Positions 1 through 64,000 of a stretch of DNA of 64,000 nt are shown piece after piece. Each line of letters begins with the position of its first letter. Position 1 is the stretch's first letter. This stretch comes from Chryseolinea lacunae. GTDB lineage: Bacteria; Bacteroidota; Bacteroidia; Cytophagales; Cyclobacteriaceae. The DNA lies in NCBI RefSeq assembly GCF_016735595.1, contig NZ_JAERRB010000006.1, forward strand, positions 124,001 through 188,000, written 5' to 3'. Below the pieces are notes generated by a model. It saw nothing but the letters and a program-made list of their open reading frames with translations. It was not told where the DNA came from and made no database searches. The translations under genes and the position numbers were made by a program.

Positions 1-1557
1 GCCCAGCTTTAGTTTGCCTGAAAAGAAATTGCGCGTGAGCTGCACAAATGCTCCCGACCTACCGTAGGTGATGTTCTTGTCCGTCTCTTTTGGATTGACA
101 AAATAATTTCCATCGGGCACAATAATGTAGGTTCGATGATCGAAGCCCACCAGCATGTCGATTCCGGAAGCGGTGCGAAAGGATTGAAGCAGTTGTTTGG
201 TGAGATTAACCTGGCCTTCGGCGTGCACCATGCGCGACTGCACGCGAAGGGCCGCGCCATAATCCCAATTGTTGATGTCGCCAAGTTGTGCAATCAGGTT
301 TTGAAAGTCGGGTGTGCCGGGTTGAGGTCTTCCGGCATCGGCAGCATCGCGCGCCGTGTGGTGCGCCGTGGCCACGGTTTCGCCATTGGTGACGGCGGCT
401 TTGTAGGCGTTGGTGTAGTCGCTATACCACACATCGTCTTTCTTGAAACTCTTGTCTATGTTTTCCGACATCGAGCGTGCGTTATACGACTTGCCCGTGT
501 TTTCAAGATTCACGTATGCGCGAATCACCACCGACGGACTCTGAAAGGTGAGGCCATGTTGTTGCAAGCGATAGTCGTCCAGCCGAAACCGGTTGGCGCG
601 TTGATACACATTGTCGAGGTTGGCGATGCGACAGGTGTAGCTGATGCGCATGTCGGGCGTGATGGCATAGGCAATAGACGCGTCGGCCTTTGCGTTCCGG
701 ATGCCATAGTCCACCACATCCCTTTCGTCGTAGCCGGTTCGTGCCACCACATAGTTTTTTCCATTCAGCGAAAGCGTGCGCCGGTTCGATGATTCGTTGC
801 CATAGGCATTCACCGGATCGCGCGCAGGGTTGTCGGCGCCGGTCAGGCCCGTGCTGCTGTTGGCGTTGGGATTCAGGTCGGTGTGATCGTTGGCTACCCA
901 GTCGGTGCCGCGCAAAAATGTGGCGTTCACTTTAAACGCAAATCGCGAATGAAACACGTGGGCCCAACGCAAGCTTGTTTCGGTGAAAGGTTTTGTTCCG
1001 AAGTCACTTGCCACGCGGTTGAATCCTATCTTCTGTTGCACACTGAACCCCTTGTTCTTGAAAGGATCTTTTGTGATGAAGTTTGCCAGTCCATTGATGG
1101 CGTTCATGCCATACAAAGCCGACGCTGCACCCGGTATGATCTCCACGCTCTCGATGTCGAGGTCGTTGGGGCCAAGCGCGTTTGCGATGGGCGCGCCCAG
1201 GTGTGGCGCCTGGTTGTCCATGCCGTCTACCAGCTGCACAAAGCGCACGTTGGTGGTGTTGGCAAAGCCGCGGGTGTTGATCACCTTAAACCCCATGCTG
1301 GGTGTTATCATTTGCACGCCCTTTGTGTTTTCGAGCGCATCGAAAAATGAAATTGCCGGCGATCGTTTAAAGTCTGCTGCCGTCACCTTCTCGATAGTGA
1401 CAGGTGATGCGGCGATACGCTCTTCGAGGCGCGAAGCGGTCACCACCACATCCTGCAAGCGCGTAACCTTTGTGGTATCTTCAACTTGCTGCGCCACGGC
1501 GGGCACTGTGAGGCCGAGCATGCTGTACAAACAAAAAAAGTGTACACGTCTTATCAT
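1..1557 (-). CDS. TonB-dependent outer-membrane receptor, C-terminus outside the window
   Basis: The frame is open from an ATG at 1557 to the first base of the window (519 codons), so only the N-terminal part is present. It begins with a signal peptide ending near AVAQQ (about residue 24), followed by a plug domain: DVVVTASRLEERI near residue 38, then NTRGF, LVDGMDNQ and the typical IPGAASALYGMNAINGLANF segment before the barrel. Beta-barrel strands with alternating aromatic residues follow up to GAFVQLTRNFFSGKLKLG at the edge. Such receptors import scarce ligands across the outer membrane using TonB energy. The ligand cannot be read from sequence, but a ModE-type palindrome lies 3 bases upstream of the start and a ModE-like gene is the next gene upstream, which suggests control by molybdate or tungstate (inference). 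Confidence 0.9.
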   Translation of the reverse strand, partial: MIRRVHFFCLYSMLGLTVPAVAQQVEDTTKVTRLQDVVVTASRLEERIAASPVTIEKVTAADFKRSPAISFFDALENTKGVQMITPSMGFKVINTRGFANTTNVRFVQLVDGMDNQAPHLGAPIANALGPNDLDIESVEIIPGAASALYGMNAINGLANFITKDPFKNKGFSVQQKIGFNRVASDFGTKPFTETSLRWAHVFHSRFAFKVNATFLRGTDWVANDHTDLNPNANSSTGLTGADNPARDPVNAYGNESSNRRTLSLNGKNYVVARTGYDERDVVDYGIRNAKADASIAYAITPDMRISYTCRIANLDNVYQRANRFRLDDYRLQQHGLTFQSPSVVIRAYVNLENTGKSYNARSMSENIDKSFKKDDVWYSDYTNAYKAAVTNGETVATAHHTARDAADAGRPQPGTPDFQNLIAQLGDINNWDYGAALRVQSRMVHAEGQVNLTKQLLQSFRTASGIDMLVGFDHRTYIIVPDGNYFVNPKETDKNITYGRSGAFVQLTRNFFSGKLKLG

Positions 1558-1560
1558 GTT

Positions 1561-1586
1561 TCGATATATACGAGTGAATATATCGA
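1561..1586 (-). promoter_or_regulatory. ModE-like operator palindrome over the TonB receptor promoter
   Basis: Two 10-base arms, TCGATATATA and AATATATCGA, are separated by CGAGTG. The right arm reversed is TCGATATATT, so 9 of 10 positions match. The E. coli ModE site, as I remember it, has CGnTATATA arms separated by 6-7 bases, which fits in both sequence and spacing. On the minus strand a -7-like TATCTTTC (1585-1592) overlaps the outer edge, so a bound protein would cover the promoter and start region of the receptor. Confidence 0.6.
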
Positions 1587-1684
1587 AAGATACAAAAGGG
1601 ATACGGGTCCATAAAATGCTTTTAACAAACGAGACAGAAAATCGTCGGCACCCCACAAACAACACGTGGGCACGGCCCAAAAGA

Positions 1685-2026
1685 TCAGATCAGTTTCAAC
1701 AACGCTTCATTCCTGGCCACGAGGGCCTGTAGTTTATCATCAAGCTTCCGGTAGGCAGCCACCACAGCTTTGGCCGTGGCTGTTACTTCGGCACCACCGC
1801 CCTTTTCGCCGCCCTTGCGCGCTACTACGTAGGGCTTCTGTCCGAGGGCATTCATTTCTTCCACCATATCCCAGGCTTTTTTATAGGACATGCCCATGGC
1901 TTTGGCCGCTTTGGCAATGGAACCGGTGGTTTCAATGTGGCTCAACAGTTCGGCGCGGCCCGGGCCAAAAAATTTCTCGCCGTCAATGTCTATCCAGCAA
2001 CGTACGCGGAATGTTTTTTTCTTCAT
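1685..2026 (-). CDS. ModE-like single-domain winged HTH regulator
   Basis: This 113-residue protein matches the N-terminal DNA-binding domain of ModE and LysR-type winged helix-turn-helix proteins: an ETTGSIAKAAKAMGMSYKKA helix-turn-helix at about residues 33-52, then a wing with a GGEKGGGAEVT turn, and a C-terminal helix. E. coli ModE has about 260 residues with two molybdate-binding (MOP/TOBE) domains; these are absent here, so the protein cannot sense molybdate the same way. It is encoded on the same strand and directly upstream of the TonB receptor, 127 bases away, and a ModE-type palindrome lies between them. The likely role is metal-oxyanion-linked regulation of that receptor; partner domain proteins for sensing would be encoded elsewhere. 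Confidence 0.8.
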   Translation of the reverse strand: MKKKTFRVRCWIDIDGEKFFGPGRAELLSHIETTGSIAKAAKAMGMSYKKAWDMVEEMNALGQKPYVVARKGGEKGGGAEVTATAKAVVAAYRKLDDKLQALVARNEALLKLI

Positions 2027-2070
2027 GTGCCTATATAATTATAGAGTGAACGCCAACACGGCAAAACGCC

Positions 2071-2844
2071 CTAGTGGTTTAGTGGCTTCAGGTTTTCTAT
2101 CACCTTGTCGTAGATTTTTTTTACCTGTGCATCGCCAAAGCCATACACGCCTTCGCGCAAGGTAAACTCTTTGAACACGGTTTTAAAATCGCGCGAAGTT
2201 TTCTGGACGATCTCGCGGATCACGCGTTCAGGCCGACCCAGTTTGTCCTTGTGCGGGAAGCGATCGATGTGGGCATGGCAAACTTCCTGCAAGTAGGGGA
2301 AGCACATGGACTGATAGATCGACAATTCATGGAGGCGCTGCAGATCGCCTTGTTTGTAGGCCATCCACAGTCCTTCGGCAAGATGCAGATCGCGCGACGA
2401 AAAGACCACACGCTCTTCATAGGCCGCCAACAATTGTTCTGATGTGGCTGCCCCAAATTCCTGCCAGATGTGACGTCGCTCCAGAAATGAAGGATAGACC
2501 ACAGCAATCTCATGTTCGCCTTCGAGGTGCGACAACAACGAAAGCACAAACCACATGTTGGTGCGACAAAACAGATCGTAGCCAAACCACAGGTTGAACA
2601 CGGAGCCGTTGGGCGCGCTCATCAACTTTTCAAATTCATGCACAACATTGGAATAATAATGTATACGCTCTTCGTTGAATTCGTCTTCCACAAAACGGGC
2701 GCGGTTCTCCAGAAATTCTTCCACCGTGTCTCCCTCCAGATTTCCATCGACCATACATTCGCGGGCGATAACAACCTCTCCGGCCAGACCCGTGGCACTG
2801 AAACGCTGGGCGAGGGCGTCGCCATTTAATACATGATACACCAT
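2071..2844 (-). CDS. DUF1835 domain protein
   Basis: 257 residues. The N-terminus reads MVYHVLNGDALAQRF, the hallmark opening of DUF1835 proteins, followed by acidic and aromatic helical stretches (GDTVEEFLENRARFVEDEF) and a DLFCRTNMWFVL segment typical of the family. There is no signal peptide or membrane segment, so it should be cytoplasmic. The biochemical role of the family is not established. It lies 44 bases upstream of the ModE-like gene on the same strand and could share its transcript, though a promoter could fit in the gap. The start ATG at 2844 is the only sensible one because the HVLNGD motif follows directly. Confidence 0.75.
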   Translation of the reverse strand: MVYHVLNGDALAQRFSATGLAGEVVIARECMVDGNLEGDTVEEFLENRARFVEDEFNEERIHYYSNVVHEFEKLMSAPNGSVFNLWFGYDLFCRTNMWFVLSLLSHLEGEHEIAVVYPSFLERRHIWQEFGAATSEQLLAAYEERVVFSSRDLHLAEGLWMAYKQGDLQRLHELSIYQSMCFPYLQEVCHAHIDRFPHKDKLGRPERVIREIVQKTSRDFKTVFKEFTLREGVYGFGDAQVKKIYDKVIENLKPLNH

Positions 2845-3018
2845 AGGTTATCGCTTGCTCTTTTCGCTCATGGCCAAAGCCTTGAGGTATTTACATGCTA
2901 AAAATCGCAAATTACTTTCTAAGATTAATACGATTTCTTTGGCCAAAGTAAGATCCTGAAAAAAACAAAAGCTCCTCCACGTATGAAGAAGCTCTTGTCG
3001 CCTGAAGTAAACCATGCT

Positions 3019-3442
3019 TTAAGGAACCAGTGTGTACTCTTCTGTCAATTCGCCCAATTGAATTTTCAGGGTCTGCCCCTGCAAACTCACTTGCCAGTGA
3101 GCACCGTTTTCCAACGTAATAAAATAAGTTGGGGTCGGGTCCGGCCTGCGTGCTGTCGGTGGTGTAGGGAACATTTTTATAGTCCGTTCCCCCTACCACG
3201 CCGGTGAACAACGAGCCCGTGAATTCAATTTTCTTGTGCATGGTTTCCGAAGCATACTCACATCCCGGAGCAAACCCGCCGCATGTGGACTTCCAGTTCC
3301 ATTGGCCCACGGGCGTGGCGTCGGCTTCGCTTAGCGTCGTAAGCGATTTGTTGCGTTCGCCTTCCGCTTGCGTGGTGGCTTCTTCCTTGCAACCAAAGAA
3401 TGCAGCCTGCGCGGCTATCAAGATGACGATGTTGATTTTCAT
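3019..3442 (-). pseudogene. Small lipoprotein gene with a one-base frameshift
   Basis: From ATG 3442 the protein starts MKINIVILIAAQAAFFGCKE, a lipoprotein signal peptide with Cys at residue 18, then GQWNWKSTCGGFAPGCEYAS, a lipocalin-like or META-like secreted fold. Near 3130-3150 (a run of ggggtcgggtccgg) the original frame degenerates, but the next frame reads PTYFITLENGAHWQVSLQG and ends naturally with YTLVP and TAA at 3019. Joining the two gives about 140 residues. So one base is inserted or missing relative to an intact gene, by real mutation or by a sequencing error. The uncorrected frame runs on to 2912 with implausible sequence. Confidence 0.7.
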
Positions 3443-3623
3443 AAGTATGGTGTTTGCTCTTTTGACACGAATAGGTCGCACGAAGTTGTAACGATCAACC
3501 CCGCCAAATGCAAATCCACCGGGTTTGGGTGATGCGTTTTTTATTCGACAAGGCACACTGATTTTATAAACCTTTACAAATGCCTAGTTTAGCAACGCTT
3601 TACCAAAAACACGCTAAACAAAA

Positions 3624-4361
3624 ATGGCACCACACTCACGCACCCTGGTGATCGGCGACATACACGGCGCACTGAAAGCCCTGCAGCAGCTGCTGGCCAA
3701 GGCCGAAGTGACAAGCGATGACACCCTGATTTTTCTCGGCGACTATGTTGACGGCTGGAGCGAGTCGGCCGGAGTGATCGACTTCCTCATGGATCTGGAA
3801 CAACAACAACCTTGCATTTTTCTGAAAGGCAATCACGACGAGTGGACCGAATCGTGGCTCACCACAGATCGACTGCCCGTCGGCTGGCACGACCACGGTG
3901 GCAAGGCAACCTTTGCAAGCTACAGTCGCCACGATGCAAAGGCCTGCGCACAGCACATTGATTTTTTTAGTCGCCTGCGCTATTATTTTGTGGATGCTCA
4001 AAATAGGTTGTTCGTTCACGCAGGGTTCACCTCGCCGCACGGACCACAGTCCGAATACCTGGAGTCGAATCTCATTTGGGAGCGGACGTTGTGGGAGATG
4101 ACCGTGGCCATGGACCGGAATCTGACCAAAGATTCGCTGCGCTTTCCAAAACGGCTCAAGTTGTTTCATGAAATTTATATAGGCCACACGCCCACCACAA
4201 ACTATCACGAAACAAAACCCATGAACATCTATAACGTGTGGAATGTCGACACTGGCGCAGCCTTCAAAGGTCCCCTCACCCTGCTCGACATCAACACCAA
4301 ACAGTTCTGGCAAAGCGATCCTGTGCACACATTGTATCCCGACGAGAAGGGAAGGAACTAG
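3624..4361 (+). CDS. Serine/threonine-type metallophosphatase (PPP family)
   Basis: 245 residues with the ordered metal-binding motifs of the PPP/calcineurin-like phosphatases: GDIHG at residues 11-15, GDYVDG at 39-44, GNHDE at 69-73, and later metal-binding histidines in VHAGF and YIGHTPT. This size and motif set is that of small bacterial PrpA/bis(5'-nucleosyl)tetraphosphatase-like enzymes that remove phosphate from proteins or nucleotides using two metal ions. No signal peptide, so cytoplasmic. It stands alone on the plus strand and its last 4 bases overlap the end of the convergent FAH-family gene. The substrate cannot be told from sequence. Confidence 0.88.
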
Positions 4362-5203
4362 CCCACCAATCCCACTGTGTTGGTCAATGTTCCAATACCT
4401 TCGATAGTAATGGTCACTTCATCGCCCTTTTGCAACGTGAAGTCCGAACCCGGCACAATGCCCGTGCCCGTCATGAGGTAGCAGCCCACGGGAAACGAAC
4501 AGGCTTTGTATAAATATTCGGCAAGCTCGCTGAGGCCCCGCTTCATGCGATTCAGTTGAATCGATTGTGCAAACATTTCCTTTTTATCGCGGGTGATGGT
4601 GATGCTGATTTTTGTTTCAAGCGATATGGGTTCGGCCGGAACATACAGGCAGGGACCAAGCGCCGTGCTGTTGTCATACACTTTTGCCTGAGGCAAGTAT
4701 AACGGGTTTTCGCCTTCGATGCTGCGCGAGCTCATGTCGTTGCCCACCGTGTAGCCTTGAATTTCGCCATAGGCATTGATGAAGAGCGTGAGTTCAGGCT
4801 CCGGCACGTCCCACGATGAATCTTTGCGGATGTTCACCGTGTGACCATGACCCACCACGCGAAGGGGCGTGGCTTTGAAAAATATTTCCGGGCGAGCCGC
4901 ATCATACACCAGCTGATAAAAATCAGCACCTCCCGATTCCTTCGACTCTTCCATGCGGGCATCGCGGCTTCGCAGATAGGTAACGCCGGCCGCCCACACT
5001 TCCTGGTTGCCAATGGGTGGCAACAGGTTATGCGTCAAGAACACGTCGAGGTTTTCGTTGAACGTGGCCGCCGAACCGATGCGCTCTTGCAGGTGTGGAT
5101 ACAGGTAGCGTTGGTTCACCAGCGAATCCCATTCTTCCTGAAGTCTATAAACTTTTCCGTCGTGTTGAACGAGAATGCCTTGTTTGGTTTTGTAGAGGTG
5201 CAT
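4358..5203 (-). CDS. Fumarylacetoacetate hydrolase-family enzyme, probable 2-keto-3-deoxy sugar-acid dehydratase
   Basis: 281 residues of the FAH superfamily. The conserved metal-ligand region is [20 protein letters not shown] followed by VGNDMSSR (about residues 132-160), and the C-terminus carries the family signature [19 protein letters not shown] and IEGIGTLTN. These enzymes act on 2-keto acids by hydration, dehydration or C-C cleavage. It is last in a minus-strand group with a ketoglutarate-semialdehyde dehydrogenase and a lipoprotein (15-28 base gaps). In non-phosphorylating pentose or sugar-acid pathways an FAH-type 2-keto-3-deoxy-acid dehydratase feeds that dehydrogenase, so this reaction is the best guess here. 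Confidence 0.85.
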
Positions 5204-5218
5204 GCGTGAGGTTGTTTT

Positions 5219-6442
5219 TTAGTTGTTCAAGTTGTCAAGATCGATGCCGAGCACACGCCGCGCGAGGGCGCGCATGAGTTTATAATCACCTTGCAGGTGA
5301 CACGTCATTTGTTTGTAGGTTAAGGTTTCGCCTTTGGCCAGCTCGGCCGCTACTGACGAAGACTCCAATTCATAGAACGGTCCCAGTTGGGAGCCGTCGG
5401 GCTGCGGGCCGTCGTTGTAGGCGTTCACCACGTCACCCGCGTAGGGGTGTTCCTGATTTTTCCACGTAGAGTTCACATAGGGCGCATCGGCCGTCACGGA
5501 AAAATGAATGAGCGTCAACACATTGTTCCGGAAGTCGTAGCTGGCGGCCATCGGTTTGGCCACGCGCGGCGACAGTCCGATTTTACTCCGGTGTTTTCCA
5601 TCACAACGGAAATACAAAACACTGTCTGAAACCACCAGACGCCCCGGCGGTATTGCTCCAAAATAATCGTCGGTTATGCCCGCACGGCTGTCGGGTCCCG
5701 GATGAAACGGAATGATCACCATGGTTTCGGGCGAAGGTGTCATCATGCCCAGCAGCCAGATGGAAAGCAGACCCGTTTGTTTTTGCCACGGTGCATCGCC
5801 CAGGTTCTGAATTTTATTTTCCGTTTCATAGCCCACCACCGCGATGCTGTCGGAGAGCGCGGCGTTCAGCCGTTCGCCAATCATGTTCCGGTCCAGCAAT
5901 GCGATGTTGCGCGCAATGCCCACCCGAAACTCCGTGCCCTGATAGTTGGTGAGCGTGGCTTTGGATGTGAACGATGCCTGGGTGGGCGACGACAACGACA
6001 CGGCATAGGCTTCGGTGTCGATCACGGCCGGCACTTGCCAATGTGGCAACGTGAACGGATCGCCCTTTTTGAAATAGAGTGCATACTGCCCGCCTTCAGG
6101 GCCCAGCCAAAATCGTTCTTCGCCTCCCACGGGGTTGAACTGTGCTTTCTTTTCGGCAGCGGCAATCAGATCATAGTTGATCCATCCAAAGCTAACACCC
6201 GAGTCGCCTTTGGCGGTGCTGGTCATCACACGACCCTGATAGTCGGCCGATAAAAGAATTTTTGCTTCGCGGCTTTCGTCGGCCAGCTCAATAACATTTT
6301 GTGTATGCTTTCGCAGAAACTCCGCGTCGTGGGCGTAGGTGCCGGGTGCGGCTGGAGCTTTGTCTTCCACTTTTTGTTCGGTGTTGCGCGAAGGACCGCA
6401 GGCAAGGCACGCCACTAGCGGCAGAAATAGAATACGGTGCAT
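5219..6442 (-). CDS. Lipoprotein of the sugar-acid operon (DUF6786-like)
   Basis: 407 residues from ATG 6442, chosen because the protein then begins MHRILFLPLVACLACGPS, a lipoprotein signal peptide with the modified Cys at residue 14. An upstream in-frame start at 6496 would bury the signal. The mature part contains DYQGRVMTSTAKGDSGVSFG, EERFWLGPEGGQYALYF and repeated beta-rich segments, which resemble galactose-mutarotase-like beta-sandwich proteins; I believe this family is DUF6786, with low certainty. It starts 28 bases downstream of the aldehyde dehydrogenase and ends 15 before the FAH gene, so it is probably a periplasmic or outer-membrane helper in the same sugar pathway. Confidence 0.7.
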   Translation of the reverse strand: MHRILFLPLVACLACGPSRNTEQKVEDKAPAAPGTYAHDAEFLRKHTQNVIELADESREAKILLSADYQGRVMTSTAKGDSGVSFGWINYDLIAAAEKKAQFNPVGGEERFWLGPEGGQYALYFKKGDPFTLPHWQVPAVIDTEAYAVSLSSPTQASFTSKATLTNYQGTEFRVGIARNIALLDRNMIGERLNAALSDSIAVVGYETENKIQNLGDAPWQKQTGLLSIWLLGMMTPSPETMVIIPFHPGPDSRAGITDDYFGAIPPGRLVVSDSVLYFRCDGKHRSKIGLSPRVAKPMAASYDFRNNVLTLIHFSVTADAPYVNSTWKNQEHPYAGDVVNAYNDGPQPDGSQLGPFYELESSSVAAELAKGETLTYKQMTCHLQGDYKLMRALARRVLGIDLDNLNN

Positions 6443-6470
6443 GGTGCTATTCAGATTTTGCATGATGGGT

Positions 6471-8054
6471 TCAGGCGCGCAAAGGTCCTTGCTCATAGTT
6501 TCCGTTCACCATGCGCCACAAGTTCAGGGGATTCTCGTCGTGCAAGGCTTGGGGCAACAGGTGTTTGGGGAAATTTTGATAGCAAAGCGGACGGGTGAAA
6601 CGATAGATGGCGTTGGTGCCCACCGACGTGTATTTGCTGTTGGAGGTGGCGGGATACGGTCCGCCGTGCATCATGGCGTGTGTAACTTCCACACCGGTAG
6701 GAACGCCGTTGCAGATGAGGCGCCCGCCTTTTGTTTCCAGCACACGGAAGATGTCCTGGAAGTTCACAAAGTCTTCGGCGGTGCCCCAGACCGAAAGGGT
6801 CAGTTGTCCGTGAAGCTGGCGAATGGCGTTCAACAATTCTTCTTTCGATTCGGCCACGATGTGAATGCTGGACGGGCCAAACACTTCCTCCTGCAACGAC
6901 ACATCCTTCAGAAATGCCGACACCGTTGTCTTAAAGGTGTTGGGAATGCCGCTGCGTTTCTTTTCCGTGGCAACTCCGGTGGCCAGGTGTTGAACGTCTT
7001 TTTTATTTTCCAATGCTTTCACACCGGTGGCATACGATGCCGAGATGGCGTCTGTCAACATGCCGTCGGCCGGTGTGGCCGCGATGGTGGCGGCATAGGT
7101 TTGCAAAAATGATGTTGTGTCGTTTGAATCTTGCGCCAGAAACACTCCGGGGTTGGTGCAAAACTGTCCGGTGCCCAACGTGTTGCTCGCTGCCAATGTT
7201 TTGGCAAGGTCTGTTCCTTTCTCCGCCAGTATGCCGGGGAGTATGATCACGGGGTTTACACTTCCCATCTCCGCATAAACAGGGATGGGCTCTTCACGCT
7301 GGGATGCCGCGTTGAAAAGTGCGCGTCCGCCTTTGAGCGATCCGGTGAAGCCGATGGCGCTCACCAACGGATGCGTCACCAGGCTCACGCCGCTTTCGTG
7401 GCCGGCGCCTTGCAACAAGGCGAACACACCTTCGGGCATACCCGTTTCGCGCGCGGCACGAATCACGGCGAGTCCCGTCATCTCCGATGTTGCCGGATGT
7501 CCGGGATGTGCTTTATAAACAACGGTGCAGCCCGAAGCCAGGGCCGACGCGGTGTCGCCGCCCGCAACAGAGAACGCAAATGGAAAATTGCTGGCACCAA
7601 AAACACCCACCACCCCAAGCGGCACCTGCAGTTGACGGATGTCGGCCTTCGGCAATGGTTGACGATTGGGTTGGGCCGGATCAATCATGGCGCGCACCCA
7701 CGATCCCTCGCGCACAAGCGACGCAAAAAGTTTTAGCTGGTTCACGGTACGTGTGATCTCGCCATCGAGGCGCGCCGCCGGAAGACCCGTCTCCAGTTGT
7801 GCGGTCTCCACCAATGAAGCGCGGACTAACGCTAGTTCATCGGCAATGCGTTCGAGGAAGGTGGCGCGCGTGGCGCCGTTCAGCTGGCGGTAGTGTTCGA
7901 ATGCTTTCGCCGCCAACGCCGCTGCGGCATGCACATCGGCGGGCGTTGCGTCTATAAATTTCACATCGGTTGCCGCAGGCGAGGCAAATGTGGTGTGGCC
8001 TGTAGCCGTTGCGGCATATCCGATGAGTTGTTTGCCGGTGAAGGTCATAAGCAT
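6471..8054 (-). CDS. 2,5-dioxovalerate (alpha-ketoglutarate semialdehyde) dehydrogenase
   Basis: 527 residues, NAD(P)-dependent aldehyde dehydrogenase. The catalytic Glu is at about residue 262 in PVYAEMGSVNP and the catalytic Cys at about 299 in LGTGQFCTNPG. The stretch FPFAFSVAGGDTASALASGC with VYKAHPGHP is characteristic of ketoglutarate-semialdehyde dehydrogenases rather than general aldehyde dehydrogenases. The enzyme oxidises 2,5-dioxopentanoate to 2-oxoglutarate, the last step of oxidative pentose, glucarate/galactarate and hydroxyproline breakdown. It heads the three-gene minus-strand operon. A second Met at residue 3 (8048) is an equally possible start. Confidence 0.9.
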   Translation of the reverse strand: MLMTFTGKQLIGYAATATGHTTFASPAATDVKFIDATPADVHAAAALAAKAFEHYRQLNGATRATFLERIADELALVRASLVETAQLETGLPAARLDGEITRTVNQLKLFASLVREGSWVRAMIDPAQPNRQPLPKADIRQLQVPLGVVGVFGASNFPFAFSVAGGDTASALASGCTVVYKAHPGHPATSEMTGLAVIRAARETGMPEGVFALLQGAGHESGVSLVTHPLVSAIGFTGSLKGGRALFNAASQREEPIPVYAEMGSVNPVIILPGILAEKGTDLAKTLAASNTLGTGQFCTNPGVFLAQDSNDTTSFLQTYAATIAATPADGMLTDAISASYATGVKALENKKDVQHLATGVATEKKRSGIPNTFKTTVSAFLKDVSLQEEVFGPSSIHIVAESKEELLNAIRQLHGQLTLSVWGTAEDFVNFQDIFRVLETKGGRLICNGVPTGVEVTHAMMHGGPYPATSNSKYTSVGTNAIYRFTRPLCYQNFPKHLLPQALHDENPLNLWRMVNGNYEQGPLRA

Positions 8055-8193
8055 GTGGTCGGGTTGTGTAAAGAGGTGATGAATTTATGATAAATGCTCC
8101 ATTATGATGCTATCGACGGGTCTTTAATTTATGAATGGCATGCTCAACACGGTGGTTCACAAGCCCGTCGAAGTGCAGAGAACATTACATGGA

Positions 8194-8225
8194 TTTTGTA
8201 ATACAGCTTTCCTGCTTTATATTCG
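8194..8225 (+). promoter_or_regulatory. Bacteroidota-type promoter of the Lys/Ala-rich gene
   Basis: TTTTG at 8194-8198 and TATATTCG at 8218-8225 are separated by 19 bases. The Bacteroidota consensus is TTTG and TAnnTTTG with about 19 bases between, so seven of eight -7 positions fit. The start codon follows 60 bases downstream. Confidence 0.5.
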
Positions 8226-8285
8226 CACTGAAGTTCATCAGTTGGATGAACGGATTTTTTGTTTCACTTAAAAAACTAAAACGCT

Positions 8286-8408
8286 ATGGCAAAAACAGCG
8301 AAGAAGTCTGCTAAGAAAGCAGCAAAGAAGACTGCAAAGAAAGCAGCAAAGAAAACTGCTAAGAAAGCAGCAAAGAAAACTGCTAAAAAAGCAGCGAAGA
8401 AGAAATAA
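8286..8408 (+). CDS. Lys/Ala-rich histone-like mini-protein
   Basis: A 40-residue protein read from ATG 8286 to TAA 8408. After MAKTAKKS it consists of AKK, AAKK and TAKK units repeated to the end; by count half of it is Lys and most of the rest Ala and Thr. This is the composition of the C-terminal tail of histone H1 and of the chlamydial Hc1/Hc2 and other bacterial H1-like nucleoid proteins, so DNA binding and compaction is the likely role. It stands alone, with a plausible promoter 60 bases upstream and a perfect terminator 16 bases downstream, which argues that it is a real, probably highly expressed gene. It lacks any globular domain. Confidence 0.8.
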   Translation: MAKTAKKSAKKAAKKTAKKAAKKTAKKAAKKTAKKAAKKK

Positions 8409-8424
8409 TCCGATAGCTGGAAAA

Positions 8425-8456
8425 AAGGCTGCCCCTAAACGGGCAGCCTTTTTTGT
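8425..8456 (+). terminator. Intrinsic terminator of the Lys/Ala-rich gene
   Basis: Perfect 10-base stem AAGGCTGCCC / GGGCAGCCTT with the six-base loop CTAAAC, followed directly by a run of T. It lies 16 bases after the stop codon. Confidence 0.92.
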
Positions 8457-9006
8457 TTTATAGCCCCCCATCAAATGCGCTCTCCCCTTATGTAGCAATG
8501 CTTTTCAGCGTTTGCCTCCTTCATCACACACGTCATGCGTCACACCAAATTCCGGTATAGCTTTCGATCGGAAAACAATTCACATTTTGCTTCCCACAAG
8601 CTTCATACTCCACGTCTACGTCAGCAGCTGAGTATTCCTTGTCATCTGATGTTAATCGCCAGTAGCGTTGACCCTGCTGTCGGCATATGCTTGGGATTGT
8701 GTGGAGTCATGCATGTTGGGTTTGGGATGTGGCGCGCAAAGACCGTTGTCGCCCGTTTGTCGTCGCCTGATTTCATTGCAGATCTTACTTTTTCTTACTT
8801 CTGTCGTCACACACAGACCCTTTTTGTGAAAAAAATTTTTCAATCCGGAGCCGATCGGGCTCCTTTCGGCGTGTCCACCGGGCTTTACACACCATCCAAA
8901 AGCAAAACATGCGCAAGCGGCGAACAACATTTTGGTTTTCGCGGCGTCATCACCCGGTCCGGGCAACATTGTTTTTTCTTTTACCGGAATGAAACTATAT
9001 TGAGAC
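8457..9006. other. 550-base gap without a convincing gene
   Basis: Open frames exist on both strands (plus 8535-9047, minus 8652-9026), but neither has a plausible start, domain or codon pattern, and they overlap each other. I see no tRNA, riboswitch or repeat here. The last part may hold the promoter of the secreted-protein gene that starts at 9007. Confidence 0.5.
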
Positions 9007-9585
9007 ATGACAAAAGCTGTCCTCATAATTGTGTTGTCGTGTCTTAGCTTCGCGTTTGTGAAAGAACGGGGACCGGTGCGATTTTTCTTGCCCGGCGAGT
9101 CGAATATCTATCCCGACAGCTTCGCGATCTACTGGACGTGCCCCAACAAAGCCTGGGTCGAAACCCATGGACAGCCTGAAGTGCACATCCGGTTCATGAA
9201 TATTTATGGCGACGAGCTTTTTCGGACCCCCACGGTGAAAGATTCCATCGTTACTTTTCCCTTCAACCATTTCAACGAACGCACGCTCATCGTTTCGTCT
9301 ACCACGGCCACACCTAAAACGTCGGACTATGACTCTTATGGCCTTCGCATTCTCACGAAACGGCCGGCCATCGAAGAAATGAAAGTGGTGCTGTCGTTCG
9401 ACCCCAGCGTGGCCAACTATCGGAACCTGGCCCGCGTCTACGAAAAGGAACGTTGTTTTGTGAACGCCATTTTTCTCTACCGCCAAATGATCAAGATGGA
9501 CCCCGAGGCCATCCGCGACTGGCAGGCGTTTAAGGAACGCAATCAGAAAAAGTTTTCACGCCCCGAAGCACCGATCAAAAAATAG
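9007..9585 (+). CDS. Secreted protein of unknown function with a TPR-like end
   Basis: 192 residues. A signal peptide (MTKAVLIIVLSCLSFAFV) is followed by a beta-rich region (VRFFLPGESNIYPDSFAIYW to about residue 120) and then a helical C-terminus, YRNLARVYEKERCFVNAIFLYRQMI, which looks like one tetratricopeptide-type helical pair. I do not recognise the family. It stands alone on the plus strand and converges on the MFS transporter, with 30 bases between the two stops. Codon use with G/C in third positions agrees with neighbours, so it is likely a real resident gene. Confidence 0.7.
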   Translation: MTKAVLIIVLSCLSFAFVKERGPVRFFLPGESNIYPDSFAIYWTCPNKAWVETHGQPEVHIRFMNIYGDELFRTPTVKDSIVTFPFNHFNERTLIVSSTTATPKTSDYDSYGLRILTKRPAIEEMKVVLSFDPSVANYRNLARVYEKERCFVNAIFLYRQMIKMDPEAIRDWQAFKERNQKKFSRPEAPIKK

Positions 9586-9615
9586 CCGACAGACTTTCGC
9601 GACGCGCCCAGCCTT

Positions 9616-10908
9616 TCATTTTTTTTCCGGGCGGGGCAGCGCTGTGGTGAGCAAGGCCGCCAAACCCATCGCGAAGAACACAATCATGGCCAGCGAACTG
9701 TTGCGCATACTGCCCGTTACCTGCTCAATCAGTCCATACGACAGCGTGCCCAACACGATGGCCAGCTTTTCGGAAACATCATATAAACTGAAATACGACG
9801 CGGTGTCTTTCGCTTCCGCGGGAATGAGCTTCGAATAGGTGGAGCGCGAAATGGCTTGTGTTCCGCCCAGCACGAGGCCAAGGAAACCCGCCATCACAAA
9901 AAATTGCAGTTCCGATGTGAGGTAAAACGCCGAGATGCAAATGAGCATCCAGATCACCAGCATGATGGCCAGCGCAAGTTTATTTCCTTTCCGCGCCGCC
10001 ACAAACGCAAACAGCTGCGAGCCGGCAATGGCCACCACCTGCAACAACAGCACCGTGATGATCAGTTTTTCGCCCGGCAACCCGATGATCGACTCTCCAA
10101 AAAGCGGCGCCAGCAAGATCACCGTCTGCACCCCCATGCTATAAAAGAAAAAGGCCAGCAGAAAACGCGCCGTGGCCCGGTGTGATCTGATTTCGGCAAT
10201 CACATCCCGCAGTTCGTGAAAGCCTTTCGTGATCACCTGCACATTCAAAGCATGCGAGGTTGGTCTGTCTTTCAAAAAATAGAACGCAAACTGCGCAAAG
10301 CCCGCCCACCAGATGGCCACCAACAGAAACGAAAAACGCGTGGCCGTCAATTTGCCATCAAATCCAAAGGTGTCGTAGTTCATGATCATGGCCAGGCTCA
10401 CCACCAGCAACACCACGCTGCCCATGTAGCCCCACGAAAACCCACGGGCACTCACCCGGTCTACCTGGTCGGGCGTGGTGATCTCGGGAAGAAACGAATT
10501 GTAGAACACCAGCGCCCCCGCATACCCCACACTGGCCAGCACGGAACAGCCAATGCCTTGCACAATGTTGTCTCCGTGAAAAAAGAATAGCCCCAGGCAC
10601 GCCGTGGCGCCCAGGTAGGTGAACGTTTGCATGAACACTTTCTTGCGACCGCTATAGTCGGCAATGCCCGACAGCAAGGGCGAGAGCAACACAATGATGA
10701 GAAACGAAAAAGAGATGGCGAAGCTATAGAGCACCGTGTTCTTCACCGGCCACCCGAGAAAGTTCACCACCTCGCTGCCAAACGCGGCCCGTGTCACTTC
10801 ACTGTAGTAGACCGGAAACAGCGTGGTGGTGATCGTGAGGTTATACACGCTGTTGGCCCAGTCGTAGGAACACCATGCGTTGATGACACGGCGATTATTT
10901 TTTTCCAC
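9616..10908 (-). CDS. MFS transporter, Atg22/UMF1 type
   Basis: 430 residues with about twelve hydrophobic segments. The N-terminus VINAWCSYDWANSVYNLTIT is the signature of the UMF1/Atg22-like branch of the major facilitator superfamily, and a loop SGIADYSGRKKVFMQTF gives the MFS motif between helices 2 and 3. Yeast Atg22 exports amino acids from the vacuole; bacterial members are mostly uncharacterised inner-membrane exporters. It is the last gene of a four-gene minus-strand operon and starts 17 bases after the preceding gene ends, so it may move a substrate or product of the oxidase and methyltransferase encoded upstream. Confidence 0.88.
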   Translation of the reverse strand: MEKNNRRVINAWCSYDWANSVYNLTITTTLFPVYYSEVTRAAFGSEVVNFLGWPVKNTVLYSFAISFSFLIIVLLSPLLSGIADYSGRKKVFMQTFTYLGATACLGLFFFHGDNIVQGIGCSVLASVGYAGALVFYNSFLPEITTPDQVDRVSARGFSWGYMGSVVLLVVSLAMIMNYDTFGFDGKLTATRFSFLLVAIWWAGFAQFAFYFLKDRPTSHALNVQVITKGFHELRDVIAEIRSHRATARFLLAFFFYSMGVQTVILLAPLFGESIIGLPGEKLIITVLLLQVVAIAGSQLFAFVAARKGNKLALAIMLVIWMLICISAFYLTSELQFFVMAGFLGLVLGGTQAISRSTYSKLIPAEAKDTASYFSLYDVSEKLAIVLGTLSYGLIEQVTGSMRNSSLAMIVFFAMGLAALLTTALPRPEKK

Positions 10909-10925
10909 GCCTGCTCAGATAAAGG

Positions 10926-11981
10926 TCAGAAGTCATAGATGTGTTCGAGTGTGATGCCTGCCTTGTCGTTTTCGCGAAGCACCACGGCCAGGTTGTTTAT
11001 GGGAATGAGCAACGCCACGCGCTTCAAGTCGGGTTGCGTCAGAATGGTTTGTGTGAACAGCACCGTGGTGCTGCCGGTGTGTTGCCACGATTGAGGCACC
11101 AGATACGTCACCAATATGGTGTCGGTGTTACCGGCGATCTCCGTGAAGTCTGCTCCTCCGCGTGCCAACTGTAGCGCCGCGTCATTGAAGGCATCGTAGC
11201 GCGGCAACAACAAAAGCGCCGACCCATCGGGTGCCACGCTGACCTGGGTTGACTGCACGCCTGCGGGAATTTTTGTTACCCCCACCGATGTCACCAGCAA
11301 CGGTTCTTCATAGGAAGCCTTCGTGGCCTTTTTTATAATCCAGCCATAGGCCGTCTTGCCCGCATAGTCCATCGACAGAATGAAACGACGCTCCCATTTG
11401 CGGATCATGTTTTTTCCGGTGGCGGGATTTTCTTTCCACAGTCCCTTGAGGCGGGCCGCAAAATCAAATTCATACCACGGCGTCACCTTGATGAAGTCAA
11501 CATACTCGCGGGCCACTTTGCCGGCATAGTGATCTTCTTCTGTGAAGGTGTTGGAGGCTGTGAGATACGAAAGCTTGCCGATCGTTTTTTCATAGCATGC
11601 GCGGAGGGTATACTCCACCGTGGTGCTGCTGCCAATCACCATCACCATCACGTGATAGCCGAAGTTGAAAGGATATTTTTCTTTTGTGGCACCGTAAACG
11701 GCCCGGTAGCCTTTCCAAAACTGGCCGATGTGACCAAAGAATGGGAACGCATGCGCGGGATGTTGTTTTGTGAACGTGGCAAATTCTTCGGGACTGAACA
11801 CCAGAAACCACTCGGGATAGGTGAGAAACGTTTGCTCCGGCGGCCGCCGGTGTTCCATCGGACTTTTAATTTCCATGGCAGAGGATGATTGCACGTTTGG
11901 TTCTTCTTCGCTTGTAAAAAAAAGGATTCCAATGCTTATCAGCACACTAACCAGGGTGAGCGGTAACAGTTTTGGAACCAT
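10926..11981 (-). CDS. Membrane-anchored protein of unknown function in the oxidase operon
   Basis: 351 residues. One N-terminal membrane segment (LLPLTLVSVLISIGILFF) works as a signal anchor, so most of the protein is probably outside the inner membrane. Conserved-looking patches are TFLTYPEWFLVFSPEEFA, FFGHIGQFWKGYRAVYG and VEYTLRACYEKTIGKLSYLT. No catalytic motif is recognised. The sequence starts 24 bases after the methyltransferase stop and ends 17 before the MFS start, so it is certainly co-transcribed with the FAD oxidase group. I have seen no name for this family. Confidence 0.75.
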   Translation of the reverse strand: MVPKLLPLTLVSVLISIGILFFTSEEEPNVQSSSAMEIKSPMEHRRPPEQTFLTYPEWFLVFSPEEFATFTKQHPAHAFPFFGHIGQFWKGYRAVYGATKEKYPFNFGYHVMVMVIGSSTTVEYTLRACYEKTIGKLSYLTASNTFTEEDHYAGKVAREYVDFIKVTPWYEFDFAARLKGLWKENPATGKNMIRKWERRFILSMDYAGKTAYGWIIKKATKASYEEPLLVTSVGVTKIPAGVQSTQVSVAPDGSALLLLPRYDAFNDAALQLARGGADFTEIAGNTDTILVTYLVPQSWQHTGSTTVLFTQTILTQPDLKRVALLIPINNLAVVLRENDKAGITLEHIYDF

Positions 11982-12005
11982 GATTTTATTTTTAAATGCT
12001 CGTCG

Positions 12006-12857
12006 TTATTTTTTGATGAACGCCATCAATGTGTTCAGCGACGGGTCTTTGTGTTGCAGAATGCGCTTGCCGCTGTCGGCAAAACCGTGTTGCTGCAAAA
12101 AGTCGCTCCAGCCTTCGGCCGATTTAAATTTTTTGTAGTCGGCATGCTCCACCGCCCACGAAATGTCGGTGCCCACATTAAACACGGTGTGCACCAGCGA
12201 CACAAACGTGCTCATCTGGTCGGTCTTCACGTCGTGGTCGCGCAAAATGAAGAGACCGCCTTTGCGCAGCACGCGGTGGATGGAGTCCACAAAGCCGTCG
12301 AGCACGTCGGGTGTGCAATGGTGCAGGCCGATGTAGCACGTCACCATGTCGAGGCTTTCGTCTTTTATTTCGGATGGCGGAATGGGACGATAGTTCTCCA
12401 GCTTCACAAACTTTCCGATCTTGAAAAGTCCGCCGCGTTCCATAATGTCGTCAAGCGAATTGCTGGCGGGCAGGTCGTGGATGAGGTAGATGGGTTGGCT
12501 CACCTTCACGTGTTTTTTCAGCTGACTGATGTACCGGCCTGTCGATCCGATTTCGGCATAGCCGTTCAGCGTCCGCTTGTCGCCCATGAGCTCGAGCGTT
12601 TGGCGGGCCATTTCTTTTTTCTGCTTCTTTAGTGCGGGCAGCGCATAAGTGAGCGGCGCGTGGAAGGGTTTGATGCCCGGCAGTTTTTCGTAGATGTATT
12701 TATAGATGGCCTCGTCGTTGTCGTGTTTGTTCACAGCTTCCTGGATGAGGTCGTGAAATTTGTATTCAGGATAGAGGTGGAAAACATTTTCCAGGAACAG
12801 GAAGAACGAGTCTTTCCATTGGGGCTGCGAATAGATGGCGTGAAATTCGGAAGTCAT
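12006..12857 (-). CDS. Class I SAM-dependent methyltransferase
   Basis: 283 residues. After a helical N-terminal region, the SAM-binding motif I appears as YAEIGSTGRYISQL (about residues 101-114), motif post-I and the acidic strand follow (IYLIHDLPAS), then ESLDMVTCYIGLHHC as motif II and VLRKGGLFILRDHDV as motif III. This is a Rossmann-fold methyltransferase of the Methyltransf_11/25 type. The substrate is unknown. It starts 3 bases after the FAD-oxidase stop, so the two are translationally close and probably act on related molecules. Cytoplasmic. Confidence 0.85.
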   Translation of the reverse strand: MTSEFHAIYSQPQWKDSFFLFLENVFHLYPEYKFHDLIQEAVNKHDNDEAIYKYIYEKLPGIKPFHAPLTYALPALKKQKKEMARQTLELMGDKRTLNGYAEIGSTGRYISQLKKHVKVSQPIYLIHDLPASNSLDDIMERGGLFKIGKFVKLENYRPIPPSEIKDESLDMVTCYIGLHHCTPDVLDGFVDSIHRVLRKGGLFILRDHDVKTDQMSTFVSLVHTVFNVGTDISWAVEHADYKKFKSAEGWSDFLQQHGFADSGKRILQHKDPSLNTLMAFIKK

Positions 12858-12860
12858 GGT

Positions 12861-14588
12861 TCAGTTGGATTCTGAGGTTTGATTCAAAGTCGGTGCGTAA
12901 TATTTATCCCACAACACATTCCGCAGGCGGAAGTCGGGATCGAGTTTTTGCTTCAGGGCAAACAATTCTTTTGCGCGGGGATAGGCCGAATGAAATTGTT
13001 CGGGGGTGGCGTGAGGCTGATAGGGCAGGTAGTAGGTGCCGTCGCAGCGCAACACGGCGTCAATCAGCTCGCGTGTCCATTGGCCCACGGCATGGCGGGC
13101 TTCGATGTGCACATGCTGCTTGTAGTAGAGCACAAAGGCAAACATTTCCTTTCTCGCCCAGGCCAGATACGTTCCCGGGTCGGGCAGCGCATGACGCACC
13201 GAGATATTGATCACGTTCACCTTGTGCTTGCGCAGCACGGCCGCCATCAACGGCAAAAAGTCGTCGAAGCGATCGATGGGCACAAAATATTCCTGCAACA
13301 CATAGGTGCTGTGCTGGCGCGACGAAGGTTCAAGCTCGGCCACATCATAGCCGGCTTCGTAGTTTCGCCAATGCACTTTTTTTGCACGATAGAGCAACGG
13401 CTCCACAATAAACTCGCGACGCCACTTGCCCGTGAGTGTTTCGGTGAAGGCCCAATAGAAATAGCGGTGCACCGGATACGAGCGCTGCAGCGGCATGAGC
13501 CTATAGGGACTTGAGGCCGGCGCGTCTGTCTTGCTCCACGTCACGGCACGCAGGCGCGTGTAGTGCGGCGGATAAATGTCGGCATTGTGAAAAACGGCGT
13601 CTTTGCTGTTGCGTATGTGTTGCTTGAAGTAGGGCAGATATTCTTCGCGTTTCAGTTTAATGGCCGAGCGTTCCACACGAATGTTTTCAGTGAGCTCCAG
13701 CTCTGCCTCCACAATGATGGCGAGCGCGCCATAGCCACCCACCACGCCATAAAAAATTTCCTTGTTCACAGTCGGCGAAGCTTCCACCAATATGCCGTCG
13801 GGCATCACCACACGTATGAAACGCACCGATAACACAAGCGGGCCCAGCCCCATGTAGCGGCCATGCGAGTTCACACTCAGCGACCCGCCCACCGTGAAGT
13901 TGGCATAGGTCTGCATGATCTTTACCGAAAGATTCTGATTGTCGACCGTGCGTTGAATGTCGCACCAGCGCACGCCGGCCTGCACGTGTATGCGTTTCTC
14001 CAGCGCGTTGAACGCGATGATCTTGTTGAGCTTGCGCATGTCGAGATGCGTGCTGTCGGGACTCGACACCTGCCCACCCATGCTGAAGCGACCACCACCG
14101 ATAGACAATGGTCCCTTTGTTTTCTTCACAATGTCGCACACTTCTTCAACGCTCTCGGGCGTGAGCACTTCCTTCACCTGCACCACATTGATCTGCGTCA
14201 CGTCGTTGATGGTGTTGGGCGTGGGTTCGGGACGCACGGTGGCATAGTCCAGATTTTCGGCGTCGGGCGATTGTCCAAAGCGGTTGTTACCCGCCATTCC
14301 TTTGCGCAGCGTCAGTTCAAGAAACACCCAGATGGGTCCCACCAGCGGAATCAACAGTAGCAGCAAATGTTTTGGCGCTTTGCCCAGGTCGTGATAGCGC
14401 TTCACCGATAGGGCAAACACCATCCACAACAACAAGGCAATGAGAATGACTACGCCCGCGTCGCCCAGAAATTTTTCAAGAAAAAAAGTGAGGTTAAAGA
14501 AAGCCGTCCACACAAAAACAAGGCTGAGAAAAAACGTTGCCCGGCCAATGCGGCCTTGAAAAGCAAGGAAAAGGGATGCTAAACTCAT
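12861..14588 (-). CDS. DUF805 membrane domain fused to an FAD-linked oxidase
   Basis: 575 residues with two unrelated parts. Residues 1 to about 110 form a DUF805 domain: FQGRIGRATFFLSLVFVW, several membrane helices, VKRYHDLGKAPKHL and GPIWVFLEL, GNNRFG. After a linker, residues from about 135 form an FAD-binding (FAD_binding_4) oxidase of the gulonolactone-oxidase/DHCR24-like type: LSIGGGRFSMGGQ, LDMRKLNKI, VQAGVRWCDIQ, FTVGGSLSVNSHGR. The C-terminal half is long and aromatic. Such enzymes oxidise sugar lactones, sterol side chains or similar alcohols. The fusion would tie the oxidase to the inner membrane. It heads the four-gene operon. Confidence 0.85.
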   Translation of the reverse strand: MSLASLFLAFQGRIGRATFFLSLVFVWTAFFNLTFFLEKFLGDAGVVILIALLLWMVFALSVKRYHDLGKAPKHLLLLLIPLVGPIWVFLELTLRKGMAGNNRFGQSPDAENLDYATVRPEPTPNTINDVTQINVVQVKEVLTPESVEEVCDIVKKTKGPLSIGGGRFSMGGQVSSPDSTHLDMRKLNKIIAFNALEKRIHVQAGVRWCDIQRTVDNQNLSVKIMQTYANFTVGGSLSVNSHGRYMGLGPLVLSVRFIRVVMPDGILVEASPTVNKEIFYGVVGGYGALAIIVEAELELTENIRVERSAIKLKREEYLPYFKQHIRNSKDAVFHNADIYPPHYTRLRAVTWSKTDAPASSPYRLMPLQRSYPVHRYFYWAFTETLTGKWRREFIVEPLLYRAKKVHWRNYEAGYDVAELEPSSRQHSTYVLQEYFVPIDRFDDFLPLMAAVLRKHKVNVINISVRHALPDPGTYLAWARKEMFAFVLYYKQHVHIEARHAVGQWTRELIDAVLRCDGTYYLPYQPHATPEQFHSAYPRAKELFALKQKLDPDFRLRNVLWDKYYAPTLNQTSESN

Positions 14589-14848
14589 TGCGTGTGAGTA
14601 ACGTAGAATTTAAATATAGAGTAAAAGAATCTAGATTTTATTTTTTGGATCACTTTTTAGAAACCGCCTTTGCCACGACCACTTCGGTCAATCCCCTATC
14701 GCAGGGACAAAACGATGGTGAATCGCTATGGGGAGACCTTCTTTCAAAAAAGTATACGCATATGAAGACCAACCTTTAGATTTGGAACATCAAAAGTTGT
14801 TGGCAAATGCTTTCTAAAAGAAAAGAGGAGGGAACGTTTGGGGAAGCG

Positions 14849-15067
14849 TTATTCAGGCCGATAGGCCAAGGCTTTGTCCACAATTTGTTCGGGGGTGAGG
14901 CCGTCGTATTCTTCGGCAAAAAAATAGTCGCTGGCGTTGGGGTCGGGCACACTCTTCAGGAAAAGTTCGATCAACTCATCGTCTTCTTCTTCCGTTTCGG
15001 TATCGGCGCTGATAATTTTCTTGGCTATCTCAATCAGGTCTTCCCTGTTCAGTTTTTTCGCTTCCAT
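14849..15067 (-). CDS. Colicin E/pyocin-type immunity protein homologue
   Basis: 72 residues from ATG 15067 (an upstream in-frame start at 15103 adds an unlikely tail). The pattern IISADTETEEEDDELIELFL, then PDPNASDYFFAEEYDGLTPEQI, follows the Im2/Im7/Im9 family, which reads ADTxSEEE...F...PSGSDLIYYP...G..SP..IV. Those proteins are small acidic four-helix bundles that bind and block the DNase domain of a colicin. No bacteriocin nuclease gene is encoded nearby, so it would be an orphan that protects against toxins from other cells. The upstream 269-base stretch to the zinc-ribbon gene holds no gene. Confidence 0.65.
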   Translation of the reverse strand: MEAKKLNREDLIEIAKKIISADTETEEEDDELIELFLKSVPDPNASDYFFAEEYDGLTPEQIVDKALAYRPE

Positions 15068-15336
15068 AGTGGTATTTGTAAGTGAACACGCGTTTTCACG
15101 CAAATGTTATAACCGCGACACAATATCCTGTTTTTTACCGAACACCCTGCTACCGACGGTATCTATGTGCGAAAATAGTTTTTTCAATCAAAAGATTTCC
15201 CAACCCACAGCGGTTTTCTTCCCCGGCAACGTCAAAAAAACTGTTCCACCTGGGAATAGCTTCCCTCCCGCTCAAAAAATCCCCGAAAGCGTGATGCCTG
15301 CTTCTTTTGCACACAAACCCTAGAAAAAACCACGCA

Positions 15337-16455
15337 TCAACTGTTCCCAAACATGCTATACAGCACAACGGCCAGCAACAATCCGCCAATCACAGCCAAC
15401 GCAATTTTCACAGCGCTATACGGCCGCTCGCCCTGCACTTCGCCCGTGCGGGCATTCACCAGAAACTGGTAGACTTTGTTGTTGTAGCGATAGGCGCTGA
15501 TCCACACCGGCAACAAAATGTGTTTGAATGTCGGTTGATGATAGGTCGTGTTTGTGTAGTGCACCATCTGGCGGTCGCCACCAATGTCGCGGCAAATAGT
15601 GCTGTGTATTTCGGGCTCCATTCGCTTCTTGGCTTCGTCATAGCCGCGGCGCACATCCACCGCATAGGTCTCGGTGCGAAAACCGCTGAGATATTTATCG
15701 TTGTAGGCCATCAGGTTGTTCAGGTCCCACGGCTCCAGCGAACGAAGCTTGCCCTGGTTCAGCGACTGCGTGGCCTCAATCAGCAAATCGTCAAACACAT
15801 TGTTCACGTTGCCCGACGCCGGATACCAGCGTGTCTTTGTCACCTGCCGTGTACGCGTCACCGTCTTGCCGTTCTCTTCGGTTTGATACGACTCGGTCAC
15901 GTAATAGTCTTCGCCGCGTTGGCCGGTGTAGCTTGTGTCGGTATCGCAGTCAAACGTCCAGTAGGGCAAGTACATGCCGTTCAGCTTATCGGCGCTGTCG
16001 GCGTAGTGTTTCAGGTCGTTGGGCGCAAACCACAATTTGCTGAGCCAGCCTTTAAAACTGTCGGTTGCTTTTTTGATGTCGATGCCAAACGGCAACACAT
16101 ACTGCGGCTTGTGCAAGGTCGACGTGGTGCCGCTCTTCACCACCAGCGTGGCCGCACAAAACGGACATTTGTCGGAGCTGATGTGCGGGTCGAGTGTGGA
16201 CGTGGCGCCGCAGCTCTCGCATTTCACGGTAGCCACTTCCATTTTTTCTTCGTGCTCAAAGTTGCGCGCCAGAAAATCGTCGAGGCTGATCTCCTCCACT
16301 TCGCCGCGGGTTTCGGGCTGCGCAATTTCATTTTGTGCGCCGCAGTATTCGCACGCCAGGTTAAGCGTGCCCGGTTTAAATTTCAACACGGCCCCACAGC
16401 CCGAGCAGGCCAGCTCGTTGTTCACCGCCTTGGTGGCTTCCGTAAAATCACTCAT
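15337..16455 (-). CDS. Double zinc-ribbon membrane protein (YdjG-like)
   Basis: 372 residues. Two zinc-ribbon pairs occur in the N-terminal 110 residues: CSGCG...CEYCG and CESCG...CPFC. The middle is a beta-rich region (FGIDIKKATDSFKGWLSKLW, LPYWTFDCDTDTSYTGQRGED), and a single membrane helix, VKIALAVIGGLLLAVVLYSM, sits at the C-terminus. This arrangement matches YdjG of Bacillus subtilis and 'TFIIB-type zinc ribbon' proteins. The SPFH/YdjI-like gene lies 137 bases upstream on the same strand, as in the B. subtilis ydjFGHI group, where the products act with PspA in membrane stress. A role in membrane stress is inferred. Confidence 0.8.
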   Translation of the reverse strand: MSDFTEATKAVNNELACSGCGAVLKFKPGTLNLACEYCGAQNEIAQPETRGEVEEISLDDFLARNFEHEEKMEVATVKCESCGATSTLDPHISSDKCPFCAATLVVKSGTTSTLHKPQYVLPFGIDIKKATDSFKGWLSKLWFAPNDLKHYADSADKLNGMYLPYWTFDCDTDTSYTGQRGEDYYVTESYQTEENGKTVTRTRQVTKTRWYPASGNVNNVFDDLLIEATQSLNQGKLRSLEPWDLNNLMAYNDKYLSGFRTETYAVDVRRGYDEAKKRMEPEIHSTICRDIGGDRQMVHYTNTTYHQPTFKHILLPVWISAYRYNNKVYQFLVNARTGEVQGERPYSAVKIALAVIGGLLLAVVLYSMFGNS

Positions 16456-16592
16456 TCTATTTTTTTGCTTTTGCCTTGCGGCGTCAAATGCTGTTTGCGT
16501 GTTGCTGCTCCAAAATTTTTCCCTTCATCATTTTTCGCAAAATGATTTCGCGCATGGTGGCCTCGCGCGCTATGTTTTTTTCTGATTATTAT

Positions 16593-17702
16593 CTATTGAG
16601 GAAGTGGTGGCGGACCCGCGCCAAACAACGACGTGAGGTCGGCGGCGTCCGAAGCTTTTGTCCAGGCGGCCATGCCTTGTTTCCACACCAGCGTGTCGCG
16701 CGTCAATGTGCCTTGCTGTGTCATTTGTTGCAGCGCGGCAAGCGCGAAGGGCCCTTGTTGTTGCCCGTTCACCGCCACAAAATATTGAACCTGTCCTCCC
16801 GGCAACGGCGGTGGTCCTTGGGGTGCGTTGTTGTTGTTTTGATTTTGTTGATTAAACATTTGTCCCATCTGTTGCGCCATGGCAAAGCCCATGCCCATGC
16901 CAATGCCCGAGCTGGCGTCGCCTCCCGGATTTTTTGCTGCAGCCTCCATCGCGTTGGCCGCCTGAAACTGCGCATACTGACTGAGGTTGCCCAGAATGCC
17001 CATGCTGCTCCGCTTGTCGAGCGCCTGCTCTACTTCGGTGGGCAACGAAATGTTTTCAACCAGAAACTTGGTGATTTGCAAACCATATTCACCAAACTCC
17101 GGATTCACTTTGTTCGAAATGAAGGTGGACAGCTCGTCGTAGTTGGCCGCGAGGTCCAGCACCGGAATTTTGCTTTCGCCAATGGCGTCGGTGAAGCGCG
17201 TCACCACCAGGTTGCGCAGTTGTTCCGTCACTTCGTCGGTGGTGAAGTGGGCTTGTGTGCCGGCTATTTCCTTGATAAATTTTCCGGCGTCTGTAATTTT
17301 TATGGCATAGGTTCCAAAGGCTCGGAGGCGAATGGGTCCGAACTCCGCATCGCGCAACATGATGGGATTTTTTGTGCCCCACTTGTTGTCGGTGAAGTTT
17401 TTGGTGTTCACAAAATAGATGTCAACCTTGAAGGGACTGTTGAAGCCATACTTCCAGCCACGCAGCGTGGTGAGGATCGGCATGTTTTGGGTGGTCAGCT
17501 CGTGGCGGCCCGGCGAGAACACATCGGCGATTTGCCCTTCGTTCACAAACACAGCCACCTGGCTCTCGCGCACAGTGAGCTGTGCGCCGGTTTTGATCTC
17601 GTCCTGATAGCGCGGAAAGCGCCACACCATAGTGTTGGTGCTGTCGTCTTTCCACTCAATAATATCAATGAGTTCGTTTTTAAGTTTGTCCCAAAGCCCC
17701 AT
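16593..17702 (-). CDS. SPFH-domain protein with C-terminal GYF_2 domain (YdjI-like)
   Basis: 369 residues. The N-terminal 260 residues form an SPFH/Band-7-like domain of the 'virion core protein' YdjI group: LVNQ-like start IEWKDDSTNTMVWRFPRYQD, SQVAVFVNEGQIADVFSPG, and later YGLQITKFLVENISLPTEV. Residues 300-365 are a GYF_2 domain with VQYFVAVNGQQQGPFALAAL and LVWKQGMAAWTKA. A Gly/Met/Gln-rich linker joins them. There is no signal peptide, so it likely sits on the cytoplasmic face of the membrane as oligomers. It is paired with the zinc-ribbon gene downstream, which supports a membrane-quality role. Confidence 0.88.
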   Translation of the reverse strand: MGLWDKLKNELIDIIEWKDDSTNTMVWRFPRYQDEIKTGAQLTVRESQVAVFVNEGQIADVFSPGRHELTTQNMPILTTLRGWKYGFNSPFKVDIYFVNTKNFTDNKWGTKNPIMLRDAEFGPIRLRAFGTYAIKITDAGKFIKEIAGTQAHFTTDEVTEQLRNLVVTRFTDAIGESKIPVLDLAANYDELSTFISNKVNPEFGEYGLQITKFLVENISLPTEVEQALDKRSSMGILGNLSQYAQFQAANAMEAAAKNPGGDASSGIGMGMGFAMAQQMGQMFNQQNQNNNNAPQGPPPLPGGQVQYFVAVNGQQQGPFALAALQQMTQQGTLTRDTLVWKQGMAAWTKASDAADLTSLFGAGPPPLPQ

Positions 17703-17917
17703 AGTCGTTTTGTTTTTTTGTTTGGACTGAAAAGGTAGAGAAAAAAGCGAAGGTCCAAAAGCGACGCGGCCCTAATTTGAAATCACAACAGGAAACTTAA
17801 CCTTTGCAAGCCGTTTCCATGAAGGTTTGAAAACGCATAGGCGCTGTCTTTTTCGGAAGGTTTCAAACTGAAATACCGTTGCAGTGCGCAGGCTTACTTT
17901 CGCGAGAAACGAAAGCC

Positions 17918-18460
17918 ATGATCAAGGTTCTTGAATTTTTCTGCCTCGACACCGACCACGAACACATTCATCGCATCATCATGTCGGCGTTCGATCAGCC
18001 CTGCGTGGTGCCGCCACACAAAGCCCGCCAAAAGGTGGCTGTCGCCGCCGCGAAAGCAGACGAAATGTTTATCCCAAACAAAGTGACCTATCTCTCCGAA
18101 CAGTCGCGCGTCAACAACGTCACGTTTCGCCCGGCCCGCCAGCCCGACGAGCGCATCAAGTTTGTGATGGACATTGCCAAAAGTCCCGTCATCGAATTTC
18201 GAGCACCCTATCAGCGCTCCGACCTCGTGTTTGTGGCCGGTGCGTTTGTGTTGCCCTCGTTCGAGGCCGAGTTGAAAACCCAGTTCGACACACTCCAGCG
18301 ACTGCTCACCAAAAACTTTCTCCTGCACAGCGACCTCAACCTCTATGTGTCGCACCGCATCACACTCAACACGGCCCGGTTCTTCTTCGACAACCGCGTG
18401 CACGCCTTCGCACCCCACGAACTCGTCACCTATGCACCCATGGGCATACCGAAACATTAA
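17918..18460 (+). CDS. Protein of unknown function, orphan pair member 1
   Basis: 180 residues from ATG 17918, chosen because the 13 residues before it in the open frame are not credible. The sequence MIKVLEFFCLDTDHEHIHRI, KADEMFIPNKVTYLSEQSRV and YQRSDLVFVAGAFVLPSFEA shows a globular cytoplasmic protein with no signal peptide or recognised motif. The opposite-strand frame here is a shadow: the C-ending codons favour this strand. A second unknown gene starts 10 bases downstream, so the two probably form a small operon. I cannot assign a family. Confidence 0.65.
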   Translation: MIKVLEFFCLDTDHEHIHRIIMSAFDQPCVVPPHKARQKVAVAAAKADEMFIPNKVTYLSEQSRVNNVTFRPARQPDERIKFVMDIAKSPVIEFRAPYQRSDLVFVAGAFVLPSFEAELKTQFDTLQRLLTKNFLLHSDLNLYVSHRITLNTARFFFDNRVHAFAPHELVTYAPMGIPKH

Positions 18461-18470
18461 ATACCGATAC

Positions 18471-18767
18471 ATGAAAAAAGATTTGTACTCCGAATTTTAC
18501 CTGCTACACAACAACCTCACGCTAAAACATTTCGGCGGCATCTCGGCCGTGGCGCGTTTTCCCGAATACAAAATTGAAGTGTCGCTCTACCTCTCCAAAC
18601 TAAACCTGTCGCATCACGACGACACCGGCCATCACTACAAACTCGACAGCGACGAACTGAAAACCCTCGCCGACATGACGCAACAACTGGAACACGACAT
18701 GCGCCACCTCATACGCCTCGCAAAAATCGGAGGCCTCAGCGAAGCCATGTATGGCGAGGCCGAGTGA
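18471..18767 (+). CDS. Small protein of unknown function, orphan pair member 2
   Basis: 98 residues from ATG 18471, which lies 10 bases after the stop of the preceding gene. It is rich in His, Leu and acidic residues (LYLSKLNLSHHDDTGHHYKL, MTQQLEHDMRHLIRL) with a mainly helical C-terminus. No signal peptide or membrane helix. I do not recognise the family; its size and pairing with another unknown gene fit a small accessory operon. The last bases stop short of the convergent small membrane-protein gene by 36 bases. Confidence 0.6.
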   Translation: MKKDLYSEFYLLHNNLTLKHFGGISAVARFPEYKIEVSLYLSKLNLSHHDDTGHHYKLDSDELKTLADMTQQLEHDMRHLIRLAKIGGLSEAMYGEAE

Positions 18768-18803
18768 ACGCCACCGACAACAATTTCAAACACCGGATTT
18801 TTT

Positions 18804-19151
18804 TTATTCTCCTTCTGTCATCACATTGGTGCGGCGGCCGATCATGCGTTTAATCACGAAAGCTTGCATGGCCGTCATCACCCACAGCAGTGGCGTGTTA
18901 AACACCAACATCACCAACATCACCGTGGCGTGCTGATACATGCCTTCTAAAAAATGTTGCGCCAGCCCAATGCCTCGGGCTTGCAAGGGCAACAGCAAAA
19001 AGAAAACCAGCAAACCCGTGCCCCACACCATGGGGTGGCGGCCAGCCATCTTGGCAAAATGGAGTCGCTCACCATCGGGAATAACGGTGAGGATGGGGAA
19101 CCGTCGTGTCAGCTGTGCCTCGCGGCGGGTGGTGCGGGTGGGTTGTGTCAT
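18804..19151 (-). CDS. Small two-helix membrane protein
   Basis: 115 residues. A basic N-terminus (TRTTRREAQLTRRFPILTVI) precedes two membrane segments, VWGTGLLVFFLLLPLQA and ATVMLVMLVFNTPLLWVM, and a short basic tail. No family is recognised. It stands alone on the minus strand with about 185 bases before the next minus-strand gene ends at 19339. The start at 19151 is the only ATG that leaves both helices intact. Confidence 0.6.
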   Translation of the reverse strand: MTQPTRTTRREAQLTRRFPILTVIPDGERLHFAKMAGRHPMVWGTGLLVFFLLLPLQARGIGLAQHFLEGMYQHATVMLVMLVFNTPLLWVMTAMQAFVIKRMIGRRTNVMTEGE

Positions 19152-19338
19152 GCAAAAGATGATTTGAACGCCTCAAGAATAGCGCGCACCACTGAAAGAA
19201 TTTTGCAGTTTGTTTCACCCCCCGTCCTTGCACCGCCAACAGACGCCACGGCAGGTCAAGGCTTTAAATTCGTCGGCCAAAAAACAGACAAGCCGCGAAA
19301 CATTCGTCAGAAAAAATAAACGCAGGGCAAGGGTGAGG

Positions 19339-20337
19339 CTATCCGCCCTTCACAGGCTTCTCTTTTTGCCGCGAGCGGTTGGTGCGCGGCGCTTGTTTGG
19401 GAAAGCTCAGAATAAACTTGCCCGATTCGGTGTCGATCGTGTAGAAGTATTTCACTTTTTCTTTTGCCCGCGTCACGTTCACGGTTTCAAATTCGGTGAT
19501 CACAAAGTCGGTCCCGTTTTTTTTGTCGTCTTCAAAAATCACCAACGCATCGCTCACCAGGCTGTCGCGCTCAATCAGCAGGCTATACGAGCCCGGCGTG
19601 TGGCAATTGTTTTTCACAATAAAAAGATGATTCGACAACGCGAGGCTTTCGGGTGGTTTCCGGTTGCAATTATATTTTTCCATACCCTTAATGCCCCGGT
19701 CCACCGCGTTCAGATGCGGCGCATAGAAACGGAGGTCGCGGCCCGTAAACGGAAACGCCAGCGTGTCGAGTCCCGGCGCGGCCAGCAGGTTGGGGTGATC
19801 GAGGTCGGTAATAATGTAGGAGCCTTCGCGAAACGCCAGCTGTGGCAAGTCCACCGTCACCGTGCGACCGTGTGGCAGCGTGGCATAAGTTTTTTTCACC
19901 GCCTCCGAAAAGTCCAGGCACACATACATGCGCTTGTCGCCACTGGCATACTTCACCAGCAACCGCGAGTCGCTGCGCATCGAAGGACCCCAGAAAAAAT
20001 AAGAGAGGTAGAGCAACCTGAAACTCTTGCCACCCGCCACTTCCACCGTGGCGCGGGCGCGCGCTTCGTCCTGTTTTAGTGTGGCCTTGAACTTGCGCGT
20101 TTGCAAACCGCCACTCTCCCACCGGTAGCTGTTGCTGTAGCCACCAAACGCCACGCTATGGCTACCGTCTTCCGCCACAAAATGAATGGAGTCGTTCGAC
20201 GCAAACATCACATCGTTTTGCGCACTGTCGGCCAGCGACAGGTTCACATCCACCTTCACCAGGTGCATGCCGGGTTGGGCAAAAGCCGCCGTTGCCAGGA
20301 CCAACAGCAGAGAAGAAACACAAACAAGCTTTACCAT
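19339..20337 (-). CDS. Secreted protein of unknown function
   Basis: 332 residues from ATG 20337, which puts MVKLVCVSSLLLVLATAAFAQ at the N-terminus as a signal peptide with cleavage after AFAQ. The mature protein is beta-rich, with ADSAQNDVMFASNDSIHFVAE, SVAFGGYSNSYRWESGG and a C-terminal run of acidic and basic strands (VSDALVIFEDDKKNGTDFV). Likely periplasmic or outer-membrane associated. No domain is recognised. The gene is divergent from the PoNi-like gene at 20761, and the gap between them holds a dispersed repeat. Confidence 0.65.
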   Translation of the reverse strand: MVKLVCVSSLLLVLATAAFAQPGMHLVKVDVNLSLADSAQNDVMFASNDSIHFVAEDGSHSVAFGGYSNSYRWESGGLQTRKFKATLKQDEARARATVEVAGGKSFRLLYLSYFFWGPSMRSDSRLLVKYASGDKRMYVCLDFSEAVKKTYATLPHGRTVTVDLPQLAFREGSYIITDLDHPNLLAAPGLDTLAFPFTGRDLRFYAPHLNAVDRGIKGMEKYNCNRKPPESLALSNHLFIVKNNCHTPGSYSLLIERDSLVSDALVIFEDDKKNGTDFVITEFETVNVTRAKEKVKYFYTIDTESGKFILSFPKQAPRTNRSRQKEKPVKGG

Positions 20338-20760
20338 AAAGAACCTGGCAGACAATTTTTTAGACATTTCGCACACAAATTAAACTCCGCCGACATCTAT
20401 ACCCAACATCGCAGCAAAAGAAATTTCAGACGGCGCCCGTCCTGTTCAGAAGGCATGTTAGAAAAAAGAAGTCTCCTTTGGCCGTGCCCGCCAGCTGGCG
20501 GACCAGGCTATCCGCTACAAGTCCGCCAACCCGCCATTCCCACCGCACTGCGGGCTTTCCGCTGCTATCCTTCACGCACCGCAGTCCACACGTGCGGCGG
20601 GCGCGTTCACTGCCCAACCTTTCTCTTCGCTGCAGGGCATTCGGGTTGTTGGATTTGGCCATCGGTGGTTCGCGAACGGCGCGAGGCAAAACAAACCTGC
20701 CGCTGCAACGCCATTTCAGTCTTGCGCTTTAAACTGAAGGCTCAACAAAAAAAAACTGTC
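20338..20760. other. 423-base intergenic region carrying a dispersed repeat
   Basis: The gap between two divergent genes contains no gene; open frames through it show no plausible start or domain. The middle (20506-20570) matches a second site at 62074-62139, and the hairpin CCGCCAGCTGGCGG just before it could form a stable stem. The right part may hold the promoter of the PoNi-like gene. Confidence 0.6.
20506..20570 (+). repeat. Dispersed intergenic repeat, copy 1
   Basis: Starts GGCTATCCGCTACAAGTCC and ends GCTGCTATCC, with CCCACCGCACTGCGG in the middle. The reverse complement of 62074-62139 reads GGCTATCCGTTGCAAGTCC ... CCCACCGCACTTCGG ... CTACTATCC. Roughly three quarters of the bases agree over about 65 bases with one small gap, between two unrelated intergenic regions 41 kb apart. 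Confidence 0.7.
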
Positions 20761-21513
20761 ATGCGCGTCGCGTTCAAAACTCCGGCCTACTTCCACCAAT
20801 ACATTGCCTTGCAAAACGAAACCAGCGAAGCCTTCCTCTCCTGCGCGGTGGCCGAGTGGACGCGGTGGAACAAAGCTTCGGCCCGGCACTGGCTCGTTCA
20901 GGTGGGTCGCCACCTGCTGCGCAAGCTCGTGGCCCAATATTCTGCCGGCAAAAGCATGGGCGCCGTCAAACGAACATTTGCCGAAATACGCTACTACCTC
21001 GGCAAGACTGACAACACGCCGTGCGATCCCACCGACCTTCTCTGGATGTTTTCGCTGGCCGTGTTGCTGCGTCTTCCTCACAGCCAAATTCAACCCTTTA
21101 TTCAACTGGCCCGCACCCAACACCCCAATCATTACCTGCTGCACTACCTGCTGGCCCGCTTTGACCCAACACATCCGCTTCCACCTTTGCCCACCACCAA
21201 AGACCCACACCAAAACCTCGCGTTGGCCACACAACAGCGCAAACATTTCGCCCAACGCCGCATCAAAAACTACCTCGACAAACAATGGTATGCCGCACAC
21301 GCAAACTTCTCGTGGCACGAAAGCCACACGTCGGCACACTACAACTACTTCGGCTATTGGAGCTTCGAAAGCGCCGCCATCACCATCGTGCTCAAACTCG
21401 ACGACAGCGCCTATCGCGACAATCCCTACTACCCAAAAGATCTGGTGGACTATGCCCGTCGAAAACAAAAACCGAGGGCCGCGAAAAAAATCGATCAACC
21501 AAAAAAAAATTAA
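20761..21513 (+). CDS. PoNi-like immunity protein (DUF1910/DUF1911 type)
   Basis: 250 residues from ATG 20761. The N-terminal part is helical (FHQYIALQNETSEAFLSCAV, RTFAEIRYYLGKT). The C-terminal part ends with the family hallmark: HESHTSAHYNYFGYWSFESA, AAITIVLKLDDSAYRDNPYY and PKDLVDYARRK. This matches DUF1911, part of the PoNi immunity proteins that neutralise PoNe DNase effectors of type VI secretion. No toxin or secretion gene is adjacent, so it is an orphan immunity-like gene that may protect against neighbouring bacteria. The longer open frame upstream has no credible start. Confidence 0.7.
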   Translation: MRVAFKTPAYFHQYIALQNETSEAFLSCAVAEWTRWNKASARHWLVQVGRHLLRKLVAQYSAGKSMGAVKRTFAEIRYYLGKTDNTPCDPTDLLWMFSLAVLLRLPHSQIQPFIQLARTQHPNHYLLHYLLARFDPTHPLPPLPTTKDPHQNLALATQQRKHFAQRRIKNYLDKQWYAAHANFSWHESHTSAHYNYFGYWSFESAAITIVLKLDDSAYRDNPYYPKDLVDYARRKQKPRAAKKIDQPKKN

Positions 21514-21597
21514 CGCAGCCCACACAGCAGAAGGACGCTTTCATCGCGATTCTAACAAAAGCGCTACTTTCAGGTTATGTAATCCAGTGCATACGCT

Positions 21598-22704
21598 ATG
21601 AAATTGTTTCCTGTCACGTGGGTGTTCTTCATCCTGGTCTTCTTCGTTTCCGCCGCCAGGGCTCAGGAAAATGTGCTGCTGCATCCCGACAAATTCTATA
21701 AAAAGTTTTTCCCGCGCCTGCGCATCAAACCCGCACCGCTCGACACGGCCTACATCAAAACCTATCCCAACTACCTGTCGGTGGGCACCCACATCCTCTC
21801 GCCCGGCATTCGCTTCAACCTGGGCCCGCGCGGTCCCGGAAGCGCCGCGGCAACCTCCCACTTCCGCACCAACATAGCCGACGTCATGGGCTTTTCGGCG
21901 AGCTATCGGTTTGTGGCCGCCGGCTTTGCGTTCCTGCTCAAGTCGGGGCTGCAAAAAAACGATGCCTATGCACCCAGCGCCTACCGCACCGCCACCATCA
22001 AATTCTCGGGCAGTGCCTACTCCTTTCAATTCAAATACATCCGCATCAAAGGCCTCACCGACGTCAGCGACATCAATCGAAATCCCGCTGGCCCCTATCG
22101 CCTGCGCCCCGATTTGTTGAACAAAGAGTTTCAGCTGGAGGCGCTCTACAACGTGAACTGGAAAAAATATTCCTACACCGCGCCCATCACCTTCTCGCAA
22201 CGCCAGGTACGCAGCCAGGCCGGCGTGTTGTTCAAGGCGGGTGCTTACTATAACCAACTGTCGGGCGACTCTGCACTGATCTCCCGCGAACAGCAACGCC
22301 ACTTCGATCCGGCCTTTGCCAACATCACCACGCTGCGACGCGTAACGTTCAAAGTTGCTCCCGGCGTGGGAGGCACGTTTGTTTTTAATAGACGTTTCTT
22401 CGCATCGCTGGTCGTGTTCCCTTCCGTCAATCTCTATCTCTATAAATACATCGATCAGTCACAGCAAAAAACCGCCAGTCGCGAAGCCCTTGTTTTTAAT
22501 CCCGAAGGCAAAGCCAGCATCGGCTATCAGTCGCGGCGTTTCTATGGCGGCGTGCGCTATGAATACGAGTGGAGCAGTGCTGCCCTGCAATACATCGGGC
22601 TCTCCACCGTCAGTCGCTACATTGGGTTTGAATTGGGCTACCGGTTTTCGGCACCACGCGTCGTGAAAAAAGTCTATCGCAAAACGATGCCCCCCGGCAT
22701 GTAA
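21598..22704 (+). CDS. DUF4421 outer-membrane beta-barrel protein
   Basis: 368 residues. A signal peptide ends near FFVSAARAQ. The mature protein begins with a motif typical of DUF4421 proteins of Bacteroidota (YIKTYPNYLSVGTHIL), and then shows many amphipathic beta strands with alternating aromatics (SASYRFVAAGFAFLLKSG, YSFQFKYIRIKGL) ending FELGYRFSAP, as in outer-membrane barrels. The function of the family is unknown. It lies 84 bases downstream of the PoNi-like gene on the same strand. A shared hairpin terminator follows at 22717-22760. Confidence 0.8.
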   Translation: MKLFPVTWVFFILVFFVSAARAQENVLLHPDKFYKKFFPRLRIKPAPLDTAYIKTYPNYLSVGTHILSPGIRFNLGPRGPGSAAATSHFRTNIADVMGFSASYRFVAAGFAFLLKSGLQKNDAYAPSAYRTATIKFSGSAYSFQFKYIRIKGLTDVSDINRNPAGPYRLRPDLLNKEFQLEALYNVNWKKYSYTAPITFSQRQVRSQAGVLFKAGAYYNQLSGDSALISREQQRHFDPAFANITTLRRVTFKVAPGVGGTFVFNRRFFASLVVFPSVNLYLYKYIDQSQQKTASREALVFNPEGKASIGYQSRRFYGGVRYEYEWSSAALQYIGLSTVSRYIGFELGYRFSAPRVVKKVYRKTMPPGM

Positions 22705-22716
22705 TGGGAACGCTAT

Positions 22717-22760
22717 AAAAAAAGAGAGGCTGTCGTACGCCCTACAACAGCCTCCTTTAT
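22717..22760 (-). terminator. Bidirectional hairpin terminator
   Basis: Stem GAGGCTGT (22726-22733) pairs with ACAGCCTC (22747-22754). On the minus strand it is followed by TCTC and a run of seven T, so it best terminates the lipoprotein gene that ends at 22778. On the plus strand only CTTTAT follows, a weaker end for the DUF4421 gene. Confidence 0.75.
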
Positions 22761-22777
22761 ATAAACAAAAAGCCAAC

Positions 22778-23287
22778 TCAATTTCCAACCTGCACGGGCT
22801 CTGCATTCAGGCCCACATCGCCCACGGCAACGGCATCGTCTTCCAGAAAAATGCTCACGTGTCCGTCAAGTTCATCCAGCGATTCATAAAAATCTTTCTT
22901 GCCCACAACAAAATATTTATACGGCGCAAACTCACCCGCTTCGCCGTCAACCGGTGTCAGCGCGGCAAGCGAAGTAGAGGAACCGCCAGCCACCGTGCCA
23001 GCATAAAGACCCGTGGGATACGACGAGCCTGCCTTGGTGTTGTAGAGCGACACCTGCACCAGCGTGTTGTTGGCGTTGTCGAGCCAGAACACCACGCGAC
23101 CATACACGCGTCCTGTGCCGGGAATAGAATCAAGCGTGTAGGCTTTGAACGTGGTGATGGTTCCGCCGCCGGGTGCCGTGCCCAGTTCGGGATTCACACT
23201 CACCTGTTCGCAGGCACTAAGCAATGTTGTGGCAACCGATGCCATCAGCATGAGGGAAGCTATTTTCGTTTTCAGTATGTTTTTCAT
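22778..23287 (-). CDS. Lipoprotein paired with a TonB receptor
   Basis: 169 residues. The signal peptide ends with LLSAC, placing the lipid-bearing Cys at residue 26. The mature part is beta-rich: TLDSIPGTGRVYGRVVFWLD and VSLYNTKAGSSYPTGLYAG, which recalls CHRD-like or similar secreted repeats, then an acidic tail. It begins 12 bases downstream of the TonB receptor, so both are on one transcript. In Bacteroidota such lipoproteins often sit on the receptor and help bind ligand, but this one is not a SusD family protein. Ends at the hairpin at 22726-22754. Confidence 0.75.
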   Translation of the reverse strand: MKNILKTKIASLMLMASVATTLLSACEQVSVNPELGTAPGGGTITTFKAYTLDSIPGTGRVYGRVVFWLDNANNTLVQVSLYNTKAGSSYPTGLYAGTVAGGSSTSLAALTPVDGEAGEFAPYKYFVVGKKDFYESLDELDGHVSIFLEDDAVAVGDVGLNAEPVQVGN

Positions 23288-23299
23288 GATGCTAAGAGT

Positions 23300-26224
23300 T
23301 TAGAATGAGAACAAAACGCGACCGTAGTAGTATGCGCCGTTGCTGCCTTGCTGGTTGTTTGAATACAGGTAGAAGCCGCGGTTTTCTTCGCGCAACAACT
23401 CGGGATATTTGTCGAAGATGTTGTTGCCACCTACCGAGAACTTCAGGTTCTTCGTGATGTCGTAGCTCACGCTAAGGTCAAACACGGTTTGTCCGCTAAA
23501 AGTCTGATCCCAGAATTCGCCATTGGCGTTTGTCGAAGTCGACAGTTCCGTAACTTTTCCATAGTAGGTGCCGCGAAACAGCGTCGAGAATTTGCCGAGC
23601 TTGTATTGAACAAAGCCGATAAACTTTGTGCGGGGTGTGCCGGTTTCAAATTGGCCAATTACCTGACGGTTCAGGTATTTGTTCACCAACGCTTCTTCGC
23701 TGATGTTGGCAGCGTTCAGATCCAGTGTTTTTTTATGAATCACCTGGTTGCGGCTAAAGATGGCCGACGCGTTAAACGTGAGCACCGACTTGTTGACGGC
23801 GGTGGTGTAGTTGCCCACCAGCTCAATGCCCTTGGAACGAATGTCGCCACCGTTCACAAAAAACTGGGCTTCCCCCTGGCTGCCAATCACCTGGTCATAG
23901 TTGTTGCCAACCTCTGCTGCGTTGAACGCACCCGTAAGGAAGATGCGATCGTCCACGTCGATCTGGTAGGCATCCACGCTAAACTCCAGCTTGTGCGACA
24001 CCTGGTAGGCAAACCCCAGGCCATAGCTCTTCGAACGTTCTTCGGTCAGCTTCTTGATGCCCAGCACACGGGCGGCGGTGCTGTTCGAAGGATACGTAGT
24101 GTAGTCCACAGGTTGTGGAACGCCGTTCTGGTCGGTCACAAACACAGTGGCTGTGGTGGTGTAGTTCAGTTCCTGCAACGACGGTGCGCGGAAGCCGGTA
24201 GAGAGCGAGCCGCGAAGCGACAGGTTGTCGAGAATGGAATAGCGGGCCGCGAACTTGCCAATCACCACGTCGCCAAAGTCAGAGTAGTTCTCCACGCGCG
24301 CTGCACCGGCAATCATGAAGTCTTCCGTAAGGTTCAACTCTGCGTCGATATAGGCCGACACATCGGTGCGAAATTCGTCGCGCTCATTCTTGGGACCAAA
24401 GCCCGCAAAACACTGGCAGTTGGCCGACAGCGATTTCACCGTCACCTTTTCGCCTTTCGTTACTTCCAGCGGGTTGCCGTTGGCATCAACAATGGGTGTG
24501 CTGCTGCCATCTTCAAGCGGTTTGCCATCGGGGCCAACCAGAAAACCATCTTCACCCACGGTCACCACACCGGCGTCGCCATAGGTAAACCCTTCGTCTT
24601 GTCCTTTAATGATCTTATAATTTTCAACACGCATCTCGGCGCCAAACGCAATGTTCAGGCCGCGCATCACCTCCGGGAAATATTTTGAGAAGTCGAGGTT
24701 GGTTGTGTTTTGTGAGAACGCGTGTGTGCCCAGGTTCATGTTGATGGGCGAGTTCGATCCCAGCGACGCGTTCATGGTGTTCACCATGCCGATGCGGCTC
24801 TTGTTCCTGCCATAGGTGTTGCTGAAGTCCACGTTGAAGATTCCAATCTTGCCACGAATCCCCATGGTGGTGGAGATGTCGGACGTGTTGGTGGTCATCT
24901 CCGGGCGAAAGCCGTTGGGATAGAGCAGATAGTTGAAACGATCGGTTTGCTCGGGGCGACGATAGTAGCACGAATAGCTTTGCAGAAATTTATAGCCCAT
25001 GCCGCCAAAGGCATAGAACGTTGTGGTTTCATCGATGGGAATTTCGGAGTTAAAATAAACCGTTCCCATGGTGATGGCGGGCGAACCGGCCCACACCGCA
25101 AAATCGCTTTGCTTCAGACCCCGCGCACCCATCAATCCTTCGGGCGTGGCAAGCGACGCCGCCAGCGTGGCATTGCCCGCCGCCTGCGCCGCTACCAACT
25201 CGGGGTTGGTGATGACGGGGTTGCCAAATTTGTCGGTGCGCTGATTCGTGAGATACGTTCCGTCATACACATTCCAGTCGTTCACAAAAGGACGCAACGT
25301 GGGCCGACGCTGCGTGAGCTCGCCCGAAATGTTGATGAACCCTTTCTTGCCAAGACTGAAACCATAGTTGGCCGACAGCTGATAGTTGTATCCATCGGGC
25401 TTGCCATCTTCGGTATATTTTCCACCGTCGCCACCCGAGTTCATGTAGCCACCGCCCGTGAAGCTGCCCGAGAGCCGGTTGGTAGATTTTTTCAACACAA
25501 TGTTGATCACACCGGCCACAGCATCCGATCCATATTGCGCCGCGGCACCATCGCGCAAAATTTCAATGTGGTCTACCGACGCTGCCGGAATCAGCATCAT
25601 GTCTACCGATGTAGACGGACTGCCCACCGCCGTGGAGATGATGAGCTGTGCCGACGTGTGCCGACGTTTGCCATTCACCAGCACCAGCGTTTGATTGGGC
25701 GCGAGGTTTCTCAACTGGATGGGGTCAACGTGCGAATCCAGGTCACCACCCTGCGAGCGCACCGCGTTGAAGCTGGGGGCAAGCATGGTGAGCATCTGGG
25801 CCAGATCTATCTGTGGCAAGTCGCCCATAATATCCTTTATTGAAATGATGTCCACGGGCACGGCCGTCTCCAGCGCGGTGCGACCCATGCCGCGGCTTCC
25901 GGTAACAATGAGCTCGCCCAGTTCGTGCATCGACTCCTGCAACGGCACGTCTATGGTACGGTTGGCACCCACGGGAATTTCGGTAGAAGCAAAGCCAATG
26001 AACGAAAACACAAGCACGTCGGCAGGCGTTGCCGTGATGGTGTATTTGCCATCGCCATCGGTCAACGTTCCTTTGCCGGGAGCAGTTTTCAAAATAACGC
26101 TCACACCGGCAAGGGGCGTGCCATCACTCGAGGCCGTGATGGTGCCCGACACCGTTACCTGCTGCGCGAACGTGGGCAGGGTGATGAGTAGAAAGATAAG
26201 GCACAGGTAAAATTTTTGTTTCAT
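23300..26224 (-). CDS. TonB-dependent receptor with CarboxypepD_reg N-terminus
   Basis: 974 residues. After a signal peptide (LITLPTFAQQ), residues 22-98 form the CarboxypepD_reg-like domain (VSGTITASSDGTPLAGVSVI, YTITATPADVLVFSFIGF) typical of Bacteroidota receptors. A TonB-box-like segment and plug follow: GELIVTGSRGMGRTALETAV, QLRNLAPNQTLVLVNGKRRH, IEILRDGAAAQYGSDAVAGV. A long barrel ends with YYYGRVLFSF. The receptor imports a ligand that the sequence does not reveal. It heads an operon with a lipoprotein. About 790 bases without a gene lie upstream and probably carry its control region. Confidence 0.93.
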   Translation of the reverse strand: MKQKFYLCLIFLLITLPTFAQQVTVSGTITASSDGTPLAGVSVILKTAPGKGTLTDGDGKYTITATPADVLVFSFIGFASTEIPVGANRTIDVPLQESMHELGELIVTGSRGMGRTALETAVPVDIISIKDIMGDLPQIDLAQMLTMLAPSFNAVRSQGGDLDSHVDPIQLRNLAPNQTLVLVNGKRRHTSAQLIISTAVGSPSTSVDMMLIPAASVDHIEILRDGAAAQYGSDAVAGVINIVLKKSTNRLSGSFTGGGYMNSGGDGGKYTEDGKPDGYNYQLSANYGFSLGKKGFINISGELTQRRPTLRPFVNDWNVYDGTYLTNQRTDKFGNPVITNPELVAAQAAGNATLAASLATPEGLMGARGLKQSDFAVWAGSPAITMGTVYFNSEIPIDETTTFYAFGGMGYKFLQSYSCYYRRPEQTDRFNYLLYPNGFRPEMTTNTSDISTTMGIRGKIGIFNVDFSNTYGRNKSRIGMVNTMNASLGSNSPINMNLGTHAFSQNTTNLDFSKYFPEVMRGLNIAFGAEMRVENYKIIKGQDEGFTYGDAGVVTVGEDGFLVGPDGKPLEDGSSTPIVDANGNPLEVTKGEKVTVKSLSANCQCFAGFGPKNERDEFRTDVSAYIDAELNLTEDFMIAGAARVENYSDFGDVVIGKFAARYSILDNLSLRGSLSTGFRAPSLQELNYTTTATVFVTDQNGVPQPVDYTTYPSNSTAARVLGIKKLTEERSKSYGLGFAYQVSHKLEFSVDAYQIDVDDRIFLTGAFNAAEVGNNYDQVIGSQGEAQFFVNGGDIRSKGIELVGNYTTAVNKSVLTFNASAIFSRNQVIHKKTLDLNAANISEEALVNKYLNRQVIGQFETGTPRTKFIGFVQYKLGKFSTLFRGTYYGKVTELSTSTNANGEFWDQTFSGQTVFDLSVSYDITKNLKFSVGGNNIFDKYPELLREENRGFYLYSNNQQGSNGAYYYGRVLFSF

Positions 26225-27016
26225 GGTTGTTTAGGTTAAAGTTTTGACAATACAGATCCTCGACCTTGCGAACACAAGGTTGGAGAAAGAAAAAAGCAGG
26301 GCCTGTCGCCACCCGAAACGTTGCGTGAACGTGTTTTTTAAAACACTTCAGCCGTGGATGGCGAAACGATGCTCAGATTTTTTTTTGATTTTCATCTGCA
26401 GAAGCAGCAAGTGCTCCGTGTTGTCAGATTCGCAGGTAGTAGATTTTTCTCATAGGTATAGATTTTGGGTTTAGGTCTCAGAAAACTGGTAACGGGAGAT
26501 AAACAAATCCATACCTACACCACCGCCCTGCGCTTGTTTATCGCATCGAAACTATCAGGCACAACGACACGTGAAGGGGCCGGTCTCTTAGGGTGCTAAC
26601 GTGGGGCGTACACGCAGGGCACCAAGACATAGGCTTTTCCGTGCTTTCATTTGTTTGCCCCGTCAGTTGGCGTCGAGGAGCGAAACAAATTTTTGTTTGG
26701 TCAATGAATCAGGTTGCTTATCTAATATATGGCATAATCAACACGCTATAAAGTTTTATTCCGTAAAAAATTCATCTTTCAATATCAAACGGTTGCACAA
26801 TCGGAGTCTTCATAGAGACAAAAAAGAAAATAGAACCACATCACGTAGCATGTTCAAACAGCAATCGGGAATAGCTGTGGCAACGCACAAATATTGGGAG
26901 GATGAGTTGTGCCGACGAGGCAAGTTGTCGCTGTTAATGACTGCACGAGCACAATGTCTTTTTCTGACACAACGGCATGGCTAACGCATAAAATTATCTC
27001 GCCAGTTTCCGACTAC
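26225..27016. other. 792-base region without a recognised gene
   Basis: Short open frames (plus 26244-26474, plus 26601-26984) have no plausible start or domain. The left part should hold the promoter of the TonB receptor on the minus strand. It contains a perfect palindrome at 26331-26346 and a small hairpin CCTTGcgaacaCAAGG at about 26262-26278. No riboswitch core could be matched by eye. Bases to the right look AT-richer than their surroundings. Confidence 0.5.
26331..26346. promoter_or_regulatory. Perfect palindrome upstream of the TonB receptor
   Basis: GTGTTTTTTAAAACAC: arms GTGTTTT and AAAACAC around TT. It lies 107 bases upstream of the receptor start on the minus strand and could be an operator or a weak hairpin. 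Confidence 0.3.
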
Positions 27017-27565
27017 TCACCATGTGAGATTATCGGTCACGTTCTCGTCTTTATAGTCATTAAAATCACGGACCTTTTGAAATTTCATATTCGTAATGTC
27101 CAGCGTCCAAATGGCCGAGTGGTCGGCCCAGGGGTCTATGAGAATTTCGATAATGCGCTGATCCTTTGTCCGCAGGGAATGTACCCATCGGAGTTCGGCT
27201 TGGTTTACGATCACACCCTTGCCGTTCTTCCACACGGTTATATGTTCTCCGGCGATAACCGCCCAATCGTTGTTCCTGCTAATCAAACCACACGTGGGGT
27301 CACCATAGAAATCGTCATGAAATATGTCATCTCCGCTCTGTTTGTCGATGATATAAGCGTCCTCAAAATAATGCCCGAGAAGGTATCTATCCGTTTCGTC
27401 CAGAACATTTAGATCGCTGTAGCTTTTTTTCATCCGTAGACTGTTTGGTCGCGAAGTTCGAAAAATATCCATCACAAGCGCATCTTGATGGGGGCAATCG
27501 GTCTGTTCAAAAATGTTTGATAACCCAATCATGTACTGGCCTAAACTGATCTGGTCAAAATACAT
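27017..27565 (-). CDS. Protein of unknown function, orphan
   Basis: 182 residues, cytoplasmic by appearance (no signal or membrane helix). Acidic and aromatic with beta-propeller-like strands: WAVIAGEHITVWKNGKGVIV, QRIIEILIDPWADHSAIWTL. I do not recognise the family. Its codon use is more AT-rich than that of the neighbours, and it sits alone between a 792-base gap and the divergently placed transporter at 27609, which suggests a recently acquired accessory gene. An immunity-like role is possible only by size and context. Confidence 0.5.
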   Translation of the reverse strand: MYFDQISLGQYMIGLSNIFEQTDCPHQDALVMDIFRTSRPNSLRMKKSYSDLNVLDETDRYLLGHYFEDAYIIDKQSGDDIFHDDFYGDPTCGLISRNNDWAVIAGEHITVWKNGKGVIVNQAELRWVHSLRTKDQRIIEILIDPWADHSAIWTLDITNMKFQKVRDFNDYKDENVTDNLTW

Positions 27566-27608
27566 AAAACTGAAACTGTTTTTTTTCCGTATTTATAGGA
27601 ACTTTTGA

Positions 27609-28586
27609 ATGTTTCCACACCCGCACCAAACACTCACACTAATTCATCACCCTTTAACCCCTGCACACTTGAAAAAAGATTTACTGGTTGCCTACATCGC
27701 ACTGGGAGCTATCTGCATCATCTGGGGCACGACCTACCTGGCCTTGCGTGTAGCCGTTGTTCACTTTCCTCCCTTCCTCTTTGTGGTGATCCGCCAAATG
27801 GCGGCGGGCCTGCTGTTGGGAGGTTTCATGCTGTTTGTGATGAAGGAGAAGTTTCCGTCGCGCGAACAGCTTCAGCGTCAGGCCGTGGCCGGCTTCTTCA
27901 TGATTTCGCTGGGCAACGGCCTTGTGGCCTGGGCCGAAGTGCTCATTCCCAGCGGCGTGGCCGCCATCCTCTGCTCGCTCATGCCCATGATGGTGATTCT
28001 CGTGAACCTCACGGTGAACCGCGAAGAGAAACCCACCGTGCCCATCCTTCTCGGCGTGATGGTAGGCCTGGTCGGCATTGTCATGATCTTTGGCGAACAC
28101 GTCACCGAGTTTTCGAAGCTTGAATACCAGATCGGCATCTTCGCCATCTTCGTGGGCGTGGTGGCCTGGGCTGGCGGAAGCGTGTGGTTGAAAAAACGCG
28201 GCACGGTTGGCAACCTGTTTCTCAATGCTGCACTGCAAATGTTTTTTGGCGGTGTGTGGCTTATTCCAGCATCCCTTTTGTTCGACGACCTCACGGTGGT
28301 GAACTGGTCGCCCACGCCGGTCTATTCATTGCTCTACCTCATTGTGTTCGGGTCCATTGTGGCCTATGCATGCTATTCGTATGCGCTGCGCAATCTGCCC
28401 ATGACCATTGTTTCGCTCTATGCCTATGTCAATCCCGTGGTGGCCGTCATTCTCGGGTGGCTGGTGCTGGATGAAAAACTCAATACCAAAATCGGCATTG
28501 CCATCGCCGTCACCGTGGCTGGCATCTACATTGTGAACAAGGGCTATCAACTGCGCGATTTGTGGAAAGCGCAATTCAGCCGCTAA
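27609..28586 (+). CDS. EamA-family (DMT) transporter
   Basis: 325 residues with about ten membrane helices in two EamA repeats. The first repeat reads LGAICIIWGTTYLALRVAVV, the second begins AWAGGSVWLKKR and contains PVYSLLYLIVFGSIVAYACY and YAYVNPVVAVILGWLVLDE, typical of drug/metabolite exporters at the inner membrane. The first 20 residues are unlike the family, and a TTG start at 27669 giving 305 residues (KDLLVAYIALGAI) is a good alternative. It begins a plus-strand run: the cupin starts 8 bases after its stop. Confidence 0.9.
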   Translation: MFPHPHQTLTLIHHPLTPAHLKKDLLVAYIALGAICIIWGTTYLALRVAVVHFPPFLFVVIRQMAAGLLLGGFMLFVMKEKFPSREQLQRQAVAGFFMISLGNGLVAWAEVLIPSGVAAILCSLMPMMVILVNLTVNREEKPTVPILLGVMVGLVGIVMIFGEHVTEFSKLEYQIGIFAIFVGVVAWAGGSVWLKKRGTVGNLFLNAALQMFFGGVWLIPASLLFDDLTVVNWSPTPVYSLLYLIVFGSIVAYACYSYALRNLPMTIVSLYAYVNPVVAVILGWLVLDEKLNTKIGIAIAVTVAGIYIVNKGYQLRDLWKAQFSR

Positions 28587-28594
28587 GAAAAAAA

Positions 28595-28963
28595 ATGAAC
28601 CCTATCTTCTTTCATACCACGCAATGGGATAACCTTCCCGTAACGGAACATCGCGGCACGTCGGGCGTGGCCAGGTGGCGCACGCTGCAGTTCGACACGT
28701 TTCGTGTGCGCATGGTGGAATATTCGCAAGGCTACGAAGCCGACCATTGGTGCCGGGCGGGCCATGTGCTGTTTTGCCTCGAGGGTGAAATGGAATCACA
28801 GCTTGCAGACGGCCGCAGCTTCCGTCTTGAGAAAGGCATGAGCTATCAGGTGTCCGACAATGTGAGTCTGCATCGCACCGTATCCAAAACGGGTGTGAAG
28901 CTTTTCATTGTCGATGGAAATTTTCTTAGCCATAAACCTCAGCACAACGCATGGAGAATGTGA
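28595..28963 (+). CDS. DHCW-motif cupin protein
   Basis: 122 residues from ATG 28595, after the end of the transporter. The cupin core is RVRMVEYSQGYEADHWCRAG, then HVLFCLEGEMESQLADGRSF and GMSYQVSDNVSLHRTVS. The DHWC sequence agrees with the DHCW-motif cupin family, a small beta-barrel protein with an unknown ligand. The last 13 bases overlap the acetyltransferase gene. Cytoplasmic, probably metal-binding through the histidines in DHWCRAGH and LHR. Confidence 0.75.
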   Translation: MNPIFFHTTQWDNLPVTEHRGTSGVARWRTLQFDTFRVRMVEYSQGYEADHWCRAGHVLFCLEGEMESQLADGRSFRLEKGMSYQVSDNVSLHRTVSKTGVKLFIVDGNFLSHKPQHNAWRM

Positions 28964-29418
28964 CGCTCACCATCGAAACCTACCGGCCCCAGCACCAGCC
29001 GTTCTTCGAATCGCTGAACCGGCATTGGATCGAAAAATATTTCTGGATGGAGCCCATCGACGTTTCGGTGCTGCAACACCCCGACGTGCACATCATCGCC
29101 CCCGGTGGTGAAATTTTTATGGCGACCTGCAACGGCAACGTGGTGGGCACGGCCGCGCTAAAGTTTGTGAAGCCGGGTGTTTATGAATTCACAAAAATGG
29201 CGGTAGACGAAAATTATAGAGGACTGAAAATCGGGCGGGCATTGGCCGAAGCTGCGCGCGACAAGGCTCGCGAGCGGGGTGCACACACCATCATCCTCTA
29301 TTCCAACACCGTGCTCGAAACAGCCATTGCTCTCTATCGGAAACTTGGCTTTGTGGAAGTGCCCGTTGACGGACCCTACAAACGCAGCAACATTAAAATG
29401 GAACTATCGCTGACCTGA
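28951..29418 (+). CDS. GNAT-family acetyltransferase 1
   Basis: 155 residues. Motif A of the GNAT fold is VDENYRGLKIGRALAEAA at about residues 86-103, with RGLKIG for acetyl-CoA pyrophosphate binding, preceded by VYEFTKMAV and followed by ALYRKLGFVEV. It transfers an acetyl group from acetyl-CoA to an amine of unknown identity. Its start lies inside the cupin gene and it overlaps the second acetyltransferase by one base, so translation is coupled along this run. Confidence 0.88.
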   Translation: MENVTLTIETYRPQHQPFFESLNRHWIEKYFWMEPIDVSVLQHPDVHIIAPGGEIFMATCNGNVVGTAALKFVKPGVYEFTKMAVDENYRGLKIGRALAEAARDKARERGAHTIILYSNTVLETAIALYRKLGFVEVPVDGPYKRSNIKMELSLT

Positions 29419-29942
29419 TGACCAACGCCATCACCATACGAACCGCCACCGCGCACGATGCCTCGCTGCTGGCCAGCTTAGGCTGGAAGACGTTCTACGA
29501 AACGTTTGCCCCGCTCAACCACGAGCCGGATGTGAAAATGTATGTCGACAAAAATTTCACAACCGAACAGTTAACCCTTGAGCTGAACGACGCGCTATCG
29601 GTTTTTTTCATTGCAGAGTTAGACGGCACGGCGGTGGGCTATGCAAAACTGCGCATGCATCCAAACAAAGAAGCTCCCCCGGACACCTTCAGCATCGAAT
29701 TGGAGCGCATCTATTCCGACAGCAACTATCTCGGCAAGAACGTGGGAAAAACCTTGTTGCAGACGTGTCTGGATTTCGCGAAAGCAAAAGCATACAACAC
29801 CATCTGGCTCGGCGTGTGGGAACGCAACCCCCGCGCACGCGCCTTCTATGAAAAGTGGGGATTTGAACAATATGCCTCGCACGATTTTCTGTTGGGAACC
29901 GATTTGCAAACCGACTTGCTCTACAAGAAAAAAATAACCTGA
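29418..29942 (+). CDS. GNAT-family acetyltransferase 2 (PaiA-like)
   Basis: 174 residues. IRTATAHDASLLASLGWKTF at the start, IELERIYSDSNYLGKNVGKT as strand and motif A (about residues 92-112), and GVWERNPRARAFYEKWGFEQ as the final beta-alpha-beta element. This order resembles PaiA/spermidine-type N-acetyltransferases, but the substrate is not proven. It overlaps the preceding acetyltransferase by one base (TGATG) and is followed by the OsmC gene after 4 bases. Confidence 0.88.
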   Translation: MTNAITIRTATAHDASLLASLGWKTFYETFAPLNHEPDVKMYVDKNFTTEQLTLELNDALSVFFIAELDGTAVGYAKLRMHPNKEAPPDTFSIELERIYSDSNYLGKNVGKTLLQTCLDFAKAKAYNTIWLGVWERNPRARAFYEKWGFEQYASHDFLLGTDLQTDLLYKKKIT

Positions 29943-29946
29943 CTCC

Positions 29947-30426
29947 ATGACCCATCACTACACCACCACCCTCGCGTGGACCGGCAACAAAGGCAACGGC
30001 ACGGCCGATTATAAGGGCTATGAACGCAGCCACCTCCTTTCGGCGGAAGGCAAACCCGAAATACCCGGCTCGTCCGATCCAAAATTTCGCGGCGACAAAA
30101 CACGCTACAATCCTGAAGAACTGTTGGTGGCTTCATTGTCGAGTTGCCACATGCTGTGGTATCTGCATGTGTGCGCAGTGAACGGCGTGATTGTGACAGA
30201 CTACGTAGACAACGCCGCGGGCACCATGCGCGAGAATGCCGACGGCAGTGGCGAATTTCTGGAGGTGACACTACACCCGGTGGTGACGGTGAAAGACAAA
30301 TCGATGACCGACAAAGCCAACGCCCTGCACGACGAAGCCCACGCCATGTGTTTCATTGCACGCTCGGTGAGTTTCCCCGTGCACCACATGCCCACCGCCG
30401 TGGTGGCCGCGCTCGCCAACGCGTGA
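29947..30426 (+). CDS. OsmC-family peroxiredoxin
   Basis: 159 residues. The two redox cysteines appear in ELLVASLSSCHMLWYLHVCA (about residue 66) and in EAHAMCFIARSVSFPVH (about residue 137), as in OsmC and Ohr thiol peroxidases that reduce organic hydroperoxides. The N-terminus (HYTTTLAWTGNKGNGTADYK) is the family's first strand. Cytoplasmic. It belongs to the plus-strand stress run, 4 bases after the acetyltransferase and 45 before the DinB-like gene. Confidence 0.9.
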   Translation: MTHHYTTTLAWTGNKGNGTADYKGYERSHLLSAEGKPEIPGSSDPKFRGDKTRYNPEELLVASLSSCHMLWYLHVCAVNGVIVTDYVDNAAGTMRENADGSGEFLEVTLHPVVTVKDKSMTDKANALHDEAHAMCFIARSVSFPVHHMPTAVVAALANA

Positions 30427-30471
30427 TTTGTATTTGCTGTTGAAGATCCGAGGCGTTTAAAAAAATTATCT

Positions 30472-30978
30472 ATGCAAAAATCAGACTGGCTCAAACGCAC
30501 ATTTCCCACCGGCCTGGCCGCCGGCCTGCTCCCGTTTCTACTGGAACGCCAGGAAGGCACGGCGGTGCGTATGGATGCGAAAGTGAAAGGCATATCCGAC
30601 GAATTGCTGTCGCGCAAGCTCGACAACAAATGGTCGGTGAAAGAAAACATCGCGCACCTCGCTGAGATGGATGAAGTGGCGCTGCGCAGGCTCGAACAGA
30701 TTTTGAGCAGCGCCCCCACGCTGGCCCCGGCTGTGCCGGGCTTGCAGCGCGACTACAATGTTGTACCCGTGGATGAAATCATCGCATTGTTCCGGCGCAA
30801 CCGTGCCATCAAGCTGCAACGCTTTCGTTCGCTGCGCGACGAAGACTTCCTCAAGACCAGTGTTCATCCGCGCCTCAACATCACGCTAAACCCGGTCGAT
30901 CTTGCCTTCTTCGAATCGGAACACGACGATCATCACCTTGTTCGTGTTTCGGAAATCATCAACACGCTAAATTCCTGA
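30472..30978 (+). CDS. DinB-family protein
   Basis: 168 residues with a four-helix pattern of the DinB/YfiT superfamily: LSRKLDNKWSVKENIAHLAE near residue 43, where the His in AHLAEMDE is a usual metal ligand, and FFESEHDDHHLVRVSEI at the end, with the histidines near the other ligand positions. Members are metal-dependent bacillithiol or other thiol transferases and stress proteins. It is flanked by OsmC and a PLP-dependent decarboxylase, 3 bases before the latter. Confidence 0.8.
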   Translation: MQKSDWLKRTFPTGLAAGLLPFLLERQEGTAVRMDAKVKGISDELLSRKLDNKWSVKENIAHLAEMDEVALRRLEQILSSAPTLAPAVPGLQRDYNVVPVDEIIALFRRNRAIKLQRFRSLRDEDFLKTSVHPRLNITLNPVDLAFFESEHDDHHLVRVSEIINTLNS

Positions 30979-30981
30979 ACC

Positions 30982-32391
30982 ATGCATCCTCTCTTGCAAC
31001 ACGACCGCCAAAACCTGACGGCCATACTCAACCAAACCCAGCAGCTGGCCGCACAATATTTTGCCCGGCAAGACACGCTGGCGCCCGGCCGGTTCGTTGC
31101 CGACATCGCCCTCGAACATATGCCCGACAAAGGCATGGGCGCACAGGCCGCGCTTGATTATTTTGGAAAACACTTTGCCGACAAAATGGCCAACAGTGCC
31201 GGCCCGCGCTATTTCGGTTTTGTGACCGGCGGATCAACACCCGCATCGGTTGCAGCAGACTGGCTGGTGAGTGCCTACGATCAGAATGCCTGTGGCAGCA
31301 ACGATTCCATTGCACCACAGATTGAGCGACAAACCATTCACTTCTTTAAAGAGATGTTTGGTCTTGACGATGCCTATTTTGGTTCGTTTGTGACGGGCGC
31401 CACCATTTCAAATTTCACCAGCCTGGCACAGGCTCGCCAATGGGTTGGCGAACAACACGGTCTTGACTTCAGCAACGACGGCATGGCAGGCAGCGCACCG
31501 CTGGTTGTGTTGAGTGCCACACCACATTCCAGCGTTCCAAAAGCCCTCTCTATGCTGGGCGTTGGTCGCAAGGCGATTGTGAAAGTGGACACACTACCGG
31601 AACGCGAAGCCATAGATGTGGCCGCGCTCGAACAAAAACTTGCCGCACAACAAGGCCCGTGCATCGTGGTGGCCAGCGCAGGCACCGTGAACACGGTTGA
31701 CTTCGACGACCTGGTGGCCATTGGAAAGTTGAAAACAAAATTTACGTTCTGGCTACACGTCGACGCAGCCTTTGGTGGCTTTGCGGCGTGCTCTGAAAAA
31801 TATGCAGCGCTGATGAATGGCATCAACGCCGCCGACAGCATCACCATCGACGCGCACAAGTGGTTGAATGTTCCCTACGACGCGGCCATGCAGTTCACAC
31901 GCCACAAGAGCGTGCAACTGAAAGTTTTTCAAAACAGCGCCGCCTACCTGGGCGATCCGGCCCAAAGCCCCGACTACTTTCATTACACACCCGAAAACTC
32001 GCGACGCTTCCGGGCGTTGCCGTCGTGGTTCACACTCATGGCCTATGGAAAAGAAGGTTATCGCGAACTGGTGGAACGCAACTGCGACGCGGCCCACCAT
32101 TTTGGCGAACTGTTGAAAAATTCGGAAGACTTCACCTTGCTGGCACCCGTGCGCATGAATGTGGTGTGCTTCACGCTAAAGCAGGAGGGTGTCACGGCCG
32201 ACGCGATCCAACAGTTTCTGGCCGCGGTGCGCGACGATGGCCGCGTGTTTTTTACGCCTACCGTACTGCGGGGAGTGCCCGGCATCCGCGCAGCCATTTC
32301 GAACTGGCTCACCGAACGGGCCGACCTGGAGTTGGCGCTGGAGGTATTGAAAAGCGTGGCCGACAAATTGAAAAAACCGGAATCGGTTTAG
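30982..32391 (+). CDS. PLP-dependent group II decarboxylase
   Basis: 469 residues. SITIDAHKWLNVPYD carries the PLP-binding Lys (about residue 293), preceded by HVDAAFGGF, and SFVTGATISNFTSLAQAR holds the phosphate-binding loop. This is the aromatic L-amino-acid/tyrosine/glutamate decarboxylase family of fold type I. The substrate cannot be fixed: the residues do not match glutamate decarboxylase well, and aromatic or diaminobutyrate-like substrates are possible. It closes the plus-strand run from 27.6 kb and is 145 bases upstream of ilvE. Confidence 0.88.
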   Translation: MHPLLQHDRQNLTAILNQTQQLAAQYFARQDTLAPGRFVADIALEHMPDKGMGAQAALDYFGKHFADKMANSAGPRYFGFVTGGSTPASVAADWLVSAYDQNACGSNDSIAPQIERQTIHFFKEMFGLDDAYFGSFVTGATISNFTSLAQARQWVGEQHGLDFSNDGMAGSAPLVVLSATPHSSVPKALSMLGVGRKAIVKVDTLPEREAIDVAALEQKLAAQQGPCIVVASAGTVNTVDFDDLVAIGKLKTKFTFWLHVDAAFGGFAACSEKYAALMNGINAADSITIDAHKWLNVPYDAAMQFTRHKSVQLKVFQNSAAYLGDPAQSPDYFHYTPENSRRFRALPSWFTLMAYGKEGYRELVERNCDAAHHFGELLKNSEDFTLLAPVRMNVVCFTLKQEGVTADAIQQFLAAVRDDGRVFFTPTVLRGVPGIRAAISNWLTERADLELALEVLKSVADKLKKPESV

Positions 32392-32536
32392 GGCGTTACT
32401 TAGAAACCGACATGCACAGATTACGTCCGTTTTGAACCAAAAACCGCGTTGGCAAGGCCAAAACCGACAAAATATTTACGTAGACGGAGAATATGTAAAA
32501 GATAATGATGAAATTCACTCCTTTAATACCATCGCT

Positions 32537-33616
32537 ATGACCACGCTAACCATTCCTGCTTTTGCCACGAAGCGCATTGCCAAATCACGCATCAGTGAAG
32601 TTGATTTTAACAACCTGGAGTTTGGAAAATACATTTCCGACCACATGCTCATGGTTGACTATGTAGACGGCAAATGGCAGGAGCCCACCATCCTTCCGTT
32701 CGGAGACATTCCCATGTCGCCGGCGATGCTTTCGCTGCACTATGGCCAGTCGGTGTTCGAAGGCATGAAAGCATTCAGAAACAAGAACGGCGACATCTGC
32801 ATTTTCCGTCCGCAGAAACACAGCGAGCGTCTCAACAAATCGTTGGCCCGGATGTGCATGCCCGAGATCCCCGAAGAACTGTTCACCCAAGCCCTGCACG
32901 CCATCGTGGAAACCGACGCCAACTGGATTCCCACCAGCGAAGGTGCTTCGCTCTATCTCCGTCCCGTGGTGTTTGCCTACGAGCCACGCCTGGGTGTGAA
33001 GATCGCCGACCACTTTAAATTCTTTGTATTGACAAGCCCCGCGGGCGCATACTTCAGCAAACCCACACGCCTGAAAGTGGAAGAAACGTTTGTGCGCGCA
33101 GCCGAAGGCGGAACCGGTTTTGCCAAATGCGCCGGCAACTACGGCGGCGCTTTCTATCCCACGCAAGTGGCCCGCCAGGAAGGCTTCGACCAGGTGTTGT
33201 GGACCGACGCCAAAGAACATAAATACATCGACGAAGCCGGTGTGATGAACGTGATGTTTGTGATCGGCGGCAAGCTCATCACACCCAAACTCACCACCGC
33301 GTTGCTCGAAGGTGTGACACGCGATTCTATTTTGAAACTGGCGCCTTCGCTGGGCATCACCGTAGAAGAACGTCGCGTGAGTGTGGCCGAAATCGAAGAG
33401 GCTTTCAAAAACGGAACGCTCACCGAAGCCTTTGGGGCAGGTACCGCGGCCGTTGTGTCGCCCATCGCCGCCATCAACATTCACGGCACCGACTACAACG
33501 TGCCGGCCGTGACGCCCGACAGCTTCCAGCAACGCGTCAAAGAAAAGCTGAACAACATCCGCCTTGGTTTCGAGGCCGACGTGTTTGGCTGGAACTATAT
33601 CATTCCTGCACGTTAA
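32537..33616 (+). CDS. ilvE: Branched-chain amino acid aminotransferase
   Basis: 359 residues from ATG 32537, since the 35 residues before it are not typical. Fold-type IV PLP enzyme: SLHYGQSVFEGMKAFRNKNG, RMCMPEIP, then KCAGNYGGAFYPTQVARQEG and TDAKEHKYIDEAGVMNVMFV near the PLP Lys and substrate pocket. The length and pattern are type II BCAT (human BCAT-like). It makes valine, isoleucine and leucine from the keto acids, so it fits with the leu operon 3.7 kb downstream, although the two are not co-transcribed. A strong terminator follows. Confidence 0.93.
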   Translation: MTTLTIPAFATKRIAKSRISEVDFNNLEFGKYISDHMLMVDYVDGKWQEPTILPFGDIPMSPAMLSLHYGQSVFEGMKAFRNKNGDICIFRPQKHSERLNKSLARMCMPEIPEELFTQALHAIVETDANWIPTSEGASLYLRPVVFAYEPRLGVKIADHFKFFVLTSPAGAYFSKPTRLKVEETFVRAAEGGTGFAKCAGNYGGAFYPTQVARQEGFDQVLWTDAKEHKYIDEAGVMNVMFVIGGKLITPKLTTALLEGVTRDSILKLAPSLGITVEERRVSVAEIEEAFKNGTLTEAFGAGTAAVVSPIAAINIHGTDYNVPAVTPDSFQQRVKEKLNNIRLGFEADVFGWNYIIPAR

Positions 33617-33623
33617 TGCACTA

Positions 33624-33660
33624 TCCTCCTGCTACCCACCGGCAGCAGGAGGAATTTTTA
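33624..33660 (+). terminator. Intrinsic terminator of ilvE
   Basis: Perfect 10-base stem TCCTCCTGCT (33624-33633) / AGCAGGAGGA (33644-33653) with a ten-base loop, then ATTTTTA. It begins 8 bases after the stop codon. Confidence 0.9.
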
Positions 33661-33676
33661 TTGCCCAATAACCTAT

Positions 33677-33716
33677 TGTATATATCGCAACACCGCTGTA
33701 TATATCGCAACACCGC
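33677..33716 (+). repeat. Perfect 20-base tandem duplication upstream of the dehydrogenase operon
   Basis: TGTATATATCGCAACACCGC occurs twice without spacing, ending 39 bases before the ATG at 33756. The TATATATCG core equals one arm of the ModE-like palindrome at 1561-1586. The 20-base period puts both copies on one DNA face, as for a regulator site. Confidence 0.75.
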
Positions 33717-33755
33717 GTTTCAAAGCACGGCTTGCATCACTATTTCTAATTTTTT

Positions 33756-34760
33756 ATGAGAGCAGTTTTCTTCAAAGGCAAAGACCATCCGTTGGTGGTG
33801 CAAAACATCAAAAAATTCAGACCCGTGAAAGACCAGGTGCTGGTGCGCCTGCAGCACGCCGCGCTGAACCACCTCGACATCTGGGTGTGGCGCGAAAAGG
33901 ATAGTCTCTCGCCCGAAGGGAACATTCTGGGTTCGGATGGCTGCGGTGTCATCGAAGAAGTGGGCGAAGATGTGGACCCGTTGTTCATCGGCATGGAGGT
34001 GATCATCAACCCTGCCCTCGATTGGGGAGAGAATCCCATTGTGCAAGGCAACTCGTTTCGCATTCTGGGCTATCCCGACAACGGAACGTTTAGCGACTAC
34101 ATCGTGATCTCCAAAAAATATATTTTCGAAAAGCCCGAGCACCTCACATCGGCCGAGTCTGCAGCCGTGCCGTTGGCGGCGCTCACGGCCTATCGCGCGC
34201 TCTTTTCGAAAGCACGCCTGCGCAGCAAAGAGAAAGTGCTCATCACCGGCATTGGTGGTGGCGCGGCGTTGTGGGTGTTGCAGTTGGCGGTGGGCTATCA
34301 GGGTCGCGTGTATGTAACGTCCAGCTCGCCCGAAAAAATTGCAAAGGCAAAACAGCTCGGTGCACTGGGCGGCTTCAACTATAACGATCCGGACTGGGTG
34401 CAGCAGGCGCTTAAGGAAAGTGGCGGGGGCTTCGACATCATCATCGACAGTGCAGGCGGAAACCAGTTTTCGAAACTCATCGAACTGGCCATGCCCGGTG
34501 GTCGCATCGTGAACTTCGGACGCACCAACGGCAACATCACCGACATCGCCACCCGACTGCTGTACTCCAAACAGATTTCCATTCATGGTTCCATGATGGG
34601 CACACGCGACGAATTTTTGTCGATGCTCGATTTCCTGGAGAGCCGGAACATCAAGCCCGTCATCGACAAAACATTTCCCCTCGAACAGGCAGAAGAAGCC
34701 ATGCGCTACATGGAAGAGGGCCATCAGTTCGGAAAAATTATTTTGCAAATCAGTAAATAA
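33756..34760 (+). CDS. Zinc-binding-type alcohol dehydrogenase / quinone oxidoreductase
   Basis: 334 residues, medium-chain dehydrogenase superfamily. Start: MRAVFFKGKDHPLVVQNI; catalytic-domain motif LNHLDIWVWREKD, then EGNILGSDGCGVIEEVGED; NAD(P) fold KVLITGIGGGAALWVLQLAV (about residues 160-180); and IIIDSAGGNQFSKLIELAMP. It lacks the full set of catalytic Zn cysteines, so it is nearer quinone oxidoreductases. Cytoplasmic NADPH-dependent reductase. It heads a plus-strand operon with GNAT, PPOX and VOC genes (gaps of 5, 5 and 28 bases). Confidence 0.88.
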   Translation: MRAVFFKGKDHPLVVQNIKKFRPVKDQVLVRLQHAALNHLDIWVWREKDSLSPEGNILGSDGCGVIEEVGEDVDPLFIGMEVIINPALDWGENPIVQGNSFRILGYPDNGTFSDYIVISKKYIFEKPEHLTSAESAAVPLAALTAYRALFSKARLRSKEKVLITGIGGGAALWVLQLAVGYQGRVYVTSSSPEKIAKAKQLGALGGFNYNDPDWVQQALKESGGGFDIIIDSAGGNQFSKLIELAMPGGRIVNFGRTNGNITDIATRLLYSKQISIHGSMMGTRDEFLSMLDFLESRNIKPVIDKTFPLEQAEEAMRYMEEGHQFGKIILQISK

Positions 34761-34765
34761 AAAAA

Positions 34766-35179
34766 ATGGCAGCTCCCCAGATACTCTATCGCAGCGATGT
34801 GAAACTCACCGTCGAGGCGTTCACAGATTTGTTGAAACGTTCCACGTTGGCAGCACGGCGGCCGGTCAACAACCCGCAGGCCATTCAAAGCATGCTCGAC
34901 CACGGCAACGTGCTGGTGACCGCGTGGGATGGCGAAACGCTGGTGGGAATTTCGAGAGCACTCAGCGACTTTTCGTTTTGCTGCTATCTGTCAGACCTTG
35001 CCGTTGACGAAGCCTATCAAAAGCAAGGCATCGGCAAACAACTGATTGAAGAAACGCACAAAGTTTCCGGCGAACAAACCATGCTGTTGTTGCTGGCCGC
35101 ACCGGCTGCGCAGGAATATTATCCGAAAATCGGCATGAAACGCTTCGAGCATTGTTTTTTCATTCCCCGTAAATCATAA
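34766..35179 (+). CDS. GNAT-family acetyltransferase 3
   Basis: 137 residues. Motif A reads LAVDEAYQKQGIGKQLIEET, with the Q/KxGIG acetyl-CoA loop; preceding strand FCCYLSDLAV; C-terminal YYPKIGMKRFEHCF. Typical small single-domain N-acetyltransferase. The acceptor is unknown. It begins 5 bases after the dehydrogenase and ends 5 before the PPOX-like gene. Confidence 0.86.
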   Translation: MAAPQILYRSDVKLTVEAFTDLLKRSTLAARRPVNNPQAIQSMLDHGNVLVTAWDGETLVGISRALSDFSFCCYLSDLAVDEAYQKQGIGKQLIEETHKVSGEQTMLLLLAAPAAQEYYPKIGMKRFEHCFFIPRKS

Positions 35180-35184
35180 TCACC

Positions 35185-35826
35185 ATGTCACAATTCCCCA
35201 TCACCGACAAAACCGAAATCACGCGTCTTCCCAAGCGCGGTGTATACGACAAAGACGTTGTGTATTCCATATTGGACGAGGGTTTGTTTTGCACGCTGGC
35301 CTATGCGCGCGACGGGCAGGCCTTTCAAATTCCCACGGGCTTTTGCCGCATCGGCGACAAATTGTACCTCCACGGTTCCGTAGGCAGTTTCTATATGCGC
35401 GAGCTGGCCGAAAAGAAGCCGCCGGTGTCTATCGGTGTCACGTTCATCGACGGGTTGGTGCTGGCGCGTTCGGCGTTTCACCACTCGGTCAACTATCGCT
35501 CGGTGGTGATCTTCAGCACGCCCGAAAAAGTGGACGATGCCGACGAGCTATACAAGGCGTTGGAAGTGTTCACCAACAAGATGCAGCCGGGCCGTTGGGA
35601 CGACGTGCGCAAACCCAACAGTGGCGAATGGAAGGCCACCATGCTGCTTTCGTTCAAGATCGATGAAGCCTCTGCCAAGGTTAGAACCGGTGGTCCGAAA
35701 GACGACGAAGAAGACTATGCGCTCGACATCTGGGCCGGCGTGGTGCCGTTGGAAATTCAACGCAAACCACCCATTGCCGACGATGTGCTGAAAGCCGGCG
35801 TGGCGCTGCCTGACTATTTGAAATAA
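35185..35826 (+). CDS. Pyridoxamine 5'-phosphate oxidase-family flavoprotein (NimA-like)
   Basis: 213 residues with the split beta-barrel FMN-binding fold: ITRLPKRGVYDKDVVYSILD, CTLAYARDGQAFQIPTGFCR, GDKLYLHGSVGSFYMRELAE, FIDGLVLARSAFHHSVNYRS. This set (including the HHSVNYRS patch) is that of the NimA/pyridoxamine oxidase-like flavin-binding proteins, some of which reduce nitro drugs; others only bind flavin or heme. Cytoplasmic. Its position beside GNAT, VOC and MDR genes suggests general detoxification or metabolism. Confidence 0.85.
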   Translation: MSQFPITDKTEITRLPKRGVYDKDVVYSILDEGLFCTLAYARDGQAFQIPTGFCRIGDKLYLHGSVGSFYMRELAEKKPPVSIGVTFIDGLVLARSAFHHSVNYRSVVIFSTPEKVDDADELYKALEVFTNKMQPGRWDDVRKPNSGEWKATMLLSFKIDEASAKVRTGGPKDDEEDYALDIWAGVVPLEIQRKPPIADDVLKAGVALPDYLK

Positions 35827-35854
35827 CAAGAACCGTATTTCACATTTTGTAAGA

Positions 35855-36241
35855 ATGAAAATTGAACACCTTGCCATCTGGTCGAAAGACATCGACAACC
35901 TGAAGGAATTTTATGTCCGCTATTTCGATGCGGTGGCCAATGAAAAATACATCAATCCCAAAAAAAATTTTCATTCTTACTTTCTCTCTTTCTCGGAAGG
36001 CTGCCGGCTTGAGTTGATGCAAATGCCGGGCATTGCCGCGGGTCCCGACGATGGAAAACAGTGGATGGGCATCGCGCACTTTGCCACGTCTGTGGGCAGC
36101 AAAGAAAATGTTGATGCCCTGACCGAGCGCCTGCGAAAAGACGGCTACAGCATTGCCGGTGAGCCGCGCACCACGGGCGATGGCTATTATGAAAGTGTGG
36201 TGCTTGATCCAGAGGGAAACCGGATTGAGATCACGATTTAA
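35855..36241 (+). CDS. Glyoxalase/VOC-family protein
   Basis: 128 residues. First metal His in MKIEHLAIWSKDIDNLKEFY, then SFSEGCRLELMQMPG, HFATSVGSKENVDALTERL, and a terminal VVLDPEGNRIEITI, where the Glu is the second typical ligand. This is one VOC domain of betaalphabetabetabeta repeats; the family holds lactoylglutathione lyases and fosfomycin/bleomycin-resistance proteins. The substrate is unknown. Last gene of the dehydrogenase run, 28 bases after the PPOX gene. Confidence 0.88.
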   Translation: MKIEHLAIWSKDIDNLKEFYVRYFDAVANEKYINPKKNFHSYFLSFSEGCRLELMQMPGIAAGPDDGKQWMGIAHFATSVGSKENVDALTERLRKDGYSIAGEPRTTGDGYYESVVLDPEGNRIEITI

Positions 36242-36409
36242 GTTCACGCTAAAATTTTAGCGCGGCGGCATGTCTCGCGTATTCCTTCCTTTTTTGATAC
36301 CTTGAAGCCCTTTCGGACGATTGAATCCAGATTGAGTACAGGTGGGCACGGACATTTCCGGAAAGATTTTTTATTATTGTCTGATCGTATTTTTCGTACG
36401 TCCAAAAAA

Positions 36410-36844
36410 ATGAACACCATGAACAAACAAACCCGTCGTACATTCCTGGCCAGCGCTGCAGCACTCACCGCCGGCGTGGCCACCGTGGCCCATGCCGCCA
36501 CAACTTCACCATCGACTATGGAAACAAAAAATAAAAAACAACTTGCTCACCATGTGTTCTTCTGGCTGAAGAACCCCGGTTCGAAAGAAGATCTTCAAAA
36601 ACTTCTCGAAGGACTTCGCACACTCGAGAAAATTGAAACCATCCGCTCGCTGCACATTGGTGTTCCGGCCAGCACAGAAAAGCGCGATGTTGTAGACAAC
36701 AGCTACGCCGCTTCCGAACTCATGTTGTTCGACGACCTCGCCGGCCAGGCCACCTACCAGACACATCCCATTCACCTCAAGTTTATCGAGAACTGCTCGC
36801 ACCTGTGGGAGAAAGTGATTGTGTATGACTCGATGGATGTCTAG
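36410..36844 (+). CDS. Secreted Dabb (stress-responsive alpha/beta-barrel) protein with a Tat-type signal
   Basis: 144 residues from ATG 36410 (a second Met three codons on at 36419 is also possible). The N-terminus [20 protein letters not shown] is a twin-arginine signal, so the folded protein is exported. The domain is Dabb: [56 protein letters not shown]. This small ferredoxin-like dimer is used in stress response and polyketide-like cyclases. No neighbour shares its transcript. Confidence 0.82.
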
Positions 36845-37016
36845 CGACCAGTCCTGAGTCGTTAGTATTTAGTCTTGAGTATTTCGGGAGCTCTGAGTTT
36901 GTTGTTTCTGCAAACGATACAATGCCTGAAATCAAAAGCATACCGCGAAGGACCGAAGGGGAGCTTCCAAAAAATCGACGAACTCAAGACTCAGGACTAT
37001 CGACTAAATACTAAAT
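36845..37016. repeat. Imperfect inverted repeat of AGTCCTGAGT-type units
   Basis: The 36850-36884 stretch has units AGTCCTGAGT, AGTATTTAGT and AGTCTTGAGT. The reverse of 36981-37016 contains the same units in another order (AGTATTTAGT, AGTCCTGAGT, CTTGAGT). The two arms face each other 96 bases apart. The rest of this 421-base gap to leuC holds no gene, only the leader elements listed separately. Confidence 0.55.
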
Positions 37017-37027
37017 AACACTTGTTA
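37016..37027. promoter_or_regulatory. TAACA-CT-TGTTA motif, copy 1
   Basis: TAACACTTGTTA, an inverted repeat of five bases around CT. An identical copy is at 37234-37245, 218 bases on. Both lie in the leuC upstream region, so they may be the two halves of a looping operator. Confidence 0.35.
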
Positions 37028-37171
37028 GCGGAGTTAAATATTTTTTAACAATTCGTTGATGTAGGGCGCAGATTTCATCATCTTCGTGAATCAAAATCCT
37101 CTCGCAATTTTTTAAGTTAAAATTAGGTACATCTCCCATGAGATGATTTCATAAAACCGGACCTTTACAAC

Positions 37172-37215
37172 CCGCCCCGTCCCGATGCAAAATCAGGACG
37201 GGGCGGTTTCATTTT
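37172..37215 (+). terminator. Attenuator-like hairpin in the leuC leader
   Basis: Perfect 11-base GC-rich stem CCGCCCCGTCC (37172-37182) / GGACGGGGCGG (37196-37206), followed by TTTCATTTT. It lies 60 bases upstream of leuC, with no gene ending before it on the plus strand except the Dabb gene 330 bases away. This suggests premature termination as control. I found no leader peptide rich in Leu codons. Confidence 0.7.
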
Positions 37216-37233
37216 AAACAGCGCAGAGCAAAC

Positions 37234-37245
37234 TAACACTTGTTA
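37234..37245. promoter_or_regulatory. TAACA-CT-TGTTA motif, copy 2
   Basis: Same 12-base sequence as 37016-37027, 20 bases before the leuC start codon, after the attenuator hairpin. Confidence 0.35.
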
Positions 37246-37265
37246 CAAGCTCGCCTACCAGACAG

Positions 37266-38672
37266 ATGCCACAACAAAAAACATTATTCGACAAAATTTG
37301 GGATGCCCACGTGGTGAAGAGCAGCGAAGGCCACCCCGACGCCCTGTACATCGACCGCCATTTCATCCACGAAGTGACCAGCCCCCAGGCTTTTGACGGC
37401 CTGCGCAAACGCGGTGTCAAAGTTTTTAACCCGGCACGCACCACGGCCACGGCCGACCACAACGTGCCCACAAAAGATCAACACCTTCCCATCAAGGAAG
37501 CCCTGTCGCGTCACCAGGTGGAAACCCTGCGCAAAAACTGCGCGGAATTTGGCGTAGAACTCTACGACCTCGGCCATCCCTACCAGGGCATCGTGCACAT
37601 CATCGGCCCCGAACTCGGCCTCACGCTGCCCGGCATGACCATCGTGTGCGGCGACAGCCACACCTCTACGCACGGCGCCTTTGGCAACATCGCGTTTGGC
37701 ATCGGCACCAGCGAAGTGGAACAGGTACTGGCCACACAGTGCGTGTTGCAGTATCGTCCAAAAACCATGAAGATCGAAGTGAACGGCACACTCAGCAAGG
37801 GCGTGTTGGCAAAAGATATTATCCTCTACATCATCTCCAAGCTGTCGGCCAGCGGTGCCACGGGCTATTTCGTGGAATATGCCGGCGATGCCATTCGCAA
37901 CCTCAGCATGGAAGCACGCATGACCATCTGCAACATGAGCATCGAGATGGGCGCACGCGGTGGTTTGATTGCCCCCGACGAAACAACCTTCAACTACATC
38001 AAAGGCAGAAAGTTTGCGCCACAAGGCGAAACGTTCGACCGCCTGGTGGAACAATGGAGACAACTGAAGTCTGACGACAACGCCGCCTACGACCTCGTGC
38101 TCACCTTCGACGCAGCCGACATCGCGCCCATGATCACCTATGGCACAAACCCCGGCATGGGCATCAAGGTGACCGACCGCATTCCTACCGTGAACGAACT
38201 GAAAGACCTCAGCGAACAAACATCATTCTCGAAGTCGCTTGAGTATATGGGCCTCGAACCCGGCTCGGCCATCCTGGGCAAAGCGGTTGACTATGTGTTT
38301 ATCGGCAGCTGCACCAACGCCCGCATCGAAGACCTTCGCCTCGTGGCCAACATGGTGCAAGGCAAGAAGAAAGCCGACAACGTGGAAGTGTGGGTAGTGC
38401 CCGGCTCCAAGCAAGTGGAAAACCAAGCGCGCGAAGAAGGCCTCGATAAAATTTTTGAAGCGGCAGGGTTTCAACTTCGTCAACCCGGCTGCTCGGCATG
38501 CCTGGGCATGAACGAAGACAAAATTCCCGCGGGCAAATATTGCATCAGCACCTCGAACCGGAATTTTGAAGGACGTCAGGGACCCAAGTCCAGAACCTTC
38601 CTGGCCAGTCCGCTCAGTGCCGCCGCAGCCGCCATCACCGGCAAAGTAACCGACGTGCGCAGCCTGGTGTAG
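37266..38672 (+). CDS. leuC: 3-isopropylmalate dehydratase large subunit
   Basis: 468 residues of the aconitase family. Conserved blocks: [20 protein letters not shown] (about residues 128-147), [11 protein letters not shown], and [13 protein letters not shown]; the Cys of GSCTN and the two of CSAC bind the 4Fe-4S cluster. With LeuD it isomerises 2- to 3-isopropylmalate in leucine synthesis. The usual length is 460-470, so it is complete. It opens the leuCDBA operon, 38 bases before leuD. Likely regulated by the leader hairpin. Confidence 0.97.
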
Positions 38673-38709
38673 GGCTGTGAAATTTTTAAGTAAGGAAAGA
38701 AAAAAACTT

Positions 38710-39294
38710 ATGTCGAAAGAAAAATTCATAACGCTCAAAAGCACGGCAGTGCCCCTGTCGATCGAAAATATTGATACCGACCAGATCATTCCCGCGCGCT
38801 TTCTGAAAGCCACCACGCGCGAAGGCTTTGGCGAAAACCTGTTTCGCGACTGGCGCTACAACAGCGACGACACGCCGAAAGATTTTATACTAAACAACGG
38901 CACCTATACCGGCAAAATCCTGGTGGCCGGCAAAAACTTCGGATGCGGCAGCAGCCGCGAACACGCCGCCTGGTCTATCTACGACTATGGTTTCCGCGTG
39001 GTGATCTCCAGTTTCTTTGCCGACATCTTCAAAAACAATGCGCTGAACAACGCACTGTTGCCCGTGCAGGTGTCGGACGAGTTTCTGAAAAAGATATTCG
39101 CCGCCATCGAAAAAAATCCAGCCACACCCATCACCGTAGACTTGTCGCAACAGAAAGTGGTTTTGGAAGACGGCTCGTCCGAGTCGTTCGACATCAACGC
39201 CTACAAGAAGACCTGTCTCACCAACGGCTACGACGACATCGACTACCTGTTGAGCTTACGCGACGAAATACGTCATTTTGAATTAGTACACTAA
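38710..39294 (+). CDS. leuD: 3-isopropylmalate dehydratase small subunit
   Basis: 194 residues from ATG 38710; a longer frame upstream adds 11 unlikely residues. Small-subunit swivelling domain: [20 protein letters not shown] and [20 protein letters not shown]. The second motif shapes the substrate entrance. It pairs with LeuC and its start lies 38 bases after leuC. It is followed by leuB after 8 bases. Confidence 0.97.
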
Positions 39295-39302
39295 CGCATA
39301 GG

Positions 39303-40400
39303 ATGAAGAAGAAAATTACCATACTTCCCGGCGACGGCATCGGCAAAGAAGTAACGACCAGCGGAAAAAAAGTTCTTGAGCAGATCGCTGACTGCTTTGG
39401 TCATGAATTTATTTTTGACTACGCCCTCATTGGCCACGAAGCCATCGAAGCCACCGGCAACCCGCTGCCGGACGAAACCCTGACGAAACTAAAAAATTCG
39501 GACGCCGTGTTATTCGGCGCCGTGGGCCATCCCAAATACGACAACGATCCGTCGGCAAAGATCCGTCCCGAACAAGGTTTGTTGAAGATGCGCAAGGAAC
39601 TTGGCCTCTATGCCAACCTTCGCCCCATCAAACTTTTTGACGAACTGCTGGAAGCTTCCAGCATCAAGCCCGAAATTCTGAAAGGCGCCGACATTCTTTT
39701 CTTCCGCGAACTCACCGGCGATGTATACTTCGGCGAACGCGGCCGCAAAGACAACAACGACACGGCCTACGACACCATGATCTATTCGCGCTATGAAGTG
39801 GAACGCATCGCGCACAAAGCCTTTAAGGCCGCACAAACCCGCAGCAAAAAACTCACGTCGGTCGACAAGGCCAACGTGCTGGAAAGCTCGCGCCTGTGGC
39901 GTGAAGTGGTGCAGGATGTGGCCAAACAATATCCCGACGTGACGGTGGAACACATGTTTGTGGACGCCGCCGCCATGAAGCTCATCCAAAATCCGAAGAG
40001 CTTTGATGTGGTGGTGACCGGAAATCTTTTTGGCGACATCCTCACCGATGAAGCCTCGCAGATTGCCGGATCCATGGGCATGCTCGCCTCCGCATCGGTG
40101 GGCGACACCGTGGGCCTCTACGAACCCATTCACGGCAGCGCGCACGACATCACCGGAAAAGGTGTAGCCAACCCGTTGGCCTCCATCCTTTCGGCAGCCC
40201 TGCTCCTCGACATTTCGTTCGGCCTCAAAGAAGAAGCCGACACCGTGATCAAGGCGGTAGAACAAACTTTGAAAGAAGGCTACCGCACCCGCGACATCGC
40301 CGATGCTTCCACACCCCACGAAAAAATTCTGGGCACCGAAGTGATGGGCAACGTGGTCTGCAACCAGATCCGCATGTTGGTGTCGGTCGATCAAAAATAG
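39303..40400 (+). CDS. leuB: 3-isopropylmalate dehydrogenase
   Basis: 365 residues. The isocitrate/isopropylmalate dehydrogenase family is clear: LPGDGIGKEV, RPEQGLLKMRKELGLYANLR, RELTGDVYFGERG and NLFGDILTDEASQIAGSMGM with GSAHDITGKGVANP. It oxidises 3-isopropylmalate with NAD and decarboxylates it. Complete length. Third in the operon; 54 bases separate it from leuA, including a small hairpin. Confidence 0.97.
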   Translation: MKKKITILPGDGIGKEVTTSGKKVLEQIADCFGHEFIFDYALIGHEAIEATGNPLPDETLTKLKNSDAVLFGAVGHPKYDNDPSAKIRPEQGLLKMRKELGLYANLRPIKLFDELLEASSIKPEILKGADILFFRELTGDVYFGERGRKDNNDTAYDTMIYSRYEVERIAHKAFKAAQTRSKKLTSVDKANVLESSRLWREVVQDVAKQYPDVTVEHMFVDAAAMKLIQNPKSFDVVVTGNLFGDILTDEASQIAGSMGMLASASVGDTVGLYEPIHGSAHDITGKGVANPLASILSAALLLDISFGLKEEADTVIKAVEQTLKEGYRTRDIADASTPHEKILGTEVMGNVVCNQIRMLVSVDQK

Positions 40401-40416
40401 AACAAAGAACAAAACC

Positions 40417-40433
40417 GGTCAGTGACGCTGACC
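40417..40433 (+). other. Small hairpin between leuB and leuA
   Basis: GGTCAG-tgacg-CTGACC, a six-base stem in the 54-base intercistronic gap, without a T run. It may protect the upstream mRNA end or tune expression between the two cistrons. Confidence 0.4.
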
Positions 40434-40454
40434 ACCCCCATAAACAAATAAAGT

Positions 40455-41615
40455 ATGAGCAACAGAATTCAAATCTTCGATACTACCCTCCGCGATGGAG
40501 AGCAAGTGCCGGGCTGCCAATTGTCTACCGATGAAAAAATCGTGGTGGCACGTAAGCTTGAAGAGCTCGGTGTCGACGTAATTGAGGCGGGCTTCCCCAT
40601 CTCCAGTCCCGGCGATTTTCTTTCCGTGGTGGAGCTATCCAAAGCGGTGAATGTCGGCGTCTGTGCGCTCACGCGTTCAAAGAAAGAAGATATCGACGTG
40701 GCCGCCGAGGCCTTGCACCACGCCAAACGTGGTCGCATCCACACCGGCATTGGCTCTTCTGATGTGCACATCAAAACAAAATTCAACAGCACACGCGAGA
40801 AAGTTCTGGAGCAAGCGGTGTGGGCCACGGGCTATGCCAAAGCAAAAGGTTATGAAGTAGAATTTTTTGCCGAAGATGCAGGCCGCGCCGACCTGGCGTT
40901 TCTGGCCAAGCTGGTAGAGAGCGTGATCGCCGCCGGTGCCGACGTGGTGAACATACCCGACACCACCGGCTATTGTCTGCCCCATCTCTACGGCAAACGC
41001 ATTGCCTACTTGTTCGAGCATGTGAAGAACATTCACAAAGCCACCATCTCCGTGCATTGCCACAACGACCTGGGTCTGGCCACCGCCAACACCATTGCTG
41101 GCCTCATGAACGGCGCACGCCAGGCCGAAGTGACCATTAACGGCATAGGCGAACGCGCCGGCAACACCTCGCTGGAAGAAGTGGCCATGATCATTCAAAC
41201 CCACAAGGATCTTGAAATGACCACGGGCATCAACTCCAAAAAACTGTATGAGCTGAGCACCCTGGTATCGGAAATGATGCGCATGCCGGTGCAGCCCAAC
41301 AAAGCCATCGTGGGCGCCAACGCCTTCGCGCACTCGTCGGGCATTCACCAGGACGGTTTCCTGAAAAATTCGGAGAACTACGAAATCATCAACCCCGCCG
41401 ATGTGGGTGTTCCTTCTTCGTCTATCATCCTCACGGCACGCAGCGGACGTGCCGCGTTGAAGCACAGACTGGAGTTGCTGGGCTATCAGCCTTCGAAGCC
41501 GGAGTTGGATCAACTCTACGATCACTTCCTGATCGTGGCCGACGAAAAGAAAAATGTAGTAGACGACGACCTGATCACGCTGGTGGCCAACACGCCGCTG
41601 CTGGTTCAGAAATAA
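40455..41615 (+). CDS. leuA: 2-isopropylmalate synthase lacking the regulatory domain
   Basis: 386 residues of the HMGL-like TIM barrel: [20 protein letters not shown] at the start, with the metal Asp, [20 protein letters not shown] with the metal His residues, and [15 protein letters not shown]. It condenses acetyl-CoA with 2-oxoisovalerate. Classical enzymes are about 510-550 residues, with a C-terminal leucine-binding domain; here the sequence stops at about 386 residues, right after the catalytic and linker regions. Leucine feedback inhibition would therefore be missing or different. Short forms are known in other bacteria. Operon context favours this reaction over homocitrate synthesis. 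Confidence 0.9.
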
Positions 41616-41641
41616 GAAACTACAGCGATCAAAAAATAAAG

Positions 41642-41680
41642 GCGCCTCTCACCATTCGGTGGGAGGCGCTTCTGTTTTCT
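41642..41680 (+). terminator. Terminator of the leu operon
   Basis: Twelve-base stem GCGCCTCTCACC / GGTGGGAGGCGC with a four-base loop ATTC and one G-T pair, followed by TTCTGTTTTCT. It starts 27 bases after the leuA stop codon. Confidence 0.9.
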
Positions 41681-41791
41681 GCAAGGTTGGGTTGGGATTT
41701 TGGTGGAGGCTTGGGTTGCGCGGAACACGTTGCCGGAAGTCCCTTTTTTCAGGTTTGGGAGGGAATCTCAACCCGGGGCGGAGGTCAAAAA

Positions 41792-41821
41792 TTGTTTCTT
41801 GACGCTTATTTTTTATCTTCA
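41792..41821 (+). promoter_or_regulatory. Possible Bacteroidota promoter of the isomerase gene
   Basis: TTG (41792-41794) and TATCTTCA (41814-41821) are 19 bases apart, close to the TTTG/TAnnTTTG arrangement. The ATG follows 24 bases later. Confidence 0.4.
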
Positions 41822-41845
41822 TCGCTTAATCCATCCTACTTCCGT

Positions 41846-42694
41846 ATGACCCTCTTTCGTCGCATCAACAGGTTGTCCGTATTGATTCTTGCTTTTGTTT
41901 GTTTTGTGTGTGTGAAGAGCATGGCCCAGGAAATCGGGCTGGAGCTTTACAGCCTCCGGAATCAATTTGCCAAGGATGTTCCCGGCACAATGGCAAAAAT
42001 CAAAGCCATGGGCATCAAAGACATTGAAATGGGCGAAACCTATGGTCTCGAATTTCCCGAGTTCATGAAGCTGCTGGCCATCAATGGTCTGAATGTGGTG
42101 AGCTATGGCGCCGACTTCGAACGCCTGGAAAAATTTCCGCAGAAGGTGGCCGACGAAGCCCGTGCCTATGGTGCGCGCTATGTGGTTTGTTTCTGGATTC
42201 CACACGATGGCGACACGTTCACCGCGGCCGAAGTGGAAAAAGCCGCTGCCGTTTTCAACGCCGCCGGTCGCGTGATGGCCATGAACGGCCTGCTGCTTTG
42301 CTATCACCCCCACGGCTACGAGTTCAAACCCTACAACGACGGAACCTTGTTTGACTACATGGTCACAAAGTTCGATTCGCGTTTTGTGCATTTCGAAATG
42401 GACGTGTTCTGGGTGAAACAACCCGGTCAGGATCCTGTGAAACTCCTTCGGAAATATCCTTCGCGCTTCATCCTGCTCCACCTGAAAGACCGGAAAAAAG
42501 GAACACCCAACAGCGACAACGGCCAGGCCGATGTGGAATCGAACGTGACGTTGGGCACAGGCGATGTGGGCATTGCCGAAATTGTGCAGGAAGCCAAAAA
42601 GAACGGCATCAAACATTTCTTCATCGAAGATGAGTCGTCGCGTTCGGAAGAACAGATCCCGAAAAGCATCGCGTTCCTGAAGTCGTTGCCTTAG
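41846..42694 (+). CDS. Secreted sugar phosphate isomerase/epimerase-like protein
   Basis: 282 residues from ATG 41846, because this gives an N-terminal signal (LSVLILAFVCFVCVKSMAQ) cleaved before EIGLEL. The AP-endonuclease-2/xylose-isomerase-like TIM barrel is visible in IGLELYSLRNQFAKDVPGTM, YGARYVVCFWIPH, YHPHGYEFKP, FVHFEMDVFWV and FILLHLKDRKKG, with metal-type Glu, Asp and His residues. Such secreted epimerases are common in Bacteroidota and act on unknown sugars. It stands alone with a good terminator before it. Confidence 0.88.
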   Translation: MTLFRRINRLSVLILAFVCFVCVKSMAQEIGLELYSLRNQFAKDVPGTMAKIKAMGIKDIEMGETYGLEFPEFMKLLAINGLNVVSYGADFERLEKFPQKVADEARAYGARYVVCFWIPHDGDTFTAAEVEKAAAVFNAAGRVMAMNGLLLCYHPHGYEFKPYNDGTLFDYMVTKFDSRFVHFEMDVFWVKQPGQDPVKLLRKYPSRFILLHLKDRKKGTPNSDNGQADVESNVTLGTGDVGIAEIVQEAKKNGIKHFFIEDESSRSEEQIPKSIAFLKSLP

Positions 42695-42707
42695 GTTGGA
42701 CTATTGA

Positions 42708-43385
42708 CTACAGGCCTTCCAGTTCTTCGTAGTCGATGTCGAGCACTTCATATTTCTTATAGCCGATAAAATCGTAGTGCCACCACTCCGAGCCGTTCAC
42801 TTTGAAACCATGTTTCTCCATGGCCTTGATGAGCAGCGTCCGGTTTTTCAGAATCACCGGATCGCTCACCGGTGATGTGGGCCACGCTTCTTTTTTGAAC
42901 GAATCAAAACCGGTGGGCATCTGCAACTCTTCGCCCGTCTTCAGGTTGATCACCGTGAGGTCGAGCGCGCAACCGCGGTTGTGACGCGAACCGCGATAGG
43001 GCGACGCCACATAGGTGGTGTCGTGATAGACTTCATAGAACTTCACCGTGGCTTTGTAGGGGCGATAGGCGTCAAAAATCTTTATGCCCAATCCCTGCTT
43101 TTTCAAATCGGCTTGAATGCGCTTCAACGATTCGGCCACGGGCCTGCGCGCATAGGCCCGCGCAAGGTTATAGATTTTCTCGCCCGTGAAGTTGTTGGTG
43201 GTGGCATAGCGAATGTCGAGCACCAGGCCGGGCACAAACTTCTCAAGGTTTATCAATTGCTTTTCGGGATTGGCCTCCACGGTTTTCTTATACTCTTCCA
43301 GCGTGGTGGCCTTGAGCCCGTACTTGCCCTGACCCGATGCGCACGTGGACAGCGCGATACACCATATAAGAAAGGTCTGTTTCAT
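42708..43385 (-). CDS. VanX-type D-Ala-D-Ala dipeptidase, M15 metallopeptidase
   Basis: 225 residues from ATG 43385, giving a signal peptide (MKQTFLIWCIALSTCASG). Catalytic-zinc motifs match VanX/DdpX: PYRGSRHNRGCALDLT (SxHxxGxAxD) and GSEWWHYDF, where the His of WWH binds zinc and the Glu is general base; IFDAYRPYKATVKFY is also conserved. It cleaves D-alanyl-D-alanine in the periplasm, likely for peptidoglycan recycling rather than vancomycin resistance (no VanHA partners). Last gene of a five-gene minus-strand operon, 46 bases after the macrodomain gene. Confidence 0.88.
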   Translation of the reverse strand: MKQTFLIWCIALSTCASGQGKYGLKATTLEEYKKTVEANPEKQLINLEKFVPGLVLDIRYATTNNFTGEKIYNLARAYARRPVAESLKRIQADLKKQGLGIKIFDAYRPYKATVKFYEVYHDTTYVASPYRGSRHNRGCALDLTVINLKTGEELQMPTGFDSFKKEAWPTSPVSDPVILKNRTLLIKAMEKHGFKVNGSEWWHYDFIGYKKYEVLDIDYEELEGL

Positions 43386-43431
43386 AAAGATTACTTTTAT
43401 TGGATGTCGGTTCGAAAATTCAAACATGCCG

Positions 43432-43959
43432 TCACCTGCGTGAGGTCAGCAGCGTTTCATAAAGATCAAAATTCTCTTCATCAAAACACACAAAGAAAAC
43501 TTTTGCAATCGTTGGTTGCTTGGTTAAAAAATTCTGCACCTCGCGAATGGCAATTTCAGCCGCACGCGGTTTGGGAAATCCATAGATGCCCGTGCTAATG
43601 TTGGGGAAAGCGATGGTGGTCACATTGTGTTGCAACGCCAGCGCGAGGCTGTTGCGGTAGGCATTGGCCAACAAGACATCCAGCTTTCCGTGGTCAACAC
43701 CCGACCAAACCGGACCCACGGTGTGAATCACAAACTTCGCGTTGAGGTTGCCACCACTGGTGATCACGGCCTCGCCTGTGGCGCACCCGCCTTGCCGGTT
43801 GCGTATGGCCTTGCATTCTTCCAGAATCTTTGGGCCTCCTTTGCGATGTATGGCCCCATCTACACCGCCACCACCCAACAGGCTGGTGTTGGCGGCATTC
43901 ACGATCGCGTCTACCGCAAGCGTTGTGATGTCGCCACGCAGAACTTCGATGCGGGTCAT
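43432..43959 (-). CDS. Macrodomain protein, O-acetyl-ADP-ribose deacetylase type
   Basis: 175 residues. The fold is obvious: [40 protein letters not shown] (ADP-ribose phosphate loop), [20 protein letters not shown] and [20 protein letters not shown]. It binds ADP-ribose and probably deacetylates O-acetyl-ADP-ribose or removes ADP-ribose marks (YmdB-like). Cytoplasmic. Its start overlaps the dtd stop by 4 bases, so translation is coupled. Confidence 0.93.
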
Positions 43960-44408
43960 ACTTTGTTTTTGGTGTCGATGATGATGGTCACTGGTCCGTC
44001 GTTCAGCAAGGCCACTTTCATGTCGGCTCCAAACTCGCCGGTCTGTACACTTTTTTCCAATTGAACCTCCACGGCCTTCACAAACTGATTGTAGAGCGGG
44101 ATGGCCACGTCGGGTTTTGCTGCTTTGATGTAGGATGGGCGGTTGCCTTTTTTGGTGCTTGCCTGCAAGGTGAATTGACTCACCACAATGATGTCGCCGG
44201 CAGCGTCTTTCACGCTCACGTTCATCACACCCTGGTCGTCTTCAAAGATGCGCAGGTTCACCAGCTTGGCCGCCAGCCAGTCGATGTCTTCGGCGTTGTC
44301 GGCGTCTTCAATACCCACCAACACCAACAACCCTTTGCCGATAGACGATTTCACAACCTGGTCGATGGTGACGGACGCGGAGCTTACGCGTTGAATGACT
44401 GCGATCAT
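43956..44408 (-). CDS. dtd: D-aminoacyl-tRNA deacylase
   Basis: 150 residues from ATG 44408; the 33 residues before it are not typical and the family starts [13 protein letters not shown]. Catalytic motifs: [20 protein letters not shown], and the C-terminal [10 protein letters not shown] (the Gly-cis-Pro loop), which together reject L-aminoacyl-tRNA. It frees tRNA from D-amino acids to guard translation. Overlaps the macrodomain gene by 4 bases, and 37 bases separate it from the preceding NAD-binding protein. Confidence 0.96.
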
Positions 44409-44445
44409 AGAAAAAAGTAAAAAAGTTATTTCATACACGCCGCGC

Positions 44446-45084
44446 TCACACGTTCTGGAGCGAAGCGGATTCGTGGATGAAATTACCTTTTTTATCTTCC
44501 GCGGCAAATTTCAACATGCCACGCGCCACCTTCATCGATTCGATGGCTTTGTATTTTGCGGGAATAAGAAATGCAAAAAATTTATAAAAGAACTTGGCGG
44601 CATCTTCGGCCGAACGTTTTTCGGAACGCGGGCCCAGCAGCAACGAGGGTCTGAAGATGTGAACGGTGTCGAAGCCCACCTCTGAAATGGTTTCTTCTAT
44701 CTCACCCTTCACCTGATTGTAATAGATCGAAGACTCCTTGTTCGCGCCCAACGCCGACACCAGCATGAATTGTTTTGCACCGTTCGACTGCGCCGTCTTG
44801 GCCAACAGAAAGGGGTAATAAAAATCGACCTGATAGAAGTTCTCTTTCGATTTGGCTTTTGCCATGGTGGTGCCCAAGCAGCAAAACACATCGTCGCCTT
44901 TGATGAGTGCGGTCTTGTGGCTCAGGTCGCCAAACTCCAGTTTGATCTGCGTTAGCTTGGGATGGTGTGGCAGGTCCGTGCGCGTGAGGGCGATCACACT
45001 GGAATAGCGCGGGCTTTCCAGCAACAGCGACAACAGCTGGCTGCCAATGAGACCGGTGCTGCCGGCAATAAGGGCTGTTTTCAT
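44446..45084 (-). CDS. NAD(P)-binding oxidoreductase, HTATIP2-like
   Basis: 212 residues from ATG 45084, giving MKTALIAGSTGLIGSQLLSL. The Rossmann motif GSTGLIGSQLL lies at residues 8-18, followed by VIALTRTDLPHH and KGDDVFCCLGTTMAKAKSKE. This is the NAD(P)H-binding (NmrA/HTATIP2) family. The substrate is unknown. The start overlaps the stop of the YkvA gene by 4 bases. Confidence 0.85.
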   Translation of the reverse strand: MKTALIAGSTGLIGSQLLSLLLESPRYSSVIALTRTDLPHHPKLTQIKLEFGDLSHKTALIKGDDVFCCLGTTMAKAKSKENFYQVDFYYPFLLAKTAQSNGAKQFMLVSALGANKESSIYYNQVKGEIEETISEVGFDTVHIFRPSLLLGPRSEKRSAEDAAKFFYKFFAFLIPAKYKAIESMKVARGMLKFAAEDKKGNFIHESASLQNV

Positions 45085-45479
45085 AGAGGAAGTTCCCGTG
45101 TTTTTTCCCACGCTAGAAATTTTCCGACCTCGTCGCCCAAGGTGTTATAGACCCACACCAGCACGGCAAAATCGTCGGTTAGTCCTGCGATCGGAACAAT
45201 GTCGGGAACGAGGTCGAGGGGATTAACAAAGTAGAGAATGGCGGCCACCAGAATGAGCATAGCCCTCCACGGCACACTGCGGTAGTGCCCCAGGGCATAG
45301 GCTTTGGCCAGACGCCCGAGCACGGAGAATTTTTCCTGAAACGTTTGCAGGCGCACATCCGACCATTTGACCGCCCCAAGTTTGCCGGCAAATTTCACCA
45401 GCAATGCCATGAGGCGACCACGTTTGCCCAGCAGGCGGGCGGCCTGGCGCGTGGCCAGGTCGAAAAATCTGTTTTCCAT
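45081..45479 (-). CDS. DUF1232 (YkvA-family) membrane protein
   Basis: 132 residues. A basic N-terminal part precedes the DUF1232 core YRSVPWRAMLILVAAILYFV, NPLDLVPDIVPIAGLTDDFA and VLVWVYNTLGDEV; the NPxDLIPDxIPxxGxxDD pattern is the family's signature. Membrane-embedded, with unknown function. It heads the five-gene operon (YkvA, oxidoreductase, dtd, macrodomain, dipeptidase). Confidence 0.92.
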   Translation of the reverse strand: MENRFFDLATRQAARLLGKRGRLMALLVKFAGKLGAVKWSDVRLQTFQEKFSVLGRLAKAYALGHYRSVPWRAMLILVAAILYFVNPLDLVPDIVPIAGLTDDFAVLVWVYNTLGDEVGKFLAWEKTRELPL

Positions 45480-45550
45480 CGGCGATAGTTAATATGCTCC
45501 AAATACCGGGATCACCCGAAAAACGAAACCTGCCGTGGGTTTGGTTCCCC

Positions 45551-46072
45551 TCAAAAGGTTTGTTGTATCTCCTTCTTCAACTCCAGCAGCGCGTGTGCCA
45601 GGGGGTCAACAGATTTCGTGATCGACTTTTCAAATATTTTTTTTGACAAGTCGAGGCTGGTGGACTCCATGTTCATTTCGCTGGCGGCATCGTTGATCGA
45701 CACGATGAGGTCTTCTTTGGCGTTCTTGATCATCTCCCACACGCCTTCACTAATATACACCTGCTGCGACACATTGTGGTTGTATTCGTTCCGTATTTCA
45801 CTGAGCAGCAACTGGTGAAATTCGCGCGACGCCATGCCCGACACGTTGAGGCGCACCAGCAGGTTTTGCGGGGCCATGCGTTCCAGAAACAAAGCCATGC
45901 GCTCGTAGGCCTGCAGACGGTTTGGCAATAGCGTTTCGATGCTGCGTCCCCGCACCTCCAGCTTCTTCAGGTCGATTTCTTTTTGAATGAACGTTCTGAC
46001 CAGCAGGAAGGCTCCATACAATACCAGTGCGGCGGGTACCAGCACCATGATAAACATTACCAGGGGATCCAT
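45551..46072 (-). CDS. Membrane-anchored protein of unknown function
   Basis: 173 residues. One N-terminal membrane helix (VMFIMVLVPAALVLYGAFLL) is followed by a basic linker (IQKEIDLKKLEVRGRSIETL) and a long helical domain, LQAYERMALFLERMAPQNLL, EFHQLLLSEIRNEYNHNVSQ. It looks like a conserved Bacteroidota protein of the DUF7935 kind, though I am not certain. A peripheral or coiled membrane role is likely. It stands between the YkvA operon and the HesB gene. Confidence 0.65.
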   Translation of the reverse strand: MDPLVMFIMVLVPAALVLYGAFLLVRTFIQKEIDLKKLEVRGRSIETLLPNRLQAYERMALFLERMAPQNLLVRLNVSGMASREFHQLLLSEIRNEYNHNVSQQVYISEGVWEMIKNAKEDLIVSINDAASEMNMESTSLDLSKKIFEKSITKSVDPLAHALLELKKEIQQTF

Positions 46073-46141
46073 AGAATTTATTTACGGCTATTTGTGTTTG
46101 AAATTAAATAATTTTGGACGCTAAATTACGCTCTGCCCCAG

Positions 46142-46465
46142 ATGTTTGAAAGCCTTCAACCCGTAACCTTGTCGCCCCGCGCTGCCGAGGAAATACGGAA
46201 GATCATGCAAACCAAAAACATTCCCGCCGAATACGGTCTGCGCGTGGGCATCAAAGGCGGCGGCTGTGGTGTTTCGTTGCTCATTGGCTTCGACAAGAAG
46301 AAAGATTCAGACCTGGCCTACAGCATCAGCGACATTCCGGTGTACATCGATAAAAAGCACACCATGTTTATCATCGGCAAAGAGGTCGATTTTTTTGAAG
46401 GCGACGAAGCCCGCGGGTTTGTGTTTATCGATCCCAAAAAAGAAAAAGAGCCTGCCCAGGATTAA
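46142..46465 (+). CDS. HesB/IscA-family iron-sulfur protein lacking the C-terminal CxC
   Basis: 107 residues. The core is VTLSPRAAEEIRKIMQTKNI, LRVGIKGGGCGVSLLIGFDK and EVDFFEGDEARGFVFIDPKK, as in IscA/ErpA A-type carriers. The first conserved Cys is in GGGCGV, but the usual CGCG tail (two cysteines near the C-terminus) is missing: the protein ends in PKKEKEPAQD. A normal A-type carrier needs all three for Fe-S binding. It may be a different role within Fe-S assembly, or iron binding only. Head of a lone plus-strand transcript. Confidence 0.88.
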   Translation: MFESLQPVTLSPRAAEEIRKIMQTKNIPAEYGLRVGIKGGGCGVSLLIGFDKKKDSDLAYSISDIPVYIDKKHTMFIIGKEVDFFEGDEARGFVFIDPKKEKEPAQD

Positions 46466-46478
46466 CCGGTCCGTTCGA

Positions 46479-46838
46479 TCAGCGTTTCTTCTCCAGTTGA
46501 ATGGTTGCCCGGGCGCACTTGCCTCCAATGGGCGGATTGATCTTCGACAGCTTGAGCTTCACCGACAACGCGCTGGGCAACTGTGTGAGAATGTCGTTCA
46601 CAATTTTTTCGGCCACGGTCTCCAACAATTTCGAGGGCTTTTCCATTTCGGCTTTCACGATCTGAAAGATGGTGACATAGTTCACGGTGCCTTCCAACTC
46701 GTCGTTGGCGGCGCCTTTCGAAAAATCGGTTTCAACGGATACGTCTATTTCAAACCAGTTTCCCGATTCGCGTTCGTGCGCATACACGCCGTGGAAGGCA
46801 TGGAACTCCAGTCCTTCCAGAGAGATGATGCCGGTCAT
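46479..46838 (-). CDS. folB: Dihydroneopterin aldolase
   Basis: 119 residues, the size of FolB. GLEFHAFHGVYAHERESGNW holds the active-site Glu, and KLSKINPPIGGKCARATIQL matches the family's K-x-x-P-P-I region. It converts dihydroneopterin to hydroxymethyldihydropterin in folate synthesis. Overlaps the DivIVA gene by 4 bases at its start. The plus-strand HesB gene ends 13 bases from its stop. Confidence 0.92.
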   Translation of the reverse strand: MTGIISLEGLEFHAFHGVYAHERESGNWFEIDVSVETDFSKGAANDELEGTVNYVTIFQIVKAEMEKPSKLLETVAEKIVNDILTQLPSALSVKLKLSKINPPIGGKCARATIQLEKKR

Positions 46839-47623
46839 CCGATCTCGTCAAAAAATGAGCGTTGCACTTTCTTCGTCACGGGGGCTTCCACTTTGATGGT
46901 GGTGGTTTTTTGTTCCAGCACCACTTCTTTCTCGATCACCACGGGGCCCGATTTAAATTCGGGTTTGAATTCCGGACGGAAGTCGGTCTTTACTTCGGGT
47001 TTCAATTCAGGACGCAGTTGCATTTCGCTATCCACCAGGTTGGGGAAGGCCACACGTTTGGCTTCGCGCTTGGCCATGGCCAGGTGTTTGTCGGGATCAA
47101 AGTCTTTGATGGTGACGCGGGCACGTTCGGCGCGGTCGAGGGCGTCGCTGGCGAGGTGCTTCAGGTTGGTGAGCAGGTCGTCGCGCGAGGCCTCCATGTG
47201 TTTATAGTTTTCTACCAGCACCTTGAGTCGGTCTTCCATCTCGGCCAGAATTTCTTTGGCGCGCTGGTCTGATTCTTCAATGGCATTGCGTGCTTTCACC
47301 TTGGCTTCGTTCAGCATGCCGTCGGCGCGCATCTGCGATTCTTTCAGGTGAAGGTCGGCGGCCATGCGGGCTTGCTCAATCACGTTGGCGCCGGTGTCTT
47401 CGGCGGTCTTCAGGGTTTTGTAGAGCGAGCTCTCCACTTCGCGCAGCTTGGTCACCTCGCGTTCGGTGGCCTCGAGCTTGATGCGCAGTTCTTTGTTCTC
47501 GTCCACGATGCGCTCCCACTCCTGCGAAAGGGAAAGGAGGAACGCGTTCACTTCGTCCTTCTCATAGCCTCTGAAATTCTTTTCAAAGGTCTTCTGTCGT
47601 ATGTCGAGGGGTGATATTCTCAT
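46835..47623 (-). CDS. DivIVA-domain coiled-coil protein
   Basis: 262 residues. The N-terminus MRISPLDIRQKTFEKNFRGY, then EKDEVNAFLLSLSQEWERIV, is the DivIVA lipid-binding domain. A long coiled coil follows (LEATEREVTKLREVESSLYK to about residue 165) and a linker with repeated PELKPEVKTDFRPEFKPEF, then a short end FFDEIG. DivIVA proteins mark curved membrane at poles and septa and recruit partners. Members in Bacteroidota are less studied. It lies between a WD40 gene and folB, all with 4-base overlaps. Confidence 0.92.
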   Translation of the reverse strand: MRISPLDIRQKTFEKNFRGYEKDEVNAFLLSLSQEWERIVDENKELRIKLEATEREVTKLREVESSLYKTLKTAEDTGANVIEQARMAADLHLKESQMRADGMLNEAKVKARNAIEESDQRAKEILAEMEDRLKVLVENYKHMEASRDDLLTNLKHLASDALDRAERARVTIKDFDPDKHLAMAKREAKRVAFPNLVDSEMQLRPELKPEVKTDFRPEFKPEFKSGPVVIEKEVVLEQKTTTIKVEAPVTKKVQRSFFDEIG

Positions 47624-48543
47624 AAGGGTTGTTGTTCAAATTTTATATTCCAGACGGAGATGGTCCGGTCATCGCTGGCGCTGAGGAGTTGGCTATGATG
47701 GTTTGTCCAAACAAGTTTGTTGACAGAGGTTCCGTGGCCCGCGTGACGCGACCGGTCGATCACCTTCAACAACTTCAACGCCTCCCAATCCCACACCTTG
47801 ATGGATTTATCCATGCTACAAGTTACGAAATGTTTGCCATCCGGGCTAAAATCGATGTGATTTATCGCGAACAGGTGGGCCACCACTTCACCTGCCTGAC
47901 CATAGCCATGCGTTGCCTCCCACACTTTGAAGCGCGCATCGCGCGAACCACTGATGAGATGGTTGCCATCGGGACTATAGCGCAAGGTGAACACCGAGTT
48001 GTTGTGTGCCACCCACTCGTGTTTCAACGCGAGGCTGTCGCCGTCGAACACACGGATGCTGTTGTCGCTGTAGCCCACGGCCACTTCGCCGCGCACGGCA
48101 TTCACCGCGATGGTCCGGGCGCTCTGCGTCGACGCCTGCACCTGTCCTTTGATGACGAGCGTTGCCAGGTCCACCTTCATCACCGTGCCGTCGCCGGTCG
48201 CCACCAACAGGTCGCGATCGTAGGCTTGCAGATCGAAGATGGCCGCCTTTGTTAATTGTAACGAGCCAAGTTCTTTTTTATTCTCCCCGTCCAGCACGTG
48301 GATGCCGTCGTAGTTGTGGGCCGCCACCAGACAGTTTTGGATGGGGTGGTAATGCAGGGCGTAGATGGAGTTGGGCAGCTTGGCCACCAGCTCGCCGGTG
48401 TCGGGCGTGTTCAGGTCCCACCGCACCACCATGCCGTCGCCCGCTCCGGAAAACACCACGTGCGATTGGGCCGAGCGCGCCAGCGTATACACACAGTCGC
48501 GGTGGCCGGTGAGGGTGTGGAGTTTTTGTACTTCTACTTTCAA
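47620..48543 (-). CDS. WD40-repeat protein
   Basis: 307 residues with about seven WD40-type units: GHRDCVYTLARSAQSHVVFS, DGMVVRWDLN, NSVFTLRYSPDGNHLISGSR, DARFKVWEA, HIDFSPDGKHFVTCSMDKSI and KVWDWEALKLL, TNHHSQLLSASDDRTISVWN. They fold as a beta-propeller that scaffolds protein contacts. No signal peptide, so cytoplasmic. First gene of a three-gene operon with DivIVA and folB. Confidence 0.9.
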   Translation of the reverse strand: MKVEVQKLHTLTGHRDCVYTLARSAQSHVVFSGAGDGMVVRWDLNTPDTGELVAKLPNSIYALHYHPIQNCLVAAHNYDGIHVLDGENKKELGSLQLTKAAIFDLQAYDRDLLVATGDGTVMKVDLATLVIKGQVQASTQSARTIAVNAVRGEVAVGYSDNSIRVFDGDSLALKHEWVAHNNSVFTLRYSPDGNHLISGSRDARFKVWEATHGYGQAGEVVAHLFAINHIDFSPDGKHFVTCSMDKSIKVWDWEALKLLKVIDRSRHAGHGTSVNKLVWTNHHSQLLSASDDRTISVWNIKFEQQPL

Positions 48544-48562
48544 CCTGCGTCGATTAAATTTC

Positions 48563-48580
48563 CGAAAGTTCTAACTTTCG
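48563..48580. promoter_or_regulatory. Palindrome in the divergent WD40/phosphopantetheinyl transferase region
   Basis: CGAAAGTT-CT-AACTTTCG, a perfect eight-base inverted repeat, in the 51-base gap between two divergent genes. It could be an operator controlling both. Confidence 0.4.
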
Positions 48581-48594
48581 AAAAGTTATTCCGC

Positions 48595-49230
48595 ATGCCT
48601 TTAGAAAAAATAGTTCACGAACCCGGCCGCGCCTGGGGGTTGTGGCACATCACCGAGCACGAACAGGAACTGAGCATGCGTCTTGGGGCACTGGAGCGTG
48701 TGCCCGAAAGCCTGACCCATCCCAACAAACGCCTGGAATTTTGGGCCGGCCGTGTGCTGGTGAAAGAAATTCTGGAAAGCATGAAGGTTTCGTTTCGCGG
48801 CATCGTGAAGGATGACTTTGGGAAACCGTTTCCCGCGGGGCTCGACTATCATCTGTCGCTGAGCCATTCCTATCCCTATGTGGCCGCCTTGGTCGACACA
48901 AAACATTCCGTGGGCATAGACCTGGAGCAACCCAAGGAAAAACTGTTTCGCATAGCCCCCCGGGTGTTTGCCCCAGGCGAGCTTCACGACGCGGGCACAG
49001 ACCTGACCAAGCACTGCGTGTATTGGTGCGCCAAGGAAGCCATGCTGAAGGTCTATGGCAAAAAGGACCTTGTGTTTGCCGAAAACCTGCTGGTGAGCCC
49101 GTTTTCGCTAGAGGGCGAGGGCGACATTCATGGCAAAATAATTGTTGAAGATCAGGTGAGGATGATACCTTTACACTACGTGGTATATCCAAACTTTGTA
49201 GTCGTTTTCAACCAATCTGAAGAAATATGA
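48595..49230 (+). CDS. 4'-phosphopantetheinyl transferase
   Basis: 211 residues from ATG 48595; longer open frames upstream run through the WD40 gene and are not real. Sfp-type motifs: HSVGIDLEQPKEKLFRI and YWCAKEAMLKVYGKKDLVFA, with the magnesium-binding Asp and Glu and the Lys of KEAMLK. It loads phosphopantetheine onto acyl or peptidyl carrier proteins. In an Sfp group, the target could be fatty acid ACP or a natural-product synthase; none is encoded in this window. Overlaps the redoxin gene by 4 bases. Confidence 0.88.
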   Translation: MPLEKIVHEPGRAWGLWHITEHEQELSMRLGALERVPESLTHPNKRLEFWAGRVLVKEILESMKVSFRGIVKDDFGKPFPAGLDYHLSLSHSYPYVAALVDTKHSVGIDLEQPKEKLFRIAPRVFAPGELHDAGTDLTKHCVYWCAKEAMLKVYGKKDLVFAENLLVSPFSLEGEGDIHGKIIVEDQVRMIPLHYVVYPNFVVVFNQSEEI

Positions 49231-49796
49231 AAACCGGTGTTCTTGTAGCCTTCCTGTTTTGCGCCATCCCGGCAGTGATGGCCCAGCAGGTTCCAGACTT
49301 TACGCTAACCAACGTGGTGAACGGAAACACGGTGTCGCTCAGCACCTATCCCAGCTGCTCGGGTGTGGTGATTGTGTTCACCACCAACACCTGCGCCTAC
49401 GACGACTACTACCGCGGCCGCATCAACAAGCTTTCGAAAGAGTTGCAGGATAAAGTGCCCGTGTTGCTTGTCAACTCCAGCGTTGACGCACCCGAATCGG
49501 TAGACAACATGACCAAGAAGGCTCAGCAATGGGGATTGTCAGCACCTTACCTGGCCGACAAGGACCAGGTGGTGATGCGCGCGCTTGGCGCCACAAAAAG
49601 TCCTCAGGTGTATTTGTTAAAAAACAGCGGCGGCAAATTCACCGTAGTCTACTCCGGCGCCATCGACGACAATGCACAGGTGGAAGCCGATGTGCGACAT
49701 GCCTATTTGAAAGATGCGATTGATATTATGCTGACGAATCAGACTATTGCCACTCCGGAAGTGCGGCCGGTGGGGTGTACGATTCGCAAGAAGTAG
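49227..49796 (+). CDS. Secreted redoxin / thioredoxin-fold protein with a degenerate active site
   Basis: 189 residues. Signal peptide MKTGVLVAFLFCAIPAVMAQ. The mature part is AhpC/TSA-like (QVPDFTLTNVVNGNTVSLST, VVIVFTTNTCAYDDYYRGRI); the CXXC pattern expected of thioredoxins is replaced by a single Cys in NTCAYDDYY. A later LLKNSGGKFTVVYSGAIDD follows the family. Periplasmic. It may be a one-cysteine peroxiredoxin-like protein. Its start overlaps the transferase gene by 4 bases, so they share a transcript. Confidence 0.82.
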   Translation: MKTGVLVAFLFCAIPAVMAQQVPDFTLTNVVNGNTVSLSTYPSCSGVVIVFTTNTCAYDDYYRGRINKLSKELQDKVPVLLVNSSVDAPESVDNMTKKAQQWGLSAPYLADKDQVVMRALGATKSPQVYLLKNSGGKFTVVYSGAIDDNAQVEADVRHAYLKDAIDIMLTNQTIATPEVRPVGCTIRKK

Positions 49797-49801
49797 ACTG
49801 A

Positions 49802-50350
49802 CTATTTTTCCTTCAACCTTTTTCTATTCTTCTCCAGCAGCCCATTGAACTCCTGCCAGAAAGATTCATAGTCCGCTGTGGAATCGTCCTTGGCAAATTC
49901 ACGGGGTTGTTTTTGAAAAAAGAATTTAATGCCATCGGCAAATCTCACCACCTCTCGCACATAGCTAACAAGGGGCAGTTCCAACGCCACATCGAAGTGA
50001 ATGAGATCACGCTTATCGGTTGACAAAAGTTTCTGAAAATTCTTAAGCGTTACCATCGTTCCCTGATGAAAAACATCCCAGGTAACATGCATAGGGCAAC
50101 CGATCATGCCCAACTGACCACAATGTTGAATAAGCGGAAAGCGACTGTTGGCTGAGGCAAAATCGTTGCTCAACGTCCTCAGCAACATCAAGCCCGACGT
50201 GCTGATCGTCCACCGTTCATCACCTTCACCTACAATTGGAACGTCGTTGGCCGTGATGGAAAGCAATCCGTACGAACACGGATCTGTTTTATTGTCCGGA
50301 TTCTTTCCTGTCCAGTACTGATCAACAATATTGATTCTCAGGTTTCGCAT
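49802..50350 (-). CDS. Protein of unknown function, orphan
   Basis: 182 residues, no signal or membrane helix. INIVDQYWTGKNPDNKTDPC, WTISTSGLMLLRTLSNDFAS, QHCGQLGMIGCPMHVTWDVF and a charged helical tail (NGLLEKNRKRLKEK). I do not recognise the family. Single gene on the minus strand with 131 bases before a terminator and a small membrane protein. Similar-sized orphans in this window appear to be accessory, but codon use here is normal. Confidence 0.55.
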   Translation of the reverse strand: MRNLRINIVDQYWTGKNPDNKTDPCSYGLLSITANDVPIVGEGDERWTISTSGLMLLRTLSNDFASANSRFPLIQHCGQLGMIGCPMHVTWDVFHQGTMVTLKNFQKLLSTDKRDLIHFDVALELPLVSYVREVVRFADGIKFFFQKQPREFAKDDSTADYESFWQEFNGLLEKNRKRLKEK

Positions 50351-50411
50351 GATCGCACCCCGCTATGTTTCCCTTAAAGTCTGGCCTTGTCATTCTGTGA
50401 TTTGCGAGAAT

Positions 50412-50451
50412 AAAAAAGCGCAGGTCCAATCATCAAAGAATGAACCTGCGC
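50412..50451 (-). terminator. Terminator of the cytochrome-b561-like gene
   Basis: Stem GCGCAGGTCCA (50418-50428) / TGAACCTGCGC (50441-50451) with one mismatch, followed on the minus strand by a run of six T (50417 to 50412). It lies 31 bases after the stop of the gene at 50482-50910. Confidence 0.85.
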
Positions 50452-50481
50452 CATTATAGAAGATAGATTTCAGATAGTTTT

Positions 50482-50910
50482 TTAAAACAATCCCCGCCCA
50501 CTCAACACAACCACGGCAATGATTACCACCAGTGCCACAAAGTTGAAGATGAACATGCGCTTGTGTTTGTCGGCATCGTTGGCCATGCGCTTGGAGGTGG
50601 CGCGGGCCAGCGTGATGAGCACCACGGCCACCAGCATGCCCGTGATGTGTTCAACGGTCCAGTAGCGGGTCATTTTGTCGCTCATGGTTTGGCCGCCAAA
50701 CTGCACGAACGGACTCACAAAATACAACAGCAATCCCAACAGCAACTGCGTGTGGGTGAAGATGAAGGTGAACAGGCCGAGTTTGTTATCGAGGCTTGAA
50801 TAGGGTTGCTTGTTGAGCATTCCCAGGAGGGCTTTCACAACTACGACAACCAAACCGAGGAGCACCAGATAGCGGAGTCCGGAGTGTGCTTTGAGCAAAA
50901 ATTCGTACAT
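50482..50910 (-). CDS. Four-helix membrane protein, cytochrome-b-like
   Basis: 142 residues from ATG 50910, preceded by a non-typical 12-residue extension. Four membrane segments: LVLLGLVVVVVKALLGML, FTFIFTHTQLLLGLLLYFV, WTVEHITGMLVAVVLITLAR and MFIFNFVALVVIIAVVVL. The histidines in HSGLRYL, THTQ, VEHITG and DKHKRM could bind heme, as in cytochrome-b561-like proteins of Bacteroidota. Inner membrane; function unknown. Confidence 0.75.
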   Translation of the reverse strand: MYEFLLKAHSGLRYLVLLGLVVVVVKALLGMLNKQPYSSLDNKLGLFTFIFTHTQLLLGLLLYFVSPFVQFGGQTMSDKMTRYWTVEHITGMLVAVVLITLARATSKRMANDADKHKRMFIFNFVALVVIIAVVVLSGRGLF

Positions 50911-51083
50911 GATGGTGTTGGGTTTACGGGCACGAAAATAACACAAAAAGCGCAGTTTTAGGAGGGTCGTTTAACCTTTCGGTTAACGGCTCCGGGCTTC
51001 GGCTGCTTTTGGCCGTCGGCTTTTTTGTGACCATGGTGATAATCAACGCAAAAAAATTAATTTTGGAACCTGCTTTCCGCGCT

Positions 51084-52040
51084 ATGAAAAAGCTCTACAC
51101 GTTCTGTTTCCTCTTTGGCATTTCGTTCCTGCTCCGCGCACAGGACAGCACAGCCGTTCAAACACCCGACACCGTGAAGGTGGGCACCTATGTGATCAGC
51201 GTGCACGACATCAACTTTCACGAGAAAGAATATACCGCCCGCTTCTGGCTTTGGTTTGTGTATGACAACCCCGAGTTCGATTTCTCTAAACAACTCGACA
51301 TCCCCAACGCCAAAGCCATTGAGCCCCCCGAAATTATTATGGACAGCGTGGAAGGCAAGACCTGGGCCATCATGAAAATGAAGTGCACCATGAAAGAGCG
51401 CTGGGACGTTCGCGATTTCCCGTTCGACTCCCAACACCTGCGCGTACAAATTGAAAACACACTCTTCGACAAAGACAAACTCATCTTCTCCCCCGATGTG
51501 AAAGGCAGCCAGTTCGATCACGACGATGCCATCGACGGGTGGACCATCACCAACTTCCGGGTGGAGCGAAACGAAAATCTCTATGAAACCGGCTTTGGCG
51601 ATCCGTCGAGCAATGCCCAGACGTTTTCGTCGTTCAACATCCTGATGGACATCGAGCGCGACGCGTGGGGGTTGTTCCTGAAGATTTTTATCGGCATGTA
51701 CATCGCCTTTCTCATCTCCATTGTGAGCTTCACGCCCCACCCCTCGGAGCTTGAGCCGCGGTTTGGTTTGCCGGTGGGTGGTTTGTTTGCGGCCGTCGGT
51801 AACAAATACATCATCGACTCGCTGTTGCCCGAATCATCGTCGTTTACCCTAGTGGACACGTTGCATGCGCTCACCTTTGTGGCCATTCTGATGACCCTCA
51901 TTGTGTCGGCCATTTCGCTGAAAATGGTAGATCGCGGCAACGAAGCCATGGCCCTGTCGGTGAATCGAAACGGCGGCAAGATCGTGGTGGGCACCTATGT
52001 GCTGGCCAACATCATCTTCATTGTGATGGCCCTCGCCTAG
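51084..52040 (+). CDS. Pentameric ligand-gated ion channel homologue (Cys-loop receptor family)
   Basis: 318 residues from ATG 51084, matching the length of bacterial channels GLIC and ELIC. A signal peptide ends near LLRAQ. The extracellular domain carries the family's hallmark, RDFPFDSQHLRVQIENTLF at about residues 110-130, matching the FRRYPFDSQ segment of GLIC and the Cys-loop position in animals, here without the flanking cysteines. TM1 is FLKIFIGMYIAFLISIVSF, TM2 FGLPVGGLFAAVGNKYIIDS, and TM3 and TM4 follow. It should form a pentamer in the inner membrane. Ligand and ion selectivity cannot be told. Confidence 0.85.
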   Translation: MKKLYTFCFLFGISFLLRAQDSTAVQTPDTVKVGTYVISVHDINFHEKEYTARFWLWFVYDNPEFDFSKQLDIPNAKAIEPPEIIMDSVEGKTWAIMKMKCTMKERWDVRDFPFDSQHLRVQIENTLFDKDKLIFSPDVKGSQFDHDDAIDGWTITNFRVERNENLYETGFGDPSSNAQTFSSFNILMDIERDAWGLFLKIFIGMYIAFLISIVSFTPHPSELEPRFGLPVGGLFAAVGNKYIIDSLLPESSSFTLVDTLHALTFVAILMTLIVSAISLKMVDRGNEAMALSVNRNGGKIVVGTYVLANIIFIVMALA

Positions 52041-52129
52041 CAACGGCAAATTTCGACACAGCGCTGAACTTCTCCGGCATTCACACGTTAACCTTGTTCA
52101 ACCTTATCAAATCCACAAAACAAACAACC

Positions 52130-52960
52130 ATGAAACGACTCTTCACTTTTTTATTCTCCGTTGGTGTGCTGGCCGCTTCAGCACAATCGCTGGCCCTGAA
52201 ATGGAAAACCGACACCCTGTTGCGCGTGCCCGAGTCTGTTTTGCTCGACGCTAAAAACAACGTGCTCTATGTAGCCAACATCGACGGCCAACCCGATGGC
52301 AAAGATGGCGTGGGCTCCATTGCCAAAGTTTCGCCCACCGGAAAAATCATCAACGCCGCCTGGGTCACAGGTCTCGATGCCCCCAAAGGCATGGGCCTCT
52401 ATAAAAACAATCTCTACGTGGCCGACATCAGCAAGGTGACCACCATCGACATTGCTACGGGCAAGATCACCGCCTCCGTGGAAATTCCCGACGCCAAATT
52501 CCTGAACGACATCACCATCGATGCCAAAGGAAACGTGTATGTGTCAGACACCGGCGCGAGCAAAATCTATGTGGTGAAAGATGGCAAAGCCACACTCTAC
52601 TTCGAAAGCGCCGAGCTGAAAGGTGTGAACGGCCTGTTGGCCCTGGGCAACACGCTCTATGTAGTTGACTTTGCCACAGGCCAGAACTACAAACTTTCCG
52701 CCGACAAGAAACTCACCCCCTTTGCCAAAACAGCCGAAGGCGCCGATGGCGTGGTGCTGGTTGGAAAAGAAGAATACCTGGTGTCGAGCTGGAACGGTCA
52801 GGTAGACTTTGTGAACGCAAAAGGCGAAGTGACCAAGTTGCTCGACACCCGCGAACAAAAATGGAACGCAGCCGACATTGAATTCGACGCCAAGACAAAC
52901 ACATTGTTTGTGCCCACATTTTTTGCCAACACGGTGATGGCCTACACGTTCAAGAAATAA
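52130..52960 (+). CDS. Secreted SMP-30/NHL-type beta-propeller protein
   Basis: 276 residues from ATG 52130, giving a signal peptide (FLFSVGVLAASAQS). The propeller repeats are LYVANIDGQPDGKDGVGSIA, NLYVADISKVTTIDIATGKI, FLNDITIDAKGNVYVSDTGA and NAADIEFDAKTNTLFVPTFF. SMP-30/gluconolactonase-like and NHL families share this; the metal site typical of lactonases (N, D) is only partly visible. Periplasmic. Its own terminator follows 22 bases later. Confidence 0.82.
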   Translation: MKRLFTFLFSVGVLAASAQSLALKWKTDTLLRVPESVLLDAKNNVLYVANIDGQPDGKDGVGSIAKVSPTGKIINAAWVTGLDAPKGMGLYKNNLYVADISKVTTIDIATGKITASVEIPDAKFLNDITIDAKGNVYVSDTGASKIYVVKDGKATLYFESAELKGVNGLLALGNTLYVVDFATGQNYKLSADKKLTPFAKTAEGADGVVLVGKEEYLVSSWNGQVDFVNAKGEVTKLLDTREQKWNAADIEFDAKTNTLFVPTFFANTVMAYTFKK

Positions 52961-52982
52961 GCAACATCAACCTTCATCACAG

Positions 52983-53016
52983 AAGCTGTCTGGCCATGCC
53001 GGGCAGCTTTTTTTTA
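52983..53016 (+). terminator. Terminator of the NHL-type gene
   Basis: Stem AAGCTGTC / GGCAGCTT with one G-T pair and a loop of TGGCCATGCCG, then eight T. Confidence 0.85.
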
Positions 53017-53060
53017 TTTCAAAAAGTGGTACCTTCCGCGGCAATTATCCGTGCATCCGC

Positions 53061-54350
53061 ATGAGCAAAAATATTTTGAACGACCTTCCTGAACTTCTAC
53101 GGGCCAACGTGATCGACGAAGAAACGGCGAAGCGAATCACCGCCTACTACGACGCGAAACCCAATGCTTCTTCGAACCGCCTCTTTGTGGTGTTTGGCAT
53201 TCTTGGCGCCCTGCTCATCAGCATGGGACTCGTGCTCATTGTGGCCCACAACTGGGACGATCTTCCGAAGGCAGCCAAACTTTTTATCGGCCTCCTGCCC
53301 ATGCTCATCGGGCAGGGCGTGTGTGGCTATCTGGTGGTGAAAGACATTCCCAGTCGCGCGTGGCGCGAAGGATGTGGTGCCTATCTTTGTTTCACCATCG
53401 CCCTCAGCATTGCCGTTGTGGGGCAAGTCTATAACCTCGAAGGAAATTTCCCACGCTTTCTCATGGTGTGGATGCTGCTCACGCTGCCGGCCGTCTATGT
53501 GCTGCGGTCGTCGATGGCCGCCATGCTTTATGTTTGCGGCGTCACGTGGTATGCGTGCGAGCTTGGTTATTTTCATTACCCCAGCATGCCGCCGTGGAAA
53601 TACTGGCCCATGCTGGCCCTCGTGCTTCCGTTTTGCTACACGGAGTTTATCATGAAGGGATTCAAAAACAATTTCTACTACTTCATCTCATGGCTCGTGG
53701 TGTTGTCGGTCACGTTTTGCATCGGGGCATTCGAAAACCATCACGAAGACCTCGTGATTGGTATGTACATGAGTTTGTTCAGCGTGTTTGTTTTGCTCAG
53801 CGAGCTGAAAGCTTTTGAAACGCATCGTGTCCTCACCAACCCATTGCTGCTGGTGGGCAGCCTCGGCATCATGTGCCTGTTGCTGCTGTTGAGTTTTGAC
53901 TGGTATTGGGATGAACTCGACCGCTTCACCGAACAGGACAACCTCGCCTCGATGGAATTTTATTTCACCGCCATTCTCAGTGCCCTTGCCGTGATACTGA
54001 TGGTGTTTGTGTTTCGCGCCAAATCAATAGCCTCCATCAACCTAAAAGGTTTTGCGTTTCTCATCTTCATTGCGCTGTATATCATGGGCATAAACGCTCC
54101 CGGTTCGGCGCAGCTGTTGGTTAACCTGGTCATTCTCATTTTTGCCGTCTACACCATCCGCTCCGGCGCGAAGCAAAATCATCTTGGCATTTTGAACTAT
54201 GGCCTGCTCATCATCACGGCCCTCATTCTCTGTCGGTTTTTCGATACAGACTTCAGCTTCATTCTGCGCGGCCTGCTCTTTATCGCGGTGGGCATTGGCT
54301 TCTTTGCCGCAAACTATTACATGATTAAAAAACGGAAACAGAACGCATGA
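53061..54350 (+). CDS. DUF2157 membrane protein
   Basis: 429 residues. After a short cytoplasmic part (LPELLRANVIDEETAKRITA) come about twelve membrane helices, the first RLFVVFGILGALLISMGLVL and then IVAHNWDDLPKAAKLFIGL, whose AHNWD segment is the family signature. DUF2157 proteins are inner-membrane and uncharacterised, often with the neighbour encoded here. The stop overlaps the GDYXXLXY start by 4 bases, so the two are translated together and probably act together. Confidence 0.9.
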   Translation: MSKNILNDLPELLRANVIDEETAKRITAYYDAKPNASSNRLFVVFGILGALLISMGLVLIVAHNWDDLPKAAKLFIGLLPMLIGQGVCGYLVVKDIPSRAWREGCGAYLCFTIALSIAVVGQVYNLEGNFPRFLMVWMLLTLPAVYVLRSSMAAMLYVCGVTWYACELGYFHYPSMPPWKYWPMLALVLPFCYTEFIMKGFKNNFYYFISWLVVLSVTFCIGAFENHHEDLVIGMYMSLFSVFVLLSELKAFETHRVLTNPLLLVGSLGIMCLLLLLSFDWYWDELDRFTEQDNLASMEFYFTAILSALAVILMVFVFRAKSIASINLKGFAFLIFIALYIMGINAPGSAQLLVNLVILIFAVYTIRSGAKQNHLGILNYGLLIITALILCRFFDTDFSFILRGLLFIAVGIGFFAANYYMIKKRKQNA

Positions 54351-54925
54351 AAAAATTCCTACTCATTCTTTTTGTCTTCATGTGTGTTGCCCAATGGCTG
54401 GTGCCAGCCAAAATGATCTACGACAATGAAGTGGTGGTTACGGAAGGCCTGCTCTATAAATTCAGAACACAACCGGTAGATCCTTCCGATCCGTTCCGGG
54501 GCAAATACGTCACGCTGTCGTTCGACGCCAACGCCATTGTGCTTCCCGACAGCGGCGATTGGGTGGCTGGTGAAGAGGCGTTTGTTTCGTTCGGAGAAGA
54601 TTCTCTTGGTTTTGCTACACCCGCATCCATCAGTCGCGAAGAACCGGATGCACCCGCCTTTCTGAAAACCACCGTGAACTATGTAGAAAACTACAGCGAC
54701 TCACCCTACATCATTAACTTCACGTTGCCCTTCGACAGATTTTATCTCGAAGAGTCGAAAGCCTCGCAGGCGGAACAAGCCTATTGGCAAGCACAACGCG
54801 ACTCGGCACAAGTGGCCTATGGCGTGGTGCGCATCGGCAAAGGCCAGGCTGTGCTCACCGACGTGATGATCAACGACAAGTCGATTGTGGAGTTGGTGAA
54901 AGAGTTGAATACAACACCTGAATAG
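54347..54925 (+). CDS. GDYXXLXY-domain protein
   Basis: 192 residues. An N-terminal anchor or signal (FLLILFVFMCVAQWLV) is followed by LYKFRTQPVDPSDPFRGKYV, TLSF, in which RGKYVTLSF is the local form of the GDYXXLXY motif, and a beta-rich domain, YIINFTLPFDRFYLEESKAS. The protein lies with its face outside the inner membrane. It overlaps the DUF2157 gene, which agrees with the frequent pairing of these two families. Confidence 0.85.
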   Translation: MKKFLLILFVFMCVAQWLVPAKMIYDNEVVVTEGLLYKFRTQPVDPSDPFRGKYVTLSFDANAIVLPDSGDWVAGEEAFVSFGEDSLGFATPASISREEPDAPAFLKTTVNYVENYSDSPYIINFTLPFDRFYLEESKASQAEQAYWQAQRDSAQVAYGVVRIGKGQAVLTDVMINDKSIVELVKELNTTPE

Positions 54926-54988
54926 AAACAGGTCTTCGTAGTAAAAAGCTTTTGCCAATTCTTAGCCACTCTTAGGAAAACAAAGTTC

Positions 54989-56134
54989 ATGAATAAAAAC
55001 AGTAGCTCTCTCATCGTCCTGGTGCTGGCCATGGCGCTGGTTTCATGTGGCAAAAAAGAAAGCGCGCAGAAGCCCGGTGCCATTGTGCAAACCGAAAAAC
55101 AAAAGTTCAGAGTAGACACCATCACCTCTGCCCTGGATACGCTCACCAATCCCTGGGGCATGGCATTTCTTCCCGACGGCCGCCTGTTGGTGACCGAACG
55201 CAGTGGAGCCATCCGCATCATTGAAGACGACAAACTATTGAAAGAAAAAATTGAAGGCGTGCCAACGGTCTATGTTCACGGACAAGGCGGTCTGCTCGAC
55301 ATACAACTCCACCCCGACTTTTCGAAAAACGGCTGGATCTACCTGAGCTATGCCAAGCAAGTGGCCGACAGCGGTGGCACCGTGATTGCCCGAGCCAAAC
55401 TGGAAAGCAACAAGCTCACCAACCTCGAAGAACTGTTTCAGGCGTTGCCCTTGTCTTCGTCGGAAGCACACTTTGGCTCACGTATACAGTTCGATGGCAA
55501 AGGCTATATGTTTTTCACATCGGGCGAGCGTGGCAAAAAAGAAAACGCGCAAGACCTCTCCAACCACCTCGGCAAAGTGCTGCGCCTCCACGACGATGGC
55601 AAAGTGCCCAGCGACAATCCGTTCACCAGCATTATTGGTGCACGTTCGGAAATATGGTCGTATGGCCACCGGAATTTGCAAGGCCTCTACTACGACAAAG
55701 AAACCGGCACGCTCTGGGAACACGAACACGGCCCCCGCGGCGGCGACGAACTGAACATCGTGGAGAAAGGAAAGAACTATGGCTGGCCCATCATCACCTA
55801 CGGCATCAACTACGACAGCACCATCATCACCGACAAGAAAGAAATGAATGGCCTGGAGCAACCCGTGCGCTACTACGTGCCTTCCATCGCACCGTGCGGC
55901 ATGACCATGGTCACGTCAGACAAATATCCCAACTGGAAAGGCAATCTGTTAATCGGCGCCCTCTCGCACCAACTGGTGATGCGCGTGGAAGTTGCCGACA
56001 AAAAATTTGTGAAAGACGAACGCATGCTGGAGAAAATCGGCCGTGTGCGTTGTGTGACGCAGAGCCCCGATGGGTTCATTTATGTGGCCATGGAGAATCC
56101 GGGCAAGATTGTGAAGTTGGTGCCGGTGGAGTAG
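54989..56134 (+). CDS. PQQ-type soluble aldose sugar dehydrogenase, lipoprotein
   Basis: 381 residues. Lipoprotein signal ends ALVSCGKKES. The beta-propeller reads NPWGMAFLPDGRLLVTERSG, GQGGLLDIQLHPDF, FGSRIQFDGKGYMFFTSGER and WEHEHGPRGGDELNIVEKGK followed by NYGWPIITYG, which is the YliI/soluble glucose dehydrogenase pattern with the catalytic-base and PQQ-contacting His/Arg region. It oxidises aldose sugars in the periplasm, using PQQ if available; PQQ synthesis genes are not in this window. Confidence 0.88.
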   Translation: MNKNSSSLIVLVLAMALVSCGKKESAQKPGAIVQTEKQKFRVDTITSALDTLTNPWGMAFLPDGRLLVTERSGAIRIIEDDKLLKEKIEGVPTVYVHGQGGLLDIQLHPDFSKNGWIYLSYAKQVADSGGTVIARAKLESNKLTNLEELFQALPLSSSEAHFGSRIQFDGKGYMFFTSGERGKKENAQDLSNHLGKVLRLHDDGKVPSDNPFTSIIGARSEIWSYGHRNLQGLYYDKETGTLWEHEHGPRGGDELNIVEKGKNYGWPIITYGINYDSTIITDKKEMNGLEQPVRYYVPSIAPCGMTMVTSDKYPNWKGNLLIGALSHQLVMRVEVADKKFVKDERMLEKIGRVRCVTQSPDGFIYVAMENPGKIVKLVPVE

Positions 56135-56198
56135 ACACTACCTTTTCTTCGCCGCGAACATAAAGAAAAGAAGGCGCAAGCATCCGTTTCTTTGGTCG

Positions 56199-56486
56199 TC
56201 ATTGCAGAGTCGTATCAACATTCTTATAGATTTCAATACGGCATAGGCTAACGGTGCGTCGATATTCTTCAATTCGATAAAGTATTCGCACCACTGGAAT
56301 GATGTTGCCTGGCAGTTGGTCAGTGATCCAAAGGTAGTAGCCGTCGCCCATGGGAAATGCATTTTGGTCTGGTCGACGTGACAATGTCCAATCGATGGCC
56401 TTCTCCAGCTCCTCCAATCTTGGGTGTGTTTCAATCAAATCGCGAAGCTGCTCTGCAAACTTTTGCTGCTTTAAGACCCTGAACAT
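56199..56486 (-). CDS. RelE-like putative toxin of a Panacea toxin-antitoxin pair
   Basis: 95 residues from ATG 56486 (a GTG at 56510 is an alternative). MFRVLKQQKFAEQLRDLIET, then FPMGDGYYLWITDQLPGNII and PVVRILYRIEEYRRTVSLCR, which resembles the beta-sheet and C-terminal part of RelE/ParE-type or similar small toxins. The family is not sure. The first 16 bases overlap the end of the upstream Panacea-domain gene, so the two are co-translated, antitoxin first, as is usual in toxin-antitoxin operons. Likely a ribosome-linked mRNA-cutting or other growth-stopping toxin. Confidence 0.65.
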   Translation of the reverse strand: MFRVLKQQKFAEQLRDLIETHPRLEELEKAIDWTLSRRPDQNAFPMGDGYYLWITDQLPGNIIPVVRILYRIEEYRRTVSLCRIEIYKNVDTTLQ

Positions 56487-57022
56487 TCTTCTATTTGCAA
56501 TTTCGCCCACGCAAGATCATGTTCGTCGGGCGTTTTGAACGACAGCAGAAATGTGTGAAAGGGCAACTCTTCTTTTTCGGCAGCAACTTGCCACGCAGGA
56601 TATTGATGCGATAATTCGCTTATCTCACTACCATTATAGTCTGCTATTTCTGAAATCACTTTATCGATGGTGGCAATCTCATCTGTGGAGAAAAGCTCCC
56701 ACCGAGGTTCACGGCCAGCAAACAATCTCTTTTGAATCCTGCCAAAGAAATCGTTTTGAACAAAAACTAAATCATTTGCATTCACCAGCTCGTCGCGCAA
56801 GGATAGAAACAATGCTGGTTCGGGCGTTGGACCAAACGCTTGTTTGATGTAGGTGAATTCGGAAATAGGAATCCCATTTCTTAGATAGTGAACATTGTCG
56901 ATAAAATACAGCGCTTTGTTCAACAAGGTTGCACCATAGTTGGACCGGTTGCCCAATCGATGCGCAACATAGACCATCAATTCTTTTGTCTTCAAATGAT
57001 TGCCATCGAGTGGAGTGCTCAT
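56471..57022 (-). CDS. Panacea-domain (DUF4065) antitoxin
   Basis: 183 residues. ELMVYVAHRLGNRSNYGATL, LNKALYFIDNVHYLRNGIPI, SEFTYIKQAFGPTPEPALF: this is the DUF4065/SocA-type domain known as Panacea (helical, with the LxKLLYFxD...GP pattern). Panacea proteins neutralise many unrelated toxins, with the domain giving partner-specific binding. The gene overlaps the small RelE-like gene. It stands alone upstream of the OmpA gene's terminator, so the pair forms its own operon. Confidence 0.8.
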   Translation of the reverse strand: MSTPLDGNHLKTKELMVYVAHRLGNRSNYGATLLNKALYFIDNVHYLRNGIPISEFTYIKQAFGPTPEPALFLSLRDELVNANDLVFVQNDFFGRIQKRLFAGREPRWELFSTDEIATIDKVISEIADYNGSEISELSHQYPAWQVAAEKEELPFHTFLLSFKTPDEHDLAWAKLQIEECSGS

Positions 57023-57090
57023 ATCGCTGAGTTTTCGATCACTTGGGAATCGGAGCTTCTTAAAACGCCGCCGAAGCCATCCGTAATTTA

Positions 57091-57129
57091 CAAAATAAAC
57101 GGCTCCCCATCACTAAAAGTTGGGGAGCC
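57091..57129 (-). terminator. Terminator of the OmpA/PD40 gene
   Basis: Perfect 9-base stem GGCTCCCCA (57101-57109) / TGGGGAGCC (57121-57129); on the minus strand GTTTATTTTG follows. It separates the OmpA gene from the Panacea pair. Confidence 0.8.
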
Positions 57130-57191
57130 GTCAAACAACTTTATATTCGTTGCTCTTTTCCTGAAATGTGAAAGGCTATAGTTTACAATCG

Positions 57192-58946
57192 TTACTTTTT
57201 CACCACCGTAAACTCCACCCGTCTGTTGTTCGCACGCCCCGCATCCGTATCGTTCGTGTCGATGGGTTTGGTTTCGCCATAGCCATGTGCACTAAGTCTG
57301 AAGCTTTCAATGCCCTGGCTGATGATGTAGTCCACCACCGCTTGCGAGCGGCCTTGCGACAGGTTGAGGTTGTAGTCGTCGGAGCCTTTGCTGTCGGTGT
57401 GGCCCGAGATTTCGATTTCAACGGTGCTGTTCTGTTTCAGAAACTCCACCACCTTGTTCAGCTCCGGATAAGATTCTTTTTTCAACGTGGTTTTGTCGAA
57501 ATCAAAATAAATATTCTTCAACCGAACCGTTACACCAATTTCAATGGGCTGCAGGTATATGTCGCGCGAGAAGGGCGACAGGCCGTCGTCGTCGGCTTGC
57601 ACGCTGTCTATGGCGTTGAGGTAGCCGTTGGCCGTGGCGGTGATCATATACCAACCTAACTTCGGAATCTCTTTTTCATAGCGACCCCCTTCGGCAGGAA
57701 TTTTGAAATTTGTTTTACGATCGCCTTTCATCACCACGTCGAGGTTGGCCGTGATGAGCTGTTCGGTTTTCTTGTCGTATACATTTCCCACCAACAGGAG
57801 TTTCTTGGCCACGGGACGAAGCAGGATCTCGACGTTGATGGTGGTGTCGCTGTTGAGCACGGGCAATTTGAAAGCCTGCTCGTTTGGCAGATAGCCTTCA
57901 AGCGATGTGGCGATGGAATAGGCCAGCACTTCGGGCATCTTGGTTTCGAAACGCCCCAGTGCGGTTGACTTCAGCTTCACGGGTTCCTTTTCTTTCACGC
58001 GCACCTCCACGTTGGCCTGCAGCGGCGCCATGGTCTTTTCGTTATAGACCATGCCGATCAGGGTTATCTTAAACGTTTTGGGCACCAGCGCATAGAGATC
58101 CAGTTGTGCGCCGTCGAGCGCTTTGTTGGCGCGACTGGTGAAAATGTTGCCTGCGTTGTCGATGGTGAAGTAGTAGTCGAGCGCGCTCGTGTTGATGGGC
58201 TTGCCCAGGTTGACGGGCTCACCCCAGTTCATCCACGTGTCGTCGACGCGTTGCGTTTTATAGATGTCCACGCCGCCTTGCCGGCCCGGTGCCTGACGCG
58301 CGCTGGCGAAGTATAAAAATTTCTGGTCGGGGCTGATAAACGGACCAACGTCGTCGGTGGTGGTGCTCAGCTTCATTTTTTCGGGACGCGAATAGGTTCC
58401 GTCGGGCTGCTGATGGCTGGCGTAGAGGTCGCTGTTGGGACTGTTCTCTACTTCGCTGAAGTAGATGATGATGTGTTTCTGATCGGCCGACATCGACGCG
58501 CCATAAAAGCGGCCTTTGTTCATGTTCTTGAAGTCTTTCACATCCAGCTCACGAATGGAGCCGCCCGTGACGATCGAAAATCCTTTCTCACCTTTTGTGC
58601 GACCTCCTTTAATGAAGATGCTGCCGTCGGGAAAAACCGTGAACACCTGGTTGGAACGGTGCAGGTTGAACGGCGACGCCATGTGCTGGGCCAGGCTCCA
58701 TGCACCGTTGGCATCTTTCTTCGACATCCAAACATCCTGTGTGTCTTCTTTGCCCATGGTGTTGTCGGGATGGTTTTGCACAAAGAAGTAGAGCGTGTTG
58801 CCGTCGGGTGAAATAACGGGGGCGGCCTCGTGGCGAAAGGTGTTCACGTTCTTGTCCATCTTGACCAATTCGTAGCGTGTTGAAAACTGTTGGGCTTGGA
58901 TGGAGAGGCTTGCCAGAAGGAAAACAAGCGGTAAAGAAATTCTCAT
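57192..58946 (-). CDS. OmpA-family outer-membrane protein with PD40 repeats
   Basis: 584 residues from ATG 58946, giving signal MRISLPLVFLLASLSIQAQQ. Residues 40-300 hold PD40/WD40-like repeats (AAPVISPDGNTLYFFVQNHP, GPFISPDQKFLYFASARQ). The middle has two carboxypeptidase-regulatory-like domains, and the C-terminus is a peptidoglycan-binding OmpA domain: YFDFDKTTLKKESYPELNKV, EISGHTDSKGSDDYNLNLSQ, HGYGETKPI. It anchors the outer membrane to the cell wall and resembles proteins near type IX secretion or gliding genes. Its upstream neighbour is SirB1-like. Confidence 0.92.
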   Translation of the reverse strand: MRISLPLVFLLASLSIQAQQFSTRYELVKMDKNVNTFRHEAAPVISPDGNTLYFFVQNHPDNTMGKEDTQDVWMSKKDANGAWSLAQHMASPFNLHRSNQVFTVFPDGSIFIKGGRTKGEKGFSIVTGGSIRELDVKDFKNMNKGRFYGASMSADQKHIIIYFSEVENSPNSDLYASHQQPDGTYSRPEKMKLSTTTDDVGPFISPDQKFLYFASARQAPGRQGGVDIYKTQRVDDTWMNWGEPVNLGKPINTSALDYYFTIDNAGNIFTSRANKALDGAQLDLYALVPKTFKITLIGMVYNEKTMAPLQANVEVRVKEKEPVKLKSTALGRFETKMPEVLAYSIATSLEGYLPNEQAFKLPVLNSDTTINVEILLRPVAKKLLLVGNVYDKKTEQLITANLDVVMKGDRKTNFKIPAEGGRYEKEIPKLGWYMITATANGYLNAIDSVQADDDGLSPFSRDIYLQPIEIGVTVRLKNIYFDFDKTTLKKESYPELNKVVEFLKQNSTVEIEISGHTDSKGSDDYNLNLSQGRSQAVVDYIISQGIESFRLSAHGYGETKPIDTNDTDAGRANNRRVEFTVVKK

Positions 58947-59097
58947 GCGTAATGTGTATTTGAATACTAAAGGTAATGGATATTCAGCGATTTTGAACGA
59001 CCGGAATACGGTGATTGACTTCCAGCGGCAGGATTGCACGCCGGTTTCAGGACGATGTAAGATTCTCTATGAAATCGCAGGAAACGAAACGCGGCAG

Positions 59098-59952
59098 CTA
59101 CACCCCCAGGTCGGCGCCATCGGCAATGATGAGCAGCAGTTCCTTCACCTCTTCGGCCTTGGCATGCTCGCCCATTTTGTCGAACGACATGATGAGGTTC
59201 CGGAACACACGACGGATGATCTCCAGGCTGGCACATGGTTCGAAAAACGATTCCTGTGGATTGAGGTGCAGCTCGCTTATGTAGTTCTCGATGTCCTGCT
59301 TCGAAAAGATGAGGCCTTTGTTGAAGGCGTTGATATAGAACTGGGTGTGCTTGGGATCTTTGTAGGTGAGCACAAACAGGTTGGGCAGGTTCACACCGTG
59401 CACCGGCAGTTTCAATTTTTGCGCCACCAGCATATAGATGATGCAAAGGGTGATGGGGTTGCCCTTGCGCGTTTCGAGCACCACGTTGATCATGGAGTTG
59501 CCCGGCGAATGAAAGTTTTTGGTGTTGGCGCCAAACTTCAGCTTGTTGAACAACACACTGTTGATCACCTTCACCTGGTCGAACGGGTAGAGGTCGGGTT
59601 TGAATTCGAGCCACGTTTCGTAATAGAGTTGCTCGAGGTCCTGTTTCAGCTTGATGAGTTCGATGTCGGGATATTGATAGGTGGCCACCAGCCACATGCC
59701 CGTGAGCAAATCCTGCTCGGGGCTTTCATACCATTCCAGTATACGTTCCTTCAGCAGTTCGTATTGCAGGGTGTGGATGAGCTCTTCGATGCGGCGCTGC
59801 ACCATGGGATTGAAATTGCTTTCCCATTCTTCTTCGAGGAAGGGAATGATGGTGGTGCCCAGCGACAATATTTTTTCTTCGACGTGCGACACAATTTTTG
59901 CATCCTCGTCGTCCAGCAGCGAAACCAACGCTTTCAATTCAGTGTCTTTCAT
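59098..59952 (-). CDS. SirB1-like transglutaminase-fold protein
   Basis: 284 residues. The Transglut_core2 region is HSPGNSMINVVLETRKGNPI, then TLCIIYMLVAQKLKLPVHGV, NLPNLFVLTY, as in SirB1/YchA-type proteins. The Cys in TLCI could be the remnant active Cys, with His in the NLPNLFVL context unclear. The N-terminus is helical (MKDTELKALVSLLDDEDAKI). Cytoplasmic; function of the family is unknown, maybe a pseudo-peptidase. 151 bases downstream of its stop lies the start of the OmpA gene. Confidence 0.82.
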   Translation of the reverse strand: MKDTELKALVSLLDDEDAKIVSHVEEKILSLGTTIIPFLEEEWESNFNPMVQRRIEELIHTLQYELLKERILEWYESPEQDLLTGMWLVATYQYPDIELIKLKQDLEQLYYETWLEFKPDLYPFDQVKVINSVLFNKLKFGANTKNFHSPGNSMINVVLETRKGNPITLCIIYMLVAQKLKLPVHGVNLPNLFVLTYKDPKHTQFYINAFNKGLIFSKQDIENYISELHLNPQESFFEPCASLEIIRRVFRNLIMSFDKMGEHAKAEEVKELLLIIADGADLGV

Positions 59953-60153
59953 AGCTTCAAAAAAAATAAGTTGCGCAACTCTTCATTCCACCACACCCTA
60001 ACACAATTTCAAAAAAAGCACGGGAAGGGACCGACCGGGGCTCCCGGGTTTTCAGGCAACTTCTGAAAAACTTTACAGGCTTGCAAACGAAAAAACTCTG
60101 ACGTTCATAAAAAAGCCGGGAGATGCAGGATTTCCATTCCACTAAAACGGTTA

Positions 60154-61785
60154 CTAGGTCTGAATGACGCCGGCATTAAATTTTTCGACCACGCCGTGGT
60201 TTGCGGCCTCGATGCCCATGGAAATTATTTTTCGCGTTTCCAGCGGGTCCACCACACCATCAACCCAAATGCGCGATGCGGCATAGTAGGGGCTGAGCTG
60301 GTCGTTGTAGCGGTCTATGATTTCCGACAACAGTTTGTCTTCTTCTTCTTTTGTTATTTGCTGGCCCTGCGCCTTCAATGTGTTGACACGGATCTGCAAC
60401 AACGTTTTGGCCGCGGCCGCTCCACTCATCACGGCGATTTGCGCGGTGGGCCATGCATAGATGAGGCGCGGGTCGTAGGCCTTGCCACACATGGCATAGT
60501 TGCCGGCGCCATACGAATTGCCGGTGATGATGGTGAACTTGGGCACCGTGGAGTTGGCCATGGCGTTCACCATTTTCGCGCCGTCTTTAATGATGCCGCC
60601 GTGTTCGGCTTTGCTGCCCACCATGAAGCCGCTCACGTCCTGCAAAAACAACAGGGGAATTTTGCGCTGGTTGCAGTTCATGATGAAACGCGCAGCCTTG
60701 TCGGCCGAGTCGGAATAGATGACGCCGCCCATTTGCATCTCGCCTTTTTTTGTCTTCACCACTTTGCGTTGATTGGCCACAATGCCCACGGCCCAGCCTT
60801 CGATGCGGGCTGTGCCGCAGAGAATGGTCTTGCCATAGCTGGCTTTGTATTCCTGAAAGTCAGAGTCGTCTACGAGGCGTTTGATGATCTCCAGCACGTC
60901 GTAGGGTTTCACGCGGTCCACGGGCATGAGTCCGTAGAGCTCTTCGGGTTTTTCTTTTGGGGCTTTGGGGGTGGCGCGATCGAAGCCTGCTTTTTCGCCG
61001 GCGCCCATCTTGTCGAAGAGCGAGCGGATGTAGTCGAGGCAAGCCTGGTCGTTTGGAAATTTGTTGTCGGTGACGCCCGATATTTCACAGTGCGTAGTGG
61101 CACCGCCCAATGTTTCGTTGTCGATGTCTTCGCCGATGGCGGCTTTCACCAGGTAGGAGCCAGCCAGAAAAATGGAGCCGGTCTTGTCCACAATCATCGC
61201 TTCGTCTGACATGATGGGAAGGTAGGCGCCGCCGGCCACGCAGCTGCCCATGATGGCCGCCACCTGCACGATGCCCATAGACGACATTTTGGCGTTGTTG
61301 CGGAATTGACGACCGAAGTGTTCTTTGTCGGGAAAAATTTCGTCCTGCATGGGCAGGAAAACACCGGCGCTGTCAACAAGGTAGATCACGGGCAAACGGT
61401 TTTCCATGGCCACCTCCTGCGCACGCAGGTTTTTCTTGGCCGTGATGGGAAACCACGCACCCGCCTTGACAGTGGCATCGTTGGCCACAATAACGCACTG
61501 CCTACCCGCCACATAGCCAACACCCGTGATGACACCACCCGAAGGACAGCCACCCTGCTCTTTGTACATGCCGTCGCCGGCAAACAATCCGATTTCAAGA
61601 AAGCGCGAATCTTTGTCGATCAGGTATTGGATGCGCTCGCGGGCCGTGAGCTTTCCTTTTTGATGTTGCTCGTCTATTTTTTTGTCGCCTCCGCCGGCCT
61701 TGATCTTTTTCGATTTCTGCTGCAGTTGAGAAACCAGCTGCTTGAACTGATCCTCATTTTTATTGAATTCCAGATCCGATTGCAT
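60154..61785 (-). CDS. Acyl-CoA carboxylase beta (carboxyltransferase) subunit
   Basis: 543 residues, the size of methylcrotonyl-, propionyl- or other acyl-CoA carboxylase beta subunits. Start: MQSDLEFNKNEDQFKQLVSQ; GGGDKKIDEQHQKGKLTARE matches the family's opening; GVGYVAGRQCVIVANDATVK, SAGVFLPMQDEIFPDKEHFG and SFGAG-like GNSYGAGNYAMCGKAYDPRL follow, with oxyanion-hole Gly residues. It transfers CO2 from biotin to an acyl-CoA. The LPMQDEIFPD segment suits the methylcrotonyl-CoA carboxylase type (leucine breakdown). The alpha subunit is not in the window. Confidence 0.92.
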   Translation of the reverse strand: MQSDLEFNKNEDQFKQLVSQLQQKSKKIKAGGGDKKIDEQHQKGKLTARERIQYLIDKDSRFLEIGLFAGDGMYKEQGGCPSGGVITGVGYVAGRQCVIVANDATVKAGAWFPITAKKNLRAQEVAMENRLPVIYLVDSAGVFLPMQDEIFPDKEHFGRQFRNNAKMSSMGIVQVAAIMGSCVAGGAYLPIMSDEAMIVDKTGSIFLAGSYLVKAAIGEDIDNETLGGATTHCEISGVTDNKFPNDQACLDYIRSLFDKMGAGEKAGFDRATPKAPKEKPEELYGLMPVDRVKPYDVLEIIKRLVDDSDFQEYKASYGKTILCGTARIEGWAVGIVANQRKVVKTKKGEMQMGGVIYSDSADKAARFIMNCNQRKIPLLFLQDVSGFMVGSKAEHGGIIKDGAKMVNAMANSTVPKFTIITGNSYGAGNYAMCGKAYDPRLIYAWPTAQIAVMSGAAAAKTLLQIRVNTLKAQGQQITKEEEDKLLSEIIDRYNDQLSPYYAASRIWVDGVVDPLETRKIISMGIEAANHGVVEKFNAGVIQT

Positions 61786-62073
61786 GCTCTAGTGGGTTAT
61801 TCGGTTAGCGGTCTAAAGATTGAAATATTGGGGATGATCTGCAAGGTGGTGACGTTTGCGGTAAAATTTGGATCCGGCATACGCATTTGTTGTTGCGTCT
61901 CTGCCGGGATTCGGAAAGATAACGTCAAAGGGACTTACCGTCGTGGCACCTTGCAAATAGGGTTGGGTATTGAATGCCGGGAAGGTCGTTGATGAAAAAC
62001 GAAGACATTGATTTTGTTCCGAGATACGACTCAGTATGTCGCCAGCGTGTTTCGTTTTTCGCGACCCGGCCAG

Positions 62074-62139
62074 GGATAGTAGTGGAAAGACCGAAGTGCG
62101 GTGGGTGTTTGCGGGGAGGCGGACTTGCAACGGATAGCC
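62074..62139 (-). repeat. Dispersed intergenic repeat, copy 2
   Basis: Inverted relative to copy 1 at 20506-20570; about three quarters of the bases agree over 65 bases. The centre CACCGCACT is shared exactly. Confidence 0.7.
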
Positions 62140-62161
62140 CGGCCCCGAGGGAACCGAGGGG

Positions 62162-62211
62162 GGACGCATCCCTGAACTACGTCACGACATTCGTAGCTTC
62201 AGGATGCGTCC
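62162..62211 (-). terminator. Large hairpin after the MCE-protein gene
   Basis: Ten-base perfect outer stem GGACGCATCC (62162-62171) / GGATGCGTCC (62202-62211), continuing as an imperfect 20-base arm (CTGAACTACG / CGTAGCTTCA) around a ten-base loop. No T run follows on the minus strand, whereas CCTTTTGTGATTTTT follows on the plus strand. It may end the MCE operon or be part of the repeat unit. Confidence 0.55.
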
Positions 62212-62225
62212 GCCTTTTGTGATTT

Positions 62226-63179
62226 TTATTTCTTGGCGTTTGCCTTTTCTTTCTCTTTCTGCAGGTCGCGCTCAATTTGTTTCTGGCTTTTGCCGAGGGG
62301 CGCCAGGAAATGTTTGGGGTTTTTGTTGAAGTGTTTGGCGAGCGAGTCGACCGAGAGCAGCAGCTTGTTGAGGTTGGTGTAGAGCGTGTCTTCGGTCATG
62401 AGTTTGCTGAGTGTGTTGTCGCCCTTGTTGAGGCGCGACAGCGTTTCGTTTAGCTTGGTGAGGCTTTGGTTGGCGCGGTTGAGGGTGCCGTTGATCTGGA
62501 TCATCTTTAACGAATCGGACAGCGTTTTGAAGTTGGCCAGTGTGGGCTTGAGCTGGTCGAGGGTGCCGTTGAGGTTGTTGGCCACGCCCTTGACGGTGGA
62601 GCCCAGTTCGCCGATGTTGGTGTTGGCGGTGATGAGCGTGCGGTTCAATAGACCGGGCGTTGCCTGCAGGCGAATGAACATGGTGTCGAGCCGGTTGGTG
62701 TTGCGGGCCAGGTTGCCCAGCACCACGTTGAGGTTTTGCAAGGTGGTTTGCAGCGTTGTGGCTACGGGACCGGCAAAGTCCATGATGCCTTTGCTCACTT
62801 CGGCCAGGATGGTGTCTTTGGGATTGAGCTTGCGTGTGCCGCGGCGCACGTCGAGGTCGATGAAGCGGCCGCCCAGCAATTCGCCGTCGAGCAAGGCACG
62901 CGTGGAGTCTGTGAGCACGATGTTTGACTCAATGTCGAGCTGCACAATGACGCGGTTTCTGGACTGCTGTATTTCGATGTCACTCACACGGCCCACGGCC
63001 AGGCCGTTCAGAAAAATCTGGTTCGACTCGGTGAGCTTGTCCACATCCTGGTAGACAACATAATATTTATGCGTAGTTGAAAAAAAGTCGATTCCTTTTA
63101 AAAACTGAAAGCCAACGTAGAGCAGACTGATGGACACGACCATGAAGAGGCCGACCTTAAATTCTTTGGATAGTTTCAT
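62226..63179 (-). CDS. MlaD/MCE-family lipid transport protein
   Basis: 317 residues. A membrane anchor (FKVGLFMVVSISLLYVGFQF) is followed by the MCE domain: YYVVYQDVDKLTESNQIFLN, GLAVGRVSDIEIQQSRNRVI, LLDGELLGGRFIDLDV. After about residue 135 a helical region with many Leu/Asn repeats (LNGTLDQLKPTLANFK) reaches a charged tail. MCE proteins are the periplasmic rings that carry phospholipid between inner and outer membranes. It starts 48 bases after the amidase gene, a pairing common in Bacteroidota. Confidence 0.93.
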   Translation of the reverse strand: MKLSKEFKVGLFMVVSISLLYVGFQFLKGIDFFSTTHKYYVVYQDVDKLTESNQIFLNGLAVGRVSDIEIQQSRNRVIVQLDIESNIVLTDSTRALLDGELLGGRFIDLDVRRGTRKLNPKDTILAEVSKGIMDFAGPVATTLQTTLQNLNVVLGNLARNTNRLDTMFIRLQATPGLLNRTLITANTNIGELGSTVKGVANNLNGTLDQLKPTLANFKTLSDSLKMIQINGTLNRANQSLTKLNETLSRLNKGDNTLSKLMTEDTLYTNLNKLLLSVDSLAKHFNKNPKHFLAPLGKSQKQIERDLQKEKEKANAKK

Positions 63180-63227
63180 GTAGTAGCGTTTCTATAAGGA
63201 ATGCAGAACCTAACTGGTTTTAAGGTC

Positions 63228-64000
63228 TCAATTTATGGATTCTACGTCACTTTTATATTCTTTGAAGGCGCGGTAAATGCCGGAGGCAATCAATTCCTGG
63301 CCTTCGTCGCCTGACAAAAACTTTTCTTCGGTGGAATTGGTGAGGAAACCTGTTTCGATGAGCACGCTGGGCATGGTGGTTTGCCACAGCACCACAAATC
63401 CGGCCTGTTTCACACCGCGGCTGGTGCGGCCGGCTTTGATTTTGAATTGAGACTCGATTTTGGAGGCAAATTTAAGACTGTTCTCCTGGTAAGCGCTCTG
63501 GGTGAGGGTGAACAGAATATACGACTCCGGACTGTTGTTGAAGCCTTCGTAGCGTTCTTCATAGTTTTCGTCCATGAGGATCACGGAGTTTTCGCGCTTG
63601 GCGATTTCGAGGTTGCCTTCGTCTTTGTGGAGGCCCATCACAAACGTTTCGGTGCCAAACGCTTTCACGTTGGGGTTGGCGTTGGCATGGATGCAGATGA
63701 AGAGGTCGGCTTTGTTTTTATTGGCGATGGCCGCGCGTTCGTCGAGGGCCAGGTAGCGGTCGTCTTTGCGGGTATAGATGACCTTTACACCGGGCACATT
63801 TTTTTCGATGTACTCGCCTACCTTAAGCGCGATTTTCAGGGCCAGGTCCTTTTCCTTTAGCAATTTGCCATGCGTTCCGTTGTCGTGGCCACCATGGCCG
63901 GCGTCGATCACAACCACATCCACTTTGGATTCGCGCGTTGGTGGCAAGGTGCTCGACGAGTTTAGCAAGGTTATTGCTAAGAGAAGCACTGTTAATCCTA
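63228..64000 (-). CDS. N-acetylmuramoyl-L-alanine amidase, N-terminus outside the window
   Basis: The frame is open to the window's last base; the protein enters as GLTVLLLAITLLN, the end of a signal peptide, so the true start lies beyond 64000 (a GTG at 63989 could only be an internal codon). The Amidase_3 motifs are DVVVIDAGHGGHDNG (zinc His), KEKDLALKIALKVGEYIE (zinc Glu), FICIHANANPN (zinc His), and MPSVLIETGFLTN (catalytic Glu). It cleaves the amide between muramic acid and the stem peptide in cell separation. Co-transcribed with the MCE gene. Confidence 0.93.
   Translation of the reverse strand, partial: GLTVLLLAITLLNSSSTLPPTRESKVDVVVIDAGHGGHDNGTHGKLLKEKDLALKIALKVGEYIEKNVPGVKVIYTRKDDRYLALDERAAIANKNKADLFICIHANANPNVKAFGTETFVMGLHKDEGNLEIAKRENSVILMDENYEERYEGFNNSPESYILFTLTQSAYQENSLKFASKIESQFKIKAGRTSRGVKQAGFVVLWQTTMPSVLIETGFLTNSTEEKFLSGDEGQELIASGIYRAFKEYKSDVESIN

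Follow-up and report, generated by a model that had tools for sequence, protein, structure and literature searches.

The window analyzed in this study, a stretch of 64,000 nucleotides from Chryseolinea lacunae, begins with the 5' part of a gene encoding a TonB-dependent receptor (TBDT; 1–1557, minus strand), with matches to the Plug (56.6 bits) and beta-barrel (87.3 bits) domains. The gene extends to the left beyond the window, and the whole gene comprises 846 codons (G000:C26:123017-125557, G000 being the window's genome). Its ATG is the complement of 1555-1557. An intergenic promoter region recognized from the sequence (1558–1684, minus strand) separates the receptor from its upstream neighbor on that strand, a short modE encoding a ModE-type DNA-binding protein of 113 aa with one domain (1685–2026, minus strand). 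Further upstream, 44 bases from modE, lies a gene for a 257-aa protein with no Pfam or NCBIfam match (2071-2844, minus strand).

The intergenic region contains a perfect inverted repeat, TTTCGATATAT-ACGAGTGA-ATATATCGAAA (1559-1588, no strand assigned), with arms of 11 bases (TTTCGATATAT at 1559-1569 and ATATATCGAAA at 1578-1588, 11 of 11 pairing), 8 bases between them, and a core 24-mer, CGATATATACGAGTGAATATATCG, at 1562-1585. The original prediction had described a palindrome at 1561-1586, 3 bases before the receptor start. Both the palindrome and its distance are exact in the sequence, and the full repeat is longer than claimed, ending 1 base from the ATG. The ModE consensus is given as ATCGNTATATA-[N6]-TATATANCGAT in PMC545781. 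Against the pattern CGNTATATA-N6-TATATANCG, the window site has 1 mismatch among 16 fixed letters and is thus a site of the ModE-regulon type; the claimed agreement with the E. coli site holds for the spacing and for 15 of the 16 letters, one letter being off. Its outer letters are TT/AA, in place of AT/AT in the consensus. With up to 3 mismatches allowed on both strands, the pattern occurs in just one place in the window (0.02 expected from shuffling), and across the 7.9-Mb genome no other place matches with 0 or 1 mismatch. Five others have 2 or 3 mismatches and none of them lies beside a recognizable molybdenum gene; the idea of a larger regulon built on these near matches was therefore dropped.

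The short ModE carries the N-terminal winged-helix DNA-binding domain of the family, matching TIGR00637 with 89.1 bits (E 1.5e-25, below the curated cut-off of 98.5), and phmmer links it to the ModE structures 1b9m and 1o7l and to the one-domain 2ijl in the PDB. As had been predicted, the molybdate-binding domains are missing: no Pfam TOBE match was found in the 113-aa protein at the place of the C-terminal TOBE/Mop domains. A search of the whole genome for a TOBE domain likewise found none (the control search was positive in 12 of 14), and therefore classical TOBE-based molybdate sensing appears to be unavailable in this genome. The gene was said to be the sole ModE-like one in the window, and it proved to be the only match genome-wide. 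Among 86 collected ModE sequences (74 different cores), the DNA-binding domain is well conserved and the motif GGxxGG was present in 85, of which 84 have 32-39 residues after the motif, too few for a TOBE domain.

A short ModE was identified in 23 of 118 genomes of the same bacterial family. When scored with a matrix built solely from 11 boxes of modE-modABC loci, 18 of the 23 short-modE loci contain a box that reaches 10 bits; these are the 11 matrix suppliers and 7 of the other 12, including the window locus, whose box scores 26.7 bits. The box lies between the short modE and modA-modB(-modC) in loci including L012, L013, L015, L016, L020, L022, and L088, before a class-V aminotransferase (cysteine-desulfurase-like) gene in L024 and L025, and at the moeA start in L028. 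In the window's genome, the receptor occupies the place behind modE that is held by modAB(C) in relatives. Fourteen modB loci were also scored. None of the 8 from genomes lacking ModE reached 10 bits (best 9.1), and among the 6 in ModE-bearing genomes a box was found within the 3.6 kb scanned in L073 alone, that of G105 lying further upstream, in L017. A different palindrome, CAATATGCAT-GTCT-ATGCATATTG, is located at the modE start of a Flavobacterium-type locus (L029:1808-1831), and the binding specificity of ModE may have changed in loci of this type.

An alignment of three receptor orthologues yielded 147 relatives, of which the best 80 (Bacteroidota, 52-63% identity) were analyzed. The 400 bases upstream of each receptor were scanned, with box distances counted from the start of the tblastn match, and 78 of the 80 loci had enough sequence. 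Boxes scoring at least 10 bits were present in 46 of the 78 and boxes scoring at least 14 bits in 38, so that the outcome named beforehand as evidence against the original prediction, absence of the palindrome upstream of orthologues, was not observed. In 20 dinucleotide shuffles of the same upstream regions, a mean of 0.2 of 78 reached 10 bits (largest 2). Upstream regions of other genes in the same loci reached this score in 10 of 703 entries, corresponding to 7 sites, some of which count twice owing to divergent genes, 6 before iorA-like genes and 1 before moaA (L141). The family search gave 29 further receptors, most of them paralogues, and no upstream box reached 10 bits in any of these.

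The occurrence of the box follows that of ModE in the genome. A ModE search in 43 of the 44 genomes with no modE seen beside the receptor found ModE in 18, and in five of these (L122, L139, L161, L163, and L171) modE was beside the receptor after all. The box was present at the receptor in 45 of 53 scorable loci in ModE genomes versus 0 of 24 where the genome search gave no ModE (Fisher 1.9e-13, 77 loci; L134 and L149 were not scorable, and L099, with a box, was left out). Because the relatives are not independent, the comparison was also counted on a FastTree receptor tree, in which 8 independent pairs differ in ModE. On average, the box differed in the same way in 5.5 pairs, in the opposite way in 0, and not at all in 2.5 (sign test, median p 0.03, range 0.016-0.25). 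These results bear out the expected co-occurrence of the palindrome, the receptor subfamily, and ModE, and make regulation of the receptor by ModE very likely on sequence grounds. This control is not universal, since 25 of the 80 loci belong to genomes in which no ModE was found.

Eight loci in ModE genomes lacked the box within the scanned region. In L150, L159, and L171 a small gene precedes the receptor and the box lies in front of that gene, some 700 bases upstream, and weaker boxes were found in L094 and L138 (8.3 and 7.0 bits). Just 199 bases are available before the receptor in L127, and in the genome of L160 another copy of the receptor is accompanied by modE and a box. L165 (Flavobacterium), with modE adjacent and no box seen, remains unaccounted for. 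A later phylum-wide draw of 395 genomes yielded the receptor (1e-220) in 12 genomes besides the window's own; these 13 places provided 8 new proteins, 5 of them with a box. The three new box-less receptors (L208, L211, and L214) also have modE adjacent and share the genus code of L213, whose protein is the same as that of L165. Within the same bacterial family, no box was found at the receptor in the orthologues of G114 and G053, and G114 has modE with a boxed modABC elsewhere.

Neighboring genes were counted over the 80 loci, up to 8 kb on each side, with labels extended by similarity. The labels MoCoBD, 2Fe-2S subunit, ModA (SBP_bac_11), class-V aminotransferase, XdhC, MobA-like, TauE, MoaA, MoeA, and MoaC were confirmed with Pfam on one or a few proteins, and ModB with TIGR02141; ModC, MoaD, MoaE, MoeB, CoxG, and the name Ior come from sequence reading alone. 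The commonest neighbor was modE, which adjoins the receptor in 36 loci and in the 5 more found in the later check, followed by moaA-like (23), iorA-like (23), xdhC-like (16), and mobA/mocA-like (16) genes, and more rarely moeA (7), TauE permease (7), moaE-like (6), and moeB-like (6) genes. In L164, the order is xdhC-mocA-moaA-TBDT-moeA-tauE-moaD-moeB-moaE-moaC, where the receptor shares 4 bases with moaA and is separated from moeA by 1 base. The box-less orthologues of G114 and G053 adjoin a MoCoBD hydroxylase, which in L074 has a Tat-signal match. A family of ModE-boxed TonB receptors among molybdenum-cofactor genes is thus found in many bacteria of soil and water across several orders of Bacteroidota, and this linkage extends the evidence of the earlier account with modE, moaA, moeA, and xdhC as neighbors.

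Several other features recur at these loci. In Chitinophaga relatives (L097, L112, L113, L114, L117, L118, and L154), ModE-type boxes also precede iorA-like hydroxylase genes, about 4-8 kb upstream of the receptor. A TauE/SafE permease recurs beside the cofactor genes and the receptor (L197:7944-8684, L129:6057-6794, and L164:11728-12465) and is a candidate inner-membrane molybdate permease; ModB over the cut-off was found in 0 of 7 genomes with such a TauE versus 18 of 43 others searched (Fisher p 0.04). Additionally, a small protein (about 170 aa) that may be a carrier of oxyanions in the periplasm recurs beside modE, modA, TauE, and the receptor (L019:1934-2437, L197:7429-7938, L129:6804-7316, and also L150, L159, L171, L190, and L199). 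It matches PF00174 (Oxidored_molyb) with 30.9 bits in L019 and has no Pfam match in L197 and L129. A second type of TonB receptor (TBDT2, about 657 aa) is found under the same box in L199 (7171-9144, minus strand) and likewise in L174, L181, L185, L186, L192, L213, and L214, with both receptor types side by side in L213 and L214. In C. serpens, modE is followed by a box of 31.7 bits and TBDT2, and two genes on by a small secreted protein and then modABC; counting C. serpens, 6 of 19 loci have the modE-box-TBDT2 arrangement.

The assignment of the window gene to the TonB-dependent receptors is supported by its domain matches, by the model of its C. serpens orthologue, and by the fold matches of that model. 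A SusC/RagA identity was rejected (TIGR04057, 20.1 bits against a cut-off of 46.2), and no SusD-like partner was recognized by eye among the recurrent neighbors of the receptor loci. AlphaFold gives a good model for the C. serpens orthologue (pLDDT 86.1, pTM 0.86), with long helical stretches at residues 345-410 and 542-605. Foldseek placed this model closest to Cir, PirA, PfeA, and BtuB (probability 1.00, 10-15% identity), OprC appears among the distant matches, and the plugs of Cir and PhuR are nearest by sequence. Fifty-five positions, including 11 Asn, are invariant in the family (at least 95% in 80 members) and rare in 32 paralogues. These clade-specific residues are mostly Asn, Asp, Tyr, Gln, Arg, and Ser, which would fit molybdate or a chelate alike.

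The window's genome encodes two MoCoBD proteins, one of which has a 2Fe-2S subunit, xdhC, and a mobA-like gene as neighbors. We take both to be of the xanthine-oxidase type, which makes tungstate a less likely ligand than molybdate. Of the molybdate or tungstate uptake originally proposed, the molybdate part is supported by the conservation of the box and the linkage to cofactor genes. No TIGR02141 match to a ModB permease was found in this genome at E 0.001, with 13 candidates scored; this profile matches 94 of 118 genomes across the family at E 0.001 (53 over the cut-off) and 14 of 14 genomes in a positive control (8 over the cut-off). A TauE search revealed the gene string moaA-small secreted protein-TauE on C25, with a second, weaker ModE-type site of 14.7 bits before moaA. 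The case for this box comes from its place, because in related DNA a chance match of at least 10 bits turns up about every 250 kb, and in the window's genome two matches that lie within coding sequence reach 14.9 and 15.3 bits. In 1.24 Mb of related DNA outside receptor upstream regions, 13 hits of at least 10 bits were found, of which 8 lie at hydroxylase genes or moaA. The iorAB-like locus (C24) and the second MoCoBD gene (C29) were rejected as ModE targets (best 2.2 and 3.0 bits). A MOT1-type molybdate transporter was also rejected, both PF16983 matches in the genome being SulP permeases; these two may likewise serve to bring molybdate into the cell.

Promoters of Bacteroidota carry a -7 element with the consensus TAnnTTTG. 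A weak -7-like octamer, TATCTTTC (1585–1592, minus strand), overlaps the edge of the repeat, sharing 1 base with the 24-mer and 4 with the 30-base repeat. The overlap that had been noted is thus real in terms of shared bases and weak, the octamer being one base off the consensus. An exact TAnnTTTG occurs at box offset 3 or 5 in 11 of 46 orthologous boxes and anywhere overlapping in 12 of 46, compared with 3 of 46 in the reverse direction and 18 of 1575 control stretches. This overlap arises partly because the box itself contains TATA, and the promoter picture is incomplete because just 2 of the 12 boxes with TAnnTTTG have TTG 17-25 bases upstream.

Taken together, these results suggest that this receptor family of Bacteroidota probably imports molybdenum and is repressed by a one-domain ModE when molybdenum is plentiful. 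The short ModE, presumably as a dimer, would bind the palindrome at the receptor promoter and start codon. Binding would block the promoter, so that the receptor would be off when molybdenum is plentiful, as with E. coli ModE at modABC, and would be made when molybdenum is scarce. E. coli ModE represses modABCD according to PMC11980592. Molybdenum is the likely ligand, given the regulation and the gene neighborhood, and would be carried across the outer membrane as molybdate or as a molybdate chelate. The inner-membrane step in the window's genome, where no ModB was found, is probably performed by the TauE/SafE-type permease that lies behind moaA in the gene string with the weaker ModE box, or by the SulP anion permeases. 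We tentatively propose, with rather less than even confidence, a route independent of ModABC that consists of a ModE-controlled TBDT, perhaps a PF00174-like periplasmic carrier, a TauE/SafE permease, and a TOBE-less one-domain ModE that would sense molybdenum.

The receptor might instead import an organic substrate of the hydroxylases (an aldehyde, a purine, or a heterocycle) and be co-regulated with these enzymes since they need molybdenum. The iorA-like genes, found within 8 kb in 23 of the 80 loci, directly behind the receptor in L074, L075, L109, and L120, and themselves preceded by ModE boxes in Chitinophaga relatives, are consistent with this role. However, the commonest neighbor is the regulator modE, genes of cofactor biosynthesis occur no less often than those of any enzyme, the receptor of L164 stands between moaA and moeA, and the two hydroxylase loci of the window's genome lie elsewhere and have no box. 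A regulator repressing in response to molybdenum would also switch such an importer off just when the enzyme can work, and we consider substrate import unlikely. Even less probable is that the box is bound by another regulator, the one-domain ModE having lost its sensor. The lack of a detected TOBE domain in the genome, and hence of classical TOBE-based sensing, would agree with such a loss, but the box tracks the presence of ModE over the 77 scorable loci and on the tree, and the DNA-binding domain of ModE is well conserved. A chance AT-rich repeat was rejected as having a negligible probability, considering the window expectation of 0.02, the uniqueness of the site in the genome, and its conservation before orthologous receptors far beyond that in shuffled sequences.

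A variant that does not exclude the molybdenum-import reading concerns the form of the ligand, which may be a molybdenum chelate of the catecholate-type molybdophore kind instead of the free oxyanion. TBDTs usually take large ligands and protochelin binds molybdate, which favors a chelate. The nearest solved folds are those of catecholate-siderophore and cobalamin receptors, among them PfeA solved with protochelin, and would suit a chelate better than free molybdate. On the other hand, fold matches at 10-15% identity say little on the ligand, the clade-specific invariant residues are compatible with either form, and no genes for chelator biosynthesis were recognized among the recurrent neighbors, of which representatives were read by eye. 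Thus, a chelate is possible and, in our estimation, somewhat unlikely.

Porins are usually assumed to be the route by which molybdate crosses the outer membrane. If the proposed function is true, molybdenum would join the metals imported with TonB energy by Gram-negative bacteria, and the receptor would help explain how Bacteroidota lacking ModABC supply their molybdoenzymes. Moreover, with no TOBE protein found in this genome, the long-standing question of metal sensing by one-domain ModE becomes testable here. In the open-access literature, with most subscription journals outside its scope, we found no earlier description of a ModE-boxed molybdenum TBDT. A term search of the review PMC11658791 gave no hits for molybd-, tungst-, or oxyanion, and this silence means little because nickel, copper, and lanthanide are equally absent from it.

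Among known systems, the receptor shares the plug-and-barrel fold of Cir, PirA, PfeA, and BtuB, but it differs in its low identity to them and in the long helical stretches of the model. OprC (copper) and MnoT (manganese) are likewise TBDTs for trace metals induced by scarcity, and the ModA-IcmP route of P. aeruginosa is likewise a molybdate acquisition involving an outer-membrane protein, as described in PMC8602904; however, OprC and MnoT serve cations under other regulators, and the present analysis showed no sequence kinship between them and the receptor. The one-domain ModE of Desulfovibrio (PMC545781) and the 135-aa PDB chain 2ijl also consist of the ModE DNA-binding domain alone, and how the Desulfovibrio protein senses metal is called unclear in the same source. 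Its box is given there as CGGTCACG-N14-CGTGACCG, whereas in the Bacteroidota loci the E. coli type of box is retained. The closest parallel in regulation is ModE/modABC of E. coli, which is alike in the DNA-binding domain and in the box and from which the repression logic is assumed. It differs in that the regulator here lacks both molybdate-binding domains, and in that the target here is an outer-membrane receptor in a genome where the ABC importer was not seen.
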